Source: Bacteroidota bacterium (lineage in GTDB: Bacteria; Bacteroidota; Ignavibacteria; UBA10030). Taken from it: 60,926 nucleotides of DNA. Shown piece after piece: positions 1-60,926 of the stretch (position 1 is its first letter; every line of letters begins with the position of its first letter). Position numbers and translations under genes: made by a program. A model generated the notes under the pieces. It saw nothing but the letters and a program-made list of their open reading frames with translations. It searched no databases and had not been told where the DNA came from. Where the stretch lies: assembly GCA_021813905.1 (NCBI GenBank), contig JAKAJH010000013.1:1-60926 (forward strand), given 5' to 3'.

Positions 1-90
1 GAAGTATTCTACAACTGCGTGAGGCGCCACTCCTCACTCGGTTACAAATCACCGGTGGCACACGAACTACACCAGGCGATCCTGGCTTAA
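1..90 (+). CDS. IS3-family transposase OrfB, C-terminal 29 residues
   Basis: Reading from base 1 gives 29 codons and a TAA stop at 88-90. The residues FYNCVRRHSSLGYKSP match the C-terminal signature of DDE transposases of the IS3 family, where a Y-N-x(2-3)-R-x-H-S-x-L-G-Y stretch follows the catalytic glutamate. The start and the catalytic residues are outside the window. The sequence differs from the other transposase here (2226-2837), so two distinct elements are present. Confidence 0.75.
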   Translation, partial: EVFYNCVRRHSSLGYKSPVAHELHQAILA

Positions 91-120
91 CTTCGTGTCC
101 ACAATTTGGGGTAAACTCCA
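1..120 (+). mobile_element. Right end of an IS3-family insertion sequence (partial)
   Basis: The segment holds the last codons of an IS3-type transposase followed by about 30 bases of non-coding DNA. It ends in a probable terminal repeat, roughly 96-120, whose reverse complement starts TGGAGTTTACCCC and so fits the TG...CA ends of IS3-family elements. The reading frame that begins at 122 belongs to a different protein and is open from the first base after the proposed end, so the element probably inserted into that gene. The left part lies outside the window, so size and subgroup cannot be given. Confidence 0.6.
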
Positions 121-121
121 C

Positions 122-262
122 AAGGTGGTGACGATACTGAAGGTGGATCAGAAGTCATTAACGGTAGCATTTCGTGATGGTAAGAAGGTCTCAGTTCTCA
201 ACATTGTCATGGAAGCAAAAGAAACAGTTCCACCAATTGTAGCGGAGAAGTTAGAAGATTAA
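122..262 (+). pseudogene. 3' remnant of an unknown gene interrupted by an IS element
   Basis: An open frame starts directly after the IS end and runs 46 codons to TAA at 260-262, with no start codon of its own at the junction. The peptide contains LKVDQKSLTVAFRDGKKVSV and ends in VAEKLED. I do not recognise the family. The position of the frame, open up to the IS boundary, is the reason to read it as the tail of a gene split by the insertion rather than as an independent gene. Confidence 0.4.
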
Positions 263-347
263 GCCGAGATTGCACGTTCCCGTCTTGTGCCCCCCACATC
301 GACGGAAGAAGAACGTTCTCAATCATTACACTCGAAAGGGCTCGCTT

Positions 348-1865
348 ATGAGAACATCTTGGGCTATTTCTGCAATTTTCGTTATGGCGATAGCATCAAA
401 AGCACAAGCCATTCCAGACACGCTTTGGACAGAATACGACGTCGCAGTCCCGGATCACAACTATCATATGATCGCCGCTGTGGATTCATCATTTCTCTTG
501 ATCGAAAGTGATATGAACGTTCACCCTGTGTTGGAAAACGAGATTTATGGAAAGCGTTTTGTCGGCCGTAAGACTCTCGGCATGCTCGTCTTCGATGGGA
601 CTCAAGGCACCTACTGTGATTTTACTCCGTCGCTGACAGATCCAATGAGCAATTCATCTGAGAATCTGCTGATAAATGATGTTTCGATTGAAAACCGGGT
701 GTTGTGGATGGTCTCAAACCTTGGTGTTTGTCGTCTGAAACAGGGGCGATTCGGGCGAACGAGGCAAGAATTCTTGAAACATGCTAACTGCCTACTCAGA
801 GATAAAAATGGAGTATTGTGGGTTGGAACGAAAGCGGGTATCGTTCGCTTTGTGTCATCTGGTTTTGATGCGCTTGAGCAGCTGCAAATTCCAGGGGTAG
901 ATGTCAAAGTCATCTACGAAGATTCTTCAGGGCTGCAATTTCTTTTTACAGATGATGGTGCGCTCAAACATAAACCCGGCGCGGGGTTTATGCGTGTGCC
1001 ACCAAAGGATTTCGAGTCGCTCAAAAAGAATCAAGGAAAGATGAGAGAAGTATTTGCCATCTTGAATGAAGATCGTCTAGGTTTCGAATATGAAGGAGTT
1101 GTCCAGATTCAGCAAAGTCCAAACGGAACAGTATGGTTCAATTCAAATAGTTCAGGGCTCCTAATGTTCGATGGTAAGGCTTTCACGAGGTTTACGAAAA
1201 AGAACGATCCGATACCCACGAATTACTGGCAAAGAATTCAGGTGGACAACGAAAATGGTCTCTGGGCATCAAGCGACGGCAGCATTGCCGGCACCTTCTA
1301 TAGTGGCGCCGTGTATTTCGACGGAAAGAAATGGCAACTGTTCGATGAAGATAATACCGGAATATCCTCACTCAGAAGAATACGAGCCATTTCTATCGAT
1401 GCGGACAACAATGCATGGTTCCTGTCGGCGAACGGGGACATTTGTCTATGGGATCGCGCGGAGAACAAGATGATCCATATGGTGAGTTCGAATCATACGG
1501 AGAGAGAACTACTTCGAGATCGGTTGAATCAATATGACCTTATGATTCAGACTCCTGACTCAATTCTCATGCCGACGAGTGGAAAAAAGGTTGGATGGCC
1601 TTTCTTCAGCTTCGACAATCCCTTTGCTAAGAGCTATTTCATCGGGCCGAAGTTTCCACTATTGGTCGATAGAGATGGCGCGGGTCTCTTCGGAAAGGCT
1701 GCCTATGAGCACTACATTCTTACTAATGACGGCTGGAAGATGATTACATCTAACAAAGTTGACTTGACGCAATATTCTGAGAGCGCTTTTGACAGAACGG
1801 GTGACAATTGGTTTCTCTCATCGAAAGATGGAGTTCTTCACATCGCGAGAATGAGCGTCCGATGA
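348..1865 (+). CDS. Secreted beta-propeller protein with two-component-regulator-type propeller repeats
   Basis: This 505-residue protein begins with a signal peptide (MRTSWAISAIFVMAIASKAQ). The ATG at 348 is preferred over upstream in-frame starts because a purine-rich GAAAGGG lies about 8 bases before it and the signal peptide follows at once. The body contains short repeats of the form G-x-L/V-W-V/F-x(3)-x-G-[IVL], for example VLWVGTKAGI, TVWFNSNSSGL and GLWASSDGS, which resemble the periplasmic propeller repeats of hybrid two-component sensors. No transmembrane segment, kinase domain or T9SS sorting domain is seen, so it is probably a free secreted or periplasmic propeller. The ligand is unknown. 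It sits between IS fragments in an accessory region. Confidence 0.6.
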   Translation: MRTSWAISAIFVMAIASKAQAIPDTLWTEYDVAVPDHNYHMIAAVDSSFLLIESDMNVHPVLENEIYGKRFVGRKTLGMLVFDGTQGTYCDFTPSLTDPMSNSSENLLINDVSIENRVLWMVSNLGVCRLKQGRFGRTRQEFLKHANCLLRDKNGVLWVGTKAGIVRFVSSGFDALEQLQIPGVDVKVIYEDSSGLQFLFTDDGALKHKPGAGFMRVPPKDFESLKKNQGKMREVFAILNEDRLGFEYEGVVQIQQSPNGTVWFNSNSSGLLMFDGKAFTRFTKKNDPIPTNYWQRIQVDNENGLWASSDGSIAGTFYSGAVYFDGKKWQLFDEDNTGISSLRRIRAISIDADNNAWFLSANGDICLWDRAENKMIHMVSSNHTERELLRDRLNQYDLMIQTPDSILMPTSGKKVGWPFFSFDNPFAKSYFIGPKFPLLVDRDGAGLFGKAAYEHYILTNDGWKMITSNKVDLTQYSESAFDRTGDNWFLSSKDGVLHIARMSVR

Positions 1866-2067
1866 GCAATGCCGTATCAATGACGTGGGCGCAATCATGA
1901 AGACAGTGCAGAGATTGCACGCTCCGTCTGCCTCCCCCAGCGAAGAAAGATGCTGCGATGCCTGAAATCCCCGATCGTCCTTTCCCCAACGCACGACTGT
2001 TCAGGCAAAGCTTTACGCAGCGTTGCATGAGCGTGGCAACTCGGCGTTCTATTCAAAGGAAAAATAG

Positions 2068-2168
2068 ATGCCTGAACGAAATGAACCTGTAACATTCGAA
2101 GAACTGACTCTGACGAATACCGTATCGATTCAGGGTTATAGTGAATGTCTTGGAGCGCAAAGGCAATT
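2068..2168 (+). pseudogene. Truncated, frameshifted small conserved gene cut by an IS end
   Basis: An ATG at 2068 is preceded by AAAGGA (2055-2060) and reads MPERNEPVTFEELTLTNTVS, resembling the start of a family of small uncharacterised bacterial proteins. After codon 23 the frame loses sense. The +1 frame then continues VIVNVLERKGN, which fits that family better, so a one-base shift near 2136-2140 is likely. The coding sense stops where the IS terminal repeat begins (2169). As read, the first frame ends at TAG 2170-2172. It is most simply a dead fragment. Confidence 0.4.
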
Positions 2169-2900
2169 GTAGTGCTCCCTCAAAAACAAGACAGATTTGT
2201 GGCTGTGAAGGTTTAGAGTCGTCGGTCATGCAGCAACTGATATCTGGCTCAGTGATTGTTCAAAGTCGATCGGACCGCGTTGTCCGATTGCCGAGTGCGG
2301 ATAGTCGTGATTGTAGAAGTGGATGAAGCGCTCGACGGCCGCCGTCGCTTCTGAGAACGATTCATACTCGTTCGGCCAGACGATCTCTTCTTTGAACGTT
2401 TTCATGAAGCGCTCGGTGTCGGCATTGCCTTTGGGATTGTTGTAGCTGGTTGTCACGTGGATGATACCCAGCGTTTCCAGTTCTTTCTCATACCGCTTGC
2501 TCGTCGGCTGCGACCCGTTATCCGACATCAGATGGATTGTGTACGCCCGGCTTCCCAGGGGACAGGCGACCTCGACGGCTTGGCCAAGCGCCATCAGCCA
2601 AAGGTCGGTCGACGGTCTCAGGCTGACGCTGTAACCTAACGCGCGCTTGGTATACCAGTCGAGCACGACGACCAGATAGACCCAGCCCACATGCTCGACA
2701 TAGAACTTGGTCATGTCCGTCCCCCACCATTCGTTCATCCGGGTGGGACGCGGCTTGGGGCGTGTGACGGCCCGCTTCGCTGTGTGAGCCTTCACGACCA
2801 CCGACAAGCCGAGTTTGCGCACAATGCGTCGAACCAAGGTCTTCCCGCAGCATCAGAACGAGCGGGGAGCTGTGGGTCTGGTGTTTGCCGTTCTGCATCG
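2169..2900 (-). mobile_element. Truncated IS3-family element (different from the one at 1-120)
   Basis: On the plus strand the element starts TGTAGTGCTCCCTCAAAAAC at 2169, matching the form of IS3/IS150-type terminal repeats. The transposase lies inside, pointing toward this end, so this is the right end of the element. I found no matching inverted repeat on the far side within 2838-3060, and the transposase lacks its N-terminal part. The element therefore seems to have lost its left end. The outer boundary near 2900 is a guess. Confidence 0.5.
2226..2837 (-). CDS. IS3-family transposase OrfB, N-terminally truncated
   Basis: The 203-residue frame holds a retroviral-type integrase core with the DDE residues in WGTDMTKF, LMSDNGSQ and NADTERF. 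There are 35 residues between the second D and the E, as expected for IS3 (DD35E). The C-terminal FYNHDYPHSAIG signature is intact. IS3 OrfB proteins are usually about 270-300 residues with roughly 100 residues of HTH region before the core. Here only about 30 precede it and a stop lies just upstream in frame. The nominal start is a TTG at 2837. It is probably inactive. Confidence 0.75.
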   Translation of the reverse strand: MVRRIVRKLGLSVVVKAHTAKRAVTRPKPRPTRMNEWWGTDMTKFYVEHVGWVYLVVVLDWYTKRALGYSVSLRPSTDLWLMALGQAVEVACPLGSRAYTIHLMSDNGSQPTSKRYEKELETLGIIHVTTSYNNPKGNADTERFMKTFKEEIVWPNEYESFSEATAAVERFIHFYNHDYPHSAIGQRGPIDFEQSLSQISVAA

Positions 2901-3467
2901 TGTGTCCAAATGCTGGCTGCGGGTCTCGATGACACCGCTGGAACTCACACAGTTGAAAGAACTGAAGAATCTGATCTGTCCATCAACCACAGAATCGAAC
3001 TACATCTCATACCGGATCGCGGCCTGACCTTCACGCTTTTACACACAAAATAGGACTTGACCCTTATTGCGATGTCTGTCAGAACATGCCGGGTGATGTT
3101 CTCGGCGGACTGGGACTGTGTACGGCCTGAACGGTGTGGCCAGAATTCATCAATTCCACGCTAGAATCGGAAGGGCCGTACATTCAACTGCCACCACCTT
3201 TCGCACTCGAACTCGCTGCCAGTACTGTTGCGCATCTCAGGTTGAAATTTGTCTCAAGTTCGTCAATACTTGACATATGCACGATTCGATTTCGCTCCTT
3301 CGCCAGGCCGGCGGTGCTCGATAAGCGCGACAGGATCCAAGCGGGACGAATGATCGCGGTTCGTTTGCACTAGCGGTTTGCGAAACATGGGCCTTTTGCC
3401 GGGACATTGTATCCGATGGCACATCAATGCATAAGATCCAGGGCCATCGGAGGGCACCTCGCCTCAT
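2838..3467. other. Gene-free stretch between IS remnants
   Basis: No frame in this stretch has a ribosome binding site, recognisable motifs and a sensible length together. Short frames exist on both strands (for example 3134-3373 plus), but their translations look like random GC-rich or Pro/Ser-rich peptides. The part next to 2838 may be decayed IS sequence upstream of the truncated transposase. Confidence 0.5.
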
Positions 3468-3496
3468 TTGACACACGCCAAGAAAAGTGTTACACT
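3468..3496 (+). promoter_or_regulatory. Sigma-70-type promoter before the degenerate transposase gene
   Basis: TTGACA at 3468-3473, a 17-base spacer and TACACT at 3491-3496 make a near-consensus promoter. It would start transcription near 3503, about 100 bases before the OrfA remnant at 3600. It may be the native promoter of that IS. Confidence 0.4.
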
Positions 3497-3599
3497 TCGG
3501 CGTACCTCTTGAAGCATATCGCTGGAACGTCGCAGATGCCTCTCGAACTCAGCGATCTGGTTCTCGTGCCACCGACATCACCAACGGGAGAACCGGAAC

Positions 3600-3859
3600 A
3601 TGCCACAAAAACCGATCAAGCGCGTTGAAAAGAACGGCCCGTCGTCCTGGAGGGACTGAAGAACGTCGCCGATATCAGCAAGCCGTGCCGGAGTCATGAA
3701 ATCAGACGAACAAACTCCTACCAGTGGCGCGACAAGTCCTTCGAAGGTGGAAAGACAGCCCGGATCAGCAACGGGACGGCCACCGATCGGTCGGAACTCG
3801 AGCAAGCCAAAGTAGCGGAACGGGAGCGGATGATCGGTAAGCAGGCGGTGGAGATCTAA
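3600..3859 (+). pseudogene. Degenerate IS3-family OrfA (helix-turn-helix transposase subunit)
   Basis: From 3644 the frame reads VLEGLKNVADISK, then YQWRDKSFEGGK and ERMIGKQAVEI before a TAA at 3857-3859. These match the HTH and leucine-zipper region of IS3-family OrfA proteins, where intact copies continue QAVEIEVLKK. Here the codon after VEI is a stop and the bases that follow still read VL, so a nonsense change is likely. The ATG at 3600 is in another frame (MPQKPIKRVEKN), pointing to an additional frameshift. No OrfB follows. Confidence 0.6.
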
Positions 3860-4106
3860 GTGCTGATGGGGGTGGGAACACGGTGATCGCAGAGGAGCCT
3901 CGTCATCAAAGTTCTGCGTGGGACCGCAGTCACATCCGGGGAGCATGCTCACTATGCTACCCAGAGACCGACGGTAGGGGGAGAACCCGCGACTCGTTTG
4001 TCGGCTAAGTCTGAGCGGGATCCAAGAGCGTGTTGTGCGTTCAATTCACAGTGCTGACGCATCCTGAATGATTTGTCGCACTGCCCCATACCAAAGGGAG
4101 GTCCAT

Positions 4107-7100
4107 ATGCGGAGGACATTCGCGGTTTTGCTCGGCGGTCTCTTGCTTGCAAGCAGTGGGACGATGGTTTTGGCGCAAAGCAACCAGAACCCGTCGATTC
4201 CCAAAGGAACTTTGCAGCAACAGACACCTGTCACGAGAAGTTGGCATAGTCAGAGGCATCTGTCATTTGCAGGCCTCGCGAAAATGACGACAGGCTCGTC
4301 TACGACCATCTACTCGCAGGATTTTGAGGATACCACAAGGGGTGATGTGATGACAAGCGGCTGGCAGGAGGGCGCGCCAACCAGCGGCCCAATGTCAGCA
4401 CATGCCGGGGTTAACTGCGCTGCAACGAATCTTTCCGGGGACTACAGCAACGGCGCTCTTGACACGCTGTATCTGCCACCTATCGATCTTCCGTCGCTGG
4501 CTCCGGGAAGCACGTTATGGCTGTCTTTTTGGGAATGGTACCAGCTTGAGACAGGATATGACAACGGATACGTCATACTTTCAACCGACGGAGGAGGCTC
4601 CTGGATCCCTCTTGATTCGCGGACAGGTTCAAGTCCGGGTTGGACGAAGAAGGATCTGTCGCTCACGACATACGTAGGGAAGAACGTACGAATCGCATTC
4701 GTCCTCACGACGGATGTGAGTGTGGTAATGTCCGGATGGTACGTCGATGATATCGTCGTGTGGAGTGAGGTGCCGGTTCCCACTCTGGCCACGAAGATTC
4801 AAAGCCTGAATTCCTCCAGTTTTCCCTTCATCTATATGAACGTGTCGGTCGACTCCAGCGGCACGAACCTGACAAATCTCACCGCGGCAAACTTCGATGC
4901 ATACGAAAATGAAACACAGCAGACCTCCTATTTTCAGGTAACCGCACCAACGTCCAGCGGAGGTTCGCGCGCCGCCGACGTTGTGTTCGTTGTCGATGTG
5001 ACCGGCAGTATGGGAGGTATGATCGATGCTGTGAAGAACAACATGCAGTCGTTCATCAGCGCATTGAACGCAGGCGGCGTTGACTATCGGATGGGCTTTG
5101 TGACGTTCGGCGATATTGTCCACACATATAATTCGGGGAACCTGTATTCCGACACCACACAAATCATGTCTGTCGCTCAGTCGATTACGCTGGGTGAATA
5201 CGGTATCGGGAGCGGCGGAGATACTCCGGAGGATCAGCTGGAGGCTCTCTATGACGCGTCCACGATGAACTTCCGGCCGGGAGCACAGCGCATTTCGATT
5301 CTTATCACGAATTCGAATGCCCATACGCTCGGCGATGGATCCGGCGTGACGAACTGGACGGTGGATTCGCTGATTACGACTCTGAAGCTTTCCGGTTTCA
5401 CTGTCTATCCTGTGTTTGAGACCGGTGACAACAGCGAACTTGATCAGTACCTTCCGATTGCGAATACCCTGAACAGGGATAGCTCCTACTACTATGTGGG
5501 AGACAATTTCAATGACATCATCGGAAAGATCGGAAACACGGTCACCGGCACATACGTGGTGCGCTACTATTCGTCCGATCCGCTGTTTGATGGAGCGCTC
5601 AGGCGTGTCCGCGTCCGGGCCACCTATGCCGGGATGATCTCTGACGATACGGCAAGCTACCGTCCCGGGACCGCCCCTCGTATCACCAGGACACCTGCGA
5701 CGGTTGCGCTCAGTGCCTCAGTCGCCGAGCACACGATACTGACGATCGCCGCGACGGTCGTTGATTCCGTTGTGCCGCTGGTGCAGTATGTACGGCTCTA
5801 CTACAAGACGACGTCCTCCACGACGTTCAACGCCATAGATATGACGAACACAGGCGGAGACGTCTATGCCGTTGACATACCGATAGACTCAGTCATCGCC
5901 CCGGGCGTTGACTACTATCTTCTCGCCTCGGATGGTGTGTCAGTCTCCACTGATCCGATGTCCGACCCCGGTGAAAACCCGTACCAGATCGCGGTGCTTC
6001 CAAACGAGGCTCCGGTCATCACGCACACGCCACCGACGAGCCTGATTCCGGGAACACCGATTGCGATAAGCGCCACAATCATCGACAATACAAACCTCGT
6101 TGCTTTGGCAAAGTTGTTCTACAGACAGGTCGGTGAATTGCTCTATTCGTCCGTGATGATGACATCTGCGTCGGGCAATGTGTTCTCTGCGGTCATTCCT
6201 GATGGCGCTGTCACGGCTGCCGGCGTTGAGTACTACATCCTCGCGAAGGATGACTTTGGTATCGCGACAACGGATGGATCCCCGGATCATCCACACCAGA
6301 TCATGGTTCCCCGTGTCACGGGTACCACCATCTGGTCGGTGAGTATCGTTGCGTCGGCGAATGGAATTACGGATGGGAACCTCTACGCGGGCGTTGACTC
6401 CGGCGCAACAGACGGATTCGACAGCACCTACGACTTTCCGAAACCGCCAAAGCCGCCGAGTAGCTATGTCTATGTCTCCTTTCCACACCCTGAATGGTCC
6501 GGTCCTCTCGGTCCCGACTATCTTTCGGACATCAGGCGTAACAGTCCTCTTGCGTCGACATACACGTCGTGGATCATCACGGTGGCGACCGACCAACTGA
6601 ATGCGAATATGGCGGTAAGTTTCTTCCTGGGCTCAACGCTTCCACCGGAGTACAGCGTTGTGTTGAAGGATGTAAAGACCGGCCTCATGCAGGATCTCAG
6701 AGCGTGCAACAGGTTTGTCTACGCAACCGGCTCTGATGGAGTTCGCATGCTGCAATTAATCATCGGGACGATGACTTTTTCGCAGTCCTATCCCTCCGGA
6801 TGGAGCATGACGGGCTTGCCTGTGAAAACAGCCTGCGCGCTGAAGGATTCTATTTTCGGATCAACAGCTTCGTCGTTCTTGTTCCGGTACGCCCCGTCTT
6901 GCGGCTACGACACGGCGGGCGCTTTCACATACGGCAAGGGATACTGGCTTGGCCTGGTCTCTCCGGTGACCATCGCAGTGCAAGGGGCACCATTGATAGA
7001 TACGGTAAGTCTCCCCCTCGACAAAGGCTTCAACATGGTTGCGTCGCCATTTCTTGATTCCGCGTATTCGAGAAGCAACGTCCTGATCCAACGGGAAGGG

Positions 7101-8093
7101 ATGACCGTTGGCTTGGATAGCGCCGTGTCGCTTGGCTGGGTGTCTCCCGCATTCTACCACTACCAGGCGGGGGCAGTGTCAAGCTATTTTGATGCTGACA
7201 CCCTGATTCCGTGGGATGCGTACTGGTTTGCTGCCATAGACAGCTCGCTCCGGATCGCTTTTCCGTCACGGTTGAGTCAACTGCCAATGGTACTTGGGGG
7301 CGGCGTGCCGCCGGCGACAATTCCGGCAAGCGTTGCTTCCGTCGTTGGACTGGATTGGACGCTGCATCTGAGTCTGCGCGCCGGGAGTGTGGTCGACCAA
7401 CTGGGAGCGATAGGGATGATGTCGGATGCCCAAAATGGTTTCGATGCCCGCTATGATCTGCCGCATCCGCCCAATCCGCCATCGTCTGAATACGCGTATC
7501 TTGGATTTGTTCATCCTGACTGGATTCCCGCTGTTGGCTCGTTGTTCAGTCGCGATATGCGACCTCCAACAGGCGATGGCACCTGGACGATGGTCGTTGG
7601 AAGCTCACACGCGTCAGTCACAGCCGTCATCAGTTGGGATTCTTGCAGCATTCCCTCAACTGTAGACCTGAGGTTGAGAGATTTGGCGAATGGCGGCAGG
7701 ACCATCGATATGCGAACGACGGGATCGTACACATTTACGCTCAATGGGACAGATTCATTGCAGATTTCATCGCTCGTTACCAATGTGCCGTTTGCCGTTC
7801 CGTCCACGCCGCGCGATTTCACGCTGGAACAGAACTTTCCGAATCCGTTCAATCCTGCGACAACAATCCGATTTGGACTCCCATACCGGAGCAATGTGCG
7901 ATTGACGATCTACAACGTTCTGGGTCAGATTGTGAGCGAGCTCCTCAATGCGAATGTGGACGCGGGTCATCATGAGCGGATGTGGAACGCCGATGTCGCG
8001 TCCGGGATGTATTTCTACCGGATTGAGGCCGTCTCTACCGATGATCCGGGCAAGCGGTTTGTCGAGGTGAGGAAGATGATATTGCTGAAGTGA
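4107..8093 (+). CDS. Large secreted von Willebrand factor A protein with T9SS C-terminal sorting domain
   Basis: This 1328-residue protein starts at the ATG at 4107, which has AAAGGGAGG just upstream and a signal peptide (RRTFAVLLGGLLLASSG...VLAQ). In order it has a jelly-roll domain resembling MAM/immune-inhibitor-A modules (about 70-225), a VWA domain with the metal site DVTGSM near residue 293, two Ig-like segments ending in YYLLASDG and YYILAKDD (about 530-735), and two copies of a module with PPKPPSS or PPNPPSS (about 740 and 1080). The C-terminal type A sorting domain begins FTLEQNFPNPFNP near 1238. T9SS cargo is exported by Sec, crosses the outer membrane and is cleaved or anchored. 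Binding partner unknown. A hairpin terminator follows, so the gene is monocistronic. Confidence 0.8.
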   Translation: MRRTFAVLLGGLLLASSGTMVLAQSNQNPSIPKGTLQQQTPVTRSWHSQRHLSFAGLAKMTTGSSTTIYSQDFEDTTRGDVMTSGWQEGAPTSGPMSAHAGVNCAATNLSGDYSNGALDTLYLPPIDLPSLAPGSTLWLSFWEWYQLETGYDNGYVILSTDGGGSWIPLDSRTGSSPGWTKKDLSLTTYVGKNVRIAFVLTTDVSVVMSGWYVDDIVVWSEVPVPTLATKIQSLNSSSFPFIYMNVSVDSSGTNLTNLTAANFDAYENETQQTSYFQVTAPTSSGGSRAADVVFVVDVTGSMGGMIDAVKNNMQSFISALNAGGVDYRMGFVTFGDIVHTYNSGNLYSDTTQIMSVAQSITLGEYGIGSGGDTPEDQLEALYDASTMNFRPGAQRISILITNSNAHTLGDGSGVTNWTVDSLITTLKLSGFTVYPVFETGDNSELDQYLPIANTLNRDSSYYYVGDNFNDIIGKIGNTVTGTYVVRYYSSDPLFDGALRRVRVRATYAGMISDDTASYRPGTAPRITRTPATVALSASVAEHTILTIAATVVDSVVPLVQYVRLYYKTTSSTTFNAIDMTNTGGDVYAVDIPIDSVIAPGVDYYLLASDGVSVSTDPMSDPGENPYQIAVLPNEAPVITHTPPTSLIPGTPIAISATIIDNTNLVALAKLFYRQVGELLYSSVMMTSASGNVFSAVIPDGAVTAAGVEYYILAKDDFGIATTDGSPDHPHQIMVPRVTGTTIWSVSIVASANGITDGNLYAGVDSGATDGFDSTYDFPKPPKPPSSYVYVSFPHPEWSGPLGPDYLSDIRRNSPLASTYTSWIITVATDQLNANMAVSFFLGSTLPPEYSVVLKDVKTGLMQDLRACNRFVYATGSDGVRMLQLIIGTMTFSQSYPSGWSMTGLPVKTACALKDSIFGSTASSFLFRYAPSCGYDTAGAFTYGKGYWLGLVSPVTIAVQGAPLIDTVSLPLDKGFNMVASPFLDSAYSRSNVLIQREGMTVGLDSAVSLGWVSPAFYHYQAGAVSSYFDADTLIPWDAYWFAAIDSSLRIAFPSRLSQLPMVLGGGVPPATIPASVASVVGLDWTLHLSLRAGSVVDQLGAIGMMSDAQNGFDARYDLPHPPNPPSSEYAYLGFVHPDWIPAVGSLFSRDMRPPTGDGTWTMVVGSSHASVTAVISWDSCSIPSTVDLRLRDLANGGRTIDMRTTGSYTFTLNGTDSLQISSLVTNVPFAVPSTPRDFTLEQNFPNPFNPATTIRFGLPYRSNVRLTIYNVLGQIVSELLNANVDAGHHERMWNADVASGMYFYRIEAVSTDDPGKRFVEVRKMILLK

Positions 8094-8111
8094 TGTACAC
8101 GCTGTCTCGTC

Positions 8112-8145
8112 AAAAGCCCTCGCCTGTCCGGGAGGGCTTTTGCGT
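8112..8145 (+). terminator. Intrinsic terminator of the T9SS-sorted VWA gene
   Basis: AAAAGCCCTC at 8112-8121 pairs perfectly with GAGGGCTTTT at 8132-8141, giving a 10-base-pair stem whose 3' arm ends in a T run. It lies 18 bases after the stop. Confidence 0.8.
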
Positions 8146-8500
8146 TTGAATCCAGAAAGCCGCCGGTGCATGAAGTCGGCGCTCTGTTTCCTGCCAGATT
8201 CGCGTACGAGGGGAACTGTGGAGCGGATCGATCCCTCTCCGTCTCCGTTGAAATCAGAGCGTTTCGGCGGCAACGGAGGCAGGACTTTTGCTCCGATGAT
8301 GTGGGGAGAGGACGATTCCTTGGGCTCAACGAATTCACTGTGGGCTCACGCACAGGATCTCTGACAGTCTCCTGATGGCGGAAGCGTGACACTGCCGCAC
8401 GTTGCAGAACGACAGAGGGACTTCTCAATGTTTCCGTCTCGAAACGGCCTCGATCATTTGCTTGAGAAGACAGACCGGACCATTCGTTGCCATTCTTCAC
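8146..8500. other. Gene-free spacer
   Basis: Frames found here are short and lack motifs or ribosome binding sites. I see no RNA gene or clear promoter. Confidence 0.4.
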
Positions 8501-8653
8501 TCTCCATTCTGAAATGTCGGAGGTCCGGATCACTTCAGGCCTCGGTCGTCAATCTCCAATTCCCAATTGAACCAACCACTCAATCTTTTCTCCCCATTCA
8601 ATATTCTCCATTCTCCACTCTGAAATGTCAAAGGCCCGGATCGCTCCAGGCCT
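8501..8653. repeat. Pair of 42-bp imperfect direct repeats containing hairpins
   Basis: Bases 8501-8542 and 8612-8653 are about 36/42 identical and both contain CTGAAATGTC followed by a GGCC-rich inverted repeat. The second copy forms the better hairpin and serves as the terminator annotated at 8630-8655. Between and around them recur short words such as CAATTCCCCAATT (8561, 8690, 8806, 9246), so the spacers around the two tRNA genes are built of related low-complexity DNA. Confidence 0.55.
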
Positions 8654-8655
8654 TA
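8630..8655 (-). terminator. Terminator-like hairpin downstream of tRNA-Glu
   Basis: On the minus strand AAGGCC and GGCCTT form a stem that extends through GGA/TCC to about ten pairs with a short loop, followed by TTTGACATTT. It lies about 50 bases past the 3' end of tRNA-Glu and would end the minus-strand tRNA transcript. Confidence 0.45.
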
Positions 8656-8706
8656 AGTCAATCATCCAATCCTCTCTTCTCAATTCCCCAATTCTGCAAT
8701 GTCTTG

Positions 8707-8779
8707 TGCCCCCAACCAGATTCGAACTGGTGTACCGAGCTTGAAAAGCTCGTGTCCTAGGCCTCTAGACGATGGGGGC
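8707..8779 (-). tRNA. tRNA-Glu (anticodon TTC)
   Basis: The minus strand folds into a full cloverleaf. The acceptor stem GCCCCCA pairs with TGGGGGC plus discriminator A, the anticodon stem CGAGC/GCTCG closes a loop TTTTCAA that places TTC at positions 34-36, and the T loop is TTCGAAT. CCA is not encoded. It is in the same orientation as the four-helix-bundle gene and tRNA-His upstream. Confidence 0.92.
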
Positions 8780-8834
8780 GGGGAAATCTGGTAATGGAAA
8801 AACTGGAGAATTGGGGAATTGATGGAAGATCGAT

Positions 8835-9203
8835 TCAGATACGTTTCAGATTGCGACGCGCTGTCGCACACGCGGCGGTGAAGATCGCCGTCAATTCCGT
8901 TGCTTCCTTTCTCAGCCAGTTTAATTCTTCCGATGGCGACGACGATGTTTGACCGATGAGTTCAAGCCAATACACTGTCTCGTCCGCCTCTTCCTGCACG
9001 ATGTGCAGCTTCGCCGCAAACTCAGCTCGTGATCGCGCTCTACACGCAGCTCGATAGTTGGCTGCGACCGAGGTCGCTGACCGGACAACTTGCCGAGCCA
9101 GGACATCCGCTGTTGTCCGATGCGGCATTGTATCAATGAACCGGATCAACCGCGCCGAAAAAACGCTCGAGCGTTTCTTCAGAAATTCCGATTGCTCTGA
9201 CAT
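8835..9203 (-). CDS. Four-helix-bundle protein (23S rRNA-intervening-sequence/S23 family)
   Basis: The 122-residue all-helical protein matches the S23-type four-helix-bundle family: an N-terminal FLKKRSSVFSARLIRFIDTM helix, the conserved RSATSVAANYRAACRARSRAEF segment, a helix with IVQEEADETVYWLELI, and a final EATELTAIFTAA helix. The ATG at 9203 is chosen because GGGGGAG lies 5-6 bases upstream. Members occur inside 23S rRNA intervening sequences and as stand-alone genes. The biochemical role is not known. It lies between tRNA-His and tRNA-Glu on the same strand and is probably cotranscribed with them. Confidence 0.85.
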   Translation of the reverse strand: MSEQSEFLKKRSSVFSARLIRFIDTMPHRTTADVLARQVVRSATSVAANYRAACRARSRAEFAAKLHIVQEEADETVYWLELIGQTSSSPSEELNWLRKEATELTAIFTAACATARRNLKRI

Positions 9204-9276
9204 ATCTCCCCCTTGTCCAGAGCTCCGAAACATCTACCCGCTTTTCAATTCCCCAATTACCAAATTCGCTCTCTGG

Positions 9277-9351
9277 GGTGACTAGAGGGATTCGAACCCT
9301 CGACCTCCAGGGCCACAACCTGGCGTTCTAACCGACTGAACTATAGTCACC
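9277..9351 (-). tRNA. tRNA-His (anticodon GTG)
   Basis: The minus strand forms a cloverleaf with acceptor stem GTGACTA/TAGTCAC. An extra G at the 5' end faces discriminator C, the identity element of tRNA-His. The anticodon stem CCAGG/CCTGG holds TTGTGGC with anticodon GTG, and the T loop is TTCGAAT. The first 24 bases of the gene recur twice more upstream (see the tandem repeat at 9328-9613). Confidence 0.93.
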
Positions 9352-9613
9352 ATGTTATACAGCGTACGAGCGTTCCCGACTCACTGCGTTCGTCGGGGTC
9401 CGCAAATTGACAGTGAACTTGTCTTCGCTGACGCTCGACAAGTTCAGTCAATTTGGGACTAACCGACTGAACTATAGTCACCATGTTATACAGCGTACGA
9501 GCGTTCCCGACTCACTGCGTTCGTCGGGGTCCGCAAATTGACAGTGAACTTGTCTTCGCTGACGCTCGACAAGTTCAGTCAATTTGGGACTAACCGACTG
9601 AACTATAGTCACC
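9328..9613. repeat. Exact 131-bp tandem duplication built on the 5' end of tRNA-His
   Basis: The 24-base 5' segment of tRNA-His (acceptor and D-arm part, 9328-9351) occurs again at 9459-9482 and 9590-9613. The 107-base spacers between the copies (9352-9458 and 9483-9589) are identical to each other. Each spacer holds two inverted repeats: CCCGAC/GTCGGG (loop about 11) and a stem of about 18 pairs formed by AAATTGAC..GAACTTGTC and GACAAGTTCAGTCAATTT. The unit therefore looks like a structured 107-bp insert flanked by 24-bp direct repeats, present twice. Recent duplication or an assembly artefact could both explain perfect identity. Confidence 0.9.
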
Positions 9614-9662
9614 GTGTACACCAAATCGCCCGGATCATTGCGCGAAGGGAGCTGAGACCCGG
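9614..9662. other. Spacer between the tRNA-His repeats and the upstream terminator
   Basis: This is probably the original upstream flank of tRNA-His before the duplicated units were inserted. TGAGACC at 9652-9658 is the reverse complement of GGTCTCA at 9689-9695, so an alternative pairing could compete with the terminator hairpin next to it. Confidence 0.35.
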
Positions 9663-9693
9663 AAAAAAAAGGCCTGTAATCACTTACAGGTCT
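9663..9693 (-). terminator. Strong intrinsic terminator placed just after a promoter
   Basis: On the minus strand CCTGTAA-GTGA-TTACAGG forms a perfect seven-pair stem with a GNRA-type tetraloop, followed by CC and eight T residues. It lies about 10-15 bases past the start site predicted from the promoter at 9710-9738. It would end most transcripts before they reach tRNA-His, unless it acts as an attenuator. Confidence 0.7.
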
Positions 9694-9709
9694 CATCAAT
9701 AATCATCAT

Positions 9710-9738
9710 ATTATATCAAAAATTGAACACAGAGGCAA
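9710..9738 (-). promoter_or_regulatory. Sigma-70-type promoter upstream of tRNA-His
   Basis: On the minus strand TTGCCT (9738-9733), a 17-base spacer and a perfect TATAAT (9715-9710) form a strong promoter. Transcription would start near 9703 and run toward tRNA-His, the four-helix-bundle gene and tRNA-Glu, after crossing the terminator at 9663-9693. Confidence 0.6.
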
Positions 9739-10039
9739 GCCGTTTGTCGTGCTTCTTCCTCTTGTGATTCCCAGTTTTCGGAAGGACGTACCGCTATCTC
9801 TGGAATGCGCTCTGCAAATCAACAATGCATCGTCCGGATTCGCCCGAAATCATGCCGCTCGATCGTTTCAGTTCCGGCACACTCCTTGAGCGTTCCGCCG
9901 AGTCTTGACCCAAATCCTCGACGCGCACAGATCGACATGAAGATCTCAACGTCGCGGAAACAGGCTGCGGACTCAACGGATGAATTCTGAGGCAACAGCA
10001 ATCTCAATCAACACATCTACCAGTACCAAGTGATTCGAC
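9739..10039. other. Gene-free spacer upstream of the Nfn operon
   Basis: Only short frames without motifs are seen. A weak -24/-12-like element (TGG at 9801-9803, GC at 9814-9815, ten bases between GG and GC) stands about 225 bases before the first Nfn gene, too far for confidence. Confidence 0.35.
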
Positions 10040-10897
10040 ATGTTTGAAATTCTCCACAAGGATATCCTGGCTCCGACGGTGCACCGCTTCGTGATCCGCG
10101 CACCGTTCATCGCGCCCAAACGAAAGCCCGGCAACTTCATCATGCTCCGGATCGACCGGAATGGAGAACGCATCCCGCTGACGCTCGTCGATTCGAATGT
10201 CGCGGATGGCACCATTACGCTGATCGTCCAGGGCATTGGCAAATCCACCCGGCAACTCCTGACCATGAACGCCGGCGACTCGCTGCAGGATGTGGTCGGG
10301 CCGCTCGGAAATCCCACCCCTATCCTGACCGGTCAAACCGTCGTCTGCGTCGGCGGAGGCGTCGGAACGGCGGAGTTGTACCCCATCACCAAAGCACTCC
10401 GGGAAGCCGGGAACACGGTCTATGCGATCATCGGCGGCCGCACAAAGGATCTCGTCATTCTGGAGAACGAGATGCGCGCGGTCACGACCGACACGTTCGT
10501 GACGACCGACGACGGATCGTACGGACGCAAGGGCCTGGTCACCGATCAGCTCAAAGATCTCATCGACAGTACCTCCGGCGTGACCGCGGTCTACGCCATC
10601 GGCCCGCTGCCGATGATGAAAGCCGTGTCCGCCGTGACGCGCCCCTACGGTATCCATACCGTCGTCAGTCTGAATGCGATCATGGTCGACGGCACCGGCA
10701 TGTGCGGTGGCTGCCGGGTCTCGGTGAACGGACAGATGAAGTTCGCCTGCGTGGACGGCCCGGAATTCGACGGACACCAGGTCGACTTCGACGAGCTCAT
10801 CATGCGGAACCGGGGATATGCGGGGGATGAGCGGGCATCGCTCGAGCGATTCGAACACCCGGCCGATCACGAATGCCGCATGGGAGGTTCGAAATGA
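10040..10897 (+). CDS. nfnA: NADH-dependent ferredoxin:NADP+ oxidoreductase small subunit (NfnA/SudB-like)
   Basis: The 285-residue flavoprotein has an N-terminal FAD-binding barrel (IPLTLVDS), a nucleotide-binding segment GGGVGTAELYPI near 112 and a C-terminal [2Fe-2S] site with D217, C222, C225 and C237 in DGTGMCGGC...FAC. The order matches the small subunit of Nfn/Sud enzymes, which carry the FAD and 2Fe-2S cluster that handle NAD(H) while the large subunit handles NADPH and ferredoxin. It overlaps the large-subunit gene by four bases (ATGA), so the two are translationally coupled. The ATG at 10040 has only a weak ribosome binding site. Electron bifurcation is known for this family; its direction here is inference. 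Confidence 0.88.
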   Translation: MFEILHKDILAPTVHRFVIRAPFIAPKRKPGNFIMLRIDRNGERIPLTLVDSNVADGTITLIVQGIGKSTRQLLTMNAGDSLQDVVGPLGNPTPILTGQTVVCVGGGVGTAELYPITKALREAGNTVYAIIGGRTKDLVILENEMRAVTTDTFVTTDDGSYGRKGLVTDQLKDLIDSTSGVTAVYAIGPLPMMKAVSAVTRPYGIHTVVSLNAIMVDGTGMCGGCRVSVNGQMKFACVDGPEFDGHQVDFDELIMRNRGYAGDERASLERFEHPADHECRMGGSK

Positions 10898-12339
10898 GCA
10901 ACATACTGAAACCGTCCCAGCGGATGAAGATCCCCCGCCAGCATTCGATGGAACAGCCGGCGGCGGATCGCGTACAGAATTTTACCGAGGTCTCCCTCGG
11001 CCTCGATGAAGTCCTTGCGCTGACAGAAGCATCGCGCTGCCTGGAATGCACCCAGCCTATCTGCGTCAACGGATGCCCGGTGAACGTGGATATCAAGGCG
11101 TTCATTCAGCTCGTCAGCGAACACAAATATGTGGACGCGGTTCGCAAGATCCGCGAGTCCAACTACCTTCCCGCTGTCTGCGGGCGCGTCTGTCCGCAGG
11201 AAGAACAGTGCGAAGCGGTCTGCACCCTGGGAAAGAAATTCGATCCGGTGGCGATCGGTAAGCTCGAACGCTTCGTGGCGGATTATGAACTGAAGATGGA
11301 TCAGTACACGTCGCCCGTGGTGGTCGAGCGCCGCGACGAGAAGGTTGCGATCGTCGGCTCAGGACCGGCGGGCCTCACCTGCGCCGCGGAGCTGGCCAAG
11401 AAGGGCTATCGCGTGACGGTATTTGAAGCACTGCACGAGGCCGGTGGCGTGCTGCGCTACGGCATTCCGGAATTCCGTCTGCCGCGCGAGATCCTGGACG
11501 TCGAGATCGACCGAGTCAAATCCCTCGGCGTTGAGCTCCAGACGAATTTCGTGGTCGGACGCACAGCAACGGTGGATGAACTCTTCGACAGCTGGGGTTT
11601 CTCCGCGATCTTTCTGGGGACGGGGGCAGGCACCCCGCATTTTATGGGGATCCCGGGCGAGAATTTGATCGGCGTGTACTCGGCGAACGAATTTCTGACC
11701 CGCGTGAATCTGATGAAGGCGTACAAATTCCCCGACTACGATACGCCGGTGCGACTGGGAAAGCGCGTGGCGGTGATCGGCGGGGGAAATACCGCGATGG
11801 ATGCGGTCCGGACATCGCTGCGACTTGGCGCCGAGAAAGCATATCTGGTCTATCGGCGGTCGCGGAATGAGATTCCCGCACGGCTGGAAGAGATCCACCA
11901 CGCGGAAGAAGAAGGGGTCCAGTTCATGCTCCTGACGAATCCCACGCGGATCCTGGGCGACGAGCGGAACACGGTCAAGGCCATGGAGTGCCTTCGGATG
12001 GAGCTCGGCGAACCAGACGCGTCGGGACGACGTAAGCCGGTTCCTGTCCCCGGTTCGGAATTCATCCTCGAGGTGGACACGGTCATCATGGCGGTCGGTC
12101 AGGCGCCCAACCCGATCATCCAGGCCACGACGCCCGGACTGGGCACCGGGAAGAAAGGCACCGTCAACGTCAATGAGCATCAGCAGACGAACCGGCCCGG
12201 CATCTTTGCCGGCGGTGATCTCGCGCGCGGAGGGGCAACGGTGATCCTGGCGATGCGGGATGGAAAAGAGGCGGCGTCCGCAATCGACGCATACCTGCGG
12301 GAAAAGATCACCGCTCCGAAATCGTCGTCACAAGGTTAA
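10894..12339 (+). CDS. nfnB: NADH-dependent ferredoxin:NADP+ oxidoreductase large subunit (NfnB / GltD-like)
   Basis: This 481-residue protein starts with a double [4Fe-4S] region (CLECTQPICVNGCP and CGRVCPQEEQCEAVC), then an FAD site (VAIVGSGPAGLTCAAEL, near 150) and an NADPH site (VAVIGGGNTAMDAVRTSL, near 290). It ends with GIFAGGDLARGGATVILAM, the second FAD contact of the glutamate synthase small-subunit family. The ATG at 10894 overlaps the stop of the small subunit and has GGGAGG upstream. With its neighbour it forms a complete Nfn or sulfide dehydrogenase pair. No glutamate synthase large subunit is nearby, which favours Nfn over GltD. Confidence 0.88.
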   Translation: MSNILKPSQRMKIPRQHSMEQPAADRVQNFTEVSLGLDEVLALTEASRCLECTQPICVNGCPVNVDIKAFIQLVSEHKYVDAVRKIRESNYLPAVCGRVCPQEEQCEAVCTLGKKFDPVAIGKLERFVADYELKMDQYTSPVVVERRDEKVAIVGSGPAGLTCAAELAKKGYRVTVFEALHEAGGVLRYGIPEFRLPREILDVEIDRVKSLGVELQTNFVVGRTATVDELFDSWGFSAIFLGTGAGTPHFMGIPGENLIGVYSANEFLTRVNLMKAYKFPDYDTPVRLGKRVAVIGGGNTAMDAVRTSLRLGAEKAYLVYRRSRNEIPARLEEIHHAEEEGVQFMLLTNPTRILGDERNTVKAMECLRMELGEPDASGRRKPVPVPGSEFILEVDTVIMAVGQAPNPIIQATTPGLGTGKKGTVNVNEHQQTNRPGIFAGGDLARGGATVILAMRDGKEAASAIDAYLREKITAPKSSSQG

Positions 12340-12365
12340 CAGCATCGTTCTTCAATGGAACCGCT

Positions 12366-12420
12366 CTCCCCGATCGGCTCGCGTCGGGGAGGCGGCACAG
12401 CGACGGATGGCGTCCGTCGC
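12366..12420. other. Two consecutive perfect hairpins between convergent genes
   Basis: CTCCCCGA (12366-12373) pairs with TCGGGGAG (12384-12391), and GCGACGGA (12400-12407) pairs with TCCGTCGC (12413-12420) around a five-base loop. They separate the plus-strand nfnB from the minus-strand reductase and could terminate both. Neither has a T tract. Confidence 0.5.
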
Positions 12421-12456
12421 ATGCATTCCCCGGCCGCAGTGATCCCGTCCGATCTT

Positions 12457-13410
12457 CTACCATTCCTCCTGCTCACACCGCATCCCGTGCACGGTCGCGA
12501 CATGCTGAATATCGTGCATGAGTTCCGGATTGCCGCACGTCAGGATCACGGTCTCTGACGGCTTCATCCGCCCGAGAAGCTGTTCCCGCGTTACATGAGA
12601 CGGCAGGAGCGGATGCACCAGCCGGCGCAGCTGCTCATCGCTGGAATCTTCCTCTTCCTCCTTCAACGGCATGCCGAGCACGTGGCGCAGCACGTTGTTC
12701 GCGCGTCCGCGGCCGACGTGACCTCCGGACGGATCATGATCGCCGGGCCTGCTGATTGTCGGGACGTACACGAAATCGATGCACCGTTCGCGCTCGATCG
12801 CGGCCAGTTCGGTGTGGTACCCCAGCACGGAGAATCCCCGATTGGTGTGAAAGAGCGTGTAGCACGTCCGGTCATTCGAGGCGGAGGTCGCATCGTGACG
12901 CAATTGCTTGATCATGGAGGCGAACGGTGCGAGTCCGGTCCCGGTCCCGATCATGACCACATTGCGAAATCCGCTCGCGACTCTATCCAGCGTGAACTCC
13001 CCGGCGATCCGGCTGTAGTACTCGATGTGATTGTCCTCGACCGGATCCAGCTGAAACAATGATTCGCTGAGACGTCCGGGGACGCCGGTCTCGTGCATCT
13101 GAAGGATGACGTAGAACTCGAGATAGCCGTGAACAGCGGTCTCGTACGGCGCGGAGGAGAGCGAATAGGAATGCGTCACAGGCCCGCGCCGGATGTCCCC
13201 GTGTTCGTCGAGATCGGGGTGATACTCGACGCGGCCGTCTGTGCGGGTGATCTTCTTCGTCATCCGGCAATTCTCGCGGCGCAGGGCGATGTACTGTCCC
13301 GCCCGGTACGGCGGAAAGGCGTCTCCGGTCGCGGGGACGAGCCGGAAGATCGCCAGCACGGGGGAAAGGTCGCGGCGATAGATCGCCGATCCGATTTTCT
13401 TCTCTACCAT
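12457..13410 (-). CDS. FNR-like flavodoxin/ferredoxin reductase-type FAD/NAD(P)-binding oxidoreductase
   Basis: The 317-residue protein has the FAD motif HSYSLSSAP (variant of RxYS) near 92, the NAD(P) pyrophosphate loop GTGTGLAPFASMI near 170 and the late motif LTCGNPELMHDIQ near 290, all as in the ferredoxin-NADP reductase superfamily. Two segments are unusual: a charged insertion before the FAD motif (about 48-88) and an acidic LKEEEEDSSDE stretch near 245. No iron-sulfur motif is present. It is convergent with the Nfn pair. Its electron partner cannot be named from sequence. Confidence 0.75.
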   Translation of the reverse strand: MVEKKIGSAIYRRDLSPVLAIFRLVPATGDAFPPYRAGQYIALRRENCRMTKKITRTDGRVEYHPDLDEHGDIRRGPVTHSYSLSSAPYETAVHGYLEFYVILQMHETGVPGRLSESLFQLDPVEDNHIEYYSRIAGEFTLDRVASGFRNVVMIGTGTGLAPFASMIKQLRHDATSASNDRTCYTLFHTNRGFSVLGYHTELAAIERERCIDFVYVPTISRPGDHDPSGGHVGRGRANNVLRHVLGMPLKEEEEDSSDEQLRRLVHPLLPSHVTREQLLGRMKPSETVILTCGNPELMHDIQHVATVHGMRCEQEEW

Positions 13411-13622
13411 AGACCCGCATTGATTGGTGTGTCTTCGCGTGGACGGCGGGTTGGCTTCTCATCGCCAATTGCGTACATTGAACCGTTTTCCCTCGGGACG
13501 TTCCGTCTCCACTCCTCAACACCAGATCCGCGTCGGAAGTTCACGCATGCACCGTTGACCGCTGCTCCCGGTGGCGCGGGAACGGACCACGGAACAACAG
13601 ACTGAAAGAGATCGGACAGATC

Positions 13623-16343
13623 ATGGCAAGCCGTACGACCAAGACCCCACGGGCATTGCGACGGTCGGATATTCCGTCGGTCGCGTTCGAAAAGATCGAG
13701 CTGCCGAACGGCCTGCAGCTCATTCTCCACGAAGACCGGAAACTCCCGGTCGTTCATGTGAATCAGTGGTACCACGTCGGATCGAAGAATGAGCGGCCCG
13801 GCCGGACCGGCTTCGCCCACCTGTTCGAACACCTGATGTTCGAGGGCTCAAGAAACGCCCCCGGCGGCTATTTCTCGTATGTGGAAAAGGCGGGTGCGAA
13901 CTTGCGGGAAGGCGGCGTCAACGGTACGACCGGGGAGGACCGGACGAATTACTTTGCCACTGTACCGGCGGGAAATCTGGAATACCTGCTCTGGCTCGAA
14001 TCGGATCGCCTCGCGACGCTCGGAGAGTATCTGACGCAGGAGAATCTCGACGCGCAGCGGGATGTGGTGCGGAACGAACGCCGCCAAACGCTCGAGAACC
14101 AGCCGTATGGCCGTGCGTTCAAGACGATCGTGGAGAATCTGTTTCCGCCGGGACATCCGTACTCGTGGCCGGTCATCGGCAGCCATGAGGATCTGGTCGC
14201 CGCCACGCTCGATGATGTGAAAGGATTCTTCCGGGCTTACTACACGCCGTCGAACCTGTCGCTCTGCATCGCCGGATCGTTCGACCGGGACCGCGCAGTC
14301 GATCTGGTCCGAACATACTTCGGCAGCATTCCCGCCGGACCGGCGCTGGACCGTCCGGGACGCTGGTGGCCCCGTCTGACGGGTGCGAAGATCGTCGATC
14401 TTTCCGACCGTGTTCCGCAGGACCGATCGTATCTTGCATGGCCGGTACCGGAGTTCTTCCACGCCGACCAGGCACCGCTCGATCTTGCATCGCTCATCCT
14501 CACCGACGGTCTCGCCGCACGGTTGAGCCGACTCCTCGTGTACGATCGTCAGATCTGCAGCAATGTCTCTTCCTTCAATGACAGTTCCGAGATCGCCGGA
14601 GCGTTTCTGATCGTCGCGACAGGCCGTCCCGGCGAGGAGCTTGGACGGATCGAAGATCTCGTTCGCGACGAGCTGCACCGGCTGGCGCTTCGCGGACCGT
14701 CGCCGGCGGAACTGAACCGGGCGCGTTCCAAGTGGATCTACGATTCGATCTCGGGGCTGGAACGCATCGGCGGTTTCGGCGGAAAAGCCGATCGGCTCAA
14801 TGCGTTCAATACCTACCGGGGGAATCCCGGCGCCTATGCGACGGACCTTGAGCGACATCAGGGCGCAACGGCGGCGGATGTGCGGCGTGTTGTGCGGCAG
14901 TGGCTTGATACGGACGATCATCTGTCGGTGCGGTTTCATCCGGAAAAGTCTGTGACGACGACTCCCGTCAATGTGAATCGCACGTCTGCGCCTGCGTTCG
15001 GAGCCGAGCAACGCTTCATTCCTCCGTCCATCAACACAGCACGGCTGGCCAACGGCCTGGAGGTCTTCGTCGTTGAGCGTCATGATCTGCCGAAAATGGC
15101 CGTGAGTCTCGCGGTGCGTTCGGGATCGGTATCGGACCGGGCTGGACGCGCCGGAACGGCTCATCTGATCGCGGCCACGATCGATCGGGGGACGGCCCGC
15201 CGCAGTGCCCTGGAGATCGAAGAAGGTCTGGGAAAGCTCGGCACGTCGCTGAGCGCGGCCGCGGGAAGAGAATTCTCGGTGGTGTCGGTTGATGTGCTGT
15301 CGGAGCACCTGGATGCAGCGGCGGAGATCCTGGCAGACGTCGCGCTGCATCCGCGGTTCCCGAAAGAAGAATTCGCGCGTGAGAAGAAACTGCATCTCGA
15401 TGCTTTGCGTCAGGAGGAGAGCAATGCGGCGGCGCTTGCCGCCCGGCTGCGGCCGATGCTGGCGTACGGACCGGAACATCCGTACGGTCGGCCGATACGC
15501 GGCTTGCCGTCCACCGTGGACGGTATCGAGCAGTCGCATCTCACGGAGCAGTACCGGCAGGGATGGGGCCCATCGGGTTCGGCGATCGTGTTCGCGGGTG
15601 ACATTACGCTGCGACAGGCGGAGCAGTGTGCGCGTCGATGGTTCGGAGGGTGGAGGAATCCCTCTGCCGCGGCTCCTGTGGATATTTCTTCCGAGCCATT
15701 ACCCGATCGCGGGAAGCTCTATCTTGTCGACCGTCCCGGTGCCCCGCAAACGGTGATCGGACAGGTCCTGCAATTGCCCGGACGCCGGACGCCGGACTAT
15801 CACGCGCTTCGTCTCGCCGATGCCGTGTGGGGAGGCGGCGGATTTATGACGCGGCTGAATCTGAATCTGCGGGAAGACAAGGGGTACTCGTACGGCGTAT
15901 TCTCGGGACAGAGCTTTTTCACGAAGGGCGGCATCTGGCACAGCAGCGGGAGCGTTCAGTCGGATAAGACGATCGAGTCGGTTGTCGAGTTGAAACGGGA
16001 GCTTGAGGGAATCGCCGGAGCGCGGCCGATCACTGCGGAAGAATTCGCCCATGCCGTGACAGCCCGAACGCGCGGATACGCCCAGCAGTTCGAATCACTC
16101 TCGCGCATCGCGGGACAAGTGATGGAATTGTGGCTCCACGGGCTTCCGCTCGATTCCTGGCAGGCCGAACTGGATGCGATACGACAGACCGCGCTGGATG
16201 CGGTGAACGACGCGGCCCGGCAGTACGCGCGACCGGAAGAGAGCATTCTATTGATCGTGGGCGACCGTTCCCAACTGGAGCCGCAATTGCAGGCGGCCGG
16301 TATGAGGGCGTTCATCATTGACGCGACCGGGCGAAAAGAATAG
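13623..16343 (+). CDS. M16 family zinc metallopeptidase, two-domain
   Basis: The 906-residue protein is a tandem fusion of two M16 halves. The N-terminal half has the inverted zinc motif HLFEH (H66, E69, H70), preceded by GRTGFA, with the third ligand expected in the downstream VVRNERR helix. The C-terminal half (from about 465) keeps the fold but has RAGTAHLIAATI instead of HxxEH, so it is the inactive clamp half. The GYSYGVFS segment near 755 is the usual R/Y substrate region of M16B enzymes. No signal peptide is visible and the first 20 residues are basic. A weak GGACAG lies before the ATG. Substrate unknown. Confidence 0.85.
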   Translation: MASRTTKTPRALRRSDIPSVAFEKIELPNGLQLILHEDRKLPVVHVNQWYHVGSKNERPGRTGFAHLFEHLMFEGSRNAPGGYFSYVEKAGANLREGGVNGTTGEDRTNYFATVPAGNLEYLLWLESDRLATLGEYLTQENLDAQRDVVRNERRQTLENQPYGRAFKTIVENLFPPGHPYSWPVIGSHEDLVAATLDDVKGFFRAYYTPSNLSLCIAGSFDRDRAVDLVRTYFGSIPAGPALDRPGRWWPRLTGAKIVDLSDRVPQDRSYLAWPVPEFFHADQAPLDLASLILTDGLAARLSRLLVYDRQICSNVSSFNDSSEIAGAFLIVATGRPGEELGRIEDLVRDELHRLALRGPSPAELNRARSKWIYDSISGLERIGGFGGKADRLNAFNTYRGNPGAYATDLERHQGATAADVRRVVRQWLDTDDHLSVRFHPEKSVTTTPVNVNRTSAPAFGAEQRFIPPSINTARLANGLEVFVVERHDLPKMAVSLAVRSGSVSDRAGRAGTAHLIAATIDRGTARRSALEIEEGLGKLGTSLSAAAGREFSVVSVDVLSEHLDAAAEILADVALHPRFPKEEFAREKKLHLDALRQEESNAAALAARLRPMLAYGPEHPYGRPIRGLPSTVDGIEQSHLTEQYRQGWGPSGSAIVFAGDITLRQAEQCARRWFGGWRNPSAAAPVDISSEPLPDRGKLYLVDRPGAPQTVIGQVLQLPGRRTPDYHALRLADAVWGGGGFMTRLNLNLREDKGYSYGVFSGQSFFTKGGIWHSSGSVQSDKTIESVVELKRELEGIAGARPITAEEFAHAVTARTRGYAQQFESLSRIAGQVMELWLHGLPLDSWQAELDAIRQTALDAVNDAARQYARPEESILLIVGDRSQLEPQLQAAGMRAFIIDATGRKE

Positions 16344-16504
16344 ATGAGGAATGATGATGTCCATCGCTGCGGCTGAAGCATGGACATTAACCTCGTGGTC
16401 TTCACCTCATTTGCCTTCCCATCGGTCTCCGCATCACCTTCCCACATCAAAAGCCTAGAAATCCTGCCGTTTTTTAGCATTTTTGAATCTTTCTTTTTTT
16501 CTTT

Positions 16505-16532
16505 TTGACTGTCCGCAACTTCTGATTATACT
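16505..16532 (+). promoter_or_regulatory. Sigma-70-type promoter of the efflux operon
   Basis: TTGACT (16505-16510), a 16-base spacer and TATACT (16527-16532) lie in an AT-rich stretch directly before the tetR gene. Transcription would start near 16539, at the edge of the dyad annotated at 16540-16563. Confidence 0.5.
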
Positions 16533-16539
16533 TATACGT

Positions 16540-16563
16540 ATTCACTGACTCGTAGTCATTCAT
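16540..16563. promoter_or_regulatory. Candidate TetR operator
   Basis: TGACT-CGT-AGTCA (16546-16558) is a perfect dyad extended imperfectly on both sides to ATTCACTGACT...AGTCATTCAT. It overlaps the predicted transcription start and ends 18 bases before the tetR ATG, the usual place for autorepression. The binding protein is inferred from position. Confidence 0.5.
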
Positions 16564-16581
16564 TTATCGATTGTCTAATTT

Positions 16582-17259
16582 ATGGGCATCCAGGAAAGAA
16601 AAGTAAGAGAGAAGGAGCATCGCCGGGAAGAGATCCTGGATGCCGCCCAAAAGATCTTCTTCGAGAAGGGACTGGTTGCGGCGACGATGGATGAGATCGC
16701 CGAACAGGCCGAGCTGAGCAAAGGGACTTTGTATCTGTACTACCGGAGCAAAGAGGACCTGTATCTCGCGATCTTCATGCGGGGGCAGGAAGTGCTCTAC
16801 GAACTGTTCCGGCGGGTGATCGAGGCCGGCGGTCCGGTCCCGCGGGTCCTCGCCCGGCTCGGTGATGCGTACATCGAATACTTTGAACGGTATCGCAGTT
16901 ATTTCCGGATGATGCGGTTCTTTGAAACACCGGAGTTTCACCGGCAGGTGTCGACCGAGATGCGGGATGCGTGTGACGTGGTCAATCAGCGCATCTGGGA
17001 TCTCGTTATCGGATTCCTGCGCCGGGGCATTGAGGAAGGCCTTCTTCGCCGGTCACTGGATCCGGTGGAGATCGCGGTCATCTTCTGGTCGAGCGCCACG
17101 TCGCTCATGATCCGCGCGGACGCGGAAGAGCATGAATGGCACTCGCGGATGGGGATCGACCTGTCCTCGACGCTCCGAAGATCGAACACCCTCTTCCTCG
17201 AGTCCGTACTCACCGGCGAGGGAAAGGCGGAAGTACGGGATCTGCTGCTGCCATCGTAG
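16582..17259 (+). CDS. TetR/AcrR family transcriptional regulator of the efflux operon
   Basis: The 225-residue protein has the TetR N-terminal DNA-binding domain: a basic start, then [33 protein letters not shown] as helix-turn-helix and [10 protein letters not shown]. The remaining helical part is the variable ligand-binding domain. The gene lies 37 bases before the tolC-like gene on the same strand, so it probably controls its own operon by binding the dyad at 16540-16563. The inducer is unknown. Confidence 0.88.
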
Positions 17260-17295
17260 TACCGATCCCGATCGTTGATCCAACCTGAGGAACAC

Positions 17296-18669
17296 ATGAA
17301 TCATATACCACGAGGATATCTCTGTACCGTCCTTTGTGCGGCGCTGCTTCTCCCGGCCCGTGCCGTATCACAGAATGAGCATGCACGGTCGCTGTCGCTG
17401 GAAGACGCCGTACGGACCGCGGTACGCAACAATCCCGAACTCAAGTCGGCTGCGTTCGACGCGGAAAAAGCCAACGCGCGCGTCCGCGAGGCGTGGGGCT
17501 ACACAATGCCGAACATCAGCGTGAGCGGACAGTACGCCCGCGCTTTGAAAAAGCAGGTGTTCTATCTGCCCGGCGTCTTCTTCGGCATGTCCCCGGACAT
17601 CAGCGTTCCGGTGGAGATCGGCTCGACCCACTCGGTGACGCTCGGCGTGCAGGCCACGCAGATCCTGTTCAACGGGGCGGTCTTCGTTGGCGTCGGCGCA
17701 TCGCAGATCTATTCCGACGCGGCTCAGGAGATGTACCAGGGAAAACGGATCGAGATCGTCTCCCGTGTGCGCAAAGCGTACTATGGCGCGCTGGTTGCCC
17801 GCGAAGCCCGGGCCCTCATGCAACAGAGTCTGACGAATGCCGAGGACAACCTCCGCAATGTCCGTCTGCTCCGCCAGCAGGGCGTCCTGTCCGAGTATGA
17901 TGAACTCCGCGCCAGCGTGGGCGTTGAGAACATCCGGCCGATGGCCATCCAGGCGGAAACCAACGAGCAACTGGCGCTCGACGCGCTCCGGAACATCACC
18001 GGCCTGCCGCCGGGTGATACGATCGCGGTCTCCGGTGCGCTGGCTTTTGAACCGTACGATGCCGCGGTGCTGGCGGCCTCCGATGAAACGCTCGAGCAGA
18101 CCAATCCGAACCTGCGGGCCCTCCGGCTGCAGAAGGATGTGACGGAAGCGTTCGTCAGCGCCGAACGGTCGAACTACCTTCCCACACTGGTCGCGTTCGG
18201 CAATTATCAGTACCAGACGCAAAAGAACACGTTCAATATCTCGACGAACGACTTCATCGCCAGCTCGATGGTGGGATTGAATCTTTCGTTCAACCTCTTC
18301 TCGGGATTCCAGACGAGCGCCCGCGTCGAGCAGGCGGAAACCGATGTGTGGAAGACCGAGGCAACGCTCACGAACACGGAGAACAATCTGCGCACGGCGC
18401 TGCGGGCCGCCCGGGGGACCCTCGAGCAGGCGCGAAAACGCCTCGACGCGCAGGACAAGAACGTGGAAACCGCCGAGCGCGGCTACAAGATCGTGACGAC
18501 GAGATTCCTCGCCGGTTCGGCCACGCAACTCGAAGTGAACGATGCGCAACTCGCGCTGACCCAGGCCAAAGTGAACCGCATGCAGGCGATCTACGACTAC
18601 CTGAGTGGCTCGGCGGACCTTGATCTTCTTCTCGGACGCATCCCACCCTATGCGATGGCCACCGAGTAA
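17296..18669 (+). CDS. TolC-family outer membrane efflux protein
   Basis: The 457-residue protein has a signal peptide (residues 1-25, ending ARAVSQ) and two repeats of the TolC family. The first begins LSLEDAVRTAVRNNPELKSA and the second is near LEQTNPNLRALRLQ; both are followed by long coiled-coil helices rich in A, E, Q and R, for example RAARGTLEQARKRLDAQ. The ATG at 17296 is preferred to an upstream TTG because GAGG precedes it and the signal peptide starts there. It should form the trimeric outer-membrane channel of the RND pump encoded next. Confidence 0.87.
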   Translation: MNHIPRGYLCTVLCAALLLPARAVSQNEHARSLSLEDAVRTAVRNNPELKSAAFDAEKANARVREAWGYTMPNISVSGQYARALKKQVFYLPGVFFGMSPDISVPVEIGSTHSVTLGVQATQILFNGAVFVGVGASQIYSDAAQEMYQGKRIEIVSRVRKAYYGALVAREARALMQQSLTNAEDNLRNVRLLRQQGVLSEYDELRASVGVENIRPMAIQAETNEQLALDALRNITGLPPGDTIAVSGALAFEPYDAAVLAASDETLEQTNPNLRALRLQKDVTEAFVSAERSNYLPTLVAFGNYQYQTQKNTFNISTNDFIASSMVGLNLSFNLFSGFQTSARVEQAETDVWKTEATLTNTENNLRTALRAARGTLEQARKRLDAQDKNVETAERGYKIVTTRFLAGSATQLEVNDAQLALTQAKVNRMQAIYDYLSGSADLDLLLGRIPPYAMATE

Positions 18670-18696
18670 TACGAGTATCGACAAAGGAAGGCTCCC

Positions 18697-19740
18697 ATGA
18701 AACGTCTCACACCTATCATCGCCGGCGCGGCACTCGCCGCGGCTGTGCTCGCGCTACCGGCCTGCCAGAAGCAGACGGCGGGCAACGGCGTCAAGAAACA
18801 ATCCGTGTACGTCAAGATCGAAACGGTCCGCTCCCGGCCGCTCGTGGATGCCATCGAGGTCGCCGGCACCGTGAAGGCGCTGGAGGATGTGACGATCAGT
18901 CCGGAGGAGGGCGGGGTCGTACGTGAATGGACGGCGGAAAAAGGAAAACATGTCCGGAAAGGACAGATCCTCGGCATCCTGAAGGACGACGTGCTGAAAC
19001 CCGGCTACGAAGCCGCCAATGCGCAGTACCAGATGGCCGAGCTCAACGCCGAAAAGCAGCAGAAGGTGTATGCGGAGAACGGCATCAGCGAACTTCAGTA
19101 CAAGAACATCCTCTTCGGCCGCGACGCAGCGAAGGCATCGTCGGATCTGATGAAGGCCCGCTGGGACCATACGCGGCTCCGCAGTCCGATCGACGGCGTG
19201 TTCGAAGACCGGTATCACGAGGCGGGCGAAATGGCGCCTCCGGGCATGCCGGTGGCGCGTGTGGTGAATGCCTCGGTCGTCAAGATCGCCGCTGAGGTGC
19301 CCGAGAAGTACGCCGCGCAAATCCGCGTCGGCACCCCGGCCGTGATCACGTTTGATGCGGTCCCGGGCGATACGCTCCGCGGGCGGGTGACTTACTGCGG
19401 GACGACCGTCTCGGCGCTCAATCGGACCCTGGCGGTGGAGATCCGCCTGGCGAATCCCGGTCTGCGACTCAAACCGGAAATGATCGCAAAGGTTCAGCTG
19501 CTGCGGGAGACAAAAGCCAGCACGATTCTGGTCAGCGAGGACATCGTCCAGCTGGTGGATCGTGATCGCAATGTCGTGTACGTCGAACAGAACGGTCACG
19601 CGCAGGAACGACGGCTCACGCTCGGCGGTCAGCAGGGGAACATGGTGGAAGTGCTCAACGGCCTTGCGGCGGGCGACCGGTTGATCGTGGTCGGCTATCA
19701 GAAGCTCGTGGACGGCACTCCTGTGGTCGTGACCCAATAA
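18697..19740 (+). CDS. RND efflux periplasmic adaptor (membrane fusion lipoprotein)
   Basis: The 347-residue protein starts with a lipoprotein signal with lipobox LPAC (Cys 24). Next come the adaptor features: a barrel-sandwich segment (VEVAGTVKALEDVTISPEEGG...GQILGIL), a short helical hairpin (about 105-150), the return strand RLRSPIDGVFEDRYHEAGEMAPPG, a beta-barrel and a membrane-proximal domain ending LNGLAAGDRLIVVG. It bridges the TolC-like channel and the inner-membrane pump. The next gene starts 13 bases downstream. Purine-rich AAAGGAAG precedes the ATG. Confidence 0.88.
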   Translation: MKRLTPIIAGAALAAAVLALPACQKQTAGNGVKKQSVYVKIETVRSRPLVDAIEVAGTVKALEDVTISPEEGGVVREWTAEKGKHVRKGQILGILKDDVLKPGYEAANAQYQMAELNAEKQQKVYAENGISELQYKNILFGRDAAKASSDLMKARWDHTRLRSPIDGVFEDRYHEAGEMAPPGMPVARVVNASVVKIAAEVPEKYAAQIRVGTPAVITFDAVPGDTLRGRVTYCGTTVSALNRTLAVEIRLANPGLRLKPEMIAKVQLLRETKASTILVSEDIVQLVDRDRNVVYVEQNGHAQERRLTLGGQQGNMVEVLNGLAAGDRLIVVGYQKLVDGTPVVVTQ

Positions 19741-19753
19741 CGGAGGCGCCACC

Positions 19754-22700
19754 ATGAAGATCTGGAGTCTCGCAGTCGATAACAAAATCGCGGTTTACAT
19801 CCTGATGCTGGTGATCGTCGTATTCGGGTTCACGTCGTACACCCGCCTTCCGCGGGAAGCCAGCCCCGACGTGACGATTCCCCTCGTCATCGTGGCGACC
19901 CCGTACGTCGGCGTCTCGCCGGTCGACATTGAAGGACTGATCACCCAGCCCCTGGAGCGGGCGCTCAAAGGGCTCAAGGACATCAAGCAGATCACGTCCG
20001 TGTCCAAGGAAGGACTGTCGACCATCCGTGTCGAGTTCAACACCGGCATCGACATCGACGAAGCGTTGCGGCGCGTGCGGGACAAGGTGAATTCCACCCG
20101 TCCGCAGTTGCCGAACGACATCCTGGATCCCGTCATCTCGGAGATCAACATCAGCGAATTCCCCATCATGTACGTGAACGTGGGAGGAGATGTCGGCATC
20201 GCCCGCCTCAAGAAGATCGCCGATGACCTGCAGGACAAGGTCGAGAGCATCCCGGGCGTGCTGCGTGCCGATGTCGTGGGCGGCCTGGTGCCGGAAGTGC
20301 AGGTGAATGTCGATGTCTATCGGATGAACGCGTATCAGGTCAGCTTCGACGATGTGGCGAACGCCATCCGTTCGGAGAATCTCTCCATCCCCGGCGGAAA
20401 TATTGACACGAAGGAGAAGAACCTGACGGTCCGCGTGCCGGGCGAGTTCAAGGATGTGAATCGGCTGGAAGACATCGTGCTGAAGATGCAGAACGGCAAG
20501 CCGATCTATCTCCGCGATGTCGCCGCCGTGAACTACTCGTTCGAAGATCGTCAGACGTACGCGCGGCTGAACGGCACCGAAGTGGTCTCTCTGGCGGTGC
20601 GGAAGCGCGCCGGCGAAAACCTTCTGCGCATCACCGACGAAGTGAAGCGCATCGTGGCAGAGACGCAGCGCGATCTTCCCCAGGGCATTCATCTGAACAT
20701 CTCGAACGACCAGTCCAAGTTCGTGACCCGAATGGTGAAGGAACTCGAGAACAGCATCCTTACCGGCATGTTTCTCGTCGTGATGTCGCTGTTCATGTTC
20801 TTCGGGTTCAAGAACTCTCTCTTGATTTCGACCGCCATCCCGTTGTCGATGTTCGTCGGGTTCGTGGTCCTGTCGGTGTTCGGTATCACGCTGAACATGG
20901 TCGTCCTGTTCTCGCTGGTCCTCGTGTTGGGAATCCTGGTGGACGACGCCATTGTGGTGATCGAAAATACCTATCGTCACCAGCAGGAGTACGGCGAAAC
21001 GCCCGTCCAGGCGGCCAAAGCCGCCGCCGGCGAGGTGTTCGTGCCTGTGCTGACCTCGACCGTGACGACGCTGTCCGCCTTCCTGCCGCTGGCCTTCTGG
21101 CCCGGCATCGTGGGCGAATTCATGAAGTACTTTCCGATCACCCTCATCATCACCCTGAGCGCGTCGCTGTTCGTCGCGTACGTCATCAGTCCGGTCCAGG
21201 CCGCCCAATGGATCAACTACAAGCGGGATATCCGGAAGGCCAAATTCAATCTCGAGCATCCGCACTGGTACCGGAAGTACAATCCGTTCACGATCCTGTA
21301 TCACGAGGTGGATGACAAGTTCTTCCCGTGGATGCAGGAGCAGTACGTGCGGACACTGCGATGGACGCTCGCCCGAAAAGGGCTGACGATCTGGGGATCG
21401 TTCGGACTCCTCGTTTTCGTAATCGTGCTGTTCGTACTATTTAACCGCGGCGTGGAGTTCTTCCCGAACACGGAGCCGTCGCAAGTGAGCGTGACCATCG
21501 AAACTCCGCCCGGGACCTCGCTCGATGTCACCAACGCTGTCGCGAAGCAGGTGGAGGAGCGGGTGGAGAGCATTCCGGGCCGGAAGGATGTCGAGTTCGT
21601 GGCCGCGAGCATCGGCACGTCGGATGATCCGTTCGACTTCGGCGGTCAGGGAACGCCGAATAAAGGAAGTGTAGCTATCAATTTTTACGAGAAGCAGGCG
21701 CGGGAGCAGAGCACCTTCCAGACTCTGGAAGAGGTCCGCGGCACGACCGTTGGCGTCGCGGGCGCCGATCTGCGTGTGGCCAAGCAGCAGATGGGACCGC
21801 CCGTCGGAGCGCCGGTCAATGTCGAGATCGCCGGAGAGGACTATGCGCAGTTGGCGGCGCTCAGCCGGATCATCCGGGATAAGATCAAGGATGTGTCCGG
21901 ACTCGTGGATCTGAAGGATGACTACAATGCCGGCCGACCGGAAGTGGAGATCACCGTAGACCGGGAGAAGGCGGGATTGCTCTACACAAGCACCGGACAG
22001 ATCGCATCGACCATTCGGGCGGCGATTGCGGGCGTGGAGGCGTCCAAGTACCGCGTGGGGGAGGATGAGTACAAGATCCGTGTACGGCTGGAGGAACCGC
22101 AGCGAACGTCGGTCGCGGACCTGGAAAATCTCCGCATCAATTTCATGAACCGGCGCGGCCAGCAGCTCTCGGTGCCCCTCACATCCGTAGCCCGGATTCA
22201 TCGGACGTCGGCCGTCACCGACATCCGCCGAAAGGATCAGAAGCGGGTCATTACCGTCAGCGGTGACGTGGAAGGCCGCGTGCAGTCCGAAGTGCTGAAG
22301 GACGTGCGCAGTCGCATCGCGGACGTGACTCTTCCGGCGGGATACACCGTCAAGCTGACCGGTTCGGAAGAAGAGCAGCAGAAGGCGGCGGACTTCCTGA
22401 GCAATGCGTTCATTATCACGCTGCTGCTGGTGTTTCTCATCATGGTGGCGGAATTCAACTCGCTCAAGGTGCCGTTCGTAATCATGGTGTCCGTCCTCCT
22501 CTCGCTCATCGGCGTGCTGTTCGGCCTGGTGGTGACGCGTACGCCGGCGAGTGTCATCATGACGGGTGTGGGAGTCGTCGCGCTTGCGGGAATCGTGGTG
22601 CGCAACGGGATCGTGCTGCTGGATTTCGTGAAGCACAAGCACCGGGAAGGCGGCCTCGCGCTCGACGATGCACTGCTCGAAGCCGGACGCATCCGTCTCC

Positions 22701-22975
22701 GTCCCGTGCTGCTGACGGCCGCGGCCACCGTACTGGGCGTTTTGCCGATGGCCACCGGCATTGACTTCGACTGGCGGGAATTCCACCTGGTTATCGGAGC
22801 GGAGAGCGCCGGTTTCTGGCGCCCGCTTGCCGTTACAATCATCTTCGGACTGACGATCTCGACGTTCCTGACCCTGATCGTGGTTCCGACGGTTTATTCG
22901 CTGCTGGATAAGTGGACGGAGCACTTCAAGATGAAACTCCGGTCACTGCGGGGGGCGCAGAACGCCGCCGAATAG
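19754..22975 (+). CDS. RND family inner-membrane efflux transporter (AcrB/HAE1-like)
   Basis: The 1073-residue length and layout match AcrB-type pumps: a first membrane helix near residues 10-30, a large periplasmic loop, a block of hydrophobic helices (about 335-550), a second loop and a final helix block (about 885-1060). VDDAIVVIENTYRH near 395 carries the acidic residues of the proton relay helix, and GLKDIKQITSVSKEG lies in the porter domain. The second half has GIVVRNGIVLLDFV. A long cytoplasmic linker lies near 490-540. It is the last gene of tetR-tolC-MFP-RND and is followed by a terminator. Substrates cannot be predicted. Confidence 0.9.
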   Translation: MKIWSLAVDNKIAVYILMLVIVVFGFTSYTRLPREASPDVTIPLVIVATPYVGVSPVDIEGLITQPLERALKGLKDIKQITSVSKEGLSTIRVEFNTGIDIDEALRRVRDKVNSTRPQLPNDILDPVISEINISEFPIMYVNVGGDVGIARLKKIADDLQDKVESIPGVLRADVVGGLVPEVQVNVDVYRMNAYQVSFDDVANAIRSENLSIPGGNIDTKEKNLTVRVPGEFKDVNRLEDIVLKMQNGKPIYLRDVAAVNYSFEDRQTYARLNGTEVVSLAVRKRAGENLLRITDEVKRIVAETQRDLPQGIHLNISNDQSKFVTRMVKELENSILTGMFLVVMSLFMFFGFKNSLLISTAIPLSMFVGFVVLSVFGITLNMVVLFSLVLVLGILVDDAIVVIENTYRHQQEYGETPVQAAKAAAGEVFVPVLTSTVTTLSAFLPLAFWPGIVGEFMKYFPITLIITLSASLFVAYVISPVQAAQWINYKRDIRKAKFNLEHPHWYRKYNPFTILYHEVDDKFFPWMQEQYVRTLRWTLARKGLTIWGSFGLLVFVIVLFVLFNRGVEFFPNTEPSQVSVTIETPPGTSLDVTNAVAKQVEERVESIPGRKDVEFVAASIGTSDDPFDFGGQGTPNKGSVAINFYEKQAREQSTFQTLEEVRGTTVGVAGADLRVAKQQMGPPVGAPVNVEIAGEDYAQLAALSRIIRDKIKDVSGLVDLKDDYNAGRPEVEITVDREKAGLLYTSTGQIASTIRAAIAGVEASKYRVGEDEYKIRVRLEEPQRTSVADLENLRINFMNRRGQQLSVPLTSVARIHRTSAVTDIRRKDQKRVITVSGDVEGRVQSEVLKDVRSRIADVTLPAGYTVKLTGSEEEQQKAADFLSNAFIITLLLVFLIMVAEFNSLKVPFVIMVSVLLSLIGVLFGLVVTRTPASVIMTGVGVVALAGIVVRNGIVLLDFVKHKHREGGLALDDALLEAGRIRLRPVLLTAAATVLGVLPMATGIDFDWREFHLVIGAESAGFWRPLAVTIIFGLTISTFLTLIVVPTVYSLLDKWTEHFKMKLRSLRGAQNAAE

Positions 22976-23002
22976 GCGTATCTGGCTGAGTTTGCCGGAA
23001 AA

Positions 23003-23041
23003 GAAGAAGGGAGGCCCAATCTCGGGTCTCCCTTCTTTCTT
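23003..23041 (+). terminator. Terminator of the RND efflux operon
   Basis: AAGAAGGGAGGCCC pairs with GGGTCTCCCTTCTT (23024-23037) around a short loop with one G-T pair, then TTCTTAT follows. It lies about 30 bases past the RND stop codon. Confidence 0.75.
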
Positions 23042-23193
23042 ATGGAGGCGATTAAACCCGCCGCGCGTCTCAGCGTCAAACGCTTTGAATGGTGGATGTG
23101 GTGCCGGTCAGAATGGTGAGAATGACCGGAGTTCTTTCCTCTTCAAGTTGCTGTACCCAACCCAAACGGTGGGGGTTTCCGACTCCTCGATGT

Positions 23194-23219
23194 AAAAAGG
23201 AAGCCCTCACCGCCTTCCT
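23194..23219 (-). terminator. Terminator of the nikR-TonB receptor operon
   Basis: On the minus strand AGGAAG pairs with CTTCCT and is followed by a run of T. It lies about 27 bases past the stop of the TonB receptor gene. Confidence 0.5.
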
Positions 23220-23245
23220 GTACAGCCGTTCCAATCCAAGAGCGG

Positions 23246-25066
23246 TCAGTAGTTCACGCGAAGGCCCGCCAGCCAGCTGCGTCCCGGCATCGGGTATCCG
23301 AGGATCGTCTGATACGATTCATCCAGCAGGTTCTCGCCGCCGACGAACACGCTGAAGCGCTCCATGACCGCGGCGGTCACCCGCACGCCCACCAGGGTGT
23401 AGTTTGGCAGACGATCGGCGGAGTTGTCGCTGCCATAGATCGTGTTGATGTGCGTGACGCCGAGATGCACCATGGAGCGGCCGATCCGATAGTCGCCGCC
23501 CAGGAACAGCTTGTGCCGCGGAACCGACATCGTTTCCTTGCCGGGATTGAGATACGCGTAGCTCATCCGCAGTTGAATCGATCCGTCGGGTACGTACATC
23601 CCCGTCAGTTCGACGCCGCGGTGAACAAATGTCCCCGAGTTGGAGAGTGTGAGATTGGGATAGACACCGGCGGTTCGAATGAGCGATGATCCGTCCGCCA
23701 CGAAGCCGGTCAGGTCGACGGACGCCCGTCCGCCGAGGCGCTGTTCGAGGCCGATCTCGTAATTCCAGAGCGCTTCCGGTTTCAGCGTCGGTGTCGGAGC
23801 GGGGAAGAGATACAGTTCACGGATGGTCGGGCTTCGGAAGCCTTTCCCGGCCGACGCGCGAAGCGTCAACTCGTCGTTAAGGCGATACGCCGCTCCCGCC
23901 TGCGGAATCAGCACATCACCGAACAGACCGCTGTGCTCCCAGCGCAGCCCGCCGGTCAGCACCAAGCGGCTGAGCACGATCTGCTGCACCAGGGCATACG
24001 CACCCCACTCGTCCTCGTGATGCTCGCCGAAGTCGGCGTGGAATACATCATTCTTCGCGCTTCCGCCGTACCGCTCATAGTCGATCCCCAGCGTCACGGT
24101 GTTGCCTTCCGCCGGTCGGACCGACTGGTACAATGAGACGATCGTGGCGTCGTCGCTCGAACGGAAACCGTCATACACCGCATGGTCGCCGAAGTTCTGC
24201 GTGATCCGCAGCGCGCCTTCCCATCCGCCAATCTGGTTTTCCACGGACACGCCGGCATATCCCCGCATGATGTCCACCCAGTTGCCGACCTTTGGTGCCG
24301 TGAGGGTGCCCGGATCGCTGGTCCGGAACGCCGTGAGGCTGCCGTCCATGGTGGCGGTCAGACCGGAGGCGATAATCGCCGCGGCACGAGCGTAGCCGCT
24401 CCGCACCGTGAAATCCGATTGCGGCCGATGACCGTCGGTATGTTGACGGGTCAATGAGACAATGCCGCTCCAGCGGTCGTCCTTGTACGCGGCGCTGCCG
24501 TTGAGAAGACTGGAGTTGAACGATCCGACGGTGGCCTGAGCGTCCGCACTGACGCCCTCATGTCGGGGTCCGCCGGTGATAATGTTGATGACTCCGCCCA
24601 TGGCATTCGTCCCGTACATCAGGGAGGCGGGACCGCGAATGACCTCGATGCGTTCCGCGCTGGCGGCAAGATAGCTGTCGGTCAGTGGATGGCCGAACAA
24701 TCCCATGAACTGCGGCCGGCCGTCGATGAGCATGAGCACCTGGGTGTTGGGACTGCCGCCGACGCCCCGGATGGTCACCTGTCCTGCCGGCGTGTTGATG
24801 CCGAAACCGAGGATTCCGCGCTCCTGCACGAAGACGCCCGGAACCTGTTCACCGATGATCGTCAGAATGGACTTCTGGGATTCTGCGGCGATTGCGCTCG
24901 AGGGCAGAACAGAGAGTGATGTGGTGACCGTGCTCCGCGTGACCGCCACGCGTGTGGCGGTGACAGTGATCGGGTCGAGCGGATAAGTCCGCGCCGAATC
25001 CTCGGGCGCCTGGGCAAGGAGAGAAAGTGAAGCGGTGATGAACAGCGCAAGGAACCACTTAGTCAT
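23246..25066 (-). CDS. TonB-dependent outer membrane receptor, probable nickel transporter
   Basis: The 606-residue protein has a signal peptide, a TonB-box-like segment (DPITVTATR near 30), a plug domain (GQVTIRGVGGSPNTQVLMLIDG, IEVIRGPASLMYGTNAMGGVINI) and a beta-barrel ending in the terminal aromatic of GLRVNY. Its start overlaps the stop of nikR by eight bases. Of two close ATGs (25072 and 25066) the second is better spaced from AAAGGAG. Because it is coupled to a nickel-responsive repressor and both lie behind a NikR-type operator, import of a nickel complex is the likely job. By sequence alone it could be a cobalamin or siderophore receptor. Confidence 0.85.
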   Translation of the reverse strand: MTKWFLALFITASLSLLAQAPEDSARTYPLDPITVTATRVAVTRSTVTTSLSVLPSSAIAAESQKSILTIIGEQVPGVFVQERGILGFGINTPAGQVTIRGVGGSPNTQVLMLIDGRPQFMGLFGHPLTDSYLAASAERIEVIRGPASLMYGTNAMGGVINIITGGPRHEGVSADAQATVGSFNSSLLNGSAAYKDDRWSGIVSLTRQHTDGHRPQSDFTVRSGYARAAAIIASGLTATMDGSLTAFRTSDPGTLTAPKVGNWVDIMRGYAGVSVENQIGGWEGALRITQNFGDHAVYDGFRSSDDATIVSLYQSVRPAEGNTVTLGIDYERYGGSAKNDVFHADFGEHHEDEWGAYALVQQIVLSRLVLTGGLRWEHSGLFGDVLIPQAGAAYRLNDELTLRASAGKGFRSPTIRELYLFPAPTPTLKPEALWNYEIGLEQRLGGRASVDLTGFVADGSSLIRTAGVYPNLTLSNSGTFVHRGVELTGMYVPDGSIQLRMSYAYLNPGKETMSVPRHKLFLGGDYRIGRSMVHLGVTHINTIYGSDNSADRLPNYTLVGVRVTAAVMERFSVFVGGENLLDESYQTILGYPMPGRSWLAGLRVNY

Positions 25067-25484
25067 GAACATGCTCCTTTGGGGCAGGGGTGAGAAACAG
25101 CTTACCGAGCTGAACGCCTTTGAGACTCAGCAGCCGCTCCGCAATGGATGTGAGCTCGGCCGTCCGACCTTTGAGCATGACGACCTCCATGCAGTGGCCG
25201 TGGTCGATATGCACGTGGGTAGTTGAGATGATTCGTTCCGGAGCATCGTGCTGGAGGCCGGTCAGTTGCGACTCGATTTCGCGCTTGTGATGATCGTACA
25301 CGTACGCCAGTGCCCCATACGCAAATGCCTGGGGTGAATCCACACGGTCGGCGGCCAGCTTCTCCCGCACAATGTCACGGAAAGCTTCCGATCGGCTTGT
25401 GTAGCCTTTTTGAGCGATAAAACGATCAAATTGCTCGAGAAGTGCCGAATCCATCGACACCCCGAATCGCGTCAGGTTTTCCAT
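25059..25484 (-). CDS. nikR: Nickel-responsive transcriptional regulator NikR
   Basis: The 141-residue protein has the NikR layout: an N-terminal ribbon-helix-helix (LTRFGVSMDSALLEQFDRFI...SRSEAFRDIVREKL) and an ACT-like metal domain. The square-planar nickel ligands known from E. coli NikR are all present as H79, H90, H92 and C98 (LQHD, THVHIDH, GHC). The protein binds DNA as a tetramer when loaded with nickel and represses nickel uptake. The ATG at 25484 follows TAGGAGGAG, and this ribosome binding site lies inside the predicted operator. The downstream TonB receptor overlaps its end. Confidence 0.93.
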   Translation of the reverse strand: MENLTRFGVSMDSALLEQFDRFIAQKGYTSRSEAFRDIVREKLAADRVDSPQAFAYGALAYVYDHHKREIESQLTGLQHDAPERIISTTHVHIDHGHCMEVVMLKGRTAELTSIAERLLSLKGVQLGKLFLTPAPKEHVHD

Positions 25485-25485
25485 G

Positions 25486-25512
25486 GTGTTACTCCTCCTA
25501 AAAAGGTAGCAC
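25486..25512 (-). promoter_or_regulatory. Probable NikR operator covering the nikR ribosome binding site
   Basis: GTGTTAC (25486-25492), a 13-base spacer and GTAGCAC (25506-25512) form an inverted repeat with one mismatch; the outer G and C extend it to eight bases per arm. A consensus GTGTTAC-N13/14-GTAACAC is, as I recall, the NikR motif described in several non-enteric bacteria. The site lies directly before the nikR ATG and includes the Shine-Dalgarno sequence, so nickel-loaded NikR would block expression of nikR and the receptor gene. Confidence 0.75.
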
Positions 25513-25583
25513 CAAATTGCCGGAAGAGCAAGGAAACGAGACGTCCGAGGCCCTCGGGCTTTCGCAGGGGAGGGCGAGTGGAA

Positions 25584-26027
25584 TTATGAGGAAGCGTGGA
25601 TGGACTGTCGAAGGGCAGCACAGAGGGCGTCAGGCTCGTCCGTACCGAGGAGCAGACTCCGTCCGCTTACGAGCCGGATCTCCACCGCGTCCAGGCCGCC
25701 GATATTGTACAGCCATCCGCGGGGGGTGAGATGGATCCCCCATCCGTGCAGCCAGGAAGAGCGCGTTCGGACAGCGCCGGCGATTCGGTCGAGCGGGATG
25801 CTGCGACGGAAGAGTCCGATCCCGAACCGGAATCGGAGATGATCGTCGGTGATCTCCACGGTCAGCCATCCGAAAAGAAGAATGCCGACCACGGGGGCGC
25901 CGAGAATCACCGGGAGCAGGACGATGCCGCGCGACATTGCGACGATGGGAGCCGCGATGAGGGCGCCGAGCGCGAGCGCGGTGATAAGAATTCGTCCGAC
26001 CTGCGTATGTCGATAGAGTTGAGCCAT
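25584..26027 (-). CDS. Small membrane protein with bacterial PH-like domain
   Basis: The 147-residue protein begins with two hydrophobic helices (about 13-32 and 34-54) joined by a short turn, followed by a soluble part of alternating strands (VEITDDHLRFRFGIGLFRRSIPLDRIAGAV...LVSGRSLLLGTDEPDALCAALR). This layout is that of small bacterial PH/YdbT-like membrane proteins. It lies 47 bases after the ribbon-helix-helix gene and is probably the third gene of the SPFH operon. Its function is unknown. Confidence 0.65.
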   Translation of the reverse strand: MAQLYRHTQVGRILITALALGALIAAPIVAMSRGIVLLPVILGAPVVGILLFGWLTVEITDDHLRFRFGIGLFRRSIPLDRIAGAVRTRSSWLHGWGIHLTPRGWLYNIGGLDAVEIRLVSGRSLLLGTDEPDALCAALRQSIHASS

Positions 26028-26074
26028 GGCAGTGCGGCGGATCCGCGTCGTGTCGGATTCGCCCGAGAGTGTGT

Positions 26075-26266
26075 TCAGGACCGTTTTGTCTGAGCCGGCG
26101 TCGATGCACTGTCCGTCGACGGAAGCCGGCCCGATTTCCGGGCGGCATCCGTCAGCAGGAATTCGATCTGTGCATTCACGCTCCGTAACTCAGCGGACGC
26201 CCAGCGTTCCAACGCATCGTACAGTGCGCCGTCGATCCGAAGAAGAAACTTCTTCTTCTCGCTCAT
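26075..26266 (-). CDS. Arc/MetJ-type ribbon-helix-helix DNA-binding protein
   Basis: The 63-residue protein starts [20 protein letters not shown], a beta-strand and helix, then [21 protein letters not shown], the second helix with the [10 protein letters not shown] pattern of Arc-like antitoxins and repressors. The C-terminal 15 residues are probably disordered. Its ATG overlaps the stop of the SPFH gene (ATGA). No toxin gene is next to it. The 16-bp palindrome on the operon promoter at 27165-27180 is a natural candidate for its binding site. Confidence 0.75.
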
Positions 26267-27138
26267 TGATAGAGAGTGCCGGTGTTGATGATGGGCTGCG
26301 CCTCGCTCTCCGAGACGAGTGCGACCATCAGGTTGTTTACCATCGTTGCCTTCTTCTCCTCGTCAAGCTGCACGATGTGCTGTTCGCTCAGCATCCGAAG
26401 CGCCTGATCGACCATCCCCACGGCGCCTTCCACGATCTTCTGCCGCGCGGCGATGATGGCCTGGGCCTGCTGGCGCCGCAGCATCGCCTGGGCGATCTCC
26501 TGCGCGTACGCCAGATGGCTGATGCGCGACTCGATCACTTCCACGCCGGCGATCTCGAGCCGGGTCTGCACCTGCTTTTTCAGATTCTCGACGACCTCAT
26601 GCGGATTGCCGCGCAGTGAGGGGCGATCTTCATCCTGGGCGTCGTACGGATATTCTGTCGCCAGTCCGCGGATGGCCGTCTCGCTCTGGATGGCCACGAA
26701 CTGCTCATAGTTGTCCACGTCGAACAGCGCTCGCGCGGAATCGGTCACCTGCCAGACGATCACGGCGGCGATCTCGATGGGATTGCCGTGCAGATCGTTG
26801 ACCTTGATGCGCTCACTGTTGAAGTTTCGGATCCGCAGCGACACGTGCCGCTTGATGGTGAATGGATTTGCCCACCACATGCCGGCATCGCGGATGGATC
26901 CGATGTACCGTCCGAACAGCACGAGCACCCGGGCTTCATTCGGCTGAACGATAAGGAAGCCGCCGAAGCTCACGCCTGTCACCAGCACCAGCGGGATGAA
27001 GATCCAGAGCAGTCCGATCTCCTGTGTCACGGCCATCCGGTACACGAGCCAGACATCGATCGCCAGCAGGACAATCAGCAGGAACAGGGCGACGAATCCA
27101 TTGAGCTTGAATGCCTTCGACTCTGCTACCGTTTTCAT
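26263..27138 (-). CDS. SPFH/Band 7 (stomatin/prohibitin-like) membrane protein
   Basis: The 291-residue protein has two hydrophobic helices near the N-terminus (about 14-34 and 41-63). A Band 7 domain follows ([31 protein letters not shown], then [23 protein letters not shown]), and after it a helical coiled-coil segment ([40 protein letters not shown]). Such proteins form large oligomers that organise membrane microdomains or control membrane proteases. AAAGGAGG lies before the ATG. It heads an operon with a ribbon-helix-helix gene and a PH-like membrane protein. Confidence 0.87.
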
Positions 27139-27164
27139 TTGATGCCTCCTTTGGAAATGCTAGC

Positions 27165-27180
27165 AATATGATATCATATT
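27165..27180. promoter_or_regulatory. 16-bp perfect palindrome on the -10 region of the SPFH operon
   Basis: AATATGATATCATATT is a perfect dyad that covers the -10 box of the minus-strand promoter at 27168-27196. A repressor bound here would block RNA polymerase. The Arc-like protein in the same operon is the most economical candidate, but this is inference. Confidence 0.6.
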
Positions 27181-27196
27181 AATATCCCGTTGTCAA
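27168..27196 (-). promoter_or_regulatory. Sigma-70-type promoter of the SPFH operon
   Basis: On the minus strand TTGACA (27196-27191), a 17-base spacer and TATCAT (27173-27168) are close to consensus. Transcription would start near 27161, leaving a leader of about 23 bases with AAAGGAGG before the SPFH start codon. Confidence 0.65.
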
Positions 27197-27408
27197 GTGA
27201 AAAATGAACAAGCAAGAAGCCTGTTGGCAAAGGATTCTCCACTCGTTCCCGTCGGGAGAACTGAACACTCCTGTCCTCGGCCCGACTCATCTTTCTGTAC
27301 GCTTCGGTCGATTTTCTGCGCAGTCCGCCGAACTGGCAGCGGCACGGGGATTGCCCTTTTGCTACTTGATGTTGAGCGCAACGAATCTCGATACGGGGGG
27401 AGGTGACG

Positions 27409-27885
27409 ATGAAGAACACACTGCTTCGACTCGCAACCATCAGTGCGGCGGCAATCCTCTTCGGCGGATGCTATACACAGCTTCTTCTCGAAGAGCCGGA
27501 CTCTGTCTCGGAGACCGGAGTGACACCGGAGTATCCTCCGCCTCCTCCACCTGCTGCCCCGATCATCATTGTGGATCCGTCCGCGCCGCTTCCCGCCGGT
27601 CGTGCTGCGGTTGATTCCCCGCAACGGACGAACGGTCCCGAGAGGATTGCGCGCACAGACACCCCCGTGCAATCGAACGGAGATTCCCGTCGTCCGACAA
27701 GCGTCGATCGGAACGAACGCCGATCGGAAGCGGCAACGCCTCGACCGGAGCCGCAGCCGTCGCCTGCTCATGATTCAACGCCGTCCTCTGTCGCACCGTC
27801 GCCACAACCGACATCGGCTCAAGCGGCGGAACCGGCGCCAACTCCTGCGCCATCGTCGCAAGGAGATCGGAATCATCGTCGTTAG
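27409..27885 (+). CDS. Proline-rich small lipoprotein
   Basis: The 158-residue protein has a lipoprotein signal with lipobox FGGC (Cys 21) followed by YTQ, a start commonly seen in FCB-group lipoproteins. The rest is low complexity, rich in P, A, S, T, Q and R (YPPPPPPAAP, then many PQP/TPAP units) and ends in basic NHRR, suggesting a flexible extension into the periplasm. The ATG at 27409 has GGAGGTG upstream. An alternative GTG lies six bases earlier. No function can be assigned. Its terminator separates it from the hydrogenase locus. Confidence 0.65.
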   Translation: MKNTLLRLATISAAAILFGGCYTQLLLEEPDSVSETGVTPEYPPPPPPAAPIIIVDPSAPLPAGRAAVDSPQRTNGPERIARTDTPVQSNGDSRRPTSVDRNERRSEAATPRPEPQPSPAHDSTPSSVAPSPQPTSAQAAEPAPTPAPSSQGDRNHRR

Positions 27886-27904
27886 GAACATGTTCCCTTC
27901 AAAC

Positions 27905-27940
27905 GCCGGGGCGGAAAATCTTACCGCTCCGGCCTGTTTG
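27905..27940 (+). terminator. Terminator after the small lipoprotein gene
   Basis: GCCGGGGCGG (27905-27914) pairs with CCGCTCCGGC (27924-27933) with a two-base mismatch in the middle and a nine-base loop. CTGTTTGT follows. It lies between the lipoprotein gene and hypA. Confidence 0.6.
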
Positions 27941-28023
27941 TCAACCCCACGTATTCTATCCCTTCGTTCTTCGCATCGTCGAGAACTTGTGTCGCGAATT
28001 CCCCGATTTTCCCTCATTTTCGG

Positions 28024-28041
28024 CGGGAATGAATGTTGCAT
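28024..28041 (+). promoter_or_regulatory. Possible sigma-54 element before hypA
   Basis: GG (28026-28027), ten bases and GC (28038-28039) in CGGGAATGAATGTTGCAT have the -24/-12 spacing. The -12 part TTGCA is good but the -24 part lacks the TGGCAC form. It would start transcription about 24 bases before the hypA GTG. Weak on its own. Confidence 0.3.
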
Positions 28042-28074
28042 GGAAATATGCACTCTCACTCACCGAGAGCCGTT

Positions 28075-28437
28075 GTGCACGAACTTTCCATCGCGAATAA
28101 CATCCTGGATATCATCCGGCAGCACGTGCCCGTCGACCAATTCTCCCTGGTCAAGTCCATTCGTTTGAAGATCGGGGATCAGGCGGGCGTCGTGGTTGAT
28201 TCATTGGAATTCTCCTTTTCAGCACTTACCGCAGAATCTCCTCTTCGTGGCGCCCGACTCGAGGTCGAGCGCATTCCCTTCGTAGTCTCCTGCCGGCAGT
28301 GCGGCGAATCAGCTCCGAGTGAATCGGGGATCGTCGCCTGTCCGCGGTGCGGTAGCGTGGAGACAACGATCGTCTCGGGAACCGAACTTCGCGTGACCGA
28401 GATCGAGCTCCTGGAACCGGAGCCGGAGGGAGCATGA
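28075..28437 (+). CDS. hypA: Hydrogenase maturation nickel metallochaperone HypA
   Basis: The 120-residue protein is called from GTG at 28075 so that it begins MHELSIANNILDIIR. His 2 binds nickel in all HypA proteins and must be near the N-terminus, which rules out the upstream ATG at 28033. The C-terminal half has the zinc site CRQCG...CPRCG. HypA delivers nickel with HypB to the hydrogenase large subunit. It overlaps hypB by four bases (ATGA) and opens the hydrogenase gene cluster. Confidence 0.93.
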   Translation: MHELSIANNILDIIRQHVPVDQFSLVKSIRLKIGDQAGVVVDSLEFSFSALTAESPLRGARLEVERIPFVVSCRQCGESAPSESGIVACPRCGSVETTIVSGTELRVTEIELLEPEPEGA

Positions 28438-29105
28438 GCGTCATCACCATTGAACGAAAGGTTCTGGAGAAGAACGACGACTTGGCGGCGCGCAACCGCG
28501 AACTCTTTCGTCGCCACGGTCTCTTTGTCATCAACCTGGTCAGCTCACCCGGATCCGGGAAGACCAGCATTCTCGAACGCACCATCGAACATCTGGCCGG
28601 CCGCGTGCCGGTCGGGGTGATCGAAGGCGATGTGCAAACGGACCTCGACGCGCAGCGCATCGCGCGCCTCCGGGTCCCGGTCGTGCAGATTGTGACGAAC
28701 GGCGGCTGTCACCTCGACGCGAAGCTGGTCTCCGACGCGCTCGAGCGGCTGTCGTTGGACGGACTTCATCTGCTGATCATCGAGAATGTCGGGAACCTGG
28801 TGTGCCCGGCCGGGTACGATCTCGGCGAAGCGCTCAAGGTCGTCGTGGCGAGCACCACGGAAGGTGATGACAAGCCGCTGAAATATCCCTCCATGTTTCT
28901 TCATGCGTCCGCCCTGATCATCAACAAGGTGGACCTTCTGCCGTACGTCAACTGTCATCTCGCCGCGTTGAAAGGGAATGCACTTCGCATCAATCCGTCA
29001 CTGGCCGTCTTTGAGACATCGTGCACCACCGGACAGGGTATCGCCGTGTGGGCCGACTGGCTGGTGAAGAAGGTGCAGGCAGTCCCGGCTCCTGTTGTCC
29101 GGTAA
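28434..29105 (+). CDS. hypB: Hydrogenase nickel incorporation GTPase HypB
   Basis: The 223-residue protein carries the P-loop SSPGSGKTS near 38, the metal-binding switch region with NGGCHLDA near 97, and the guanine motif NKVDL near 166, in the order of HypB GTPases. It lacks a long N-terminal His-rich stretch, so it is a transfer GTPase rather than a nickel store. It dimerises on GTP and nickel binding and hands nickel to HypA. It overlaps hypA and lies 88 bases before hoxE. Confidence 0.93.
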   Translation: MSVITIERKVLEKNDDLAARNRELFRRHGLFVINLVSSPGSGKTSILERTIEHLAGRVPVGVIEGDVQTDLDAQRIARLRVPVVQIVTNGGCHLDAKLVSDALERLSLDGLHLLIIENVGNLVCPAGYDLGEALKVVVASTTEGDDKPLKYPSMFLHASALIINKVDLLPYVNCHLAALKGNALRINPSLAVFETSCTTGQGIAVWADWLVKKVQAVPAPVVR

Positions 29106-29193
29106 CGGATCGTCGTACCCGGCTCCTCCGTCGGAGGAGACCGAAGCGGGTTGCTCTGCATCCATCGTCCATCTTCGACCACAGGTCAGACGC

Positions 29194-29715
29194 ATGGCAC
29201 AACCTGACACACCTCACACCGTCCATCCCAGCGGTGACAACCGCTTCAAACTTCTTGACCGTGCGATCACCAAGCATCAGGCGAGCGGTGACGCACTCAT
29301 CGAGATCCTGCATGCGGCGCAGGGGATTTTCGGCTTTCTCGAGAGCGATCTCCTCGTCTACATCGCCCAGGCGCTCCGGCTCCCGTACAGCCGCGTGTAC
29401 GGCGTGGCGACGTTCTACCACTTCTTCCGCATGAAACCGACCGGCGAGCATACATTCGTGCTCTGCTCGGGCACGGCCTGCTACGTCAAGGGATCGGCGG
29501 AGATCCAGAAGGCGGTGGAACATCACTGTAATTGCAAATTCGGCGAGACGACCGCGGACAATGCAATCTCCCTGATCTCGGCGCGCTGCGTCGGCTCGTG
29601 CGGACTTGCGCCGGTGGCCGTGCTCGACAACGCCGTTGCCGGGAAACTGACGCCCGACGAATCGCTGCGGCGCATTCGTCAATGGCAGGAAGAGCGAAAG
29701 GAGGAAGCCGCATGA
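29194..29715 (+). CDS. hoxE: Bidirectional [NiFe]-hydrogenase diaphorase subunit HoxE (NuoE-like)
   Basis: The 173-residue protein has a helical N-terminal part and a thioredoxin-fold [2Fe-2S] domain with Cys in [11 protein letters not shown] and [11 protein letters not shown], as in NuoE/Hox[10 protein letters not shown] is the family signature. The ATG at 29194 is chosen because the family start follows at once; an in-frame extension to 29095 reads poorly. With HoxF and HoxU it forms the NAD(P)H-oxidising module. Its stop overlaps the hoxF start (ATGA). Confidence 0.9.
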
Positions 29716-31379
29716 CCCTCGAAGATCTTCGCGAACTGGCCGGACACGAGCAGGATCGGCAGACGAAGTTTCGCTTTCGCATTCTCTATTGTTCCTCCGC
29801 CGGCTGCGTCTCGAGCGGCTGCGACGACGTGAAGAAGACGCTCCGCGCCGCGCTGGACGCCGGTGGCTTCGCGGAAACGTGCGAGCTGATCGGAACCGGA
29901 TGCCTGGGTTTGTGCGGCGAGGGACCGTTGGTGCTCGTCCAGCCGGGTCCGGTGATGTACCGGCATGTCACGCCCGCGATTGCGCAGCGCATCGTCGATG
30001 AGCACATCGCGCAAGGGAAACCGGTTGAAGAGCACCGCGTGAACCTCGCGGATCCGTTCTTCGCCGCGCAGACCAGGATCGTTCTGGAGCGCATGGGAAC
30101 GATCAATGCCGAAAGCATCGACGAGTGCATTGCGGCGGGCGGGTACGAGGCACTGGGGAAAGTGCTGACCGAAATGGCGCCGGAAGAAGTCGTGGCGGAG
30201 ATTCGCAAGAGCGGCCTCCGTGGCCGCGGCGGGGCCGGATATTCGACGGGTTTGAAATGGGACATCGTCCGGAAAGGCAAGGCCGACCAGAAGTACGTTG
30301 TTTGCAACGCGGACGAGGGGGATCCGGGCGCATTCATGGATCGGAGCGTCCTCGAGGGAGATCCGCATCGAGTGCTGGAGGGAATGGCCATCGCGGGATA
30401 TGCCGTGGGCGCGAATCAGGGATTCATTTATGTGCGTGCGGAGTATCCGCTGGCCATCGACCGGTTGCGCACGGCGATCAGGCAGGCGGAGAAGCTCGGA
30501 TTGCTCGGCAACCGCATCCTGGAATCACAGTTCAACTTCCGCATTGACCTGCGCATCGGTGCGGGCGCATTCGTGTGCGGTGAAGAAACGGCGCTGCTTC
30601 GTTCGGTCATGGGCCGGCGCGGACGTCCGAGGCCCCGACCGCCATATCCGTCGGAGAGCGGTCTGTGGGGCAAACCGACGCTGATCAACAACGTCGAGAC
30701 ATTCGCGAACATTGCGCCGATCATCGCGAAAGGGTCCGCATGGTTCTCGGGCATCGGGACGCCGAAGAGCACCGGGACGAAGGTCTTCGCGCTCGCCGGG
30801 AACGTGCGGAACACCGGCCTGATCGAGGTCCCGATGGGCATTCCGCTGCGCAGGATCATCTTCGACATCGCCGGAGGAACGCCGGAGGGCACGGAGTTCA
30901 AAGCCGCGCAGACCGGCGGACCATCGGGCGGATGCATTCCCAAGGAACATCTTGACCTGCCGGTGGATTACGAATCGCTTGCCACCGTCGGTTCGATCAT
31001 GGGCAGCGGCGGCATGATCGTCATGGACAGCACGGCGAGCATGGTGGATGTGGCGAAGTACTTCATGGAATTCTGCATGGATGAGTCGTGCGGAAAGTGC
31101 ATCCCCTGCCGCGTCGGCACGAAGCACATCTATCTCCTTCTGGACAAGATCTCCCGTGGCGAAGGATCGGCGGAAGATTTCGGGTTGCTGAAAGAGCTGT
31201 GTACGATGGTCCGGGAGACCAGCCTGTGCGGCCTGGGGCAGTCGGCGCCGAATCCGGTGCTCTCGACCATTCGGTTCTTCCAGGAAGAATACACCCGGTT
31301 GCTGAAGCCGCCGACGGAGTTCGCTGACGGCGGAACCGGGGGCGCGCATGCATCCGTCTCGGCAGAAGGAAAGGAGTGA
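29712..31379 (+). CDS. hoxF: Bidirectional hydrogenase diaphorase subunit HoxF (NADH/FMN-binding, NuoF-like)
   Basis: The 555-residue protein has an N-terminal thioredoxin-like [2Fe-2S] domain ([11 protein letters not shown]...GTGCLGLCG), then the NuoF core. [17 protein letters not shown] near 165 binds FMN and [17 protein letters not shown] follows, and [11 protein letters not shown] with a later Cys (TSLCGLG) holds the [4Fe-4S] cluster. This is the site where NAD(P)+ is reduced with electrons from H2 or the reverse. Start and stop are tightly packed between hoxE and hoxU. The frame is open farther upstream, inside hoxE, but that is chance. Confidence 0.92.
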
Positions 31380-31382
31380 TCC

Positions 31383-32117
31383 ATGGCCATCATCACCTTC
31401 TCGATCGACGGAGAGCATTACAGCGCCCGCGAAGACCAGACGATCCTGGAGATCGCGCGTGAGCACAAGATCCCGATCCCGACGCTGTGCCATCTGGACG
31501 GCCTGTCGACGGTCGGGGCCTGCCGGCTCTGTCTGGTGGAGATCGAAGGCTCCGCCAAGCTCCAGCCCGCCTGCACGGCAAAGCCGGTGGAGGGGATGGT
31601 TATCCGGACGAACACCGACCGGCTGAAGAAATACCGGCGGACCATCGTGGAGCTCCTCGCGTCCGAAGGAAATCATCAGTGCGCTGTGTGTGTCGTCAAC
31701 GGTCACTGCGAACTGCAGAATCTCGCCTATGAGGTGGGGCTCGATCACGTCCGGGTGCCGTATCTCTTTCCGTCAAAACGTCTCGACGCGACGCACAAGG
31801 ATTTCGTGATTGACCGGAACCGGTGCGTGTTGTGTACCCGCTGCGTGCGCGTGTGCCATGAGGTGGAAGGGGCGCACGTCTGGGATATCGGCGGCCGGGG
31901 TATCAACTGCGAGATCATCGGCGACATGAATCAGCCGTGGGGGGAGTCGGAGAGTTGCACCTCGTGCGGGAAGTGCGTGCGCGTATGTCCGACCGGCGCC
32001 CTGTTCGAGAAAGGCGCGACGGTGGGCGAGATGCACAAAGAGCGCGGCTTCCTGAAGTACATCGTCACTGCGCGCAATAAGCAGCAGTGGATTGCGACGG
32101 CGCATGAAGAAGAGTGA
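31383..32117 (+). CDS. hoxU: Bidirectional hydrogenase diaphorase subunit HoxU (NuoG N-terminal-like)
   Basis: The 244-residue protein carries a plant-type [2Fe-2S] domain ([19 protein letters not shown]...C), the His-ligated [4Fe-4S] motif of the NuoG family ([18 protein letters not shown]) and two more [4Fe-4S] motifs ([16 protein letters not shown] and [14 protein letters not shown]). It passes electrons between HoxF and the hydrogenase module. The length is that of HoxU rather than full NuoG, which supports group 3d hydrogenase over complex I. The ATG follows the hoxF stop by three bases. Confidence 0.92.
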
Positions 32118-32157
32118 CCCGCGGTCGCTCAGATCCCACGAACCATCGATTGTCAGA

Positions 32158-32709
32158 ATGGAACAGACTGATATGAAACCACGTGTCGCAACTGCATGGC
32201 TGGGGGGATGTTCGGGGTGCCATATGTCGTTCCTTGACATGGACGAGCGCCTGATCGAGCTTGCGGACCGGATCGAGCTCGTGTATTCTCCTATCGCTGA
32301 CGTCAAGGAATTCCCGCCGAACGTCGATGTGGCTCTGGTCGAGGGCGCGGTGACGAATTCGGAAAATCACGAGATGGCACACATCATCCGCCGGAACGCG
32401 CGCTTCGTCGTCTCCTTCGGCGACTGTGCGACGACGGGCAATGTCACGGCAATGCGGAACCGGTTCACGTCGGAGCAGATCCAGCAGCGCGCGTATATCG
32501 AGCTGGCCGACCTGAATCCGCAGTTGCCATCCGAATACACGACGCTCGCGCAATTGCTCACGACCGCGCGCCCGTTGCATGAGGTCATCCCGGTGGATGC
32601 GTATCTGCACGGGTGTCCCCCGACTGCGGACCAGATCTGGTTCACGGTTTCGGAGCTGCTGGCCGGGCGAGTACCGGTGCTGCCGCCGGCGTACCTCCGC
32701 TACGGATGA
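32158..32709 (+). CDS. hoxY: [NiFe]-hydrogenase small subunit HoxY
   Basis: The 183-residue protein has four cysteines in the pattern for the single proximal [4Fe-4S] cluster of HoxY: GGCSGCHMSFLD, SFGDCATTG and HGCPP. There is no signal peptide and no medial or distal cluster domain, so the enzyme is cytoplasmic. The start is uncertain: ATG 32158 gives MEQTDMKPRV, while ATG 32173 gives MKPRVATAWLGG, which is how many homologues begin. Neither has a strong ribosome binding site. It forms the hydrogenase module with HoxH. Confidence 0.9.
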   Translation: MEQTDMKPRVATAWLGGCSGCHMSFLDMDERLIELADRIELVYSPIADVKEFPPNVDVALVEGAVTNSENHEMAHIIRRNARFVVSFGDCATTGNVTAMRNRFTSEQIQQRAYIELADLNPQLPSEYTTLAQLLTTARPLHEVIPVDAYLHGCPPTADQIWFTVSELLAGRVPVLPPAYLRYG

Positions 32710-32742
32710 GCCGGACGCGGATCGATCACGACGAACGATTGA

Positions 32743-34182
32743 ATGACCATGTCAACCACCATCACGATTGCACCGGTGACCCGCATCGAGGGTCACGCGA
32801 AGATCACGATTCAGCTGGATGAGCACGGCGATGTTGCCGATGCGCGCTTCCACGTGAATGAATTCCGCGGGTTCGAGAAGTTCACTGAAGGGCGGCTGCT
32901 GTGGGAGATGCCCGGCATCACCTCGCGGATCTGCGGTATCTGTCCCGCCAGCCATCTGGTGACGTCGGCGAAAGCGGGGGACGATATCCTCGCGGTTGAG
33001 ATCCCTGAAACGGCGGAGAAGCTCCGGCGCCTGCTGACGCTCGCGCAGTGGCTCCAGTCGCACGCGCTCAGCTTTTTCCATCTCTCTTCCCCCGATCTGT
33101 TGCTCGGGTTCGATGCGGACCCGGCGCAGCGGAACGTGTTCGGACTGATCGCGCACGACAAGGAGTTCGCCCGGCGGGGCATCCGGCTGCGCAAGTTCGG
33201 ACAGGAGATCATCGAGATGCTCGGCGGACGCCGCATTCACACGCCGTGGACGGTGCCCGGCGGTGTGCGGGAACCGCTGGATCCGGCCCGCCGCGACGCC
33301 ATGCTGGCCTGGATCCCGGAAGCTCGGGAGACGGTCGGCATCGCACTGGCGACGCTGCAGAAGATGCACGGGAAGTACGCAAAGGACATCCCCGAGTACG
33401 GCAACTTCCGGTCGCTTCTCGTCGGACTGGTTTCGAAAGACGGCGGACTGGAATACTACGACGGATTTCTCCGCATTATGGACGGCAACGGCAACACCAT
33501 CGCGGACAAGCTTGATCCGAAGAAGTATTTCGAATACTTCGGGGAAGCGGCCGAGTCGTGGTCGTACCTCAAGTTCCCGTACTACAAACCGTTCGGATAC
33601 CCGGACGGCATGTATCGGGTGGGTCCGCTGGCGCGCGTGAATATCTGCGACTTCATTGAGACGCCGTTGGCGGAGGCGGAGCGCAAGGTCTTCAAGGCGC
33701 TGAGCGGCAAAGCGGGCGTGGTGAACAATTCGTTCTATTACCACTATGCGCGCCTGATCGAAATGCTCTTTGCGGTCGAGAAGATCGAACAGCTGCTGAA
33801 GGATCCCGCGATTCTTGGAAGCACTATCCGGTCAGATGCTTCGATCAACCGCGCGGAAGGCATCGGCTGCTCGGAGGCGCCGCGGGGCGTGCTCTTCCAT
33901 CATTATCATGTCAACAAGGACGGGGTGATCCAGAAGGCCAACCTGGTGATTGCGACCGCACAGAACAACATCGCGATGAACCGGACCGTGCGGCAACTCG
34001 CGTCGCACTTCCTCGACGGGAGGAACGGGAAGATCACGGAAGGGATGCTCAACCGCGTGGAAGCTGGCATCCGCTGCTACGATCCGTGCCTCTCCTGCTC
34101 GACGCACGCGCTCGGACAAATGCCGCTGCACGTGCGGGTGCTGGATGCGGACAATCACGTGGTGGATGAGATGATGAGATGA
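32743..34182 (+). CDS. hoxH: [NiFe]-hydrogenase large subunit HoxH
   Basis: The 479-residue protein holds the catalytic nickel-iron site with L1 motif [10 protein letters not shown] near 63 and L2 motif [13 protein letters not shown] near 450, giving the four Cys ligands. The early EGHAKI and the C-terminal peptide after the L2 His (about 24 residues) are as expected for a precursor processed by a specific protease. L2 with CxxC-T-H-A-L-G fits group 3 cytoplasmic hydrogenases. A start at the second Met (32749) is also possible. The stop overlaps the protease gene that would process it. Confidence 0.94.
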
Positions 34183-34637
34183 AGCGGGTGCTGGTCATTG
34201 GATACGGCAACACGCTGCGGGGGGATGACGCGGCCGGTGTGCGGGCCGCGGAACGGATCAGCGCGCTGTATCCGGAGGCGGCGTGTCGCTGTGTGCACCA
34301 ACTCTCGCCCGAAATCGCTGCCGATCTGGCCGAAGCCGACGAAGTGTTCTTCCTGGATGCATCGGTGATCGCGGCCGAAGTTCAAGCGCACCTGCTGACG
34401 GAAGCGGAAGAGGAGGCCATGCCGGAATCGATTACGGTCGACGGTCGATCGCACTTTGTGACACCGGCGGGCCTTGTGCGGCTCTGCAAGGTACTGTATG
34501 AGCGGTGTCCAATCGTATGGATCGTGGGTATTCCCGCATCCGAATTGGACTTTCGCGAAGAACTTTCCGAACGGACATCAGAGGCCGTGGATCTGTGCGT
34601 CGAGGTGGTGGGGCGTCTTCTGATGGCCCATCCTTGA
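34179..34637 (+). CDS. hoxW: Hydrogenase maturation endopeptidase (HoxW/HycI family)
   Basis: The 152-residue protein begins [22 protein letters not shown], the family signature with the first acidic metal ligand, followed by FFLDASV with the second acidic residue and a His in [10 protein letters not shown]. These proteases read the nickel in the active site and cut the C-terminal peptide of the large subunit just after the L2 His. It overlaps hoxH by four bases, which supports HoxH as its substrate. Confidence 0.88.
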
Positions 34638-34694
34638 ATCTGTGCATCTGCGACTACGCTGCCTTTGCCGTGTAATAGGCGCGAAAAACGTGCG

Positions 34695-34711
34695 ACGCAC
34701 CTAAGGTGCGT
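34695..34711. promoter_or_regulatory. 17-bp perfect dyad between the protease gene and hypF
   Basis: ACGCACCT-A-AGGTGCGT is a perfect inverted repeat in the 151-base gap between hoxW and hypF. The one-base centre makes it poor as an RNA hairpin, so a protein-binding operator is more likely. No partner can be named. Confidence 0.35.
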
Positions 34712-34788
34712 GGCAACGACCGAAGGGGTGTCTACCAAGCCCCGAAGCGCGATCTCCAGAACCTCCGAATGACACGGACGCCGAACAC

Positions 34789-37134
34789 ATGACTGTTCCC
34801 TCATCCGATCGTGCACCGCTTCGTCTTCGCGTCGCCGTCTTCGGCGCTGTGCAGGGTGTCGGCTTCCGGCCGTTCGTTTATCGGCTCGCCACCGACCTGT
34901 CTCTCACGGGATGGGTGATCAACTCGGCGCAAGGCGTGCGCATCGAAGTGGAAGGGGAGCGCGCTGTGCTCCATCGTTTCATGCAGCGTCTCCGCAACGA
35001 ACTCCCGCCCCGTGCGGTCGTCCAGAGCTTGGAGCATTCCTTTCTGGATAGTGTCGGGTACACGGGATTCGAGATCCGTCAGAGCGATGACGTGGGAGAA
35101 AAGTCCGCACTCATTCTGCCCGATATCGCCGTCTGTCCCGACTGTCTGCGGGAAATGCGTGATCCGACGGATCGCCGCTATCGGTATCCCTTTACGAACT
35201 GCACGAATTGCGGTCCGCGCTTCACGATCATCGAGCAACTTCCGTACGATCGCCCCAACACGTCCATGCGCCGGTTTGCGATGTGCGATGACTGCCGGCG
35301 CGAATATGAAGATCCCTCCAACCGCCGGTTCCACGCGCAGCCGATCGCCTGTCCCGTTTGTGGTCCCCGCCTTGAGCTGTGGGATGAGAACGGCACCGTC
35401 TTTTCGCGTCGTCACGACGCTCTTCTTGAAGCCGTGGCCATCCTGAAGGCAGGAAAGATCGTCGCGGTCAAAGGACTGGGAGGCTTCCATCTCATGGCGG
35501 ATGCTTCCAACGCGGATGCGGTTGAACGCCTGCGGGGGCGGAAGCATCGCGAAGAAAAACCGTTCGCGCTGATGGCGCCGTCGCTCGATTCCGTCCGCTC
35601 TGTCTGTCGCGTCACTGAGAGCGAAGAGCGACTGCTTGCGTCTCCCGAGTCTCCCATCGTTCTCCTGGAACGACACGGGGACGGACCGGTCCTCATCGCC
35701 GCATCGGTCGCCCCCGCGAATCCGTACCTCGGCGTCATGCTCCCGTACACGCCACTCCATCATCTGCTGATGGATGCCGCCGGAACGTGGCTGGTCGCGA
35801 CGAGCGGCAACCGATCCGACGAACCGATCTGCACGGAAGAGCATGAGGCCCGTCGGCGCCTGGCGGGGATTGCGGATGCGTTCCTCGTCCACAACCGGCC
35901 GATCGTGCGGCATGCCGATGACTCGATCGTGCGCATCATTCACGGCCGCGAACTGGTCTGCCGTCGCGCCCGGGGATACGCGCCGCTTCCCGTGCCGCTG
36001 CACGGCGCGCTGGATCATGCGCGCCTGCTGGCGGTCGGTCCCCACCTGAAAAATACCGTGGCGCTCGTGAACCATGGCAATGCCTTCGTAAGTCAGCACA
36101 TCGGCGACCTGGAGACGAGAGAATCGCTCGATGCGTTCCATGCCGTCGTGCGCGATCTGCAGGAACTGCTCGACTGCCGTCCGACCGCCGTGACGTGCGA
36201 TCCCCATCCCGACTATGCGTCGTCCGGTTTCGCCCGTTCGTCCGGCCTCAAGGTCGAAGAAGTGCAGCACCATCTCGCGCACGTTGCATCGTGCATGGCG
36301 GAGAATGAACTCGGCGGGACGGTGCTGGGCGTTTCGTGGGACGGAACCGGATTCGGGGCGGACGGAACCATCTGGGGCGGAGAATTTCTGATCACCGACG
36401 GAGCTACCGCGACGAGATTTGCCCGCTTGCGTCCGTTTCCTCTCCCCGGCGGAGATGCGGCGGTCCGCGAGCCGCGCCGTTCGGCGCTCGGACTCCTGCA
36501 TGAGCTGAATGCTCATGGGACGACGGTCACGGAAGATCTGCCGACGTTCCGCGCCTTCACTTCCGCCGAACGCGACGTATTGCTGCGCGCTCTTGCCCGC
36601 GGAATCAACTCGCCGCTGACCTCGAGCGCCGGCCGGCTGTTCGACGCCACCGCGTCGCTGCTGGACATTCGCCAGAAGAGTTCGTTTGAAGGGCAGGCGG
36701 CCATGGATCTGGAATTTCTCGCCGGCACCGAGGCGGCTGAAGATGCGTACGCCTTCACGGTCGGGTCTGTTCCGCACCACCCGCATCTTGCACAAGTCGA
36801 AGCGCAATACGAAATTGACTGGAGTGACACGGTGCGGGGAATGCTCGCTGACCGGACGTCGGGGATGCCGCCGGCGCGGATCGCCAGGCGATTCCACGCG
36901 ACACTTGCCGAAATGGTCGTCGCGGTCTGCCGAAAGACGGACCGGGAACGGGTTGTCCTCAGCGGCGGCTGTTTTCAGAACCGCATTCTGCTTGAGCGAA
37001 CGATTGACCGTCTCGCAGCATCCGGATTTCGGCCGTACTGGCACCAGCGCATCCCGACGAACGACGGCGGCATCGCGCTGGGGCAGGCGTTCGTCGCGCT
37101 CCGGCGGAATCATCCGGCACCGACGGCCCGATGA
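34789..37134 (+). CDS. hypF: Hydrogenase maturation carbamoyltransferase HypF
   Basis: The 781-residue protein has the complete HypF layout: an acylphosphatase domain (VFGAVQGVGFRPFVYRLA, about 16-100), two zinc-finger motifs (CPDC...CTNCG and CDDC...CPVCG, about 115-200), a YrdC-like domain (KGLGGFHLMADASN near 225) and a C-terminal Kae1-like domain with the metal motif VQHHLAHVASCMAE near 490 and GGCFQN near 725. It makes thiocarboxamide on HypE from carbamoyl phosphate, the source of the cyanide ligands. The first ATG after the 151-base gap is used. Confidence 0.93.
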   Translation: MTVPSSDRAPLRLRVAVFGAVQGVGFRPFVYRLATDLSLTGWVINSAQGVRIEVEGERAVLHRFMQRLRNELPPRAVVQSLEHSFLDSVGYTGFEIRQSDDVGEKSALILPDIAVCPDCLREMRDPTDRRYRYPFTNCTNCGPRFTIIEQLPYDRPNTSMRRFAMCDDCRREYEDPSNRRFHAQPIACPVCGPRLELWDENGTVFSRRHDALLEAVAILKAGKIVAVKGLGGFHLMADASNADAVERLRGRKHREEKPFALMAPSLDSVRSVCRVTESEERLLASPESPIVLLERHGDGPVLIAASVAPANPYLGVMLPYTPLHHLLMDAAGTWLVATSGNRSDEPICTEEHEARRRLAGIADAFLVHNRPIVRHADDSIVRIIHGRELVCRRARGYAPLPVPLHGALDHARLLAVGPHLKNTVALVNHGNAFVSQHIGDLETRESLDAFHAVVRDLQELLDCRPTAVTCDPHPDYASSGFARSSGLKVEEVQHHLAHVASCMAENELGGTVLGVSWDGTGFGADGTIWGGEFLITDGATATRFARLRPFPLPGGDAAVREPRRSALGLLHELNAHGTTVTEDLPTFRAFTSAERDVLLRALARGINSPLTSSAGRLFDATASLLDIRQKSSFEGQAAMDLEFLAGTEAAEDAYAFTVGSVPHHPHLAQVEAQYEIDWSDTVRGMLADRTSGMPPARIARRFHATLAEMVVAVCRKTDRERVVLSGGCFQNRILLERTIDRLAASGFRPYWHQRIPTNDGGIALGQAFVALRRNHPAPTAR

Positions 37135-37150
37135 ATGTGAGGAGATGACC

Positions 37151-37414
37151 ATGTGTCTGGCAATTCCGGGGAGAGTGGAAGAAATCCGATCGGATGCCGA
37201 TCCCGCGATGGGCAAGGTGAGCTTCGGCGGCATTCGAAAAGAGATCTGCCTCGATCTTGTCCCCGAGGTCCGCGTCGGCGACTACGTGATCGTGCACGTG
37301 GGATTTGCGATCAGCCGGATGGATGAAGCGGAAGCGCTGGAGACGCTGAGACTGTTTGAGCAGATCGGGGAAACATCCGGTGATCCGGAGGCGTCGGATT
37401 CGCCGTCGGCATAA
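37151..37414 (+). CDS. hypC: Hydrogenase assembly chaperone HypC
   Basis: The 87-residue protein starts MCLAIPGRVEEI, with Cys 2 that binds the Fe(CN)2CO unit together with HypD. The start is fixed by this motif and by GGAG upstream. The middle GKVSFGGIRKEICLDLVPEVRVGDYVIVHVGFAISRMDE is a typical OB-fold HypC, followed by a short acidic tail. It lies 16 bases after hypF. Confidence 0.94.
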   Translation: MCLAIPGRVEEIRSDADPAMGKVSFGGIRKEICLDLVPEVRVGDYVIVHVGFAISRMDEAEALETLRLFEQIGETSGDPEASDSPSA

Positions 37415-37523
37415 GCGATGGATGCGGACGAACTCACTGATGGTGCCGGTCTGCGATCATCTTTCCGGGATCTCATGAACGGAATGAGTATCGCGGCGGC
37501 TGTGGCACGCGAGGAATACGCTT

Positions 37524-38621
37524 GTGCGTTACATCGATGAATTCCGTGACGGTGCGGCGATCCGGAAGGTCGTGGACCATGTGCGGTCCCGGATCACGCG
37601 TCCGTGGACGATCATGGAGATCTGCGGCGGACAGACCCACACGATCGTCAAGTCCGGGATCGACGATCTGCTGCCGAAGGAGATCACACTCGTCCACGGT
37701 CCCGGCTGTCCGGTCTGTGTCACGCCGCTCGAGATGATCGACAAGGCGGTGGCGATTGCTTCCCGCGCGGAGGTCACGTTTACGTCTTTCGGGGATATGC
37801 TTCGCGTCCCGGGGTCCGAGCGGGATCTGCTGAGCGTGAAAGCGGAAGGAGGAGAGGTGCGGATCGTCTATTCGCCCCTGGACGCCGTCCGTCTCGCGCA
37901 GCAGCTTCCCGACCGGCAGGTGGTGTTCTTTGCCGTCGGCTTCGAGACCACCGCTCCGGCGAACGCAATGGCGGTCCGCCATGCTGCGGAACACGGCGTG
38001 AAGAACTTCTCGATCCTCTGCTCGCATGTGCTCGTCCCGCCGGCCATGGAGGCCATTCTCTCCGCTCCGAACAATCGGGTGCAGGCATTCCTCGCTGCGG
38101 GACATGTCTGTACGGTGATGGGCTACGAAGAGTACGAGCCGATCGCCGCGCAGTACCGCGTTCCGATCGTGGTGACCGGCTTCGAGCCGCTCGACCTTCT
38201 GCAGGGTGTGGCATTGGCGGTCGATCAGCTGGAAGAAGGGCGCGTCGCGGTGGAGAATCAGTACGCGCGCGCTGTGCGCCGCGAGGGAAATCGGTCCGCC
38301 CAGGCGCTGATCCGTCAGATCTTTGACGTGAGCGACCGTGCGTGGCGGGGCATCGGTACGATCCCGCAGAGCGGATATCGTCTGCGTCCCGAATACCGGT
38401 CGTTCGATGCGGAACATCGGTTCGCCGTCGGGGCGATCAGTACGCACGAGTCATCCGAGTGCATCGCGGGTGAGATCCTGCGGGGATTGAAGAAGCCCGG
38501 TGAATGTCCGGCCTTCGGTGCGCGCTGCACACCGGAGCATCCGCTGGGGGCGCCGATGGTGTCTTCCGAAGGCGCATGCGCGGCGTACTATCATTTCGGG
38601 AAACGAACGCTCAACGGCTGA
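37524..38621 (+). CDS. hypD: Hydrogenase formation protein HypD
   Basis: The 365-residue protein has the HypD motifs: [14 protein letters not shown] near 33, [11 protein letters not shown] near 59, the [11 protein letters not shown] loop, [12 protein letters not shown] near 140, and a C-terminal [4Fe-4S] region with CIAGEILRG...[28 protein letters not shown]. It assembles the Fe(CN)2CO moiety with HypC and HypE. The start codon is GTG at 37524 with GAGGA upstream; the reading MRYIDEFRD is typical. A 110-base gap without a convincing gene separates it from hypC. Confidence 0.94.
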
Positions 38622-38643
38622 CCGCGGTCTCCATCCGCGTTCT

Positions 38644-38672
38644 TTGATTCTCCAGGCGATTCTTCGTACAAT
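38644..38672 (+). promoter_or_regulatory. Sigma-70-type promoter before the glutamine synthetase-family gene
   Basis: TTGATT (38644-38649), a 17-base spacer and TACAAT (38667-38672) lie in the 108-base gap after hypD. Transcription would start about 50 bases before the ATG at 38730, so the following genes, including hypE, may have their own start of transcription. Confidence 0.5.
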
Positions 38673-38729
38673 AATCCACCAACCGGACGTTCCCACGCTC
38701 CGCCACATCCGATTGATCCGAGGACCTGC

Positions 38730-40268
38730 ATGCAGCATCCCTACGCACTCGCCAATCCGCTGTCTCTGATTCTCGACAAGCCGCGTGAATCATTCTCCCG
38801 CGAAGATCTCGTCAAAGTCATCGAAACGCGCGGCATCGAGCGGATCGTCTTTCACTACACCGCCCTGGACGGCAAGTTCAAAGAGCTGAAGATCCCGGTG
38901 GTTGACCGTCTCCAGGCGGAGCGGATCCTGGCCGATGGCGAGCGCGCCGATGGATCTTCTCTCTTCCGCGGCATGATCGACGCCGCGGTGTCCGATCTGT
39001 ACGTGGTTCCGGTATACAAAAGTGCGTTTCTCAATCCCTTCGACGGGAAGAGTCTCGATTTCATCTGCCGATACGTGACCCGTGACGGCGCCCTTGCGTC
39101 GTTCGCCCCCGACACGATCCTTCAGAAGGCGAGTGATCTGTTCCGCCGCAGCACGGGCGCGGAGTTGCACGCGCTGGGAGAACTCGAGTTCTTCCTGCTG
39201 AGCGATCCGTCGTGCCGCCTCTATGTGCCGAAGAAACAGGGCGGTTACCACTCGTCGGCGCCGTTCCTCAAGGGCGGTCCGATCCTCGATGAGATGGTAC
39301 GAACGATCGCGCAGATCACCGGTTCGGTCAAGTACGCGCACAGCGAGGTCGGCTCCATTGATCATGTGCGGAGCAACCTCGACGAGATTAGAGACAAACA
39401 GGCGGAACAGCTGGAGATCGAGTTCCTGCCGGCGCCGGTGGAGGAGATGGGGGATTTCCTCGTCCTCGCCCGGTGGCTCATCCGCAATGTGGCGTATCAG
39501 CACGGTTGCGTTGCGACCTTCACGCCCAAGCTGGAAGAAGGCGTGGCGGGCAACGGACTGCATGTGCACATGGAGGCGGTGAAGGACGGAAAGAACATCA
39601 TGACCGGAGCCGACGGCCGGCTGTCCGACACCGCCCGGAAGATCATCGGCGGTCTCTGCACGTATGCCGACTCGCTGACCGCCTTCGGTAATACGGTCTC
39701 CTCGGCGTATTTGCGGCTTGTCCCGAATCAGGAGGCTCCGACACGCGTGTGCTGGAGTGATATGAATCGTAGCGCGATGATCCGTGTCCCGCTCGGTTGG
39801 TCGAACGTTGAAGATCTTGCGCGTCGGCTCAATCCCCGACAGCAGACAAGCCTGAGCCGGTCCGACAGCCGGCAGACCGTCGAGTTGCGGAGTCCGGATG
39901 GCAGTGCGCTGGTCCACCTGCTTCTCGCCGGCATTACCATGGCGGCGGAGTGGGGCCTGTCACACACCGAAGCTGCCGCCGTCGCCGAGCGCCTGTACGT
40001 GACCGGCAATATCTTCGAGGATCAGCACCTGCTTTCCCGGCTGGAATCGCTGCCGACGAGTTGTGTGGAGTCGTCGCGCATTCTGCTGGCGAAGCGCGAC
40101 CTGTACGAGCGCGACGGAATCTTTCCGCCGAGCGTTATCGATTATGCAGCCGCCATGCTGAAGAAGGAGAACGACGAGAACATGAACCGCTATCTGGTCG
40201 ATCTCCCGGCCGACGACCGGCTGCTGGAAACGCGGAAGATCATGCACAAGGATCTGCATAAGCACTGA
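38730..40268 (+). CDS. Glutamine synthetase family protein
   Basis: The 512-residue protein keeps glutamine synthetase catalytic motifs: ADGSSLFRGM near 73, GELEFFL near 150 (two metal-binding Glu), HSEVG near 207, QLEIEF near 230, GNGLHVHM near 278, NQEAPTRVCWSDMNRS near 336 and TVELRSPD near 385. Compared with GSI the spacing between HSEV and QLEIEF is longer by roughly 15-20 residues (SIDHVRSNLDEIRDKQ), and the C-terminal tail is long. It may make glutamine or gamma-glutamylate another amine. It sits between hypD and elbB-hypE on the same strand, an unexpected place. It is probably active. Confidence 0.85.
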   Translation: MQHPYALANPLSLILDKPRESFSREDLVKVIETRGIERIVFHYTALDGKFKELKIPVVDRLQAERILADGERADGSSLFRGMIDAAVSDLYVVPVYKSAFLNPFDGKSLDFICRYVTRDGALASFAPDTILQKASDLFRRSTGAELHALGELEFFLLSDPSCRLYVPKKQGGYHSSAPFLKGGPILDEMVRTIAQITGSVKYAHSEVGSIDHVRSNLDEIRDKQAEQLEIEFLPAPVEEMGDFLVLARWLIRNVAYQHGCVATFTPKLEEGVAGNGLHVHMEAVKDGKNIMTGADGRLSDTARKIIGGLCTYADSLTAFGNTVSSAYLRLVPNQEAPTRVCWSDMNRSAMIRVPLGWSNVEDLARRLNPRQQTSLSRSDSRQTVELRSPDGSALVHLLLAGITMAAEWGLSHTEAAAVAERLYVTGNIFEDQHLLSRLESLPTSCVESSRILLAKRDLYERDGIFPPSVIDYAAAMLKKENDENMNRYLVDLPADDRLLETRKIMHKDLHKH

Positions 40269-40295
40269 ACCGGCATTGACGTCACGGAGGTCACC

Positions 40296-40973
40296 ATGGC
40301 AACGGTCGGAGTCGTACTTTCGGGTTGCGGATATCTGGACGGGGCGGAGATCCAGGAATCGGTGCTCACGTTGCTGGCCCTCGACAGGGCCAAAGCCACC
40401 GTGCGATGCATGGCGCCGGACATCGATCAGATGCACGTGATCGATCACCTCTCGGGAAAGGAGACGGCGGAGCGCCGGAATGTGCGCGTTGAAGCGGCGC
40501 GGATCGCCCGGGGAAGCGTGGAAGATATCGCGGCTGTCCGCGGCGAGGAACTGGATGCCCTCGTCCTCCCCGGCGGTTACGGCGCGGCAAAGAATCTTTC
40601 CGACTACGCGGTCAAAGGGGCCGCGTGCAGTGTCCATCCGGACGTGGCGCGCCTCGTCCGCGAGATGCTCGGGGCACGCAAGCCGATCGGGGCCATCTGC
40701 ATCGCACCGGCGGTCCTGGCCCGCATTCTGCAGGATGCGGGCGTGTCCGCAACCCTGACCATCGGCAATGATGCAGCGACCGCACGGGATATTGCGTCGA
40801 CGGGGAATCGTCATCGCCCGGCTCCTGTGACCGATATCGTGGTCGATCGGAAGAACCGGATCGTGACCACGCCGGCGTATATGCTCGGTCCGAGCATCGC
40901 GCCGGTCGCGAAAGGAATCGAGAAGGCCGTGAAGGAAGTGCTCGAAATGGTCAAACGACCGGGGAAGCGATGA
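40296..40973 (+). CDS. elbB: ElbB-like glyoxalase (DJ-1/PfpI superfamily)
   Basis: The 225-residue protein starts VGVVLSGCGYLDGAEIQESVL, the ElbB signature, and has VLPGGYGAAKNLSDYA near 91 and the nucleophile elbow GAICIAPAVLA with its Cys near 132. ElbB-type proteins of E. coli have weak glyoxalase activity; their physiological role is not settled. GGAGG precedes the ATG, and the stop overlaps the hypE start (ATGA), so it is tightly coupled to hydrogenase maturation, a link that is not obvious from known function. Confidence 0.88.
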   Translation: MATVGVVLSGCGYLDGAEIQESVLTLLALDRAKATVRCMAPDIDQMHVIDHLSGKETAERRNVRVEAARIARGSVEDIAAVRGEELDALVLPGGYGAAKNLSDYAVKGAACSVHPDVARLVREMLGARKPIGAICIAPAVLARILQDAGVSATLTIGNDAATARDIASTGNRHRPAPVTDIVVDRKNRIVTTPAYMLGPSIAPVAKGIEKAVKEVLEMVKRPGKR

Positions 40974-42037
40974 GCGGAAGGATGGGAATGGACCTGAGCG
41001 GCGGCTTTGCCTGTCCGCTGCCGATCAGCGAGTATCCGCGGGTGCTGCTGGCGCATGGCGGCGGCGGTCGGCTGTCACAGCAGCTGATCCGCTCGATGTT
41101 CCTGTCCCGGTTCGATAGCGCGCTGCTGGCGCCGATGCATGACGGTGCCGTGCTTCCGGTCGGCGATCAGCGGCTGGCGTTTTCCACAGATTCGTACGTC
41201 GTACATCCGGTGTTCTTTCCGGGCGGGGACATCGGCAGCCTTGCGGTCCACGGGACGGTGAACGATCTCGCGATGTGCGGAGCCCGGCCGCTCTATCTCT
41301 CCGCCGGCTTTATTATTGAAGAAGGATTCGCCATGGATGATCTGTGGCGGATCGTCTGTTCGATGCAGGCGGCGGCCCGAACCGCTGGAGTTCAGCTTGT
41401 CACCGGCGACACGAAAGTAGTGGATCGGCACAAAGGAGACGGCATTTTCATCAACACCTCGGGTGTCGGGGTGATTCCGCCCGGTGTGGAGATCGATCCC
41501 CGACGTGCTCGGCCTGGAGACCGCGTATTATTGAGCGGCTCGATCGCCGATCATGGCATGGCGATCATGTCGGTGCGCGAAGGGCTGGAATTCGAGACAG
41601 AGTTGCGCAGTGACACCGCCGCGTTGAACGGTCTGGTTGACGCGATGCTGAGTGCCGGCCGGCAGATTCATGTGCTGCGCGATCCGACCCGCGGCGGCGT
41701 GGCCTCGGCCCTCAACGAGATCGCCGACAGTGCCCGGGTGGGTATCCGAATCGACGAAGAAGCGATCCCCATTGCTGACAGCGTCAAGGGCGCCTGCGAG
41801 ATTCTGGGCCTTGATCCGCTTTACGTGGCAAATGAGGGAAAGCTGATCGCCATCGTCGGTCCGAACGATGCCGATGCAATTCTCGCAACCATGCAGCGGC
41901 ACCCGCTGGGGCGCGATGCGGTGGTGCTGGGCGAAGTCACCGCGGATCATCCGGGTACCGTCGTCATGAAGACCCGCATCGGCGGTTCGCGCGTCGTGGA
42001 TATGCTCTCCGGCGAACAACTCCCGCGCATTTGTTGA
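40970..42037 (+). CDS. hypE: Hydrogenase maturation carbamoyl dehydratase HypE
   Basis: The 355-residue protein is of the PurM/SelD fold. Typical HypE motifs are LAHGGGGRLSQQLI, STDSYVVHPVFFPGGDIGSLAVHGTVNDLAMCGA and RDPTRGGVASALNEIA. The protein ends PRIC, whose C-terminal Cys receives the carbamoyl group from HypF and is dehydrated to thiocyanate. It overlaps elbB. The first ten residues before the family start may be an extension. It completes the hypA, B, F, C, D, E set in this window. Confidence 0.93.
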   Translation: MSGRMGMDLSGGFACPLPISEYPRVLLAHGGGGRLSQQLIRSMFLSRFDSALLAPMHDGAVLPVGDQRLAFSTDSYVVHPVFFPGGDIGSLAVHGTVNDLAMCGARPLYLSAGFIIEEGFAMDDLWRIVCSMQAAARTAGVQLVTGDTKVVDRHKGDGIFINTSGVGVIPPGVEIDPRRARPGDRVLLSGSIADHGMAIMSVREGLEFETELRSDTAALNGLVDAMLSAGRQIHVLRDPTRGGVASALNEIADSARVGIRIDEEAIPIADSVKGACEILGLDPLYVANEGKLIAIVGPNDADAILATMQRHPLGRDAVVLGEVTADHPGTVVMKTRIGGSRVVDMLSGEQLPRIC

Positions 42038-42057
42038 ACATCGCTTCGTCCGGCATC

Positions 42058-43011
42058 ATGGCTCATCCCTTCAGATACATTTTCGGTCCCGTTCCGTCCC
42101 GCCGGCTCGGCTATTCGCTCGGCGTCGATATCATCCCGTCAAAACTGTGTACGCTGGATTGCGTGTACTGTGAGGTAGGCCGCACGGACATGCGCGGCAT
42201 CGCGCGAAAAGAATATCTTCCGGCGGCGGAGATTCTCACAGAAGTGCGTGAAGCGGTCGAGCAGTATCCGGGACTTGACCACATTACGATTTCAGGATCG
42301 GGTGAACCGACGCTGAACAGCGCCATCGGCACGATCATTCGCAGCATCAGGAGCTTCACGCGCACGCCGGTGGCGGTCCTGACGAACGGAACGCTGCTTA
42401 CGCTTCCCGAAGTGCGCCGGGATGTGCTCGATGCGGATGTGGTCTCGCCGTCGCTGGATGCCGTGAGCCAGGAGGTCTTTGAGCGCGTGGACCGTCCCCA
42501 TCCGCGGCTGCGCAGCGCCGACATCGTCGAAGGGCTGGTCGCGTTCCGGAATGAATATCGCGGGGATCTCTGGCTGGAGATCCTTCTGGTGCGCGAAATC
42601 AACGACACTGCCGAGGAACTGGCGCGTCTCGTGCAGGCGGTCGAGCGGATCCGGCCCGATCGGATCCATCTGAACACGGTGGTGCGTCCCCCGGCGGAGG
42701 CGTTCGCCCACCCCGTCGATGAGCAGCGTATGCACGAGATCCAACAGATGTTCGGGAGCCGGTGCGAGGTGATCGGCGTGTTTCGCGAGAAGCACAAGAC
42801 GCTCGACCGCGTGGCGGACGCCGATGCGATCCTGTCGTTGCTCCGGCGCCGCGGTATGACCGCGGCGGGGATCAGCATGGCGCTCGAGCTTCGCATTGAG
42901 GACGTGCTCCGCGTTCTCGTCGCGATGGAGCGCGATCGGACCATACGGGTGTTCGAGTTCGAAGGCGAGCAGTTCTACCAGGCGATCGAGTCCGCCGATC
43001 CGGAAAGTTGA
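42058..43011 (+). CDS. Radical SAM protein (COG0731-like)
   Basis: The 317-residue protein starts FGPVPSRRLGYSLGVDIIP, followed by the radical SAM cluster motif CTLDCVYCEVG (CxxxCxxC) near 34, then SGSGEPTLN near 85 and a TIM-barrel pattern (VVSPSLDAV). It lacks a SPASM domain. The last 70 residues look like a winged-helix segment (ISMALELRIEDVLRVLVAMERDRTIRVFEFEGEQFYQ). Related proteins are unassigned radical SAM enzymes. The ATG at 42058 is preferred to a TTG at 42031 that overlaps hypE. It is the last gene before a hairpin and may belong to the hydrogenase transcript. Confidence 0.8.
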   Translation: MAHPFRYIFGPVPSRRLGYSLGVDIIPSKLCTLDCVYCEVGRTDMRGIARKEYLPAAEILTEVREAVEQYPGLDHITISGSGEPTLNSAIGTIIRSIRSFTRTPVAVLTNGTLLTLPEVRRDVLDADVVSPSLDAVSQEVFERVDRPHPRLRSADIVEGLVAFRNEYRGDLWLEILLVREINDTAEELARLVQAVERIRPDRIHLNTVVRPPAEAFAHPVDEQRMHEIQQMFGSRCEVIGVFREKHKTLDRVADADAILSLLRRRGMTAAGISMALELRIEDVLRVLVAMERDRTIRVFEFEGEQFYQAIESADPES

Positions 43012-43017
43012 TTGCAT

Positions 43018-43047
43018 GATTCGGGCGCTGTCGCTCATGCCCGAATC
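43018..43047 (+). terminator. Hairpin ending the hydrogenase gene cluster
   Basis: GATTCGGGC (43018-43026) pairs perfectly with GCCCGAATC (43039-43047), a nine-pair stem 6 bases after the radical SAM stop. The following bases are pyrimidine-rich but not a clean T run. Confidence 0.5.
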
Positions 43048-43152
43048 TGCCTCTATTCTCAAAAAGAGCGGAGCAGTACTCTCAGAATTGCGAAATTCTA
43101 CGATTTCTCCCCTTTGAATCCCCATTTTTGCCGCGTATCCGCCGCACTGAAA

Positions 43153-43168
43153 TGGAACAGTTCTTGCC
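43153..43168 (+). promoter_or_regulatory. Sigma-54-type -24/-12 promoter of the PFOR gene
   Basis: TGGAACAGTTCTTGCC places GG at 43154-43155 and GC at 43166-43167 with exactly ten bases between, and matches TGGCAC-N5-TTGC at all but one of the ten informative bases (the fourth). Transcription would start near 43179, about 53 bases before the PFOR ATG. It would need an enhancer-binding activator, which is not in this window. Confidence 0.6.
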
Positions 43169-43231
43169 CCGGAGTGAGCGTCAAAACTGAGACACGAACA
43201 ACTGAACATTCTTACTGAGAGACCGGATAAA

Positions 43232-46200
43232 ATGTCAGACGCAAGCGCTTCTCCAACTGAACGAAAGAAAGTGACGATCGACGGCAACGAAGCCGCTGCC
43301 TACGTCGCGCACAAGCTGAACGAAGTCATCGCGATCTATCCCATCACTCCTTCGTCCAACATGGGCGAATGGGCGGATGAATGGTCGGCGCAGGGCCGGA
43401 AGAATCTCTGGGGCACGGTCCCGACGGTTGTCGAGATGCAGAGCGAAGGCGGTGCCGCCGGCGCGGTTCACGGCGCACTCCAGGCCGGAGCGCTTTCCTG
43501 CACGTTCACGGCGTCGCAGGGCCTGCTGCTGATGATCCCGAACATGTTCAAGATCGCCGGCGAGTTGACACCGACGGTCTTCCACATCGCGGCACGCACC
43601 GTCGCCACGCACGCCCTCTCGATCTTCGGCGATCACAGCGACGTGATGTCGACCCGTGCCACCGGCTGGGCGATGCTCTCGTCCAACAGCGTGCAGGAGG
43701 TGATGGATATGGCCTGCATCGCACAGGCCGCCACACTCGAAGCCCGCGTGCCGTTCATCCATTTCTTCGACGGATTCCGGACCTCGCACGAGGTCATGAA
43801 GATCGAGCAGCTCAGCGATGGCGATCTTCGCGCCATGATTGACGATGAGCTGGTCCGCAAGCATCGTGAACGCGCACTATCGCCGGAACATCCGGTCATC
43901 CGCGGCACCGCGCAGAATCCCGACGTGTTCTTCCAGGCCCGCGAAGCGGCGAACACGTACTACACGGCGGTGCCGGGCATCGTCGAGAAGGCGATGCAGA
44001 AGTTCGCGAAGCAGGTCGGCCGCGAATACAAGCTCTTCCAGTACATCGGCGCTCCGGACGCCGAGCGCGTCATCGTGATGATGGGCTCGGGCGTGGAAAC
44101 GGCGGAGGAAACGGTCGAAGCACTCATGGCCAACGGCGAGAAGGTGGGACTGCTCAAGGTTCGCCTCTACCGGCCGTTCTCGCTCACCCACTTCCTCACG
44201 GCGCTCCCGACGACGACGAGGTCCATCGCCGTGCTCGATCGGACGAAGGAGTACGGTTCCTCCGGCGAGCCGCTCTACCTCGACGTGGTGAATGCGATCC
44301 TCGAGTCCTTCAACGCCGGCACGCTGCCGTTGAAGTCCATCCCGAAGATCATCGGCGGACGCTACGGTCTCTCGTCGAAGGAGTTCACGCCGGCAATGGT
44401 CAAGGCGGTGTTCGACGAGCAGAAGAAGCCCGCCGCGAAGAATCACTTTACGGTCGGCATCGACGACGACGTGACGCATACCAGTCTCCCGGTGGATGCC
44501 GCGTTCAGCGTCGAGAAGCCGGATGTCGTGCGGGCCATCTTCTACGGCCTCGGTGCCGACGGTACGGTCAGCGCGAACAAGAATTCCATCAAGATCATCG
44601 GCGAGGATACACCCAACTACGCGCAGGGATACTTCGTCTACGATTCGAAGAAATCGGGTTCGACCACGGTCTCCCACCTGCGCTTCGGTCCCCGTCCGAT
44701 CCGCTCCATCTACCTCATCGATCGGGCCAGCTTCGTTGCGTGCCACCAGTGGTTCTTCCTCGAGAAGTTCGATGTGCTGCGCGCGGCTGCGCCGGGTGGT
44801 ACGTTCCTGCTGAACAGCCTGTACGGTCCCGACAAGGTGTGGGATCAGCTGCCGCGGATCATCCAAAAGCAGATCGTGGATAAGAAGCTGAAGCTGTACG
44901 TCATCGATGCCTACGACGTGGCCCGGAAGACCGGCATGGGCGGGCGGATCAACACGATCATGCAAACCTGCTTCTTTGCGATCTCCGGTGTCCTGCCGAA
45001 GGATGAAGCGATCGCGGCGATCAAGAATTCGATCAAAAAGACGTACGGCCGCAAGGGCGAGCATGTTGTCCAGCAGAACTATAAGGCGGTGGATCAGACA
45101 CTGGAGAATTTGTTCGAAGTGAACGTTCCGGCGACGGTCTCGAGCACGATCGAGATGCCTCCGGTCGTTTCGCCGAAGGCGCCGGAGTTCGTCCGGAAGG
45201 TCACGGCCCCGATCATCGGCGGCGACGGGGACGCGCTTCCCGTCAGCGCCATCCCGGCGGACGGCACGTTCCCGACGGGGACGTCGCAGTGGGAAAAGCG
45301 GAACATCGCGATGGAAATTCCGGTGTGGGAATCGGAAATCTGCATCCAGTGCAACAAGTGCGCGCTGGTCTGTCCGCATGCGGCGATCCGCGTGAAGGTG
45401 TACGATCCGCAGGCGCTCAGCGGCGCACCGGCGACGTATAAGTCGATGGACTACAAGGGCATCGAGTACAAAGGAATGAAGTACACCGTGCAGGTCGCGC
45501 CGGAAGATTGCACCGGCTGCGGACTTTGCGTGGAAGTATGCCCGGCCAAGAGCAAGAAGGAGGCGAAGGTCAAGGCGATCAACATGAAGCCCCAGCCGCC
45601 GATCCGGGAGACGGAGCGCGCCAACTTCGAGTTCTTCCTCGGTCTGGCGGATGTCGATCGGCGCACGGTCAAGGTTGACACGGTGAAGGGATCGCAGTTC
45701 CTGCGGCCGCTGTTCGAGTTCTCGGGCGCCTGCTCCGGTTGCGGCGAGACGCCGTACGTGAAGCTCGTCAGCCAGCTCTTCGGCGATCGCGCGCTGGTGG
45801 CCAATGCCACCGGTTGCTCCTCCATCTACGGCGGCAACCTGCCGACGACGCCGTGGGCAACGGATGTGAACGGCCGCGGTCCCGCGTGGTCCAACTCCCT
45901 CTTCGAGGACAACGCCGAGTTCGGCCTCGGCATGCGCGTGACGGCCGACAAGCTGATGGAGATGGCACGGGAACTCGTCGCCAGGATGAAGCCGGAGATC
46001 GGTGCCGAGCTTGCCGACGCGCTTCTCACCGCCTCCCAGGCGGACGAGGCGGGGATCTACGAGCAGCGTACCCGCGTAGCGCAACTGAAGCAGAAGCTTG
46101 CCGCGGTGAAGAGCCCCGATGCGTCGCGCCTGCACAGCATCGCGGACAATCTCGTCAAGCGCAGCGTCTGGATCATGGGCGGCGACGGCTGGGCGTACGA

Positions 46201-46846
46201 TATCGGCTACGGCGGACTGGATCACGTCCTGGCATCCGGCAAGAATGTGAACATTCTGGTGCTGGATACGGAAGTGTACTCCAACACCGGCGGTCAGATG
46301 TCGAAGTCCACCCCGCGCTCAGCGGTGGCGAAGTTCGCTGCGGCCGGCAAGCCGACCGCCAAGAAGGATCTCTCGATGATGGCGATGATGTACAACAACG
46401 TCTACGTCGCCCGCGTGGCGATGGGCTCGAATGATGCACAGACGGTGCGCGCGTTCATCGAAGCGGAAGCGTACGACGGGCCGTCCATCATTATCGCTTA
46501 TTCGCACTGCATCGCGCACGGGATCGATATGGCGCGCGGGATGACGAACCAGAAGCTGGCCGTTGAAACCGGTTACTGGCCGCTGTTCCGATACAACCCG
46601 GCACTCATCGCGGAAGGGAAGAATCCGTTCAAGCTCGATTCGAAGGCGCCGAAGGGTGCTCTGGCGGACTTTGCCTCGCTGGAAACGCGCTTCAACGTCC
46701 TGATGAAGAGCAATCCCGACCGCGCCAAAGAACTGATGAAACTGGCGGAAGCAGACATTCAGACACGTTGGGCCTTGTACGAGCAGTTCGCGCAGGAAGA
46801 GGCCCCGGCGCCTCACGCTCCCGCGACAACCAATGAGCCTCGGTGA
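43232..46846 (+). CDS. nifJ: Pyruvate:ferredoxin (flavodoxin) oxidoreductase, homodimeric
   Basis: The 1204-residue protein has the full PFOR domain order. A pyrimidine-binding domain starts with DGNEAAAYVAHKLNEVIAIYPITPSS, and a transketolase C-like part carries TKEYGSSGEPLYLDV. An EKR-containing linker follows, then a fused 2x[4Fe-4S] ferredoxin domain (CIQCNKCALVCPH and CTGCGLCVEVCPAKS, about 705-770). The TPP domain has SGACSGCGETPYVKL with proximal-cluster Cys and GGDGWAYDIGYGGLDHVL. It oxidises pyruvate and CoA to acetyl-CoA and CO2 with reduction of ferredoxin, or the reverse. A -24/-12 promoter precedes it, and a DHOD-like gene follows within 13 bases. Confidence 0.95.
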   Translation: MSDASASPTERKKVTIDGNEAAAYVAHKLNEVIAIYPITPSSNMGEWADEWSAQGRKNLWGTVPTVVEMQSEGGAAGAVHGALQAGALSCTFTASQGLLLMIPNMFKIAGELTPTVFHIAARTVATHALSIFGDHSDVMSTRATGWAMLSSNSVQEVMDMACIAQAATLEARVPFIHFFDGFRTSHEVMKIEQLSDGDLRAMIDDELVRKHRERALSPEHPVIRGTAQNPDVFFQAREAANTYYTAVPGIVEKAMQKFAKQVGREYKLFQYIGAPDAERVIVMMGSGVETAEETVEALMANGEKVGLLKVRLYRPFSLTHFLTALPTTTRSIAVLDRTKEYGSSGEPLYLDVVNAILESFNAGTLPLKSIPKIIGGRYGLSSKEFTPAMVKAVFDEQKKPAAKNHFTVGIDDDVTHTSLPVDAAFSVEKPDVVRAIFYGLGADGTVSANKNSIKIIGEDTPNYAQGYFVYDSKKSGSTTVSHLRFGPRPIRSIYLIDRASFVACHQWFFLEKFDVLRAAAPGGTFLLNSLYGPDKVWDQLPRIIQKQIVDKKLKLYVIDAYDVARKTGMGGRINTIMQTCFFAISGVLPKDEAIAAIKNSIKKTYGRKGEHVVQQNYKAVDQTLENLFEVNVPATVSSTIEMPPVVSPKAPEFVRKVTAPIIGGDGDALPVSAIPADGTFPTGTSQWEKRNIAMEIPVWESEICIQCNKCALVCPHAAIRVKVYDPQALSGAPATYKSMDYKGIEYKGMKYTVQVAPEDCTGCGLCVEVCPAKSKKEAKVKAINMKPQPPIRETERANFEFFLGLADVDRRTVKVDTVKGSQFLRPLFEFSGACSGCGETPYVKLVSQLFGDRALVANATGCSSIYGGNLPTTPWATDVNGRGPAWSNSLFEDNAEFGLGMRVTADKLMEMARELVARMKPEIGAELADALLTASQADEAGIYEQRTRVAQLKQKLAAVKSPDASRLHSIADNLVKRSVWIMGGDGWAYDIGYGGLDHVLASGKNVNILVLDTEVYSNTGGQMSKSTPRSAVAKFAAAGKPTAKKDLSMMAMMYNNVYVARVAMGSNDAQTVRAFIEAEAYDGPSIIIAYSHCIAHGIDMARGMTNQKLAVETGYWPLFRYNPALIAEGKNPFKLDSKAPKGALADFASLETRFNVLMKSNPDRAKELMKLAEADIQTRWALYEQFAQEEAPAPHAPATTNEPR

Positions 46847-46858
46847 AAGGATCGAGTG

Positions 46859-47857
46859 ATGGATCTCTCCACGACGTATCTTGGACTGAAACTGAAGAAT
46901 CCCCTCGTGGCATCGGCGAGCCCGCTCTCCCGGTCGCTGGATTCCATGCGCCACCTGGAAGATGCGGGTGTCTCGGCGATCGTGATGTATTCGATCTTCG
47001 AAGAACAGTTGACGCACGAAGCGGAGGCGCTTGAGCATTACAAATCCTATGGAACGGATAGCTTCGCGGAAGCGTTATCTTATTTTCCGGATACCGGCGA
47101 GTACAACCTCGGGCCTGAGGAGCACCTGAAGCTTCTCTCGAAAGCGTCAAAGGAACTCGGTATCCCGGTCATCGGCAGTCTGAACGGTATCACGGACGGC
47201 GGATGGATCGACTACGCGAAGCAGATGGAAGAGGCGGGTGCCGCGGCGCTCGAGCTCAATGTCTATTATATCGCGACCGATCCGTCGATGGACAGTCAGG
47301 CCGTCGAGCAGCGGTACACGGAAATCCTGCGGCACGTGAAGCGGGCGGTGCGCATCCCGGTCGCGGTGAAGCTCAGCCCGTTCTTCAGCTCGCTGGCGCA
47401 TACTGCGCAGCGGCTGGCGGCGGACGGGGCGGACGGACTGGTGCTCTTCAACCGGTTCTATCAGCCGGACATCGACCTGGATGAGCTCGATGTGAAGCCC
47501 GGCGTCGGACTGAGCGATTCATACGACAATCGTCTTCCCATGCGGTGGATCGGTATTCTCCACGGCAGGGTGAAGGCAAGTCTGGCGGCGACCAGCGGCA
47601 TCCACACGCACGAGGATATGCTGAAGCTTCTCATGGTCGGTGCGGATGTGACGATGATGTGTTCGGCGCTTCTGATGCATGGTCCGCAGCACGCAGCCAA
47701 GGTGTTGCACGACCTGGAGAAATGGATGCAGGAGCATGAATACGTGTCGGTGGAGCAGATGAAGGGCAGTTTGAGTCATAAATCGGTGGCGGACCCTTCG
47801 GCGTATGAACGGGCCAATTACATGAAAGCGCTCAACCGGTTCAAGCTGCTCGTGTAG
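46859..47857 (+). CDS. Dihydroorotate dehydrogenase-like flavoprotein
   Basis: The 332-residue TIM-barrel protein starts MDLSTTYLGLKLKNPLVASASPLS as in class 1 dihydroorotate dehydrogenases, with GSLNG, AAALELNVYY, PVAVKLSPFF and the phosphate-binding end of the barrel GADVTMMCSALL. Several residues of the orotate site differ from true PyrD; the DHOD NxSCPN motif is replaced by NVYYIAT, so pyrimidine synthesis is doubtful. DHOD-like genes beside nifJ are, to my knowledge, common in FCB bacteria, suggesting a link to PFOR electrons. ATG 46859, with GAAAGGA upstream, is preferred to GTG 46856. Confidence 0.82.
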   Translation: MDLSTTYLGLKLKNPLVASASPLSRSLDSMRHLEDAGVSAIVMYSIFEEQLTHEAEALEHYKSYGTDSFAEALSYFPDTGEYNLGPEEHLKLLSKASKELGIPVIGSLNGITDGGWIDYAKQMEEAGAAALELNVYYIATDPSMDSQAVEQRYTEILRHVKRAVRIPVAVKLSPFFSSLAHTAQRLAADGADGLVLFNRFYQPDIDLDELDVKPGVGLSDSYDNRLPMRWIGILHGRVKASLAATSGIHTHEDMLKLLMVGADVTMMCSALLMHGPQHAAKVLHDLEKWMQEHEYVSVEQMKGSLSHKSVADPSAYERANYMKALNRFKLLV

Positions 47858-47889
47858 CACGTGCGGATGGGTTCGTGGTGGAGGGGATC

Positions 47890-48279
47890 GTGAAGAAACG
47901 AACATCGGGAACCAAGCGAAACACAAAGCGCCTCCTCAGCGCGCTGAACGCGTCGCTGAGCAAGATTGGCACCTCACCGCACGCTCGATCCATGAGCGAC
48001 GCCGAGACCTATGTCTGCTCGGTCTGCAACATGACCGTGCAGGCGTGCAGGATCCACGCGGGCACGGTTTGCCGCGAGATGATCCGGGAAGGGACGGATT
48101 CCTGGTTCCTGGAGGATGCGTTGCTTCATCCCGAGGAGCAGCGGCAGGGGCGGTGTGTGCTGTGCGGTGAGCAGATCGCGACCGGAACCCTGAAGAAGAA
48201 TCCGGTGGCGGAGCTGTGCGGGCGGTGTGCGAAAAGGGGACACCACCTGCGGCCGTCGGTGGGCGTCACCAGGGCGTGA
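47890..48279 (+). CDS. Small zinc-finger protein with TraR/DksA-type C-terminus
   Basis: The 129-residue protein has a basic N-terminal part (VKKRTSGTKRNTKRLLSALN), a central Cys/His cluster (CSVCNMTVQACRIHAGTVC) and a C-terminal C4 finger CVLCGEQIATG...LCGRCAKRG spaced as in DksA/TraR. The start is probably GTG 47890, which has GAGGGG upstream; GTG 47878 or 47875 are possible. DksA-like proteins act on RNA polymerase, but the coiled-coil of DksA is missing, so function is open. It follows the PFOR/DHOD pair on the same strand. Confidence 0.6.
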   Translation: MKKRTSGTKRNTKRLLSALNASLSKIGTSPHARSMSDAETYVCSVCNMTVQACRIHAGTVCREMIREGTDSWFLEDALLHPEEQRQGRCVLCGEQIATGTLKKNPVAELCGRCAKRGHHLRPSVGVTRA

Positions 48280-48322
48280 GTGAGCAGGGCGGGTTCCATC
48301 TTTCAGACTCTTCAGGTGTGTG

Positions 48323-49705
48323 ATGTTTCAGACTGATTCGTTGATTTCGATTCTCCGCCGGTTCGATAAACCGGGTCCCCGATATACCAGTTATCCCACC
48401 GCGCCGGTGTTCTCGACGGCGTACGGGCCCGCGGAATACGAAGCCGATATCCGCAGCACGAACGTTGACGCCTCCGCCCCGCTGTCGCTCTATCTGCACA
48501 TTCCGTTCTGTGACACACTCTGCTACTTCTGCGGCTGCACCACGGTGATCACGCGGAACCGGGATCACATTTCCCGGTATCTGGAGACGCTGAAGAAAGA
48601 AATCGCGCAGACGGCGGCCCTGATCGATCGGCGGCGCCCCGTCGTTCAGATGGCCTGGGGCGGCGGGACCCCTTCGAGCCTGACGCCGGCGGAGATCCGT
48701 GATCTGGCGTCGTTCATCCGGGAGCGATTCCAGTTCGCGCCGGATGCGGAGTTCAGCGTTGAACTTGACCCGCGCGAGCTGACCGAGGAGCACATGCGGG
48801 CGTTCGTGGAATCCGGCGCCAACCGCTTCAGCCTCGGCGTGCAGGATTTCGACGACCGCGTGCAGGCGGCGGTGCACCGTATACAGCCGGAAGATCTCAC
48901 GACGAATGTCTTCACCTGGAGCCGTGCGCTGGGTGTGTCCAGCATGAACGTCGATCTGATCTACGGCCTGCCGTTGCAGTCCGTCGAAAGTTTTCAGCGC
49001 ACGCTCGACAGGGTCGTTGCCCTGTCGCCGGATCGGGTCGCGGTGTTCAACTTTGCGTACGTGCCGTGGATGAAGCCGCATCAGAAACTTATCCACCAGG
49101 AGGACCTGCCGTCACCGGAGACGAAGCTTGAGCTGCTGATGGCAACCATCACTACCCTGCACGCTGCCGGGTATGAATACATCGGCATGGACCACTTCGC
49201 GAAGCCGCATGACGAGCTGGCCCGGGCGCAGAAGGCGAAGGCGCTCCACCGGAATTTTCAGGGATACTCGACACGTGCCGGCGCGGATCTTTACGGATTC
49301 GGCATGTCCGCTATTTCGCATATCGACGGCATCTATGCGCAGAACGTAAAGACGCTGGACGAGTATCACGCTGCCGTCAGCGCGGGTCGGCTGCCGACCG
49401 TGTTGGGATACCGCATGACCGAAGATGACCGGATCCGCAAGTACGTCATCATGCGGCTGATGTGCGATCTGGAACTTGACACGCACGCTGTGGAACAACG
49501 CTTCGGCATCCGGTTCGACGAGTACTTTGCGGATTCGTTGTCGCAATTGTCGGAATTCACCGCCATGGGCCTCGTCCGCGTGACTTCGGGAAAGATCACC
49601 GTCGAAGCGGATGGCCGGTTCGTGTTGCGGAACATCGCGATGTGTTTTGACGCGTTCCTGAAGAAGCTCTCGGGCCCGAAGCCGGTGTTCTCCCGGACCG
49701 TCTGA
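48323..49705 (+). CDS. hemN: Oxygen-independent coproporphyrinogen III dehydrogenase HemN
   Basis: The 460-residue radical SAM protein has [12 protein letters not shown] near 20, the cluster motif [10 protein letters not shown] near 63 with the fourth Cys typical of true HemN rather than Hem[10 protein letters not shown] near 112 and [15 protein letters not shown] near 172. [12 protein letters not shown] and the C-terminal HemN domain follow. It converts coproporphyrinogen III to protoporphyrinogen IX without oxygen, supporting the haem demand of the cytochrome at 58725. ATG 48323 is used; GTG 48320 is adjacent. Confidence 0.92.
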
Positions 49706-49711
49706 TCATTA

Positions 49712-49726
49712 CCCGCCGGTGGCGGG
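49712..49726 (+). terminator. Short GC hairpin after hemN
   Basis: CCCGCC (49712-49717) and GGCGGG (49721-49726) form a six-pair stem with a three-base loop, 7 bases after the hemN stop. There is no T tract, so termination is uncertain. Confidence 0.3.
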
Positions 49727-49820
49727 CGTGACCGTTGTTGCTTTCCCCTGCAAATCTCAGTACTATTTCACGGTCTCTCTCCACGCCTCTGACCTGCACT
49801 TCTCTCTAGGGAGGTATCCC

Positions 49821-52139
49821 ATGATTCGCAAACAAGAAGCCCTCGACTACCATTCGGTGGGACGTCGGGGCAAGGTCGAAGTTGTACCTTCAAAACCCTG
49901 TCAGACGCAGCGCGACCTTGCGTTGGCCTACACGCCGGGTGTCGCGGAACCCTGTCGTGAGATCGAAGCCAATCCGGAAGAAGCCTACCGATATACATCC
50001 AAAGGAAATCTCGTGGCCGTGGTGTCGAACGGAACCGCCGTACTCGGTCTGGGCGACATCGGCGCCCTCGCCGGCAAGCCGGTCATGGAGGGAAAAGGTG
50101 TACTCTTCAAGCGGTTTGCGGATATCGACGTGTTCGACATCGAACTGAACACGCACGATCCGGACGATGTTATCAAGGCCGTTCGGCTCCTTGAACCGAC
50201 CTTCGGAGGCATCAACCTCGAGGACATCAAGGCTCCGGAGTGCTTCTATATTGAAGAAGAGCTCAAGAAGGTCATGAACATCCCGGTTTTCCACGATGAT
50301 CAGCACGGGACGGCGATCATCAGCGGCGCGGCGCTCGTGAACGCGCTCGAGGTCGTCGGAAAGAAGGTCGAGGATGTTCGCGTCGTGTTCAGCGGCGCGG
50401 GTGCCGCCGGGATCGCCTGCGCCCATCTGTACGAGCGGCTTGGCGTCCGACGCGAGCATATGATGCTGGTCGACACGAAGGGCGTTGTGTACAAGGGTCG
50501 CAAGGAGGGCATGAACCCGTACAAAGAATACTTTGCGGCGGACACGAACGCACGCTCTCTGGCGGAGGCTATGAAGGGTGCGGACGCGTTCTGCGGCGTC
50601 TCGGCGAAGGGAATTCTGACGAAGGAGATGGTGCGGTCGATGGCGGATAATCCGGTCGTCTTTGCAATGGCGAATCCCGATCCGGAAATCACGTACGAGG
50701 ACGCTGTCAGCGCCCGCAGTGACGTCATCATCGCCACGGGTCGGTCGGACTATCCGAACCAGGTCAACAATGTTCTCGGATTCCCGTTCATCTTCCGCGG
50801 TGCCCTGGATGTACGCGCAACGGTGATCAATGACGAGATGAAGATCGCGGCGTCGAAAGCGCTCGCAATGCTCGCAAAGGAAGACGTTCCGGATTCCGTG
50901 CTCAAGGCGTACGGTCAGAAGCGGATGGAGTTTGGCCGCCAGTACATCATCCCGAAGCCGTTCGATCCGCGGGTGCTCTTCTGGGAAGCGACCGCCGTCG
51001 CGCGTGCGGCCATGGAGACCGGCGTTGCGCGAACGCCTATCAAGGACTTCGAAGCGTACCGCGACCAGCTCGAATCCCGTCTCGGAAAATCCCGCGAGGT
51101 GATGCGCGTCTTCGTGAGCAAGGCGAAGAACGTGCCGAAGCGCATTGTGTTCCCGGAAGGGGAAGAAGACAAGATCCTTCGCGCGGCGCAGATCCTGCTC
51201 GATGAACGCATCGCCAAGCCGATTCTGCTGGGAAGCAAGGCGGTGATCGAGCACCGGATCTCGGATCTCGGTCTCGAGTTGGACGGCGCCACCATCATCG
51301 ATCCGATGGAATCCATGCGGTTCGATGAGTACACGACTGCGCTGTACAACATGCGCAAGCGCAAGGGCGTCACGCTGCAATCGGCCAAGCAGATGATGAA
51401 GAACCGGAACGTGTTTGGCATGATGATGGCGGAGATGGAGGATGCGGACGGCCTGATCTCCGGCCTCACGCAGTCCTATCCCGAGACCATTCGCCCGGCG
51501 TTGCAGATCATCGGCACCCGGGAAGGAGTCCAGCGCGTGAGCGGCATGTACATGCTGGTCTTCAAGAACCAGACGCTCTTCGTGGCGGACGCCACCGTCA
51601 ATATCGATCCCGACGCCGAAGCGCTCGCGGAGATCGCGCTCCTCACGGCGGAAAAAGTGCGATATCTGAACATCGAGCCGAAAGTGGCAATGCTGTCGTT
51701 CAGCAACTTCGGCAGCACGCCGCATCCGCTGACGGAGAAGGTCCGGCGCGCGGTGGAGATCGTCAAGTCCAAGGCGCCGAATCTGGTGATCGACGGCGAG
51801 ATGATGGCGGACACCGCGACGAGCAACGACATCGTTTCGGAGTTCTACCCCTTCAGCACGATCAAGGGCGATGCGAACGTGCTCATTTGCCCCGACCTGA
51901 CATCGGCGAACATCGCGTACAAGCTGCTGGCGAAGGTCGGCGGTGCGACCGCGATCGGACCGATTCTGCTCGGCATCAAGAAGCCGGTGTATCTGCTTGC
52001 GCCCGGCGTCGATGTCAGCGAGATCGTCAACATCACCGCGATGTCGGTCGTGGAAGCGCAGCGCCTCAGTGAAGGAAAGCCGGGCCGGCCGGAAGACGTG
52101 CTGGAAAATTCCCGCAGCTCGCTTCAGCCTGCCAAGTAA
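49821..52139 (+). CDS. maeB: NADP-dependent malic enzyme fused to phosphotransacetylase-like domain
   Basis: The 772-residue protein has an N-terminal malic enzyme (about 1-430) with [14 protein letters not shown], the catalytic Lys and metal Asp region [11 protein letters not shown], the nucleotide loop [11 protein letters not shown] and the late motif [10 protein letters not shown]. The C-terminal half (about 445-772) is homologous to phosphotransacetylase ([45 protein letters not shown]). In known MaeB enzymes the second domain is regulatory rather than catalytic. It makes pyruvate and NADPH from malate, feeding PFOR. AGGGAGG precedes ATG 49821. A long hairpin follows. Confidence 0.93.
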
Positions 52140-52159
52140 TCGCATCACCTGCCGATTGC

Positions 52160-52198
52160 CTGAAGCCTCCGGGGAAGGTCCCTCGGAGGCTTCAGCGT
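52160..52198 (+). terminator. Terminator after maeB
   Basis: CTGAAGCCTCCG (52160-52171) pairs perfectly with CGGAGGCTTCAG (52184-52195), a twelve-pair stem, followed by CGTTT. It lies about 20 bases past the maeB stop. Confidence 0.65.
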
Positions 52199-52352
52199 TT
52201 CCCGGATCGGCGTCCGCACGAACCGGTTGCTGAGGCTGTCGACGGCTTATCGGAATCAAGAATGCCCTCCGGCAACCTTCTCAAAACTGCCAACCTTCAT
52301 GATCTATTCCGATGATTCCTGCCCCATTTCCGCAGATGCGTACAGGTCCTTG

Positions 52353-52368
52353 TGGCACACAACTTGAC
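52353..52368 (+). promoter_or_regulatory. Sigma-54-like element before the 2-oxoacid oxidoreductase operon
   Basis: TGGCACACAACTTGAC has a perfect -24 box TGGCAC and the correct spacing, but the -12 dinucleotide is GA (52366-52367) instead of GC. It lies 46 bases before the ferredoxin gene at 52413. The missing GC makes activity uncertain. Confidence 0.35.
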
Positions 52369-52412
52369 GAAGGGAGCGCATCTGAGAACGAGCGTTGGAC
52401 GAAGAGGAGCCT

Positions 52413-52655
52413 ATGATCAGAGGAACAATAGTCGTCGACACGCAGATCTGCAAAGGATGTGAACTCTGCATCACCGCCTGCCCCCAGGATTGCCTGGAGC
52501 TTTCGCCCGGCCTGAACCAAAAGGGATACCGCTACGCGCAACTGAAGAACGACACGTGCACCGGATGTGTCAACTGTGCGATCGTGTGTCCTGACTGCGC
52601 GATCACAGTGTATCGTCAGGCGAAGAAGCCGCGCAGCGTCGCGGTCACGGCGTAA
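52413..52655 (+). CDS. korD: 2x[4Fe-4S] ferredoxin subunit of 2-oxoacid oxidoreductase (delta-like)
   Basis: The 80-residue protein has two [4Fe-4S] motifs, CKGCELCITACPQDC and CTGCVNCAIVCPDCAI, and little else. It opens an operon with alpha, beta and gamma subunits of a 2-oxoacid:ferredoxin oxidoreductase, so it is the electron-transfer (delta) subunit. ATG 52413 with GAGGAG upstream is chosen over an earlier in-frame codon. Confidence 0.9.
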   Translation: MIRGTIVVDTQICKGCELCITACPQDCLELSPGLNQKGYRYAQLKNDTCTGCVNCAIVCPDCAITVYRQAKKPRSVAVTA

Positions 52656-52681
52656 TACGAGGACAGAGACAGGAACTTTCC

Positions 52682-53776
52682 ATGGCACAGTCGAACGGAA
52701 CAGACGTACGATTAATGAAGGGGAATGAAGCCCTCGCCGAAGCGGCGTTGCGCGCCGGTATGCAGGCGTACTTCGGCTATCCGATCACACCGCAATCCGA
52801 AGTGATGGAGTACCTGACCATGCATGCGCCGGAACATCCGGGCGTGGTCATTCTCCAGGCAGAGAGCGAACTCGCGGCGATCAACATGGTGTACGGTGCC
52901 GCCGGCGCCGGCGCGCGCGTGATGATCTCCTCCTCAAGTCCCGGCATCAGTCTGATGCAGGAGGGGCTTTCTTACATGACCTCCGCCCAGCTGCCGGCGC
53001 TCGTGGTGAACGTCCAGCGCGGCGGCCCGGGTTTGGGGACGATTCAACCGTCGCAGGGAGATTATTTCCAGGCGGTCAAAGGCGGCGGTCATGGTGATTA
53101 CCGTCTGATCGTTCTTGCTCCCGCTTCGGTCCAGGAAATGGTGGATTTTGTGTTTGATGCCTTCCGGCTCACGGAGAAGTACCGGAATCCTGCCATGATC
53201 CTCGCGGACGGTGCGCTCGGACAGATGATGGAGAAGGTCGCCCTGCCGCCGGTCGGATCACTGCCCCGCAGCGCCGCCCCGTGGGCGACGGTGGGCAAGC
53301 CGGCGACGCGCGAACGGAATATTGTGACCTCGCTGTTCATCCAGCCGGAACGGATGGAACAGATCAACCTTCAGTTGCAGGCGAAGTACCGCACGCTTGA
53401 GAAGGAGGAAGTGCGGTGCGAGCAGCTGCAGATGGAGGACGCCGACTTCGCGCTCGTGGCCTTCGGCCTGACGTCGCGCATTTGCCAGAAAGCGATGGAG
53501 CTGGCGCGGCAGAAGGGAATTCGCGTGGGTCTCATCCGGCCGATCACGCTGTATCCGTTCCCCTCGGCGGTGATCCGAAAGGCCGCAGGACAGGTGGAAG
53601 CGTTCGTGACCGTTGAAATGAATGCGGGCCAGATGGTGGAAGATGTGCGACTGGCCGTTGACGGAACGCGACCGGTGCACTTCACGGGGCGCATGGGAGG
53701 AATGATCCCGACGCCCGAGGAGATCCTCGCAAAGATCGAAGCCGTGGTCGCCGAACCGTCACTCCAGCACGCGTGA
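52682..53776 (+). CDS. korA: 2-oxoacid:ferredoxin oxidoreductase alpha subunit (KorA/VorB type)
   Basis: The 364-residue protein has the pyrimidine-binding domain (KGNEALAEAALRAGMQAYFGYPITPQSEVMEYL), then SSSSPGISLMQEGLSYM, RGGPGLGTIQPSQGDY and a transketolase C-terminal-like domain (GIRVGLIRPITLYPFP). This subunit is separate from gamma, as in 2-oxoglutarate or 2-oxoisovalerate enzymes rather than homodimeric PFOR. Substrate choice between 2-oxoglutarate and branched-chain 2-oxoacids cannot be settled by eye. It lies 26 bases after the ferredoxin gene. Confidence 0.9.
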   Translation: MAQSNGTDVRLMKGNEALAEAALRAGMQAYFGYPITPQSEVMEYLTMHAPEHPGVVILQAESELAAINMVYGAAGAGARVMISSSSPGISLMQEGLSYMTSAQLPALVVNVQRGGPGLGTIQPSQGDYFQAVKGGGHGDYRLIVLAPASVQEMVDFVFDAFRLTEKYRNPAMILADGALGQMMEKVALPPVGSLPRSAAPWATVGKPATRERNIVTSLFIQPERMEQINLQLQAKYRTLEKEEVRCEQLQMEDADFALVAFGLTSRICQKAMELARQKGIRVGLIRPITLYPFPSAVIRKAAGQVEAFVTVEMNAGQMVEDVRLAVDGTRPVHFTGRMGGMIPTPEEILAKIEAVVAEPSLQHA

Positions 53777-53789
53777 GGAGAAGAGAGGC

Positions 53790-54557
53790 ATGAAAGAGCC
53801 AGATGTGATCGAAGGAATGGAAGTCGTCTACCGCAAACCGCAGACGCTGACCGCAACGCCGATGCACTACTGTCCGGGCTGCAGTCACGGCGTCGTGCAC
53901 AAGATCCTGATGGAAGTGGTGGACGAGATGGGCATTCAGGACAAGACGGTCGGCGTGGCGCCGGTGGGATGTTCGGTCTTCGCATATGACTACATGAACG
54001 TGGATATGCAGGAAGCTGCCCACGGCCGCGCAAGCGCCGTGGCGACGGGCATTCGGCGGGTGCTGCCGGATACGTACGTCTTCGCCTACCAGGGGGACGG
54101 CGACCTCGCAGCCATCGGAACCGGCGAAACCGTGCACACGGTCAATCGGGGTGAGAACATCCTCATGGTGTTCATCAACAACGGCATCTACGGCATGACG
54201 GGGGGACAGATGGCCCCGACGTCGCTGCTGGGCATGAAGACGTCGACCTCTCCGTACGGACGGGAAGCCGCGGTGAACGGCTATCCGTTGCGGATCACGG
54301 AATTGCTCGCGCAGCTGCCGGGTGCCTACTATGTGACGCGCCAGTCCGTGCACACGACTGCGGCCGTGCGGAAGTGCAAGAAAGCCATCGAAGCATCGTT
54401 CCGGTATCAGACAGAGAAACGCGGCACATGTTTCATCGAAGTCGTGGCCAATTGTCCGTCCGGCTGGAAGATGACGCCCAACGAAGCGAATGACTGGCTC
54501 GAGAAGAATATGTTTCCCTATTATCCGATCGGGGATATCAAGGCGCCGAAGCAATAG
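53790..54557 (+). CDS. korB: 2-oxoacid:ferredoxin oxidoreductase beta subunit (TPP-binding)
   Basis: The 255-residue protein binds thiamine diphosphate through GDGDLAAIGTGETVHTVNRGENILMVFINNGIYGMTGGQ near 108, the GDG-N motif of TPP enzymes. HYCPGCSHGVVHK and APVGCSVFAY contain Cys that may hold a [4Fe-4S] cluster. It pairs with the alpha subunit to decarboxylate the 2-oxoacid. It starts 13 bases after korA with AGGAGAAGAGAGG before the ATG. Confidence 0.9.
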   Translation: MKEPDVIEGMEVVYRKPQTLTATPMHYCPGCSHGVVHKILMEVVDEMGIQDKTVGVAPVGCSVFAYDYMNVDMQEAAHGRASAVATGIRRVLPDTYVFAYQGDGDLAAIGTGETVHTVNRGENILMVFINNGIYGMTGGQMAPTSLLGMKTSTSPYGREAAVNGYPLRITELLAQLPGAYYVTRQSVHTTAAVRKCKKAIEASFRYQTEKRGTCFIEVVANCPSGWKMTPNEANDWLEKNMFPYYPIGDIKAPKQ

Positions 54558-54587
54558 CGGCGGCCGATCCCCGGAAGCAGAGGTCCT

Positions 54588-55157
54588 ATGAATCATGCAC
54601 ATGAAATCATCATCGCCGGCTTCGGAGGACAGGGTGTTCTCTCGATGGGCCAGATCATCTCCTACTCCGCCATGAAGGAAGGAAAGGAAGTCAGCTGGAT
54701 GCCTTCCTACGGACCGGAGATGCGTGGCGGCACGGCCAACTGTATTGTGATCGTCTCTGAACAGCGGATCAGCTCGCCGATCGTGACACGGTTCGACACC
54801 GCGATCGTGCTGAACCAGCCGTCACTCGACAAGTTCCAGGCGGCCGTGAAGCCGGGCGGCTTGCTGTTGTATGAGCGCTCGACCATCATCACGCCTCCCA
54901 CGCGGACGGACATCGAGGTCATGGGCATCCCCGGACTGGAGGAAGCGCAGCGCCTCACCAGCAAACAGGTGGCCAACATGGTCCTGCTGGGTGCATTTCT
55001 TGAGCGCCGACCGGTGGTGAAACGCGAGAACGTCATCAGCGCGCTGCACAGTGTGCTGCCCCCGCACCGCCAGCATCTGCTCCCTGCCAACGAGCAGGCA
55101 CTGGCGCGTGGCCGGGAACTGGCCCTGGAGCATGCCGGTCGATTGGTCGAGTCATGA
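54588..55157 (+). CDS. korC: 2-oxoacid:ferredoxin oxidoreductase gamma subunit
   Basis: The 189-residue protein starts EIIIAGFGGQGVLSMGQIISYSA and has SWMPSYGPEMRGGTANCIV, the two signatures of the gamma domain that helps bind CoA. It closes the four-gene set of delta, alpha, beta and gamma subunits. The order D-A-B-C with short gaps indicates one transcript. Confidence 0.9.
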   Translation: MNHAHEIIIAGFGGQGVLSMGQIISYSAMKEGKEVSWMPSYGPEMRGGTANCIVIVSEQRISSPIVTRFDTAIVLNQPSLDKFQAAVKPGGLLLYERSTIITPPTRTDIEVMGIPGLEEAQRLTSKQVANMVLLGAFLERRPVVKRENVISALHSVLPPHRQHLLPANEQALARGRELALEHAGRLVES

Positions 55158-55197
55158 GCGGATGGCACGCGGGGAAGAACGCAACGGAGGGTATGTC

Positions 55198-55464
55198 ATG
55201 AGCACGGAGCATGTCGAATGCAGCCACGCATGTCGCAATACCTGCGGCATGCTGAATGAAGCGATTCGCGAAGAGACCGCCATGGTGCGGTTCTATGAGC
55301 ACCTCATGAAGGAATGCGATTATCCGGATGTGAGCGGCTTCGTCCGGGAACTGCTCGAAGAACGCAGTCGCACGGTCATCCGAATCATGCAGAAACTCAA
55401 CGAACTGCGGGCGAGGGGACAGATTCTGGACGGGGTCATGTCCAGCTACAACCCCGCTCCCTGA
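55198..55464 (+). CDS. Small helical protein of the Kor operon (ferritin-like pattern)
   Basis: The 88-residue protein starts at ATG 55198 with ACGGAGGG upstream. It has CSHACRNTCGM near the N-terminus and then two predicted helices, LNEAIREETAMVRFYEHLMKE and the VRELLEERSRTVIRIMQKLNELRARG stretch. The EE...YEHL and EE...I-R-I patterns resemble half of a ferritin-like four-helix bundle, so it may dimerise and bind metal through Glu and His. The three N-terminal Cys are unusual. It follows korC on the same strand by 40 bases. I do not know the family. Confidence 0.6.
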   Translation: MSTEHVECSHACRNTCGMLNEAIREETAMVRFYEHLMKECDYPDVSGFVRELLEERSRTVIRIMQKLNELRARGQILDGVMSSYNPAP

Positions 55465-55617
55465 GGCGCGGTGCTGCTCCCCGCGCTCCGACGACGGATG
55501 CCTCTGCATGCGGGGGCGGCCGATACGAGCACGGGTGCACGAGACCGGGGGAAGTCGTATATTGGTGGTGCCGGAGCAATCCGGACTGTGTCGCTGGTTC
55601 AACCGATGGAGGCAGCT

Positions 55618-55965
55618 ATGGACCAGCAAATGCTCTTCACCGTCAAACGTGCGCTGCTGCACGAGCTGGATACCACGCTTCAGCGCTCCTGTCACCAGAG
55701 TCTCCGGGATGTTCTTACCGATCTGCGCATCCGGTGCGCAAATGTCGGACCGGATCCTACACCGGACGAGGTCGTGGAGCTGCTGCTGCGAAACGACATT
55801 CTCACGCTCCGTGCCGCCGCGCCGATGGCGCGCCTTCGCTCATCGCTCGACCGATGGCACCGTGGATCGCTGGGTCTGTGTGAACGATGCGGGGCGGAGA
55901 TTCCTCCGCCCGACCTGGAGCGGGACCCGATGCGATCCCGATGTCGTGCCTGTGAACATGCCTGA
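55618..55965 (+). CDS. TraR/DksA-type zinc-finger protein
   Basis: The 115-residue protein starts at ATG 55618, with GGAGG seven bases upstream. It has a helical first part (MLFTVKRALLHELDTTLQRSC), a middle segment with LRLRSSLDRWHRGSLGLCERCG-type spacing, and a C4 finger C-x2-C-x17-C-x2-C ending CRACEHA. The sequence before the finger (ARLRSSLDRWHRGSLGLCE) matches the DksA/TraR pattern in which a short helix leads into the finger. It lies between the Kor operon and alanine dehydrogenase and is the second such protein in the window. Confidence 0.7.
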   Translation: MDQQMLFTVKRALLHELDTTLQRSCHQSLRDVLTDLRIRCANVGPDPTPDEVVELLLRNDILTLRAAAPMARLRSSLDRWHRGSLGLCERCGAEIPPPDLERDPMRSRCRACEHA

Positions 55966-56026
55966 CTGTACTCCCGGCCGCCCGGCATGGGAGCCCCTGA
56001 TCCCGAATCGATGGAGATGAACGGAC

Positions 56027-57178
56027 ATGATCTTCGGAATCCTGAAGGAGAATTTTGTCTCGGAGCGCCGCGTCGTGCTCACGCCTCCGGCGGTTCAATC
56101 GCTCGTCTCGCTCGGCTGCACGGTGTACGTGGAACGCGACGCCGGCGTCCTCAGCCATTTCCCGGACGATGAGTACCGAAAAGCGGGTGGTACCATCGCG
56201 TACAGCGCCGAAGAAGTCGTGCGACGCTCCGATGTTGTGCTGAAGATCGCGCCGCCGACGGAAGAAGAGCTCGAGGCGTTGCGCGAGGATCAGACGCTCC
56301 TCTCCGTCCTTCATCTCTCCATCGCCCGACGCAAGGTGATGGATCTGCTCCTGTCGAAGCGGACGGCCGCCGTGGCGCTGGAGCTGATCGAGAATCAGCA
56401 TGGTGATCTGTCAATCGTGCAGGCGATGAGCGAGATCGCGGGCCAGATCTCGATCCATGTCGCCGCGCACTATCTGCAGGCGCGTGAAGGCGGTCGCGGC
56501 ATTCTGCTGGGCAGCCTGCCGGGCGTTCCGGCGGCGACCGTGGTCATTCTGGGCGCCGGTACGGTGGGACGAACTGCGGCCCGCGCCGCGCTCGGACTCG
56601 GATCACGCGTGGTCGTGCTGGACAAGGATCTGACGCGGCTGCGCGAATTCGAGCAGCTGTTCCAATGGCGCATCACGACGGCCATCGCCGACCGGTACTT
56701 TGTCGAACGCGCGGTAAAGGAAGCCGATGTGGTGATCGGTGCCATTCTGCTGAAAGGTGAAAAGACGCCGCACGTGGTGACCGAAGCGATGGTGAAAGAA
56801 ATGAAGCCCGGGTCGGTGATCGTGGACGTGTCGATCGACCAGGGAGGATGCGTGGAAACGAGTCGTCCGACGACGCTGGCGGATCCCGTGTTCATGCTGC
56901 ACGGGGTGACGCATTACTGCGTGCCGAACATTCCGGCGGCGGTGCCGCGGACGGCGACGGTCTGCCTTTCCAATACCCTGCTGCCGTATCTGCAGTCGAT
57001 GGCGGACATCGGTGTGGACGCGGCCCTGCGCAGTGATCGCGGGCTGTCGGCGGCTGTCTGTACCTACGGCGGTACGTGTGTGAACAAAGCCGCGGCGCGG
57101 ATCTTCAGCGTCCCGTCCCGTGCGCTGACCGAGCTCCCGACGATGAATTCCTCGCTTGAATCCCGGAAGAGGCTATGA
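56027..57178 (+). CDS. ald: Alanine dehydrogenase / PntA-like protein
   Basis: The 383-residue protein has the N-terminal alanine dehydrogenase domain (GILKENFVSERRVVLTPPAVQSLVSLG), YLQAREGGRGILLGSLPGVPAATVVILGAGTVGRTAARAALGLG as the Rossmann NAD-binding site near 155-195, and the late catalytic region DQGGCVETSRPTTLADPVFMLHGVTHYCVPNIPAAVPRTAT. It interconverts alanine and pyruvate plus ammonia. RRVVLTPP keeps the Arg/Lys region that binds the substrate carboxylate. The stop overlaps the CoA-transferase start. Confidence 0.85.
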   Translation: MIFGILKENFVSERRVVLTPPAVQSLVSLGCTVYVERDAGVLSHFPDDEYRKAGGTIAYSAEEVVRRSDVVLKIAPPTEEELEALREDQTLLSVLHLSIARRKVMDLLLSKRTAAVALELIENQHGDLSIVQAMSEIAGQISIHVAAHYLQAREGGRGILLGSLPGVPAATVVILGAGTVGRTAARAALGLGSRVVVLDKDLTRLREFEQLFQWRITTAIADRYFVERAVKEADVVIGAILLKGEKTPHVVTEAMVKEMKPGSVIVDVSIDQGGCVETSRPTTLADPVFMLHGVTHYCVPNIPAAVPRTATVCLSNTLLPYLQSMADIGVDAALRSDRGLSAAVCTYGGTCVNKAAARIFSVPSRALTELPTMNSSLESRKRL

Positions 57179-58482
57179 ACTGGATTGACCAATATCGCGC
57201 GAAGTGTGTCAGCATTGAGGAGGCTGTTTCGGTCGTCAGGTCCGGCGACCGGGTGTTCCTGAGCGGCAATGCCGCCACGCCGATATTACTGATGAAGGCG
57301 CTGGCGGCGCGAGCGTCAGAGCTGCGAAGCGTTGAGTTGAATCACTTGCTGCTGCTCGGCGACGATCCGCTGTCAAAGCCGGGGATGGCGGACCATTTCC
57401 GGCACAATTCCCTTTTCGTCGGTCCGGCGGACCGGGCCTCGATTGCGGCGGGGACGGCGGATTATGTTCCGGTGCATCTTTCGGATATCCCGTCGCTCTT
57501 TCGCGGGGGACCGATTGCGCTCGACGTCGCGTTCGTTCACCTCTCACCGCCGGACGAACACGGATTCATGAGCTTCGGCGCGGAATGTGCAGCCTCGAAG
57601 TCCGCCGCGGAGAACGCGCGGATCGTTGTCGCGCAAGTGAACGAACAGATGCCGCGGACGCTGGGTGATGTCTTCATCCATGTCTCGCGTGTGCACAAGA
57701 TCGTGGAGTGTTCAGAGCCGCTGATGGAGCTGAATCAGGGAACGGCAAGCGAGGTCGAGGAGAAGATTGCCGACTTCATTGCACCGCTCATCGAAGACGG
57801 TTCGACGCTGCAGATGGGGATCGGCGGTATTCCCGATGCGGTGCTGGCGCGGATCGACGGAAAGCAGCACCTCGGCGTGCACACGGAGATGGTATCCGAC
57901 GGCGTGGTGCGTGCTGTGGAGCGGGGCATCATCACGAATCAGAAGAAGACACTTCATCCGGGGAAGATCGTCTCGACGTTCATTCTGGGATCGAGCGCGC
58001 TCTACAAGTACGTCCACAACAATCCGATGTTCGAACTTCATCCGTGCGACTACACGAATAGTCCGTTCATCGTGGCGCAGAACGACAAGATGGTCGCGAT
58101 CAATTCAGCCATCGAGGTCGATCTGACGGGACAGGTCTGTTCGGATTCCATCGGCACGCGGATCTACAGCGGCTTCGGCGGACAGGTCGATTTTATCCGC
58201 GGGGCGGCCTATTCCAGAGGCGGCAAGCCCATCATCGCACTTTCCTCGACGACAAAGAACGGTGAGCTTTCGCGGATCGTTCCGTTCCTGAAGCACGGTG
58301 CGGGAGTTGTCACTTCGCGGGCTGATGTCCACTATGTCGTGACCGAGTTTGGTGTCGCATCTTTGCACGGAAAGAACCTCCGCGAGCGGGCGGAAGCTCT
58401 TGTCGCCATTGCCCATCCTTCATTCCGGAGCGAACTTGAACGACAAATTCGCTCAATGCCTCGGAACGGCACCCCGACTTGA
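57175..58482 (+). CDS. Acetyl-CoA hydrolase/4-hydroxybutyrate CoA-transferase family protein
   Basis: The 435-residue protein has two CoA-transferase halves. Key segments are DVAFVHLSPPDEHGFMSFG near 122, the CoA-binding loop LQMGIGGIPDAV near 217 and the catalytic Glu in GVHTEMVSDGVV near 242, followed by NNPMFELHPCDYTN and GFGGQVDFIRGA. Family members move CoA between acetyl-CoA and small acids such as butyrate, 4-hydroxybutyrate or succinate, or hydrolyse acetyl-CoA. ATGA overlap with the alanine dehydrogenase gene and GGAAGAGG upstream support the start. The acceptor acid is unknown. Confidence 0.88.
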   Translation: MNWIDQYRAKCVSIEEAVSVVRSGDRVFLSGNAATPILLMKALAARASELRSVELNHLLLLGDDPLSKPGMADHFRHNSLFVGPADRASIAAGTADYVPVHLSDIPSLFRGGPIALDVAFVHLSPPDEHGFMSFGAECAASKSAAENARIVVAQVNEQMPRTLGDVFIHVSRVHKIVECSEPLMELNQGTASEVEEKIADFIAPLIEDGSTLQMGIGGIPDAVLARIDGKQHLGVHTEMVSDGVVRAVERGIITNQKKTLHPGKIVSTFILGSSALYKYVHNNPMFELHPCDYTNSPFIVAQNDKMVAINSAIEVDLTGQVCSDSIGTRIYSGFGGQVDFIRGAAYSRGGKPIIALSSTTKNGELSRIVPFLKHGAGVVTSRADVHYVVTEFGVASLHGKNLRERAEALVAIAHPSFRSELERQIRSMPRNGTPT

Positions 58483-58631
58483 TTTGACTGCCTCCGCACT
58501 GCCTCGTCGGATTGCCGTTCCGAGCAATGGCTAGAATTCTCAATGATTCCTAATTGCCGGAATGATTGCTGAATTTGCCCACAAAATCGGTCGGATGATG
58601 TCTTAAAATTCCCCAAAATCGTTATTTTCGG

Positions 58632-58648
58632 TTGGTACACGAATTGCG
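58632..58648 (+). promoter_or_regulatory. Sigma-54-type -24/-12 promoter of the multihaem cytochrome
   Basis: TTGGTACACGAATTGCG has GG at 58634-58635 and GC at 58646-58647 with ten bases between, and matches TTGGCAC-N5-TTGC except at one base. Transcription would start near 58659, about 66 bases before the ATG. A small hairpin (CGGCCT/AGGCCG, 58687-58703) lies in the leader. Confidence 0.6.
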
Positions 58649-58724
58649 CACTTGCGTGCGCCTGAACTGCGCCTGATTCTGGAATCCGGCCTCACTCAGG
58701 CCGAATTCGACGAATATTGATGAA

Positions 58725-60908
58725 ATGAACCTGAGACTCATGACCTTGCGCCTGCGTAATCTTGTTCCGCTTTTTTCCCTTTCTGTGGTCCTCGCGGTCG
58801 GACTGAAGGCTCAGTCAGTTGACGACTGCCTCGCATGCCACTCCGACAGCAGCCTGACGATGGAGAAGCAGGGGAAGACCGTTTCCCTCTTTGTGGATCA
58901 AAGTATCCTGAAGAAATCTCCGCACGCAAAGCTCGTGTGCGTGGCCTGCCATGTCGGCTTTGATCCTGCGAATGTTCCGCACAAGGAAAAGATCGAGCCG
59001 GTCAATTGCCTGAACTGTCATGCAAACGTGCGGACCAAACACCAGTTCCACTCGGTCGCGATGCGGGAAGAAAGCGATGCCTCGCTGGTTGCGTCGTGCA
59101 AACAGTGCCATGGTACGCACAATGTTGTGCGGCCGGAGGCCGCCAGCTCACCGTTCCAGGCGGCGCGTCAGCCGCAGACCTGCGGCCAGTGCCACGGCGA
59201 TGTCGCCAGTGTGTTCGTGCATTCCGCCCATGGGCATGCACTCCAGTCCGGCATTCAGGGTGCTCCGACCTGCGTGGGGTGTCACCAGAACGCAATCTCA
59301 CGTCCCGCCCCCGGCGTTGACTCCACGCAATGGAAAATCACCCAGGAAAAGGTCTGCCTGTCGTGCCATCTGGACGATCCGGCCGTGCGGGCGCGAACGG
59401 CGCCGAGCGCCCGTTTCATTGCCTCGTATGAAACCAGCGTTCACGGTGCGGCCCTGGCCCGCGGAAACAGCGCTGCGGCAAACTGCGTGGACTGCCACGG
59501 CAGTCATGAAATGTCGAAGGGGATTGATCCGGCATCGAAGGTCAATAAGCGAAACATCGCGACGACCTGCGGAAAATGCCATGCGGATATCGCCGAACAG
59601 TACAAATTCAGCGTGCACGGCGTCGCGCTGCGCCGGGGAGTCGAATCGGCTCCCACCTGCACGGATTGTCACGGCGAGCACAACATTCTGGGACCGAAGG
59701 ATCCCCGCTCCCCCGTCGCTCCGGCGAATGTGTCCACGCAGGTCTGTTCACCGTGCCACGCGTCCGTCCGGCTGGAGCAAAAGTTCGACCTTCCGACGCA
59801 TCGCTACCAGAGCTATGCCGACAGCTATCACGGACTTGCGAATCAGGCCGGGAACGTGGCAGTGGCGAACTGCGCGAGCTGCCACGGCGTGCACGATATC
59901 AAGCCGTCCAGCGATCCGACGTCACGCGTCAACAAGGCGAATCTGGTCAAGACGTGTGGAACGTGCCATCCCGGGGCCAATGAGAACTTCACACGGGGAG
60001 CCGTGCATGTCGTAGTGACGCCGCACGACGATACGCCGATCTACATTGTTTCGACGGCGTACCTGATGCTCATCATCGTGACGATCGGCGGGATGTTTGT
60101 TCACAACCTCCTCGACTTCGTCAAGAAATCGAAGCGGCAGCTGATGATGCGCCGGGGCGACATCGAGCGGCCCGAGCTTCCGCATCGTCTCTACCTCCGC
60201 ATGTCGCTGAGCGAACGGATCCAGCACGGCACATTGCTGCTGAGTTTCATCACGCTCGTGTTCACCGGATTCGCACTGCGCTTCCCCGAAGCGTGGTGGG
60301 TCGCAGCCCTGCGCAGCGTCAGTCCCATGATGTTTGAGATCCGTGGCATTGCGCACCGCGTGGCGGCGGTCATCATGGTTGCGGCGGGTCTGTACCACGT
60401 GTACTACATCCTCTTCGTGCCGCGGGGGAAGCGGCTGATCCGCGACCTGATGCCGACGTGGAAAGATGTCACGGATGCGATCGGCGTGGTTCAGTACAAT
60501 CTGGGACTCTCGCCGACGAAACCCCTGCTTGGGCGATTCAGTTACGTGGAAAAGAGCGAATACTGGGCCCTGGTGTGGGGAACGATCGTCATGGGGGCGA
60601 CGGGTGTGATCCTTTGGTTCGACAACACGTTCCTGGGCATCCTGACCAAGCTGTGGTGGGATGTGGCCCGCACGATCCACTACTACGAAGCGTGGCTCGC
60701 CGCGCTGGCCATCCTCGTGTGGCATTTCTACTTTGTGATCTTCAATCCCGATATTTATCCGATCAACCTGGCGTTCTGGAAGGGCACGCTGACGGAAGAG
60801 GAGATGGAGGATGAGCACCCGCTGGAGCTGGAAGAGATGCGGCGCGGGGATCTGGGGATCGATGAGGTGGAAGAGAACAAACCGGGAAGCAGTGCGAATC
60901 GGTTCTGA
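58725..60908 (+). CDS. 13-haem cytochrome c fused to membrane cytochrome b
   Basis: The 727-residue protein has a signal peptide (about 1-30) and 13 CxxCH motifs between about 35 and 415, several in the repeated form CxxCHGxH. The second part has hydrophobic helices at about 440-460, 505-525, 548-570, 620-645 and 660-690. Their His residues (IQHG, IAHRVAAVIMVAAGLYHVYY, IHYYEAWLAALAILVWHFYF) are placed as b-haem ligands of cytochrome b561/formate dehydrogenase gamma-type proteins. It should pass electrons between the quinone pool and periplasmic partners; the partner is unknown. The tail is acidic and cytoplasmic. It is alone behind a -24/-12 promoter. Confidence 0.85.
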   Translation: MNLRLMTLRLRNLVPLFSLSVVLAVGLKAQSVDDCLACHSDSSLTMEKQGKTVSLFVDQSILKKSPHAKLVCVACHVGFDPANVPHKEKIEPVNCLNCHANVRTKHQFHSVAMREESDASLVASCKQCHGTHNVVRPEAASSPFQAARQPQTCGQCHGDVASVFVHSAHGHALQSGIQGAPTCVGCHQNAISRPAPGVDSTQWKITQEKVCLSCHLDDPAVRARTAPSARFIASYETSVHGAALARGNSAAANCVDCHGSHEMSKGIDPASKVNKRNIATTCGKCHADIAEQYKFSVHGVALRRGVESAPTCTDCHGEHNILGPKDPRSPVAPANVSTQVCSPCHASVRLEQKFDLPTHRYQSYADSYHGLANQAGNVAVANCASCHGVHDIKPSSDPTSRVNKANLVKTCGTCHPGANENFTRGAVHVVVTPHDDTPIYIVSTAYLMLIIVTIGGMFVHNLLDFVKKSKRQLMMRRGDIERPELPHRLYLRMSLSERIQHGTLLLSFITLVFTGFALRFPEAWWVAALRSVSPMMFEIRGIAHRVAAVIMVAAGLYHVYYILFVPRGKRLIRDLMPTWKDVTDAIGVVQYNLGLSPTKPLLGRFSYVEKSEYWALVWGTIVMGATGVILWFDNTFLGILTKLWWDVARTIHYYEAWLAALAILVWHFYFVIFNPDIYPINLAFWKGTLTEEEMEDEHPLELEEMRRGDLGIDEVEENKPGSSANRF

Positions 60909-60926
60909 CGGAGACCTGGCTAGATC

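Follow-up and report, generated by a model that had tools for sequence, protein, structure and literature searches.

A probable miniature mobile palindrome that favours tRNA genes in Ignavibacteria

In the DNA analysed here (the window: 60,926 nt, contig JAKAJH010000013.1 of the Bacteroidota assembly GCA_021813905.1), the 5' end of a tRNA-His gene stands in tandem copies ahead of the gene itself, and the question raised by this locus is what lies between the copies and how they arose. The first-pass annotation offered two answers: a small structured mobile element for which the tRNA 5' end is the attachment sequence, or a slippage duplication. We consider it likely that the spacers hold a non-autonomous, miniature mobile palindrome, here called E, which prefers tRNA genes and whose insertion would be followed by a tandem duplication.

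The array in front of tRNA-His

Exact repeat comparison and TRF confirmed that three copies of the tRNA-His 5' segment are spaced 131 bases apart and separated by identical 107-base spacers. The array (9328-9617; period 131, 2.2 copies, 99% match) is the only one that TRF found, and consists of two 131-bp units followed by the true start of the tRNA-His gene. The 24-mer GGTGACTATAGTTCAGTCGGTTAG, which is the tRNA-His 5' end including G-1, occurs at 9328-9351, 9459-9482 and 9590-9613, and the two 107-mers between these copies occupy 9352-9458 and 9483-9589. At the DNA level the 131-bp unit occurs nowhere else in the genome (3.08 Mb, 90 contigs). Each spacer divides into the 85-bp element E and a 22-bp linker, giving the following features, ordered by coordinate.

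9274..9350, minus strand: intact tRNA-His(GTG) gene, with G-1 at 9351 (ARAGORN; Rfam RF00005, 72.5 bits)
9328..9351, minus strand: X, the 24-nt 5' part of the intact tRNA-His, the copy nearest the gene body (exact repeat)
9352..9373, minus strand: linker copy 1, in tRNA sense ACGCTCGTACGCTGTATAACAT (sequence comparison)
9374..9458, minus strand: E copy 1, 85-bp double hairpin TCCCAAATTGAC...GTCGGGA (covariance model R1, 85.0 bits, E = 2.6e-19)
9459..9482, minus strand: X copy 2, 24-nt tRNA-His 5' fragment (exact repeat)
9483..9504, minus strand: linker copy 2 (sequence comparison)
9505..9589, minus strand: E copy 2, identical to copy 1 (covariance model R1, 85.0 bits)
9590..9613, minus strand: X copy 3, outermost tRNA-His 5' fragment, adjoining what is presumably the original leader (exact repeat)
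9665..9690, minus strand: hairpin followed by a T-run, terminator- or attenuator-like, between promoter and array (sequence)
9710..9738, minus strand: promoter-like site TTGCCT-17-TATAAT, the probable tRNA-His promoter, upstream of the array (consensus scan, 10/12, 0.5 expected by chance)

The strong secondary structure claimed for the spacer was borne out by folding, which is far stronger than in shuffled sequences (z = -4.9 as DNA). After the GGGA end of E, the first bases of linker copy 1, ACGC, continue the tRNA sequence, leaving a remnant, y, of AACGC; the right boundary of E can be drawn equally as GTCGGG|AACGC or GTCGGGA|ACGC. There is no room for a gene within the 85 bp of E. An Rfam cmscan of the window returned two tRNAs only, E matching no known RNA family above gathering score, and at tRNA-free E sites Rfam likewise gave no other structured RNA at E itself.

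The annotation was also correct that 262 extra bp separate the tRNA from its probable promoter, the promoter-like site (9738-9710, minus strand) lying upstream of the whole array. Similar sites precede tRNA-His in relatives, and in many of the relatives' tRNA-His leaders similar hairpins recur, of the form GCCTGTTA...TAACAGGC-TTTT. In the window the hairpin and T-run directly after the promoter-like site (9738-9665, minus strand) look, from their sequence, like an attenuator in the tRNA-His leader.

That the array is chance or purely an assembly artefact is disfavoured. Tandem arrays of the same design occur at three loci in relatives (L025, L036, L079), and their copies differ from one another by substitutions, which argues against a pure artefact.

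A family of double hairpins at tRNA genes

E is a non-coding sequence of about 80-95 bp that forms two adjacent hairpins, first a long and then a short one, within the frame 5'-TCCCAA...GGATCCCG...CGGGA. In order, it comprises 5'-TCCCAA, the long hairpin, TTGaGGATCCCG, the short hairpin and CGGGA, and the long hairpin has a loop resembling GAGCGnAGCGAAG and a bulge that is conserved. An alignment of thirteen copies contains compensatory changes in 16 of the 29 predicted pairs. The covariance model R1, which was built from tRNA-linked copies and whose own content encodes no tRNA, finds six copies of E in the genome of the window and copies in 33 of the 41 genomes searched, mostly draft metagenome assemblies (MAGs); some weaker matches have ends misplaced by a few bases (L049, for example). 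The proposed mobile element of 107 bp is upheld insofar as the spacer holds a conserved, repeatedly inserted double hairpin; the element itself is 85 bp and the rest is linker.

The search of relatives that the annotation had proposed, run over 40 related genomes, returned tRNA-His and spacer pieces near other tRNAs. In the genome of the window all six copies lie within 400 bp of a tRNA gene, where about 1% would be expected (p = 3.6e-12, an optimistic value as chance was modelled by uniform positions); all six are within 160 bp and five within 150 bp. Their neighbours are tRNA-His (two copies), Pro-GGG, Arg-CCT, Gly-CCC and Arg-TCT, and two weaker additional copies adjoin the same Arg-CCT gene. 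Two relatives rich in E show the same association, with 16 of 26 copies (G003) and 19 of 25 (G004) no more than 400 bp from a tRNA gene, where 1.1-1.3% would be expected (p < 1e-24, and still p < 1e-15 after arrays were collapsed, on the same uniform model). This 50-fold excess near tRNAs is not explained by intergenic bias alone. Among the loci fetched, 95 of 142 copies have an intact tRNA within 300 nt; many of the remaining copies adjoin tRNA fragments, and others a protein gene's stop codon.

Among the tRNA genes of relatives, those for His, Met, Phe, Arg, Pro, Val and others have broken copies that contain E, with an intact copy alongside. Reading the loci individually, we found that related double hairpins separate a fragment of tRNA-His, -Met, -Phe, -Arg or -Pro from an intact copy of the same gene. 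One locus (L025, genome G033) reads GTGGCCATAGTTCAG-E-TTGGTT... twice, with the complete tRNA-His, GTGGCCATAGTTCAGTTGGTT..., after them. At three loci (L083, L126, L135), what look like tRNA-Glu 3' ends next to E may be chance likeness to coding sequence and were left out of the tRNA insertions. A pattern scan for E in a tRNA D-loop across about 85,000 species (257 Gb) matched 15 contigs, all labelled as Ignavibacteria, Ignavibacteriales or Bacteroidetes/Bacteroidota MAGs; the same pattern had no match in IMG/VR, where viral carriers were sought.

Broken tRNA copies at four loci contain other palindromes, with a single hairpin, CCCGCCCGACCGAAC...GTTCGGGCGGG and CCCCGACG...TGTCGGGG, at L036, L093 and L114 in the D-loop after GGATA and at L029 in the T-loop. 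By their sequences, these palindromes point to more than one family of tRNA-invading palindromes.

The position of the array between the probable promoter and tRNA-His, and the strong folding of the tRNA-His leader as RNA (z = -9.3), would suit a host regulatory RNA or structured leader in which a broken tRNA and hairpins serve tRNA-His expression as a decoy or a signal for processing. We regard this as very improbable: E occurs on either side of tRNA genes and in either orientation, many different tRNAs are affected, it is also present at gene ends and in attC sites, and close relatives have a tRNA-His gene without E.

Insertion points and the flank duplication

We placed 31 events internal to tRNA sequence, and they are concentrated on a small number of bonds: after nt 9-11 (6 events), 15-16 (11), 22-24 (3), 34-36 (8) and 41-48 (3). 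Other copies of E adjoin a tRNA 3' end or overlap a 5' end. In tRNA-His the interrupted bond varies by species (10, 15, 22-23 or 43), which indicates that the insertions were independent. The bases next to the TCCC end show a bias, in order, toward C, a base other than G (position -3 is rarely G), A or T at -2 and G or C at -1, and the TCCC end is joined to, for example, TAG, CAG, CTTG or NAC, sequences that are frequent in tRNA genes. Restriction of insertion to the cloverleaf loops was dropped as an idea because the bonds 10|11 and 22|23 are stem edges; a short motif, YAG, fits better.

The ends of E are precise. The tRNA cases read X-E-Y with no repeat and no short fixed target-site duplication. 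In an integron array of one relative (G029), the 82-bp E is the exact difference between attC sites that contain it and those that are empty (GGCTCA^CCTGCG becoming GGCTCA-TCCC...GGGA-CCTGCG), which identifies E as a discrete insert made with no target duplication. Among 62 sampled attC sites of this array type, four have E and about 58 do not (the count has one blank row), and the filled sites may descend from one ancestral insertion that spread with the cassettes. The loci read from this genome (L123 and L192-L221) contain about 97 attC-like sites 0.5-1 kb apart, a large integron cassette array, of which a few carry E.

Read in the orientation of E, the sequence flanking the TCCC end (X) is found again beyond the element for 45% of copies, compared with 1.6% of random positions (score >= 10); duplication of the other flank is largely limited to tandem arrays. 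The general order is X-E-y-linker-X-Y, in which the tRNA XY is intact and the length of X ranges between about 10 and 60 nt. The target sequence continues after E for 4-8 nt (y), and the match then ends, in 29 of 50 tested cases; y is at least 5 nt in 27 of these 50 and in 0 of 57 shuffles. Which part of the tRNA is duplicated depends on orientation: for duplications within 300 nt of tRNAs, E is upstream in sense in 27 cases, downstream in antisense in 20, downstream in sense in 2 and upstream in antisense in none (p = 8e-12). The repetition of the 5' end only, which the annotation had stressed, is accurate here, while elsewhere either end of a tRNA is copied according to the orientation of E.

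These results do not support the proposal that the tRNA 5' end serves as attachment sequence. In the window E lies inside a tRNA copy, in the D arm after nt 22-23, with boundaries TCCC...GGGA; other members lie at other points of other tRNAs, and those in opposite orientation duplicate the 3' part. A 107-bp site-specific element integrating serially at the tRNA 5' end, in the manner of an integrase-borne element, would produce the order X-E-linker-X, and X is indeed a perfect 24-bp direct repeat. However, the insertion points vary within and between tRNAs, X ranges so widely in length, reversed copies of E duplicate the 3' part, the unit is geneless and a tRNA remnant follows E; such an element is, in our judgement, highly improbable.

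A stronger alternative, although still an unlikely one, reverses the order of events: tandem duplications of whole tRNA genes, or of their 5' or 3' parts, would be common in these bacteria, and E, an intergenic palindrome, would accumulate in the spare and dispensable copy through tolerance and not targeting. E within tRNA sequence is nearly always beside an intact copy, second insertions land in already broken copies (L120, L036, L063), and some loci (L048, L039) have a second leader or terminator that was copied with the tRNA part. At tRNA-Gly(CCC) in the genome of the window (L048, C73 near 34786-35004), for example, the downstream terminator was duplicated along with the tRNA 3' part and E, and at L120 the second E, at nt 10 of an already broken copy, is a simple insertion with no truncation of y. 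Against this order, independent duplications would neither track the orientation of E nor leave y so tightly at 4-8 nt; the same left-flank duplication occurs at the ends of protein genes (L091, L096, L106) and at L132; and E adjoins intact tRNA 3' ends without any duplication, which shows that tRNAs are struck anyway.

In the reading that we prefer, E would move as a unit. Comparison of loci shows that its insertion is precise at the TCCC and GGGA ends, with no target duplication and a strong preference for tRNA genes, and that E is also present at the 3' ends of protein genes and in integron attC sites. Insertion would proceed through a single-stranded hairpin intermediate handled by an enzyme. 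In surviving lineages with E in a needed tRNA gene, a short tandem duplication is present, X-E-y(4-8 nt)-linker-X-Y. This duplication might come from repair on a sister template, in which the 5' flank, along with several bases beyond E, would be joined to an upstream point of the E-free sister copy, or from a prior duplication of the gene; that is, the duplication could also be earlier than the insertion. In the window, E would have entered the tRNA-His D arm after nt 22-23, and the 131-bp X-E-linker unit would then have been duplicated again, probably by recombination between the 24-bp X repeats. Slippage duplication, the annotation's other suggestion, probably accounts for the two exact 131-bp units and leaves E itself unexplained.

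A bolder version of this reading is possible rather than probable: E may represent a novel class of two-hairpin mobile DNA, restricted to Ignavibacteria, which recognises tRNA genes and couples oriented single-strand insertion to duplication of the 5' flank, with the 4-8 nt remnant, restoring the essential gene in the same event.

Candidate enzymes, known systems and meaning

The first candidate for moving E is a Y1 (HUH) transposase. PF01797 (Y1_Tnp) has three matches in the genome of the window and is present in 36 of the 41 genomes. E could be a REP-like palindrome moved in trans by a RAYT/IS200-type Y1 transposase, inserting 3' of a short motif and leaving the target unduplicated; the lack of a target duplication, the hairpins with an extrahelical bulge, the motif preference on the TCCC side and the wide occurrence of PF01797 genes all suit this proposal, which gives the preferred reading a named enzyme. 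Nevertheless, 30 sampled loci around PF01797 genes contained no R1 match at E <= 1, one genome (G026) has E and no PF01797 match, and the Y1 gene on contig C36 in the genome of the window has different palindromes nearby. Overall we hold this attribution to be doubtful, and the notion that E flanks a Y1/RAYT gene is rejected, as none did in the 30 loci. The C36 gene (L153, G000:C36:13000-17500) is RAYT-like and its own palindromes read GCGTCAGGACTTCCGTCCTGACGC.

Spread driven by reverse transcriptase was rejected on the absence of PF00078 from the genome of the window (7 of the 41 genomes have it). IntI-like genes do not track the number of E copies, and four E-rich genomes (G003, G004, G018, G040) lack strong IntI matches. 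An integron-integrase-like gene (G000:C6:1973-2941; about 320 bits to NF011946, under its cut-off) is present in the genome of the window and about 11 relatives. We found no parental IS for E.

REP palindromes are short non-coding hairpins, several to many per genome, at gene 3' ends. E resembles them in form, occurs at gene 3' ends as well, and most genomes that carry it have Y1 genes; it differs in being concentrated in or at tRNA genes, in its double hairpin with TCCC/GGGA ends, and in its absence beside the sampled Y1 genes. MITEs, including palindrome-associated elements derived from IS200/IS605, are miniature, non-autonomous and palindromic, and the IS200/IS605 kind makes no target duplication. 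E shares all of this, whereas its preference for tRNAs, the flank duplication that keeps the target gene intact and the lack of a parental IS set it apart; the short target-site duplication required of a DDE-transposon MITE is absent in the attC and tRNA cases. Rickettsia palindromic elements are short selfish palindromes inside genes, for the most part known from protein genes, in frame. E is likewise a short palindromic element inserted within genes, but in tRNA copies, with a second copy preserving the gene. Integron attC sites, and the elements that target them (group IIC-attC introns, IS1111-attC), involve a structured single-strand hairpin with extrahelical bases. Such a hairpin is a feature of E too, and E also inserts into attC; its ends, TCCC/GGGA in the alignment, lack the RYYYAAC...GTTRRRY boxes, it is not cassette-borne at tRNAs, and its number does not track the presence of IntI-like genes.

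REP/REPIN palindromes with RAYT transposases are treated in PMC2817692 and PMC3116915. Genomic islands and prophages that integrate at tRNAs leave a partial tRNA (PMC9897764), and a 1.8-kb Caldiarchaeum element carries a tRNA 5' fragment (PMC3293823). As with E, the insert is flanked by one complete and one partial tRNA copy, but these elements span kilobases and have a known or predicted recombinase, whereas E is 80-95 bp and geneless, with no integrase or constant att core, and strikes many points in many tRNAs in both orientations. Open-access papers were searched for palindromes within tRNA genes, repeats of Ignavibacteria, RAYT and double hairpins, and none was found to describe E.

tRNA genes are the usual landing sites of large integrase-borne elements, which use one fixed place. 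By contrast, a geneless hairpin of about 80 bp here strikes many tRNAs at many places and in both orientations, and an oriented duplication would keep the essential gene. E accounts for tRNA fragments that annotation may label as pseudogenes. The X, y and linker segments form a readable record of insertion through which the spread of palindromes may be studied, and the clean empty sites, in tRNAs and attC, offer a test case for finding the enzyme.
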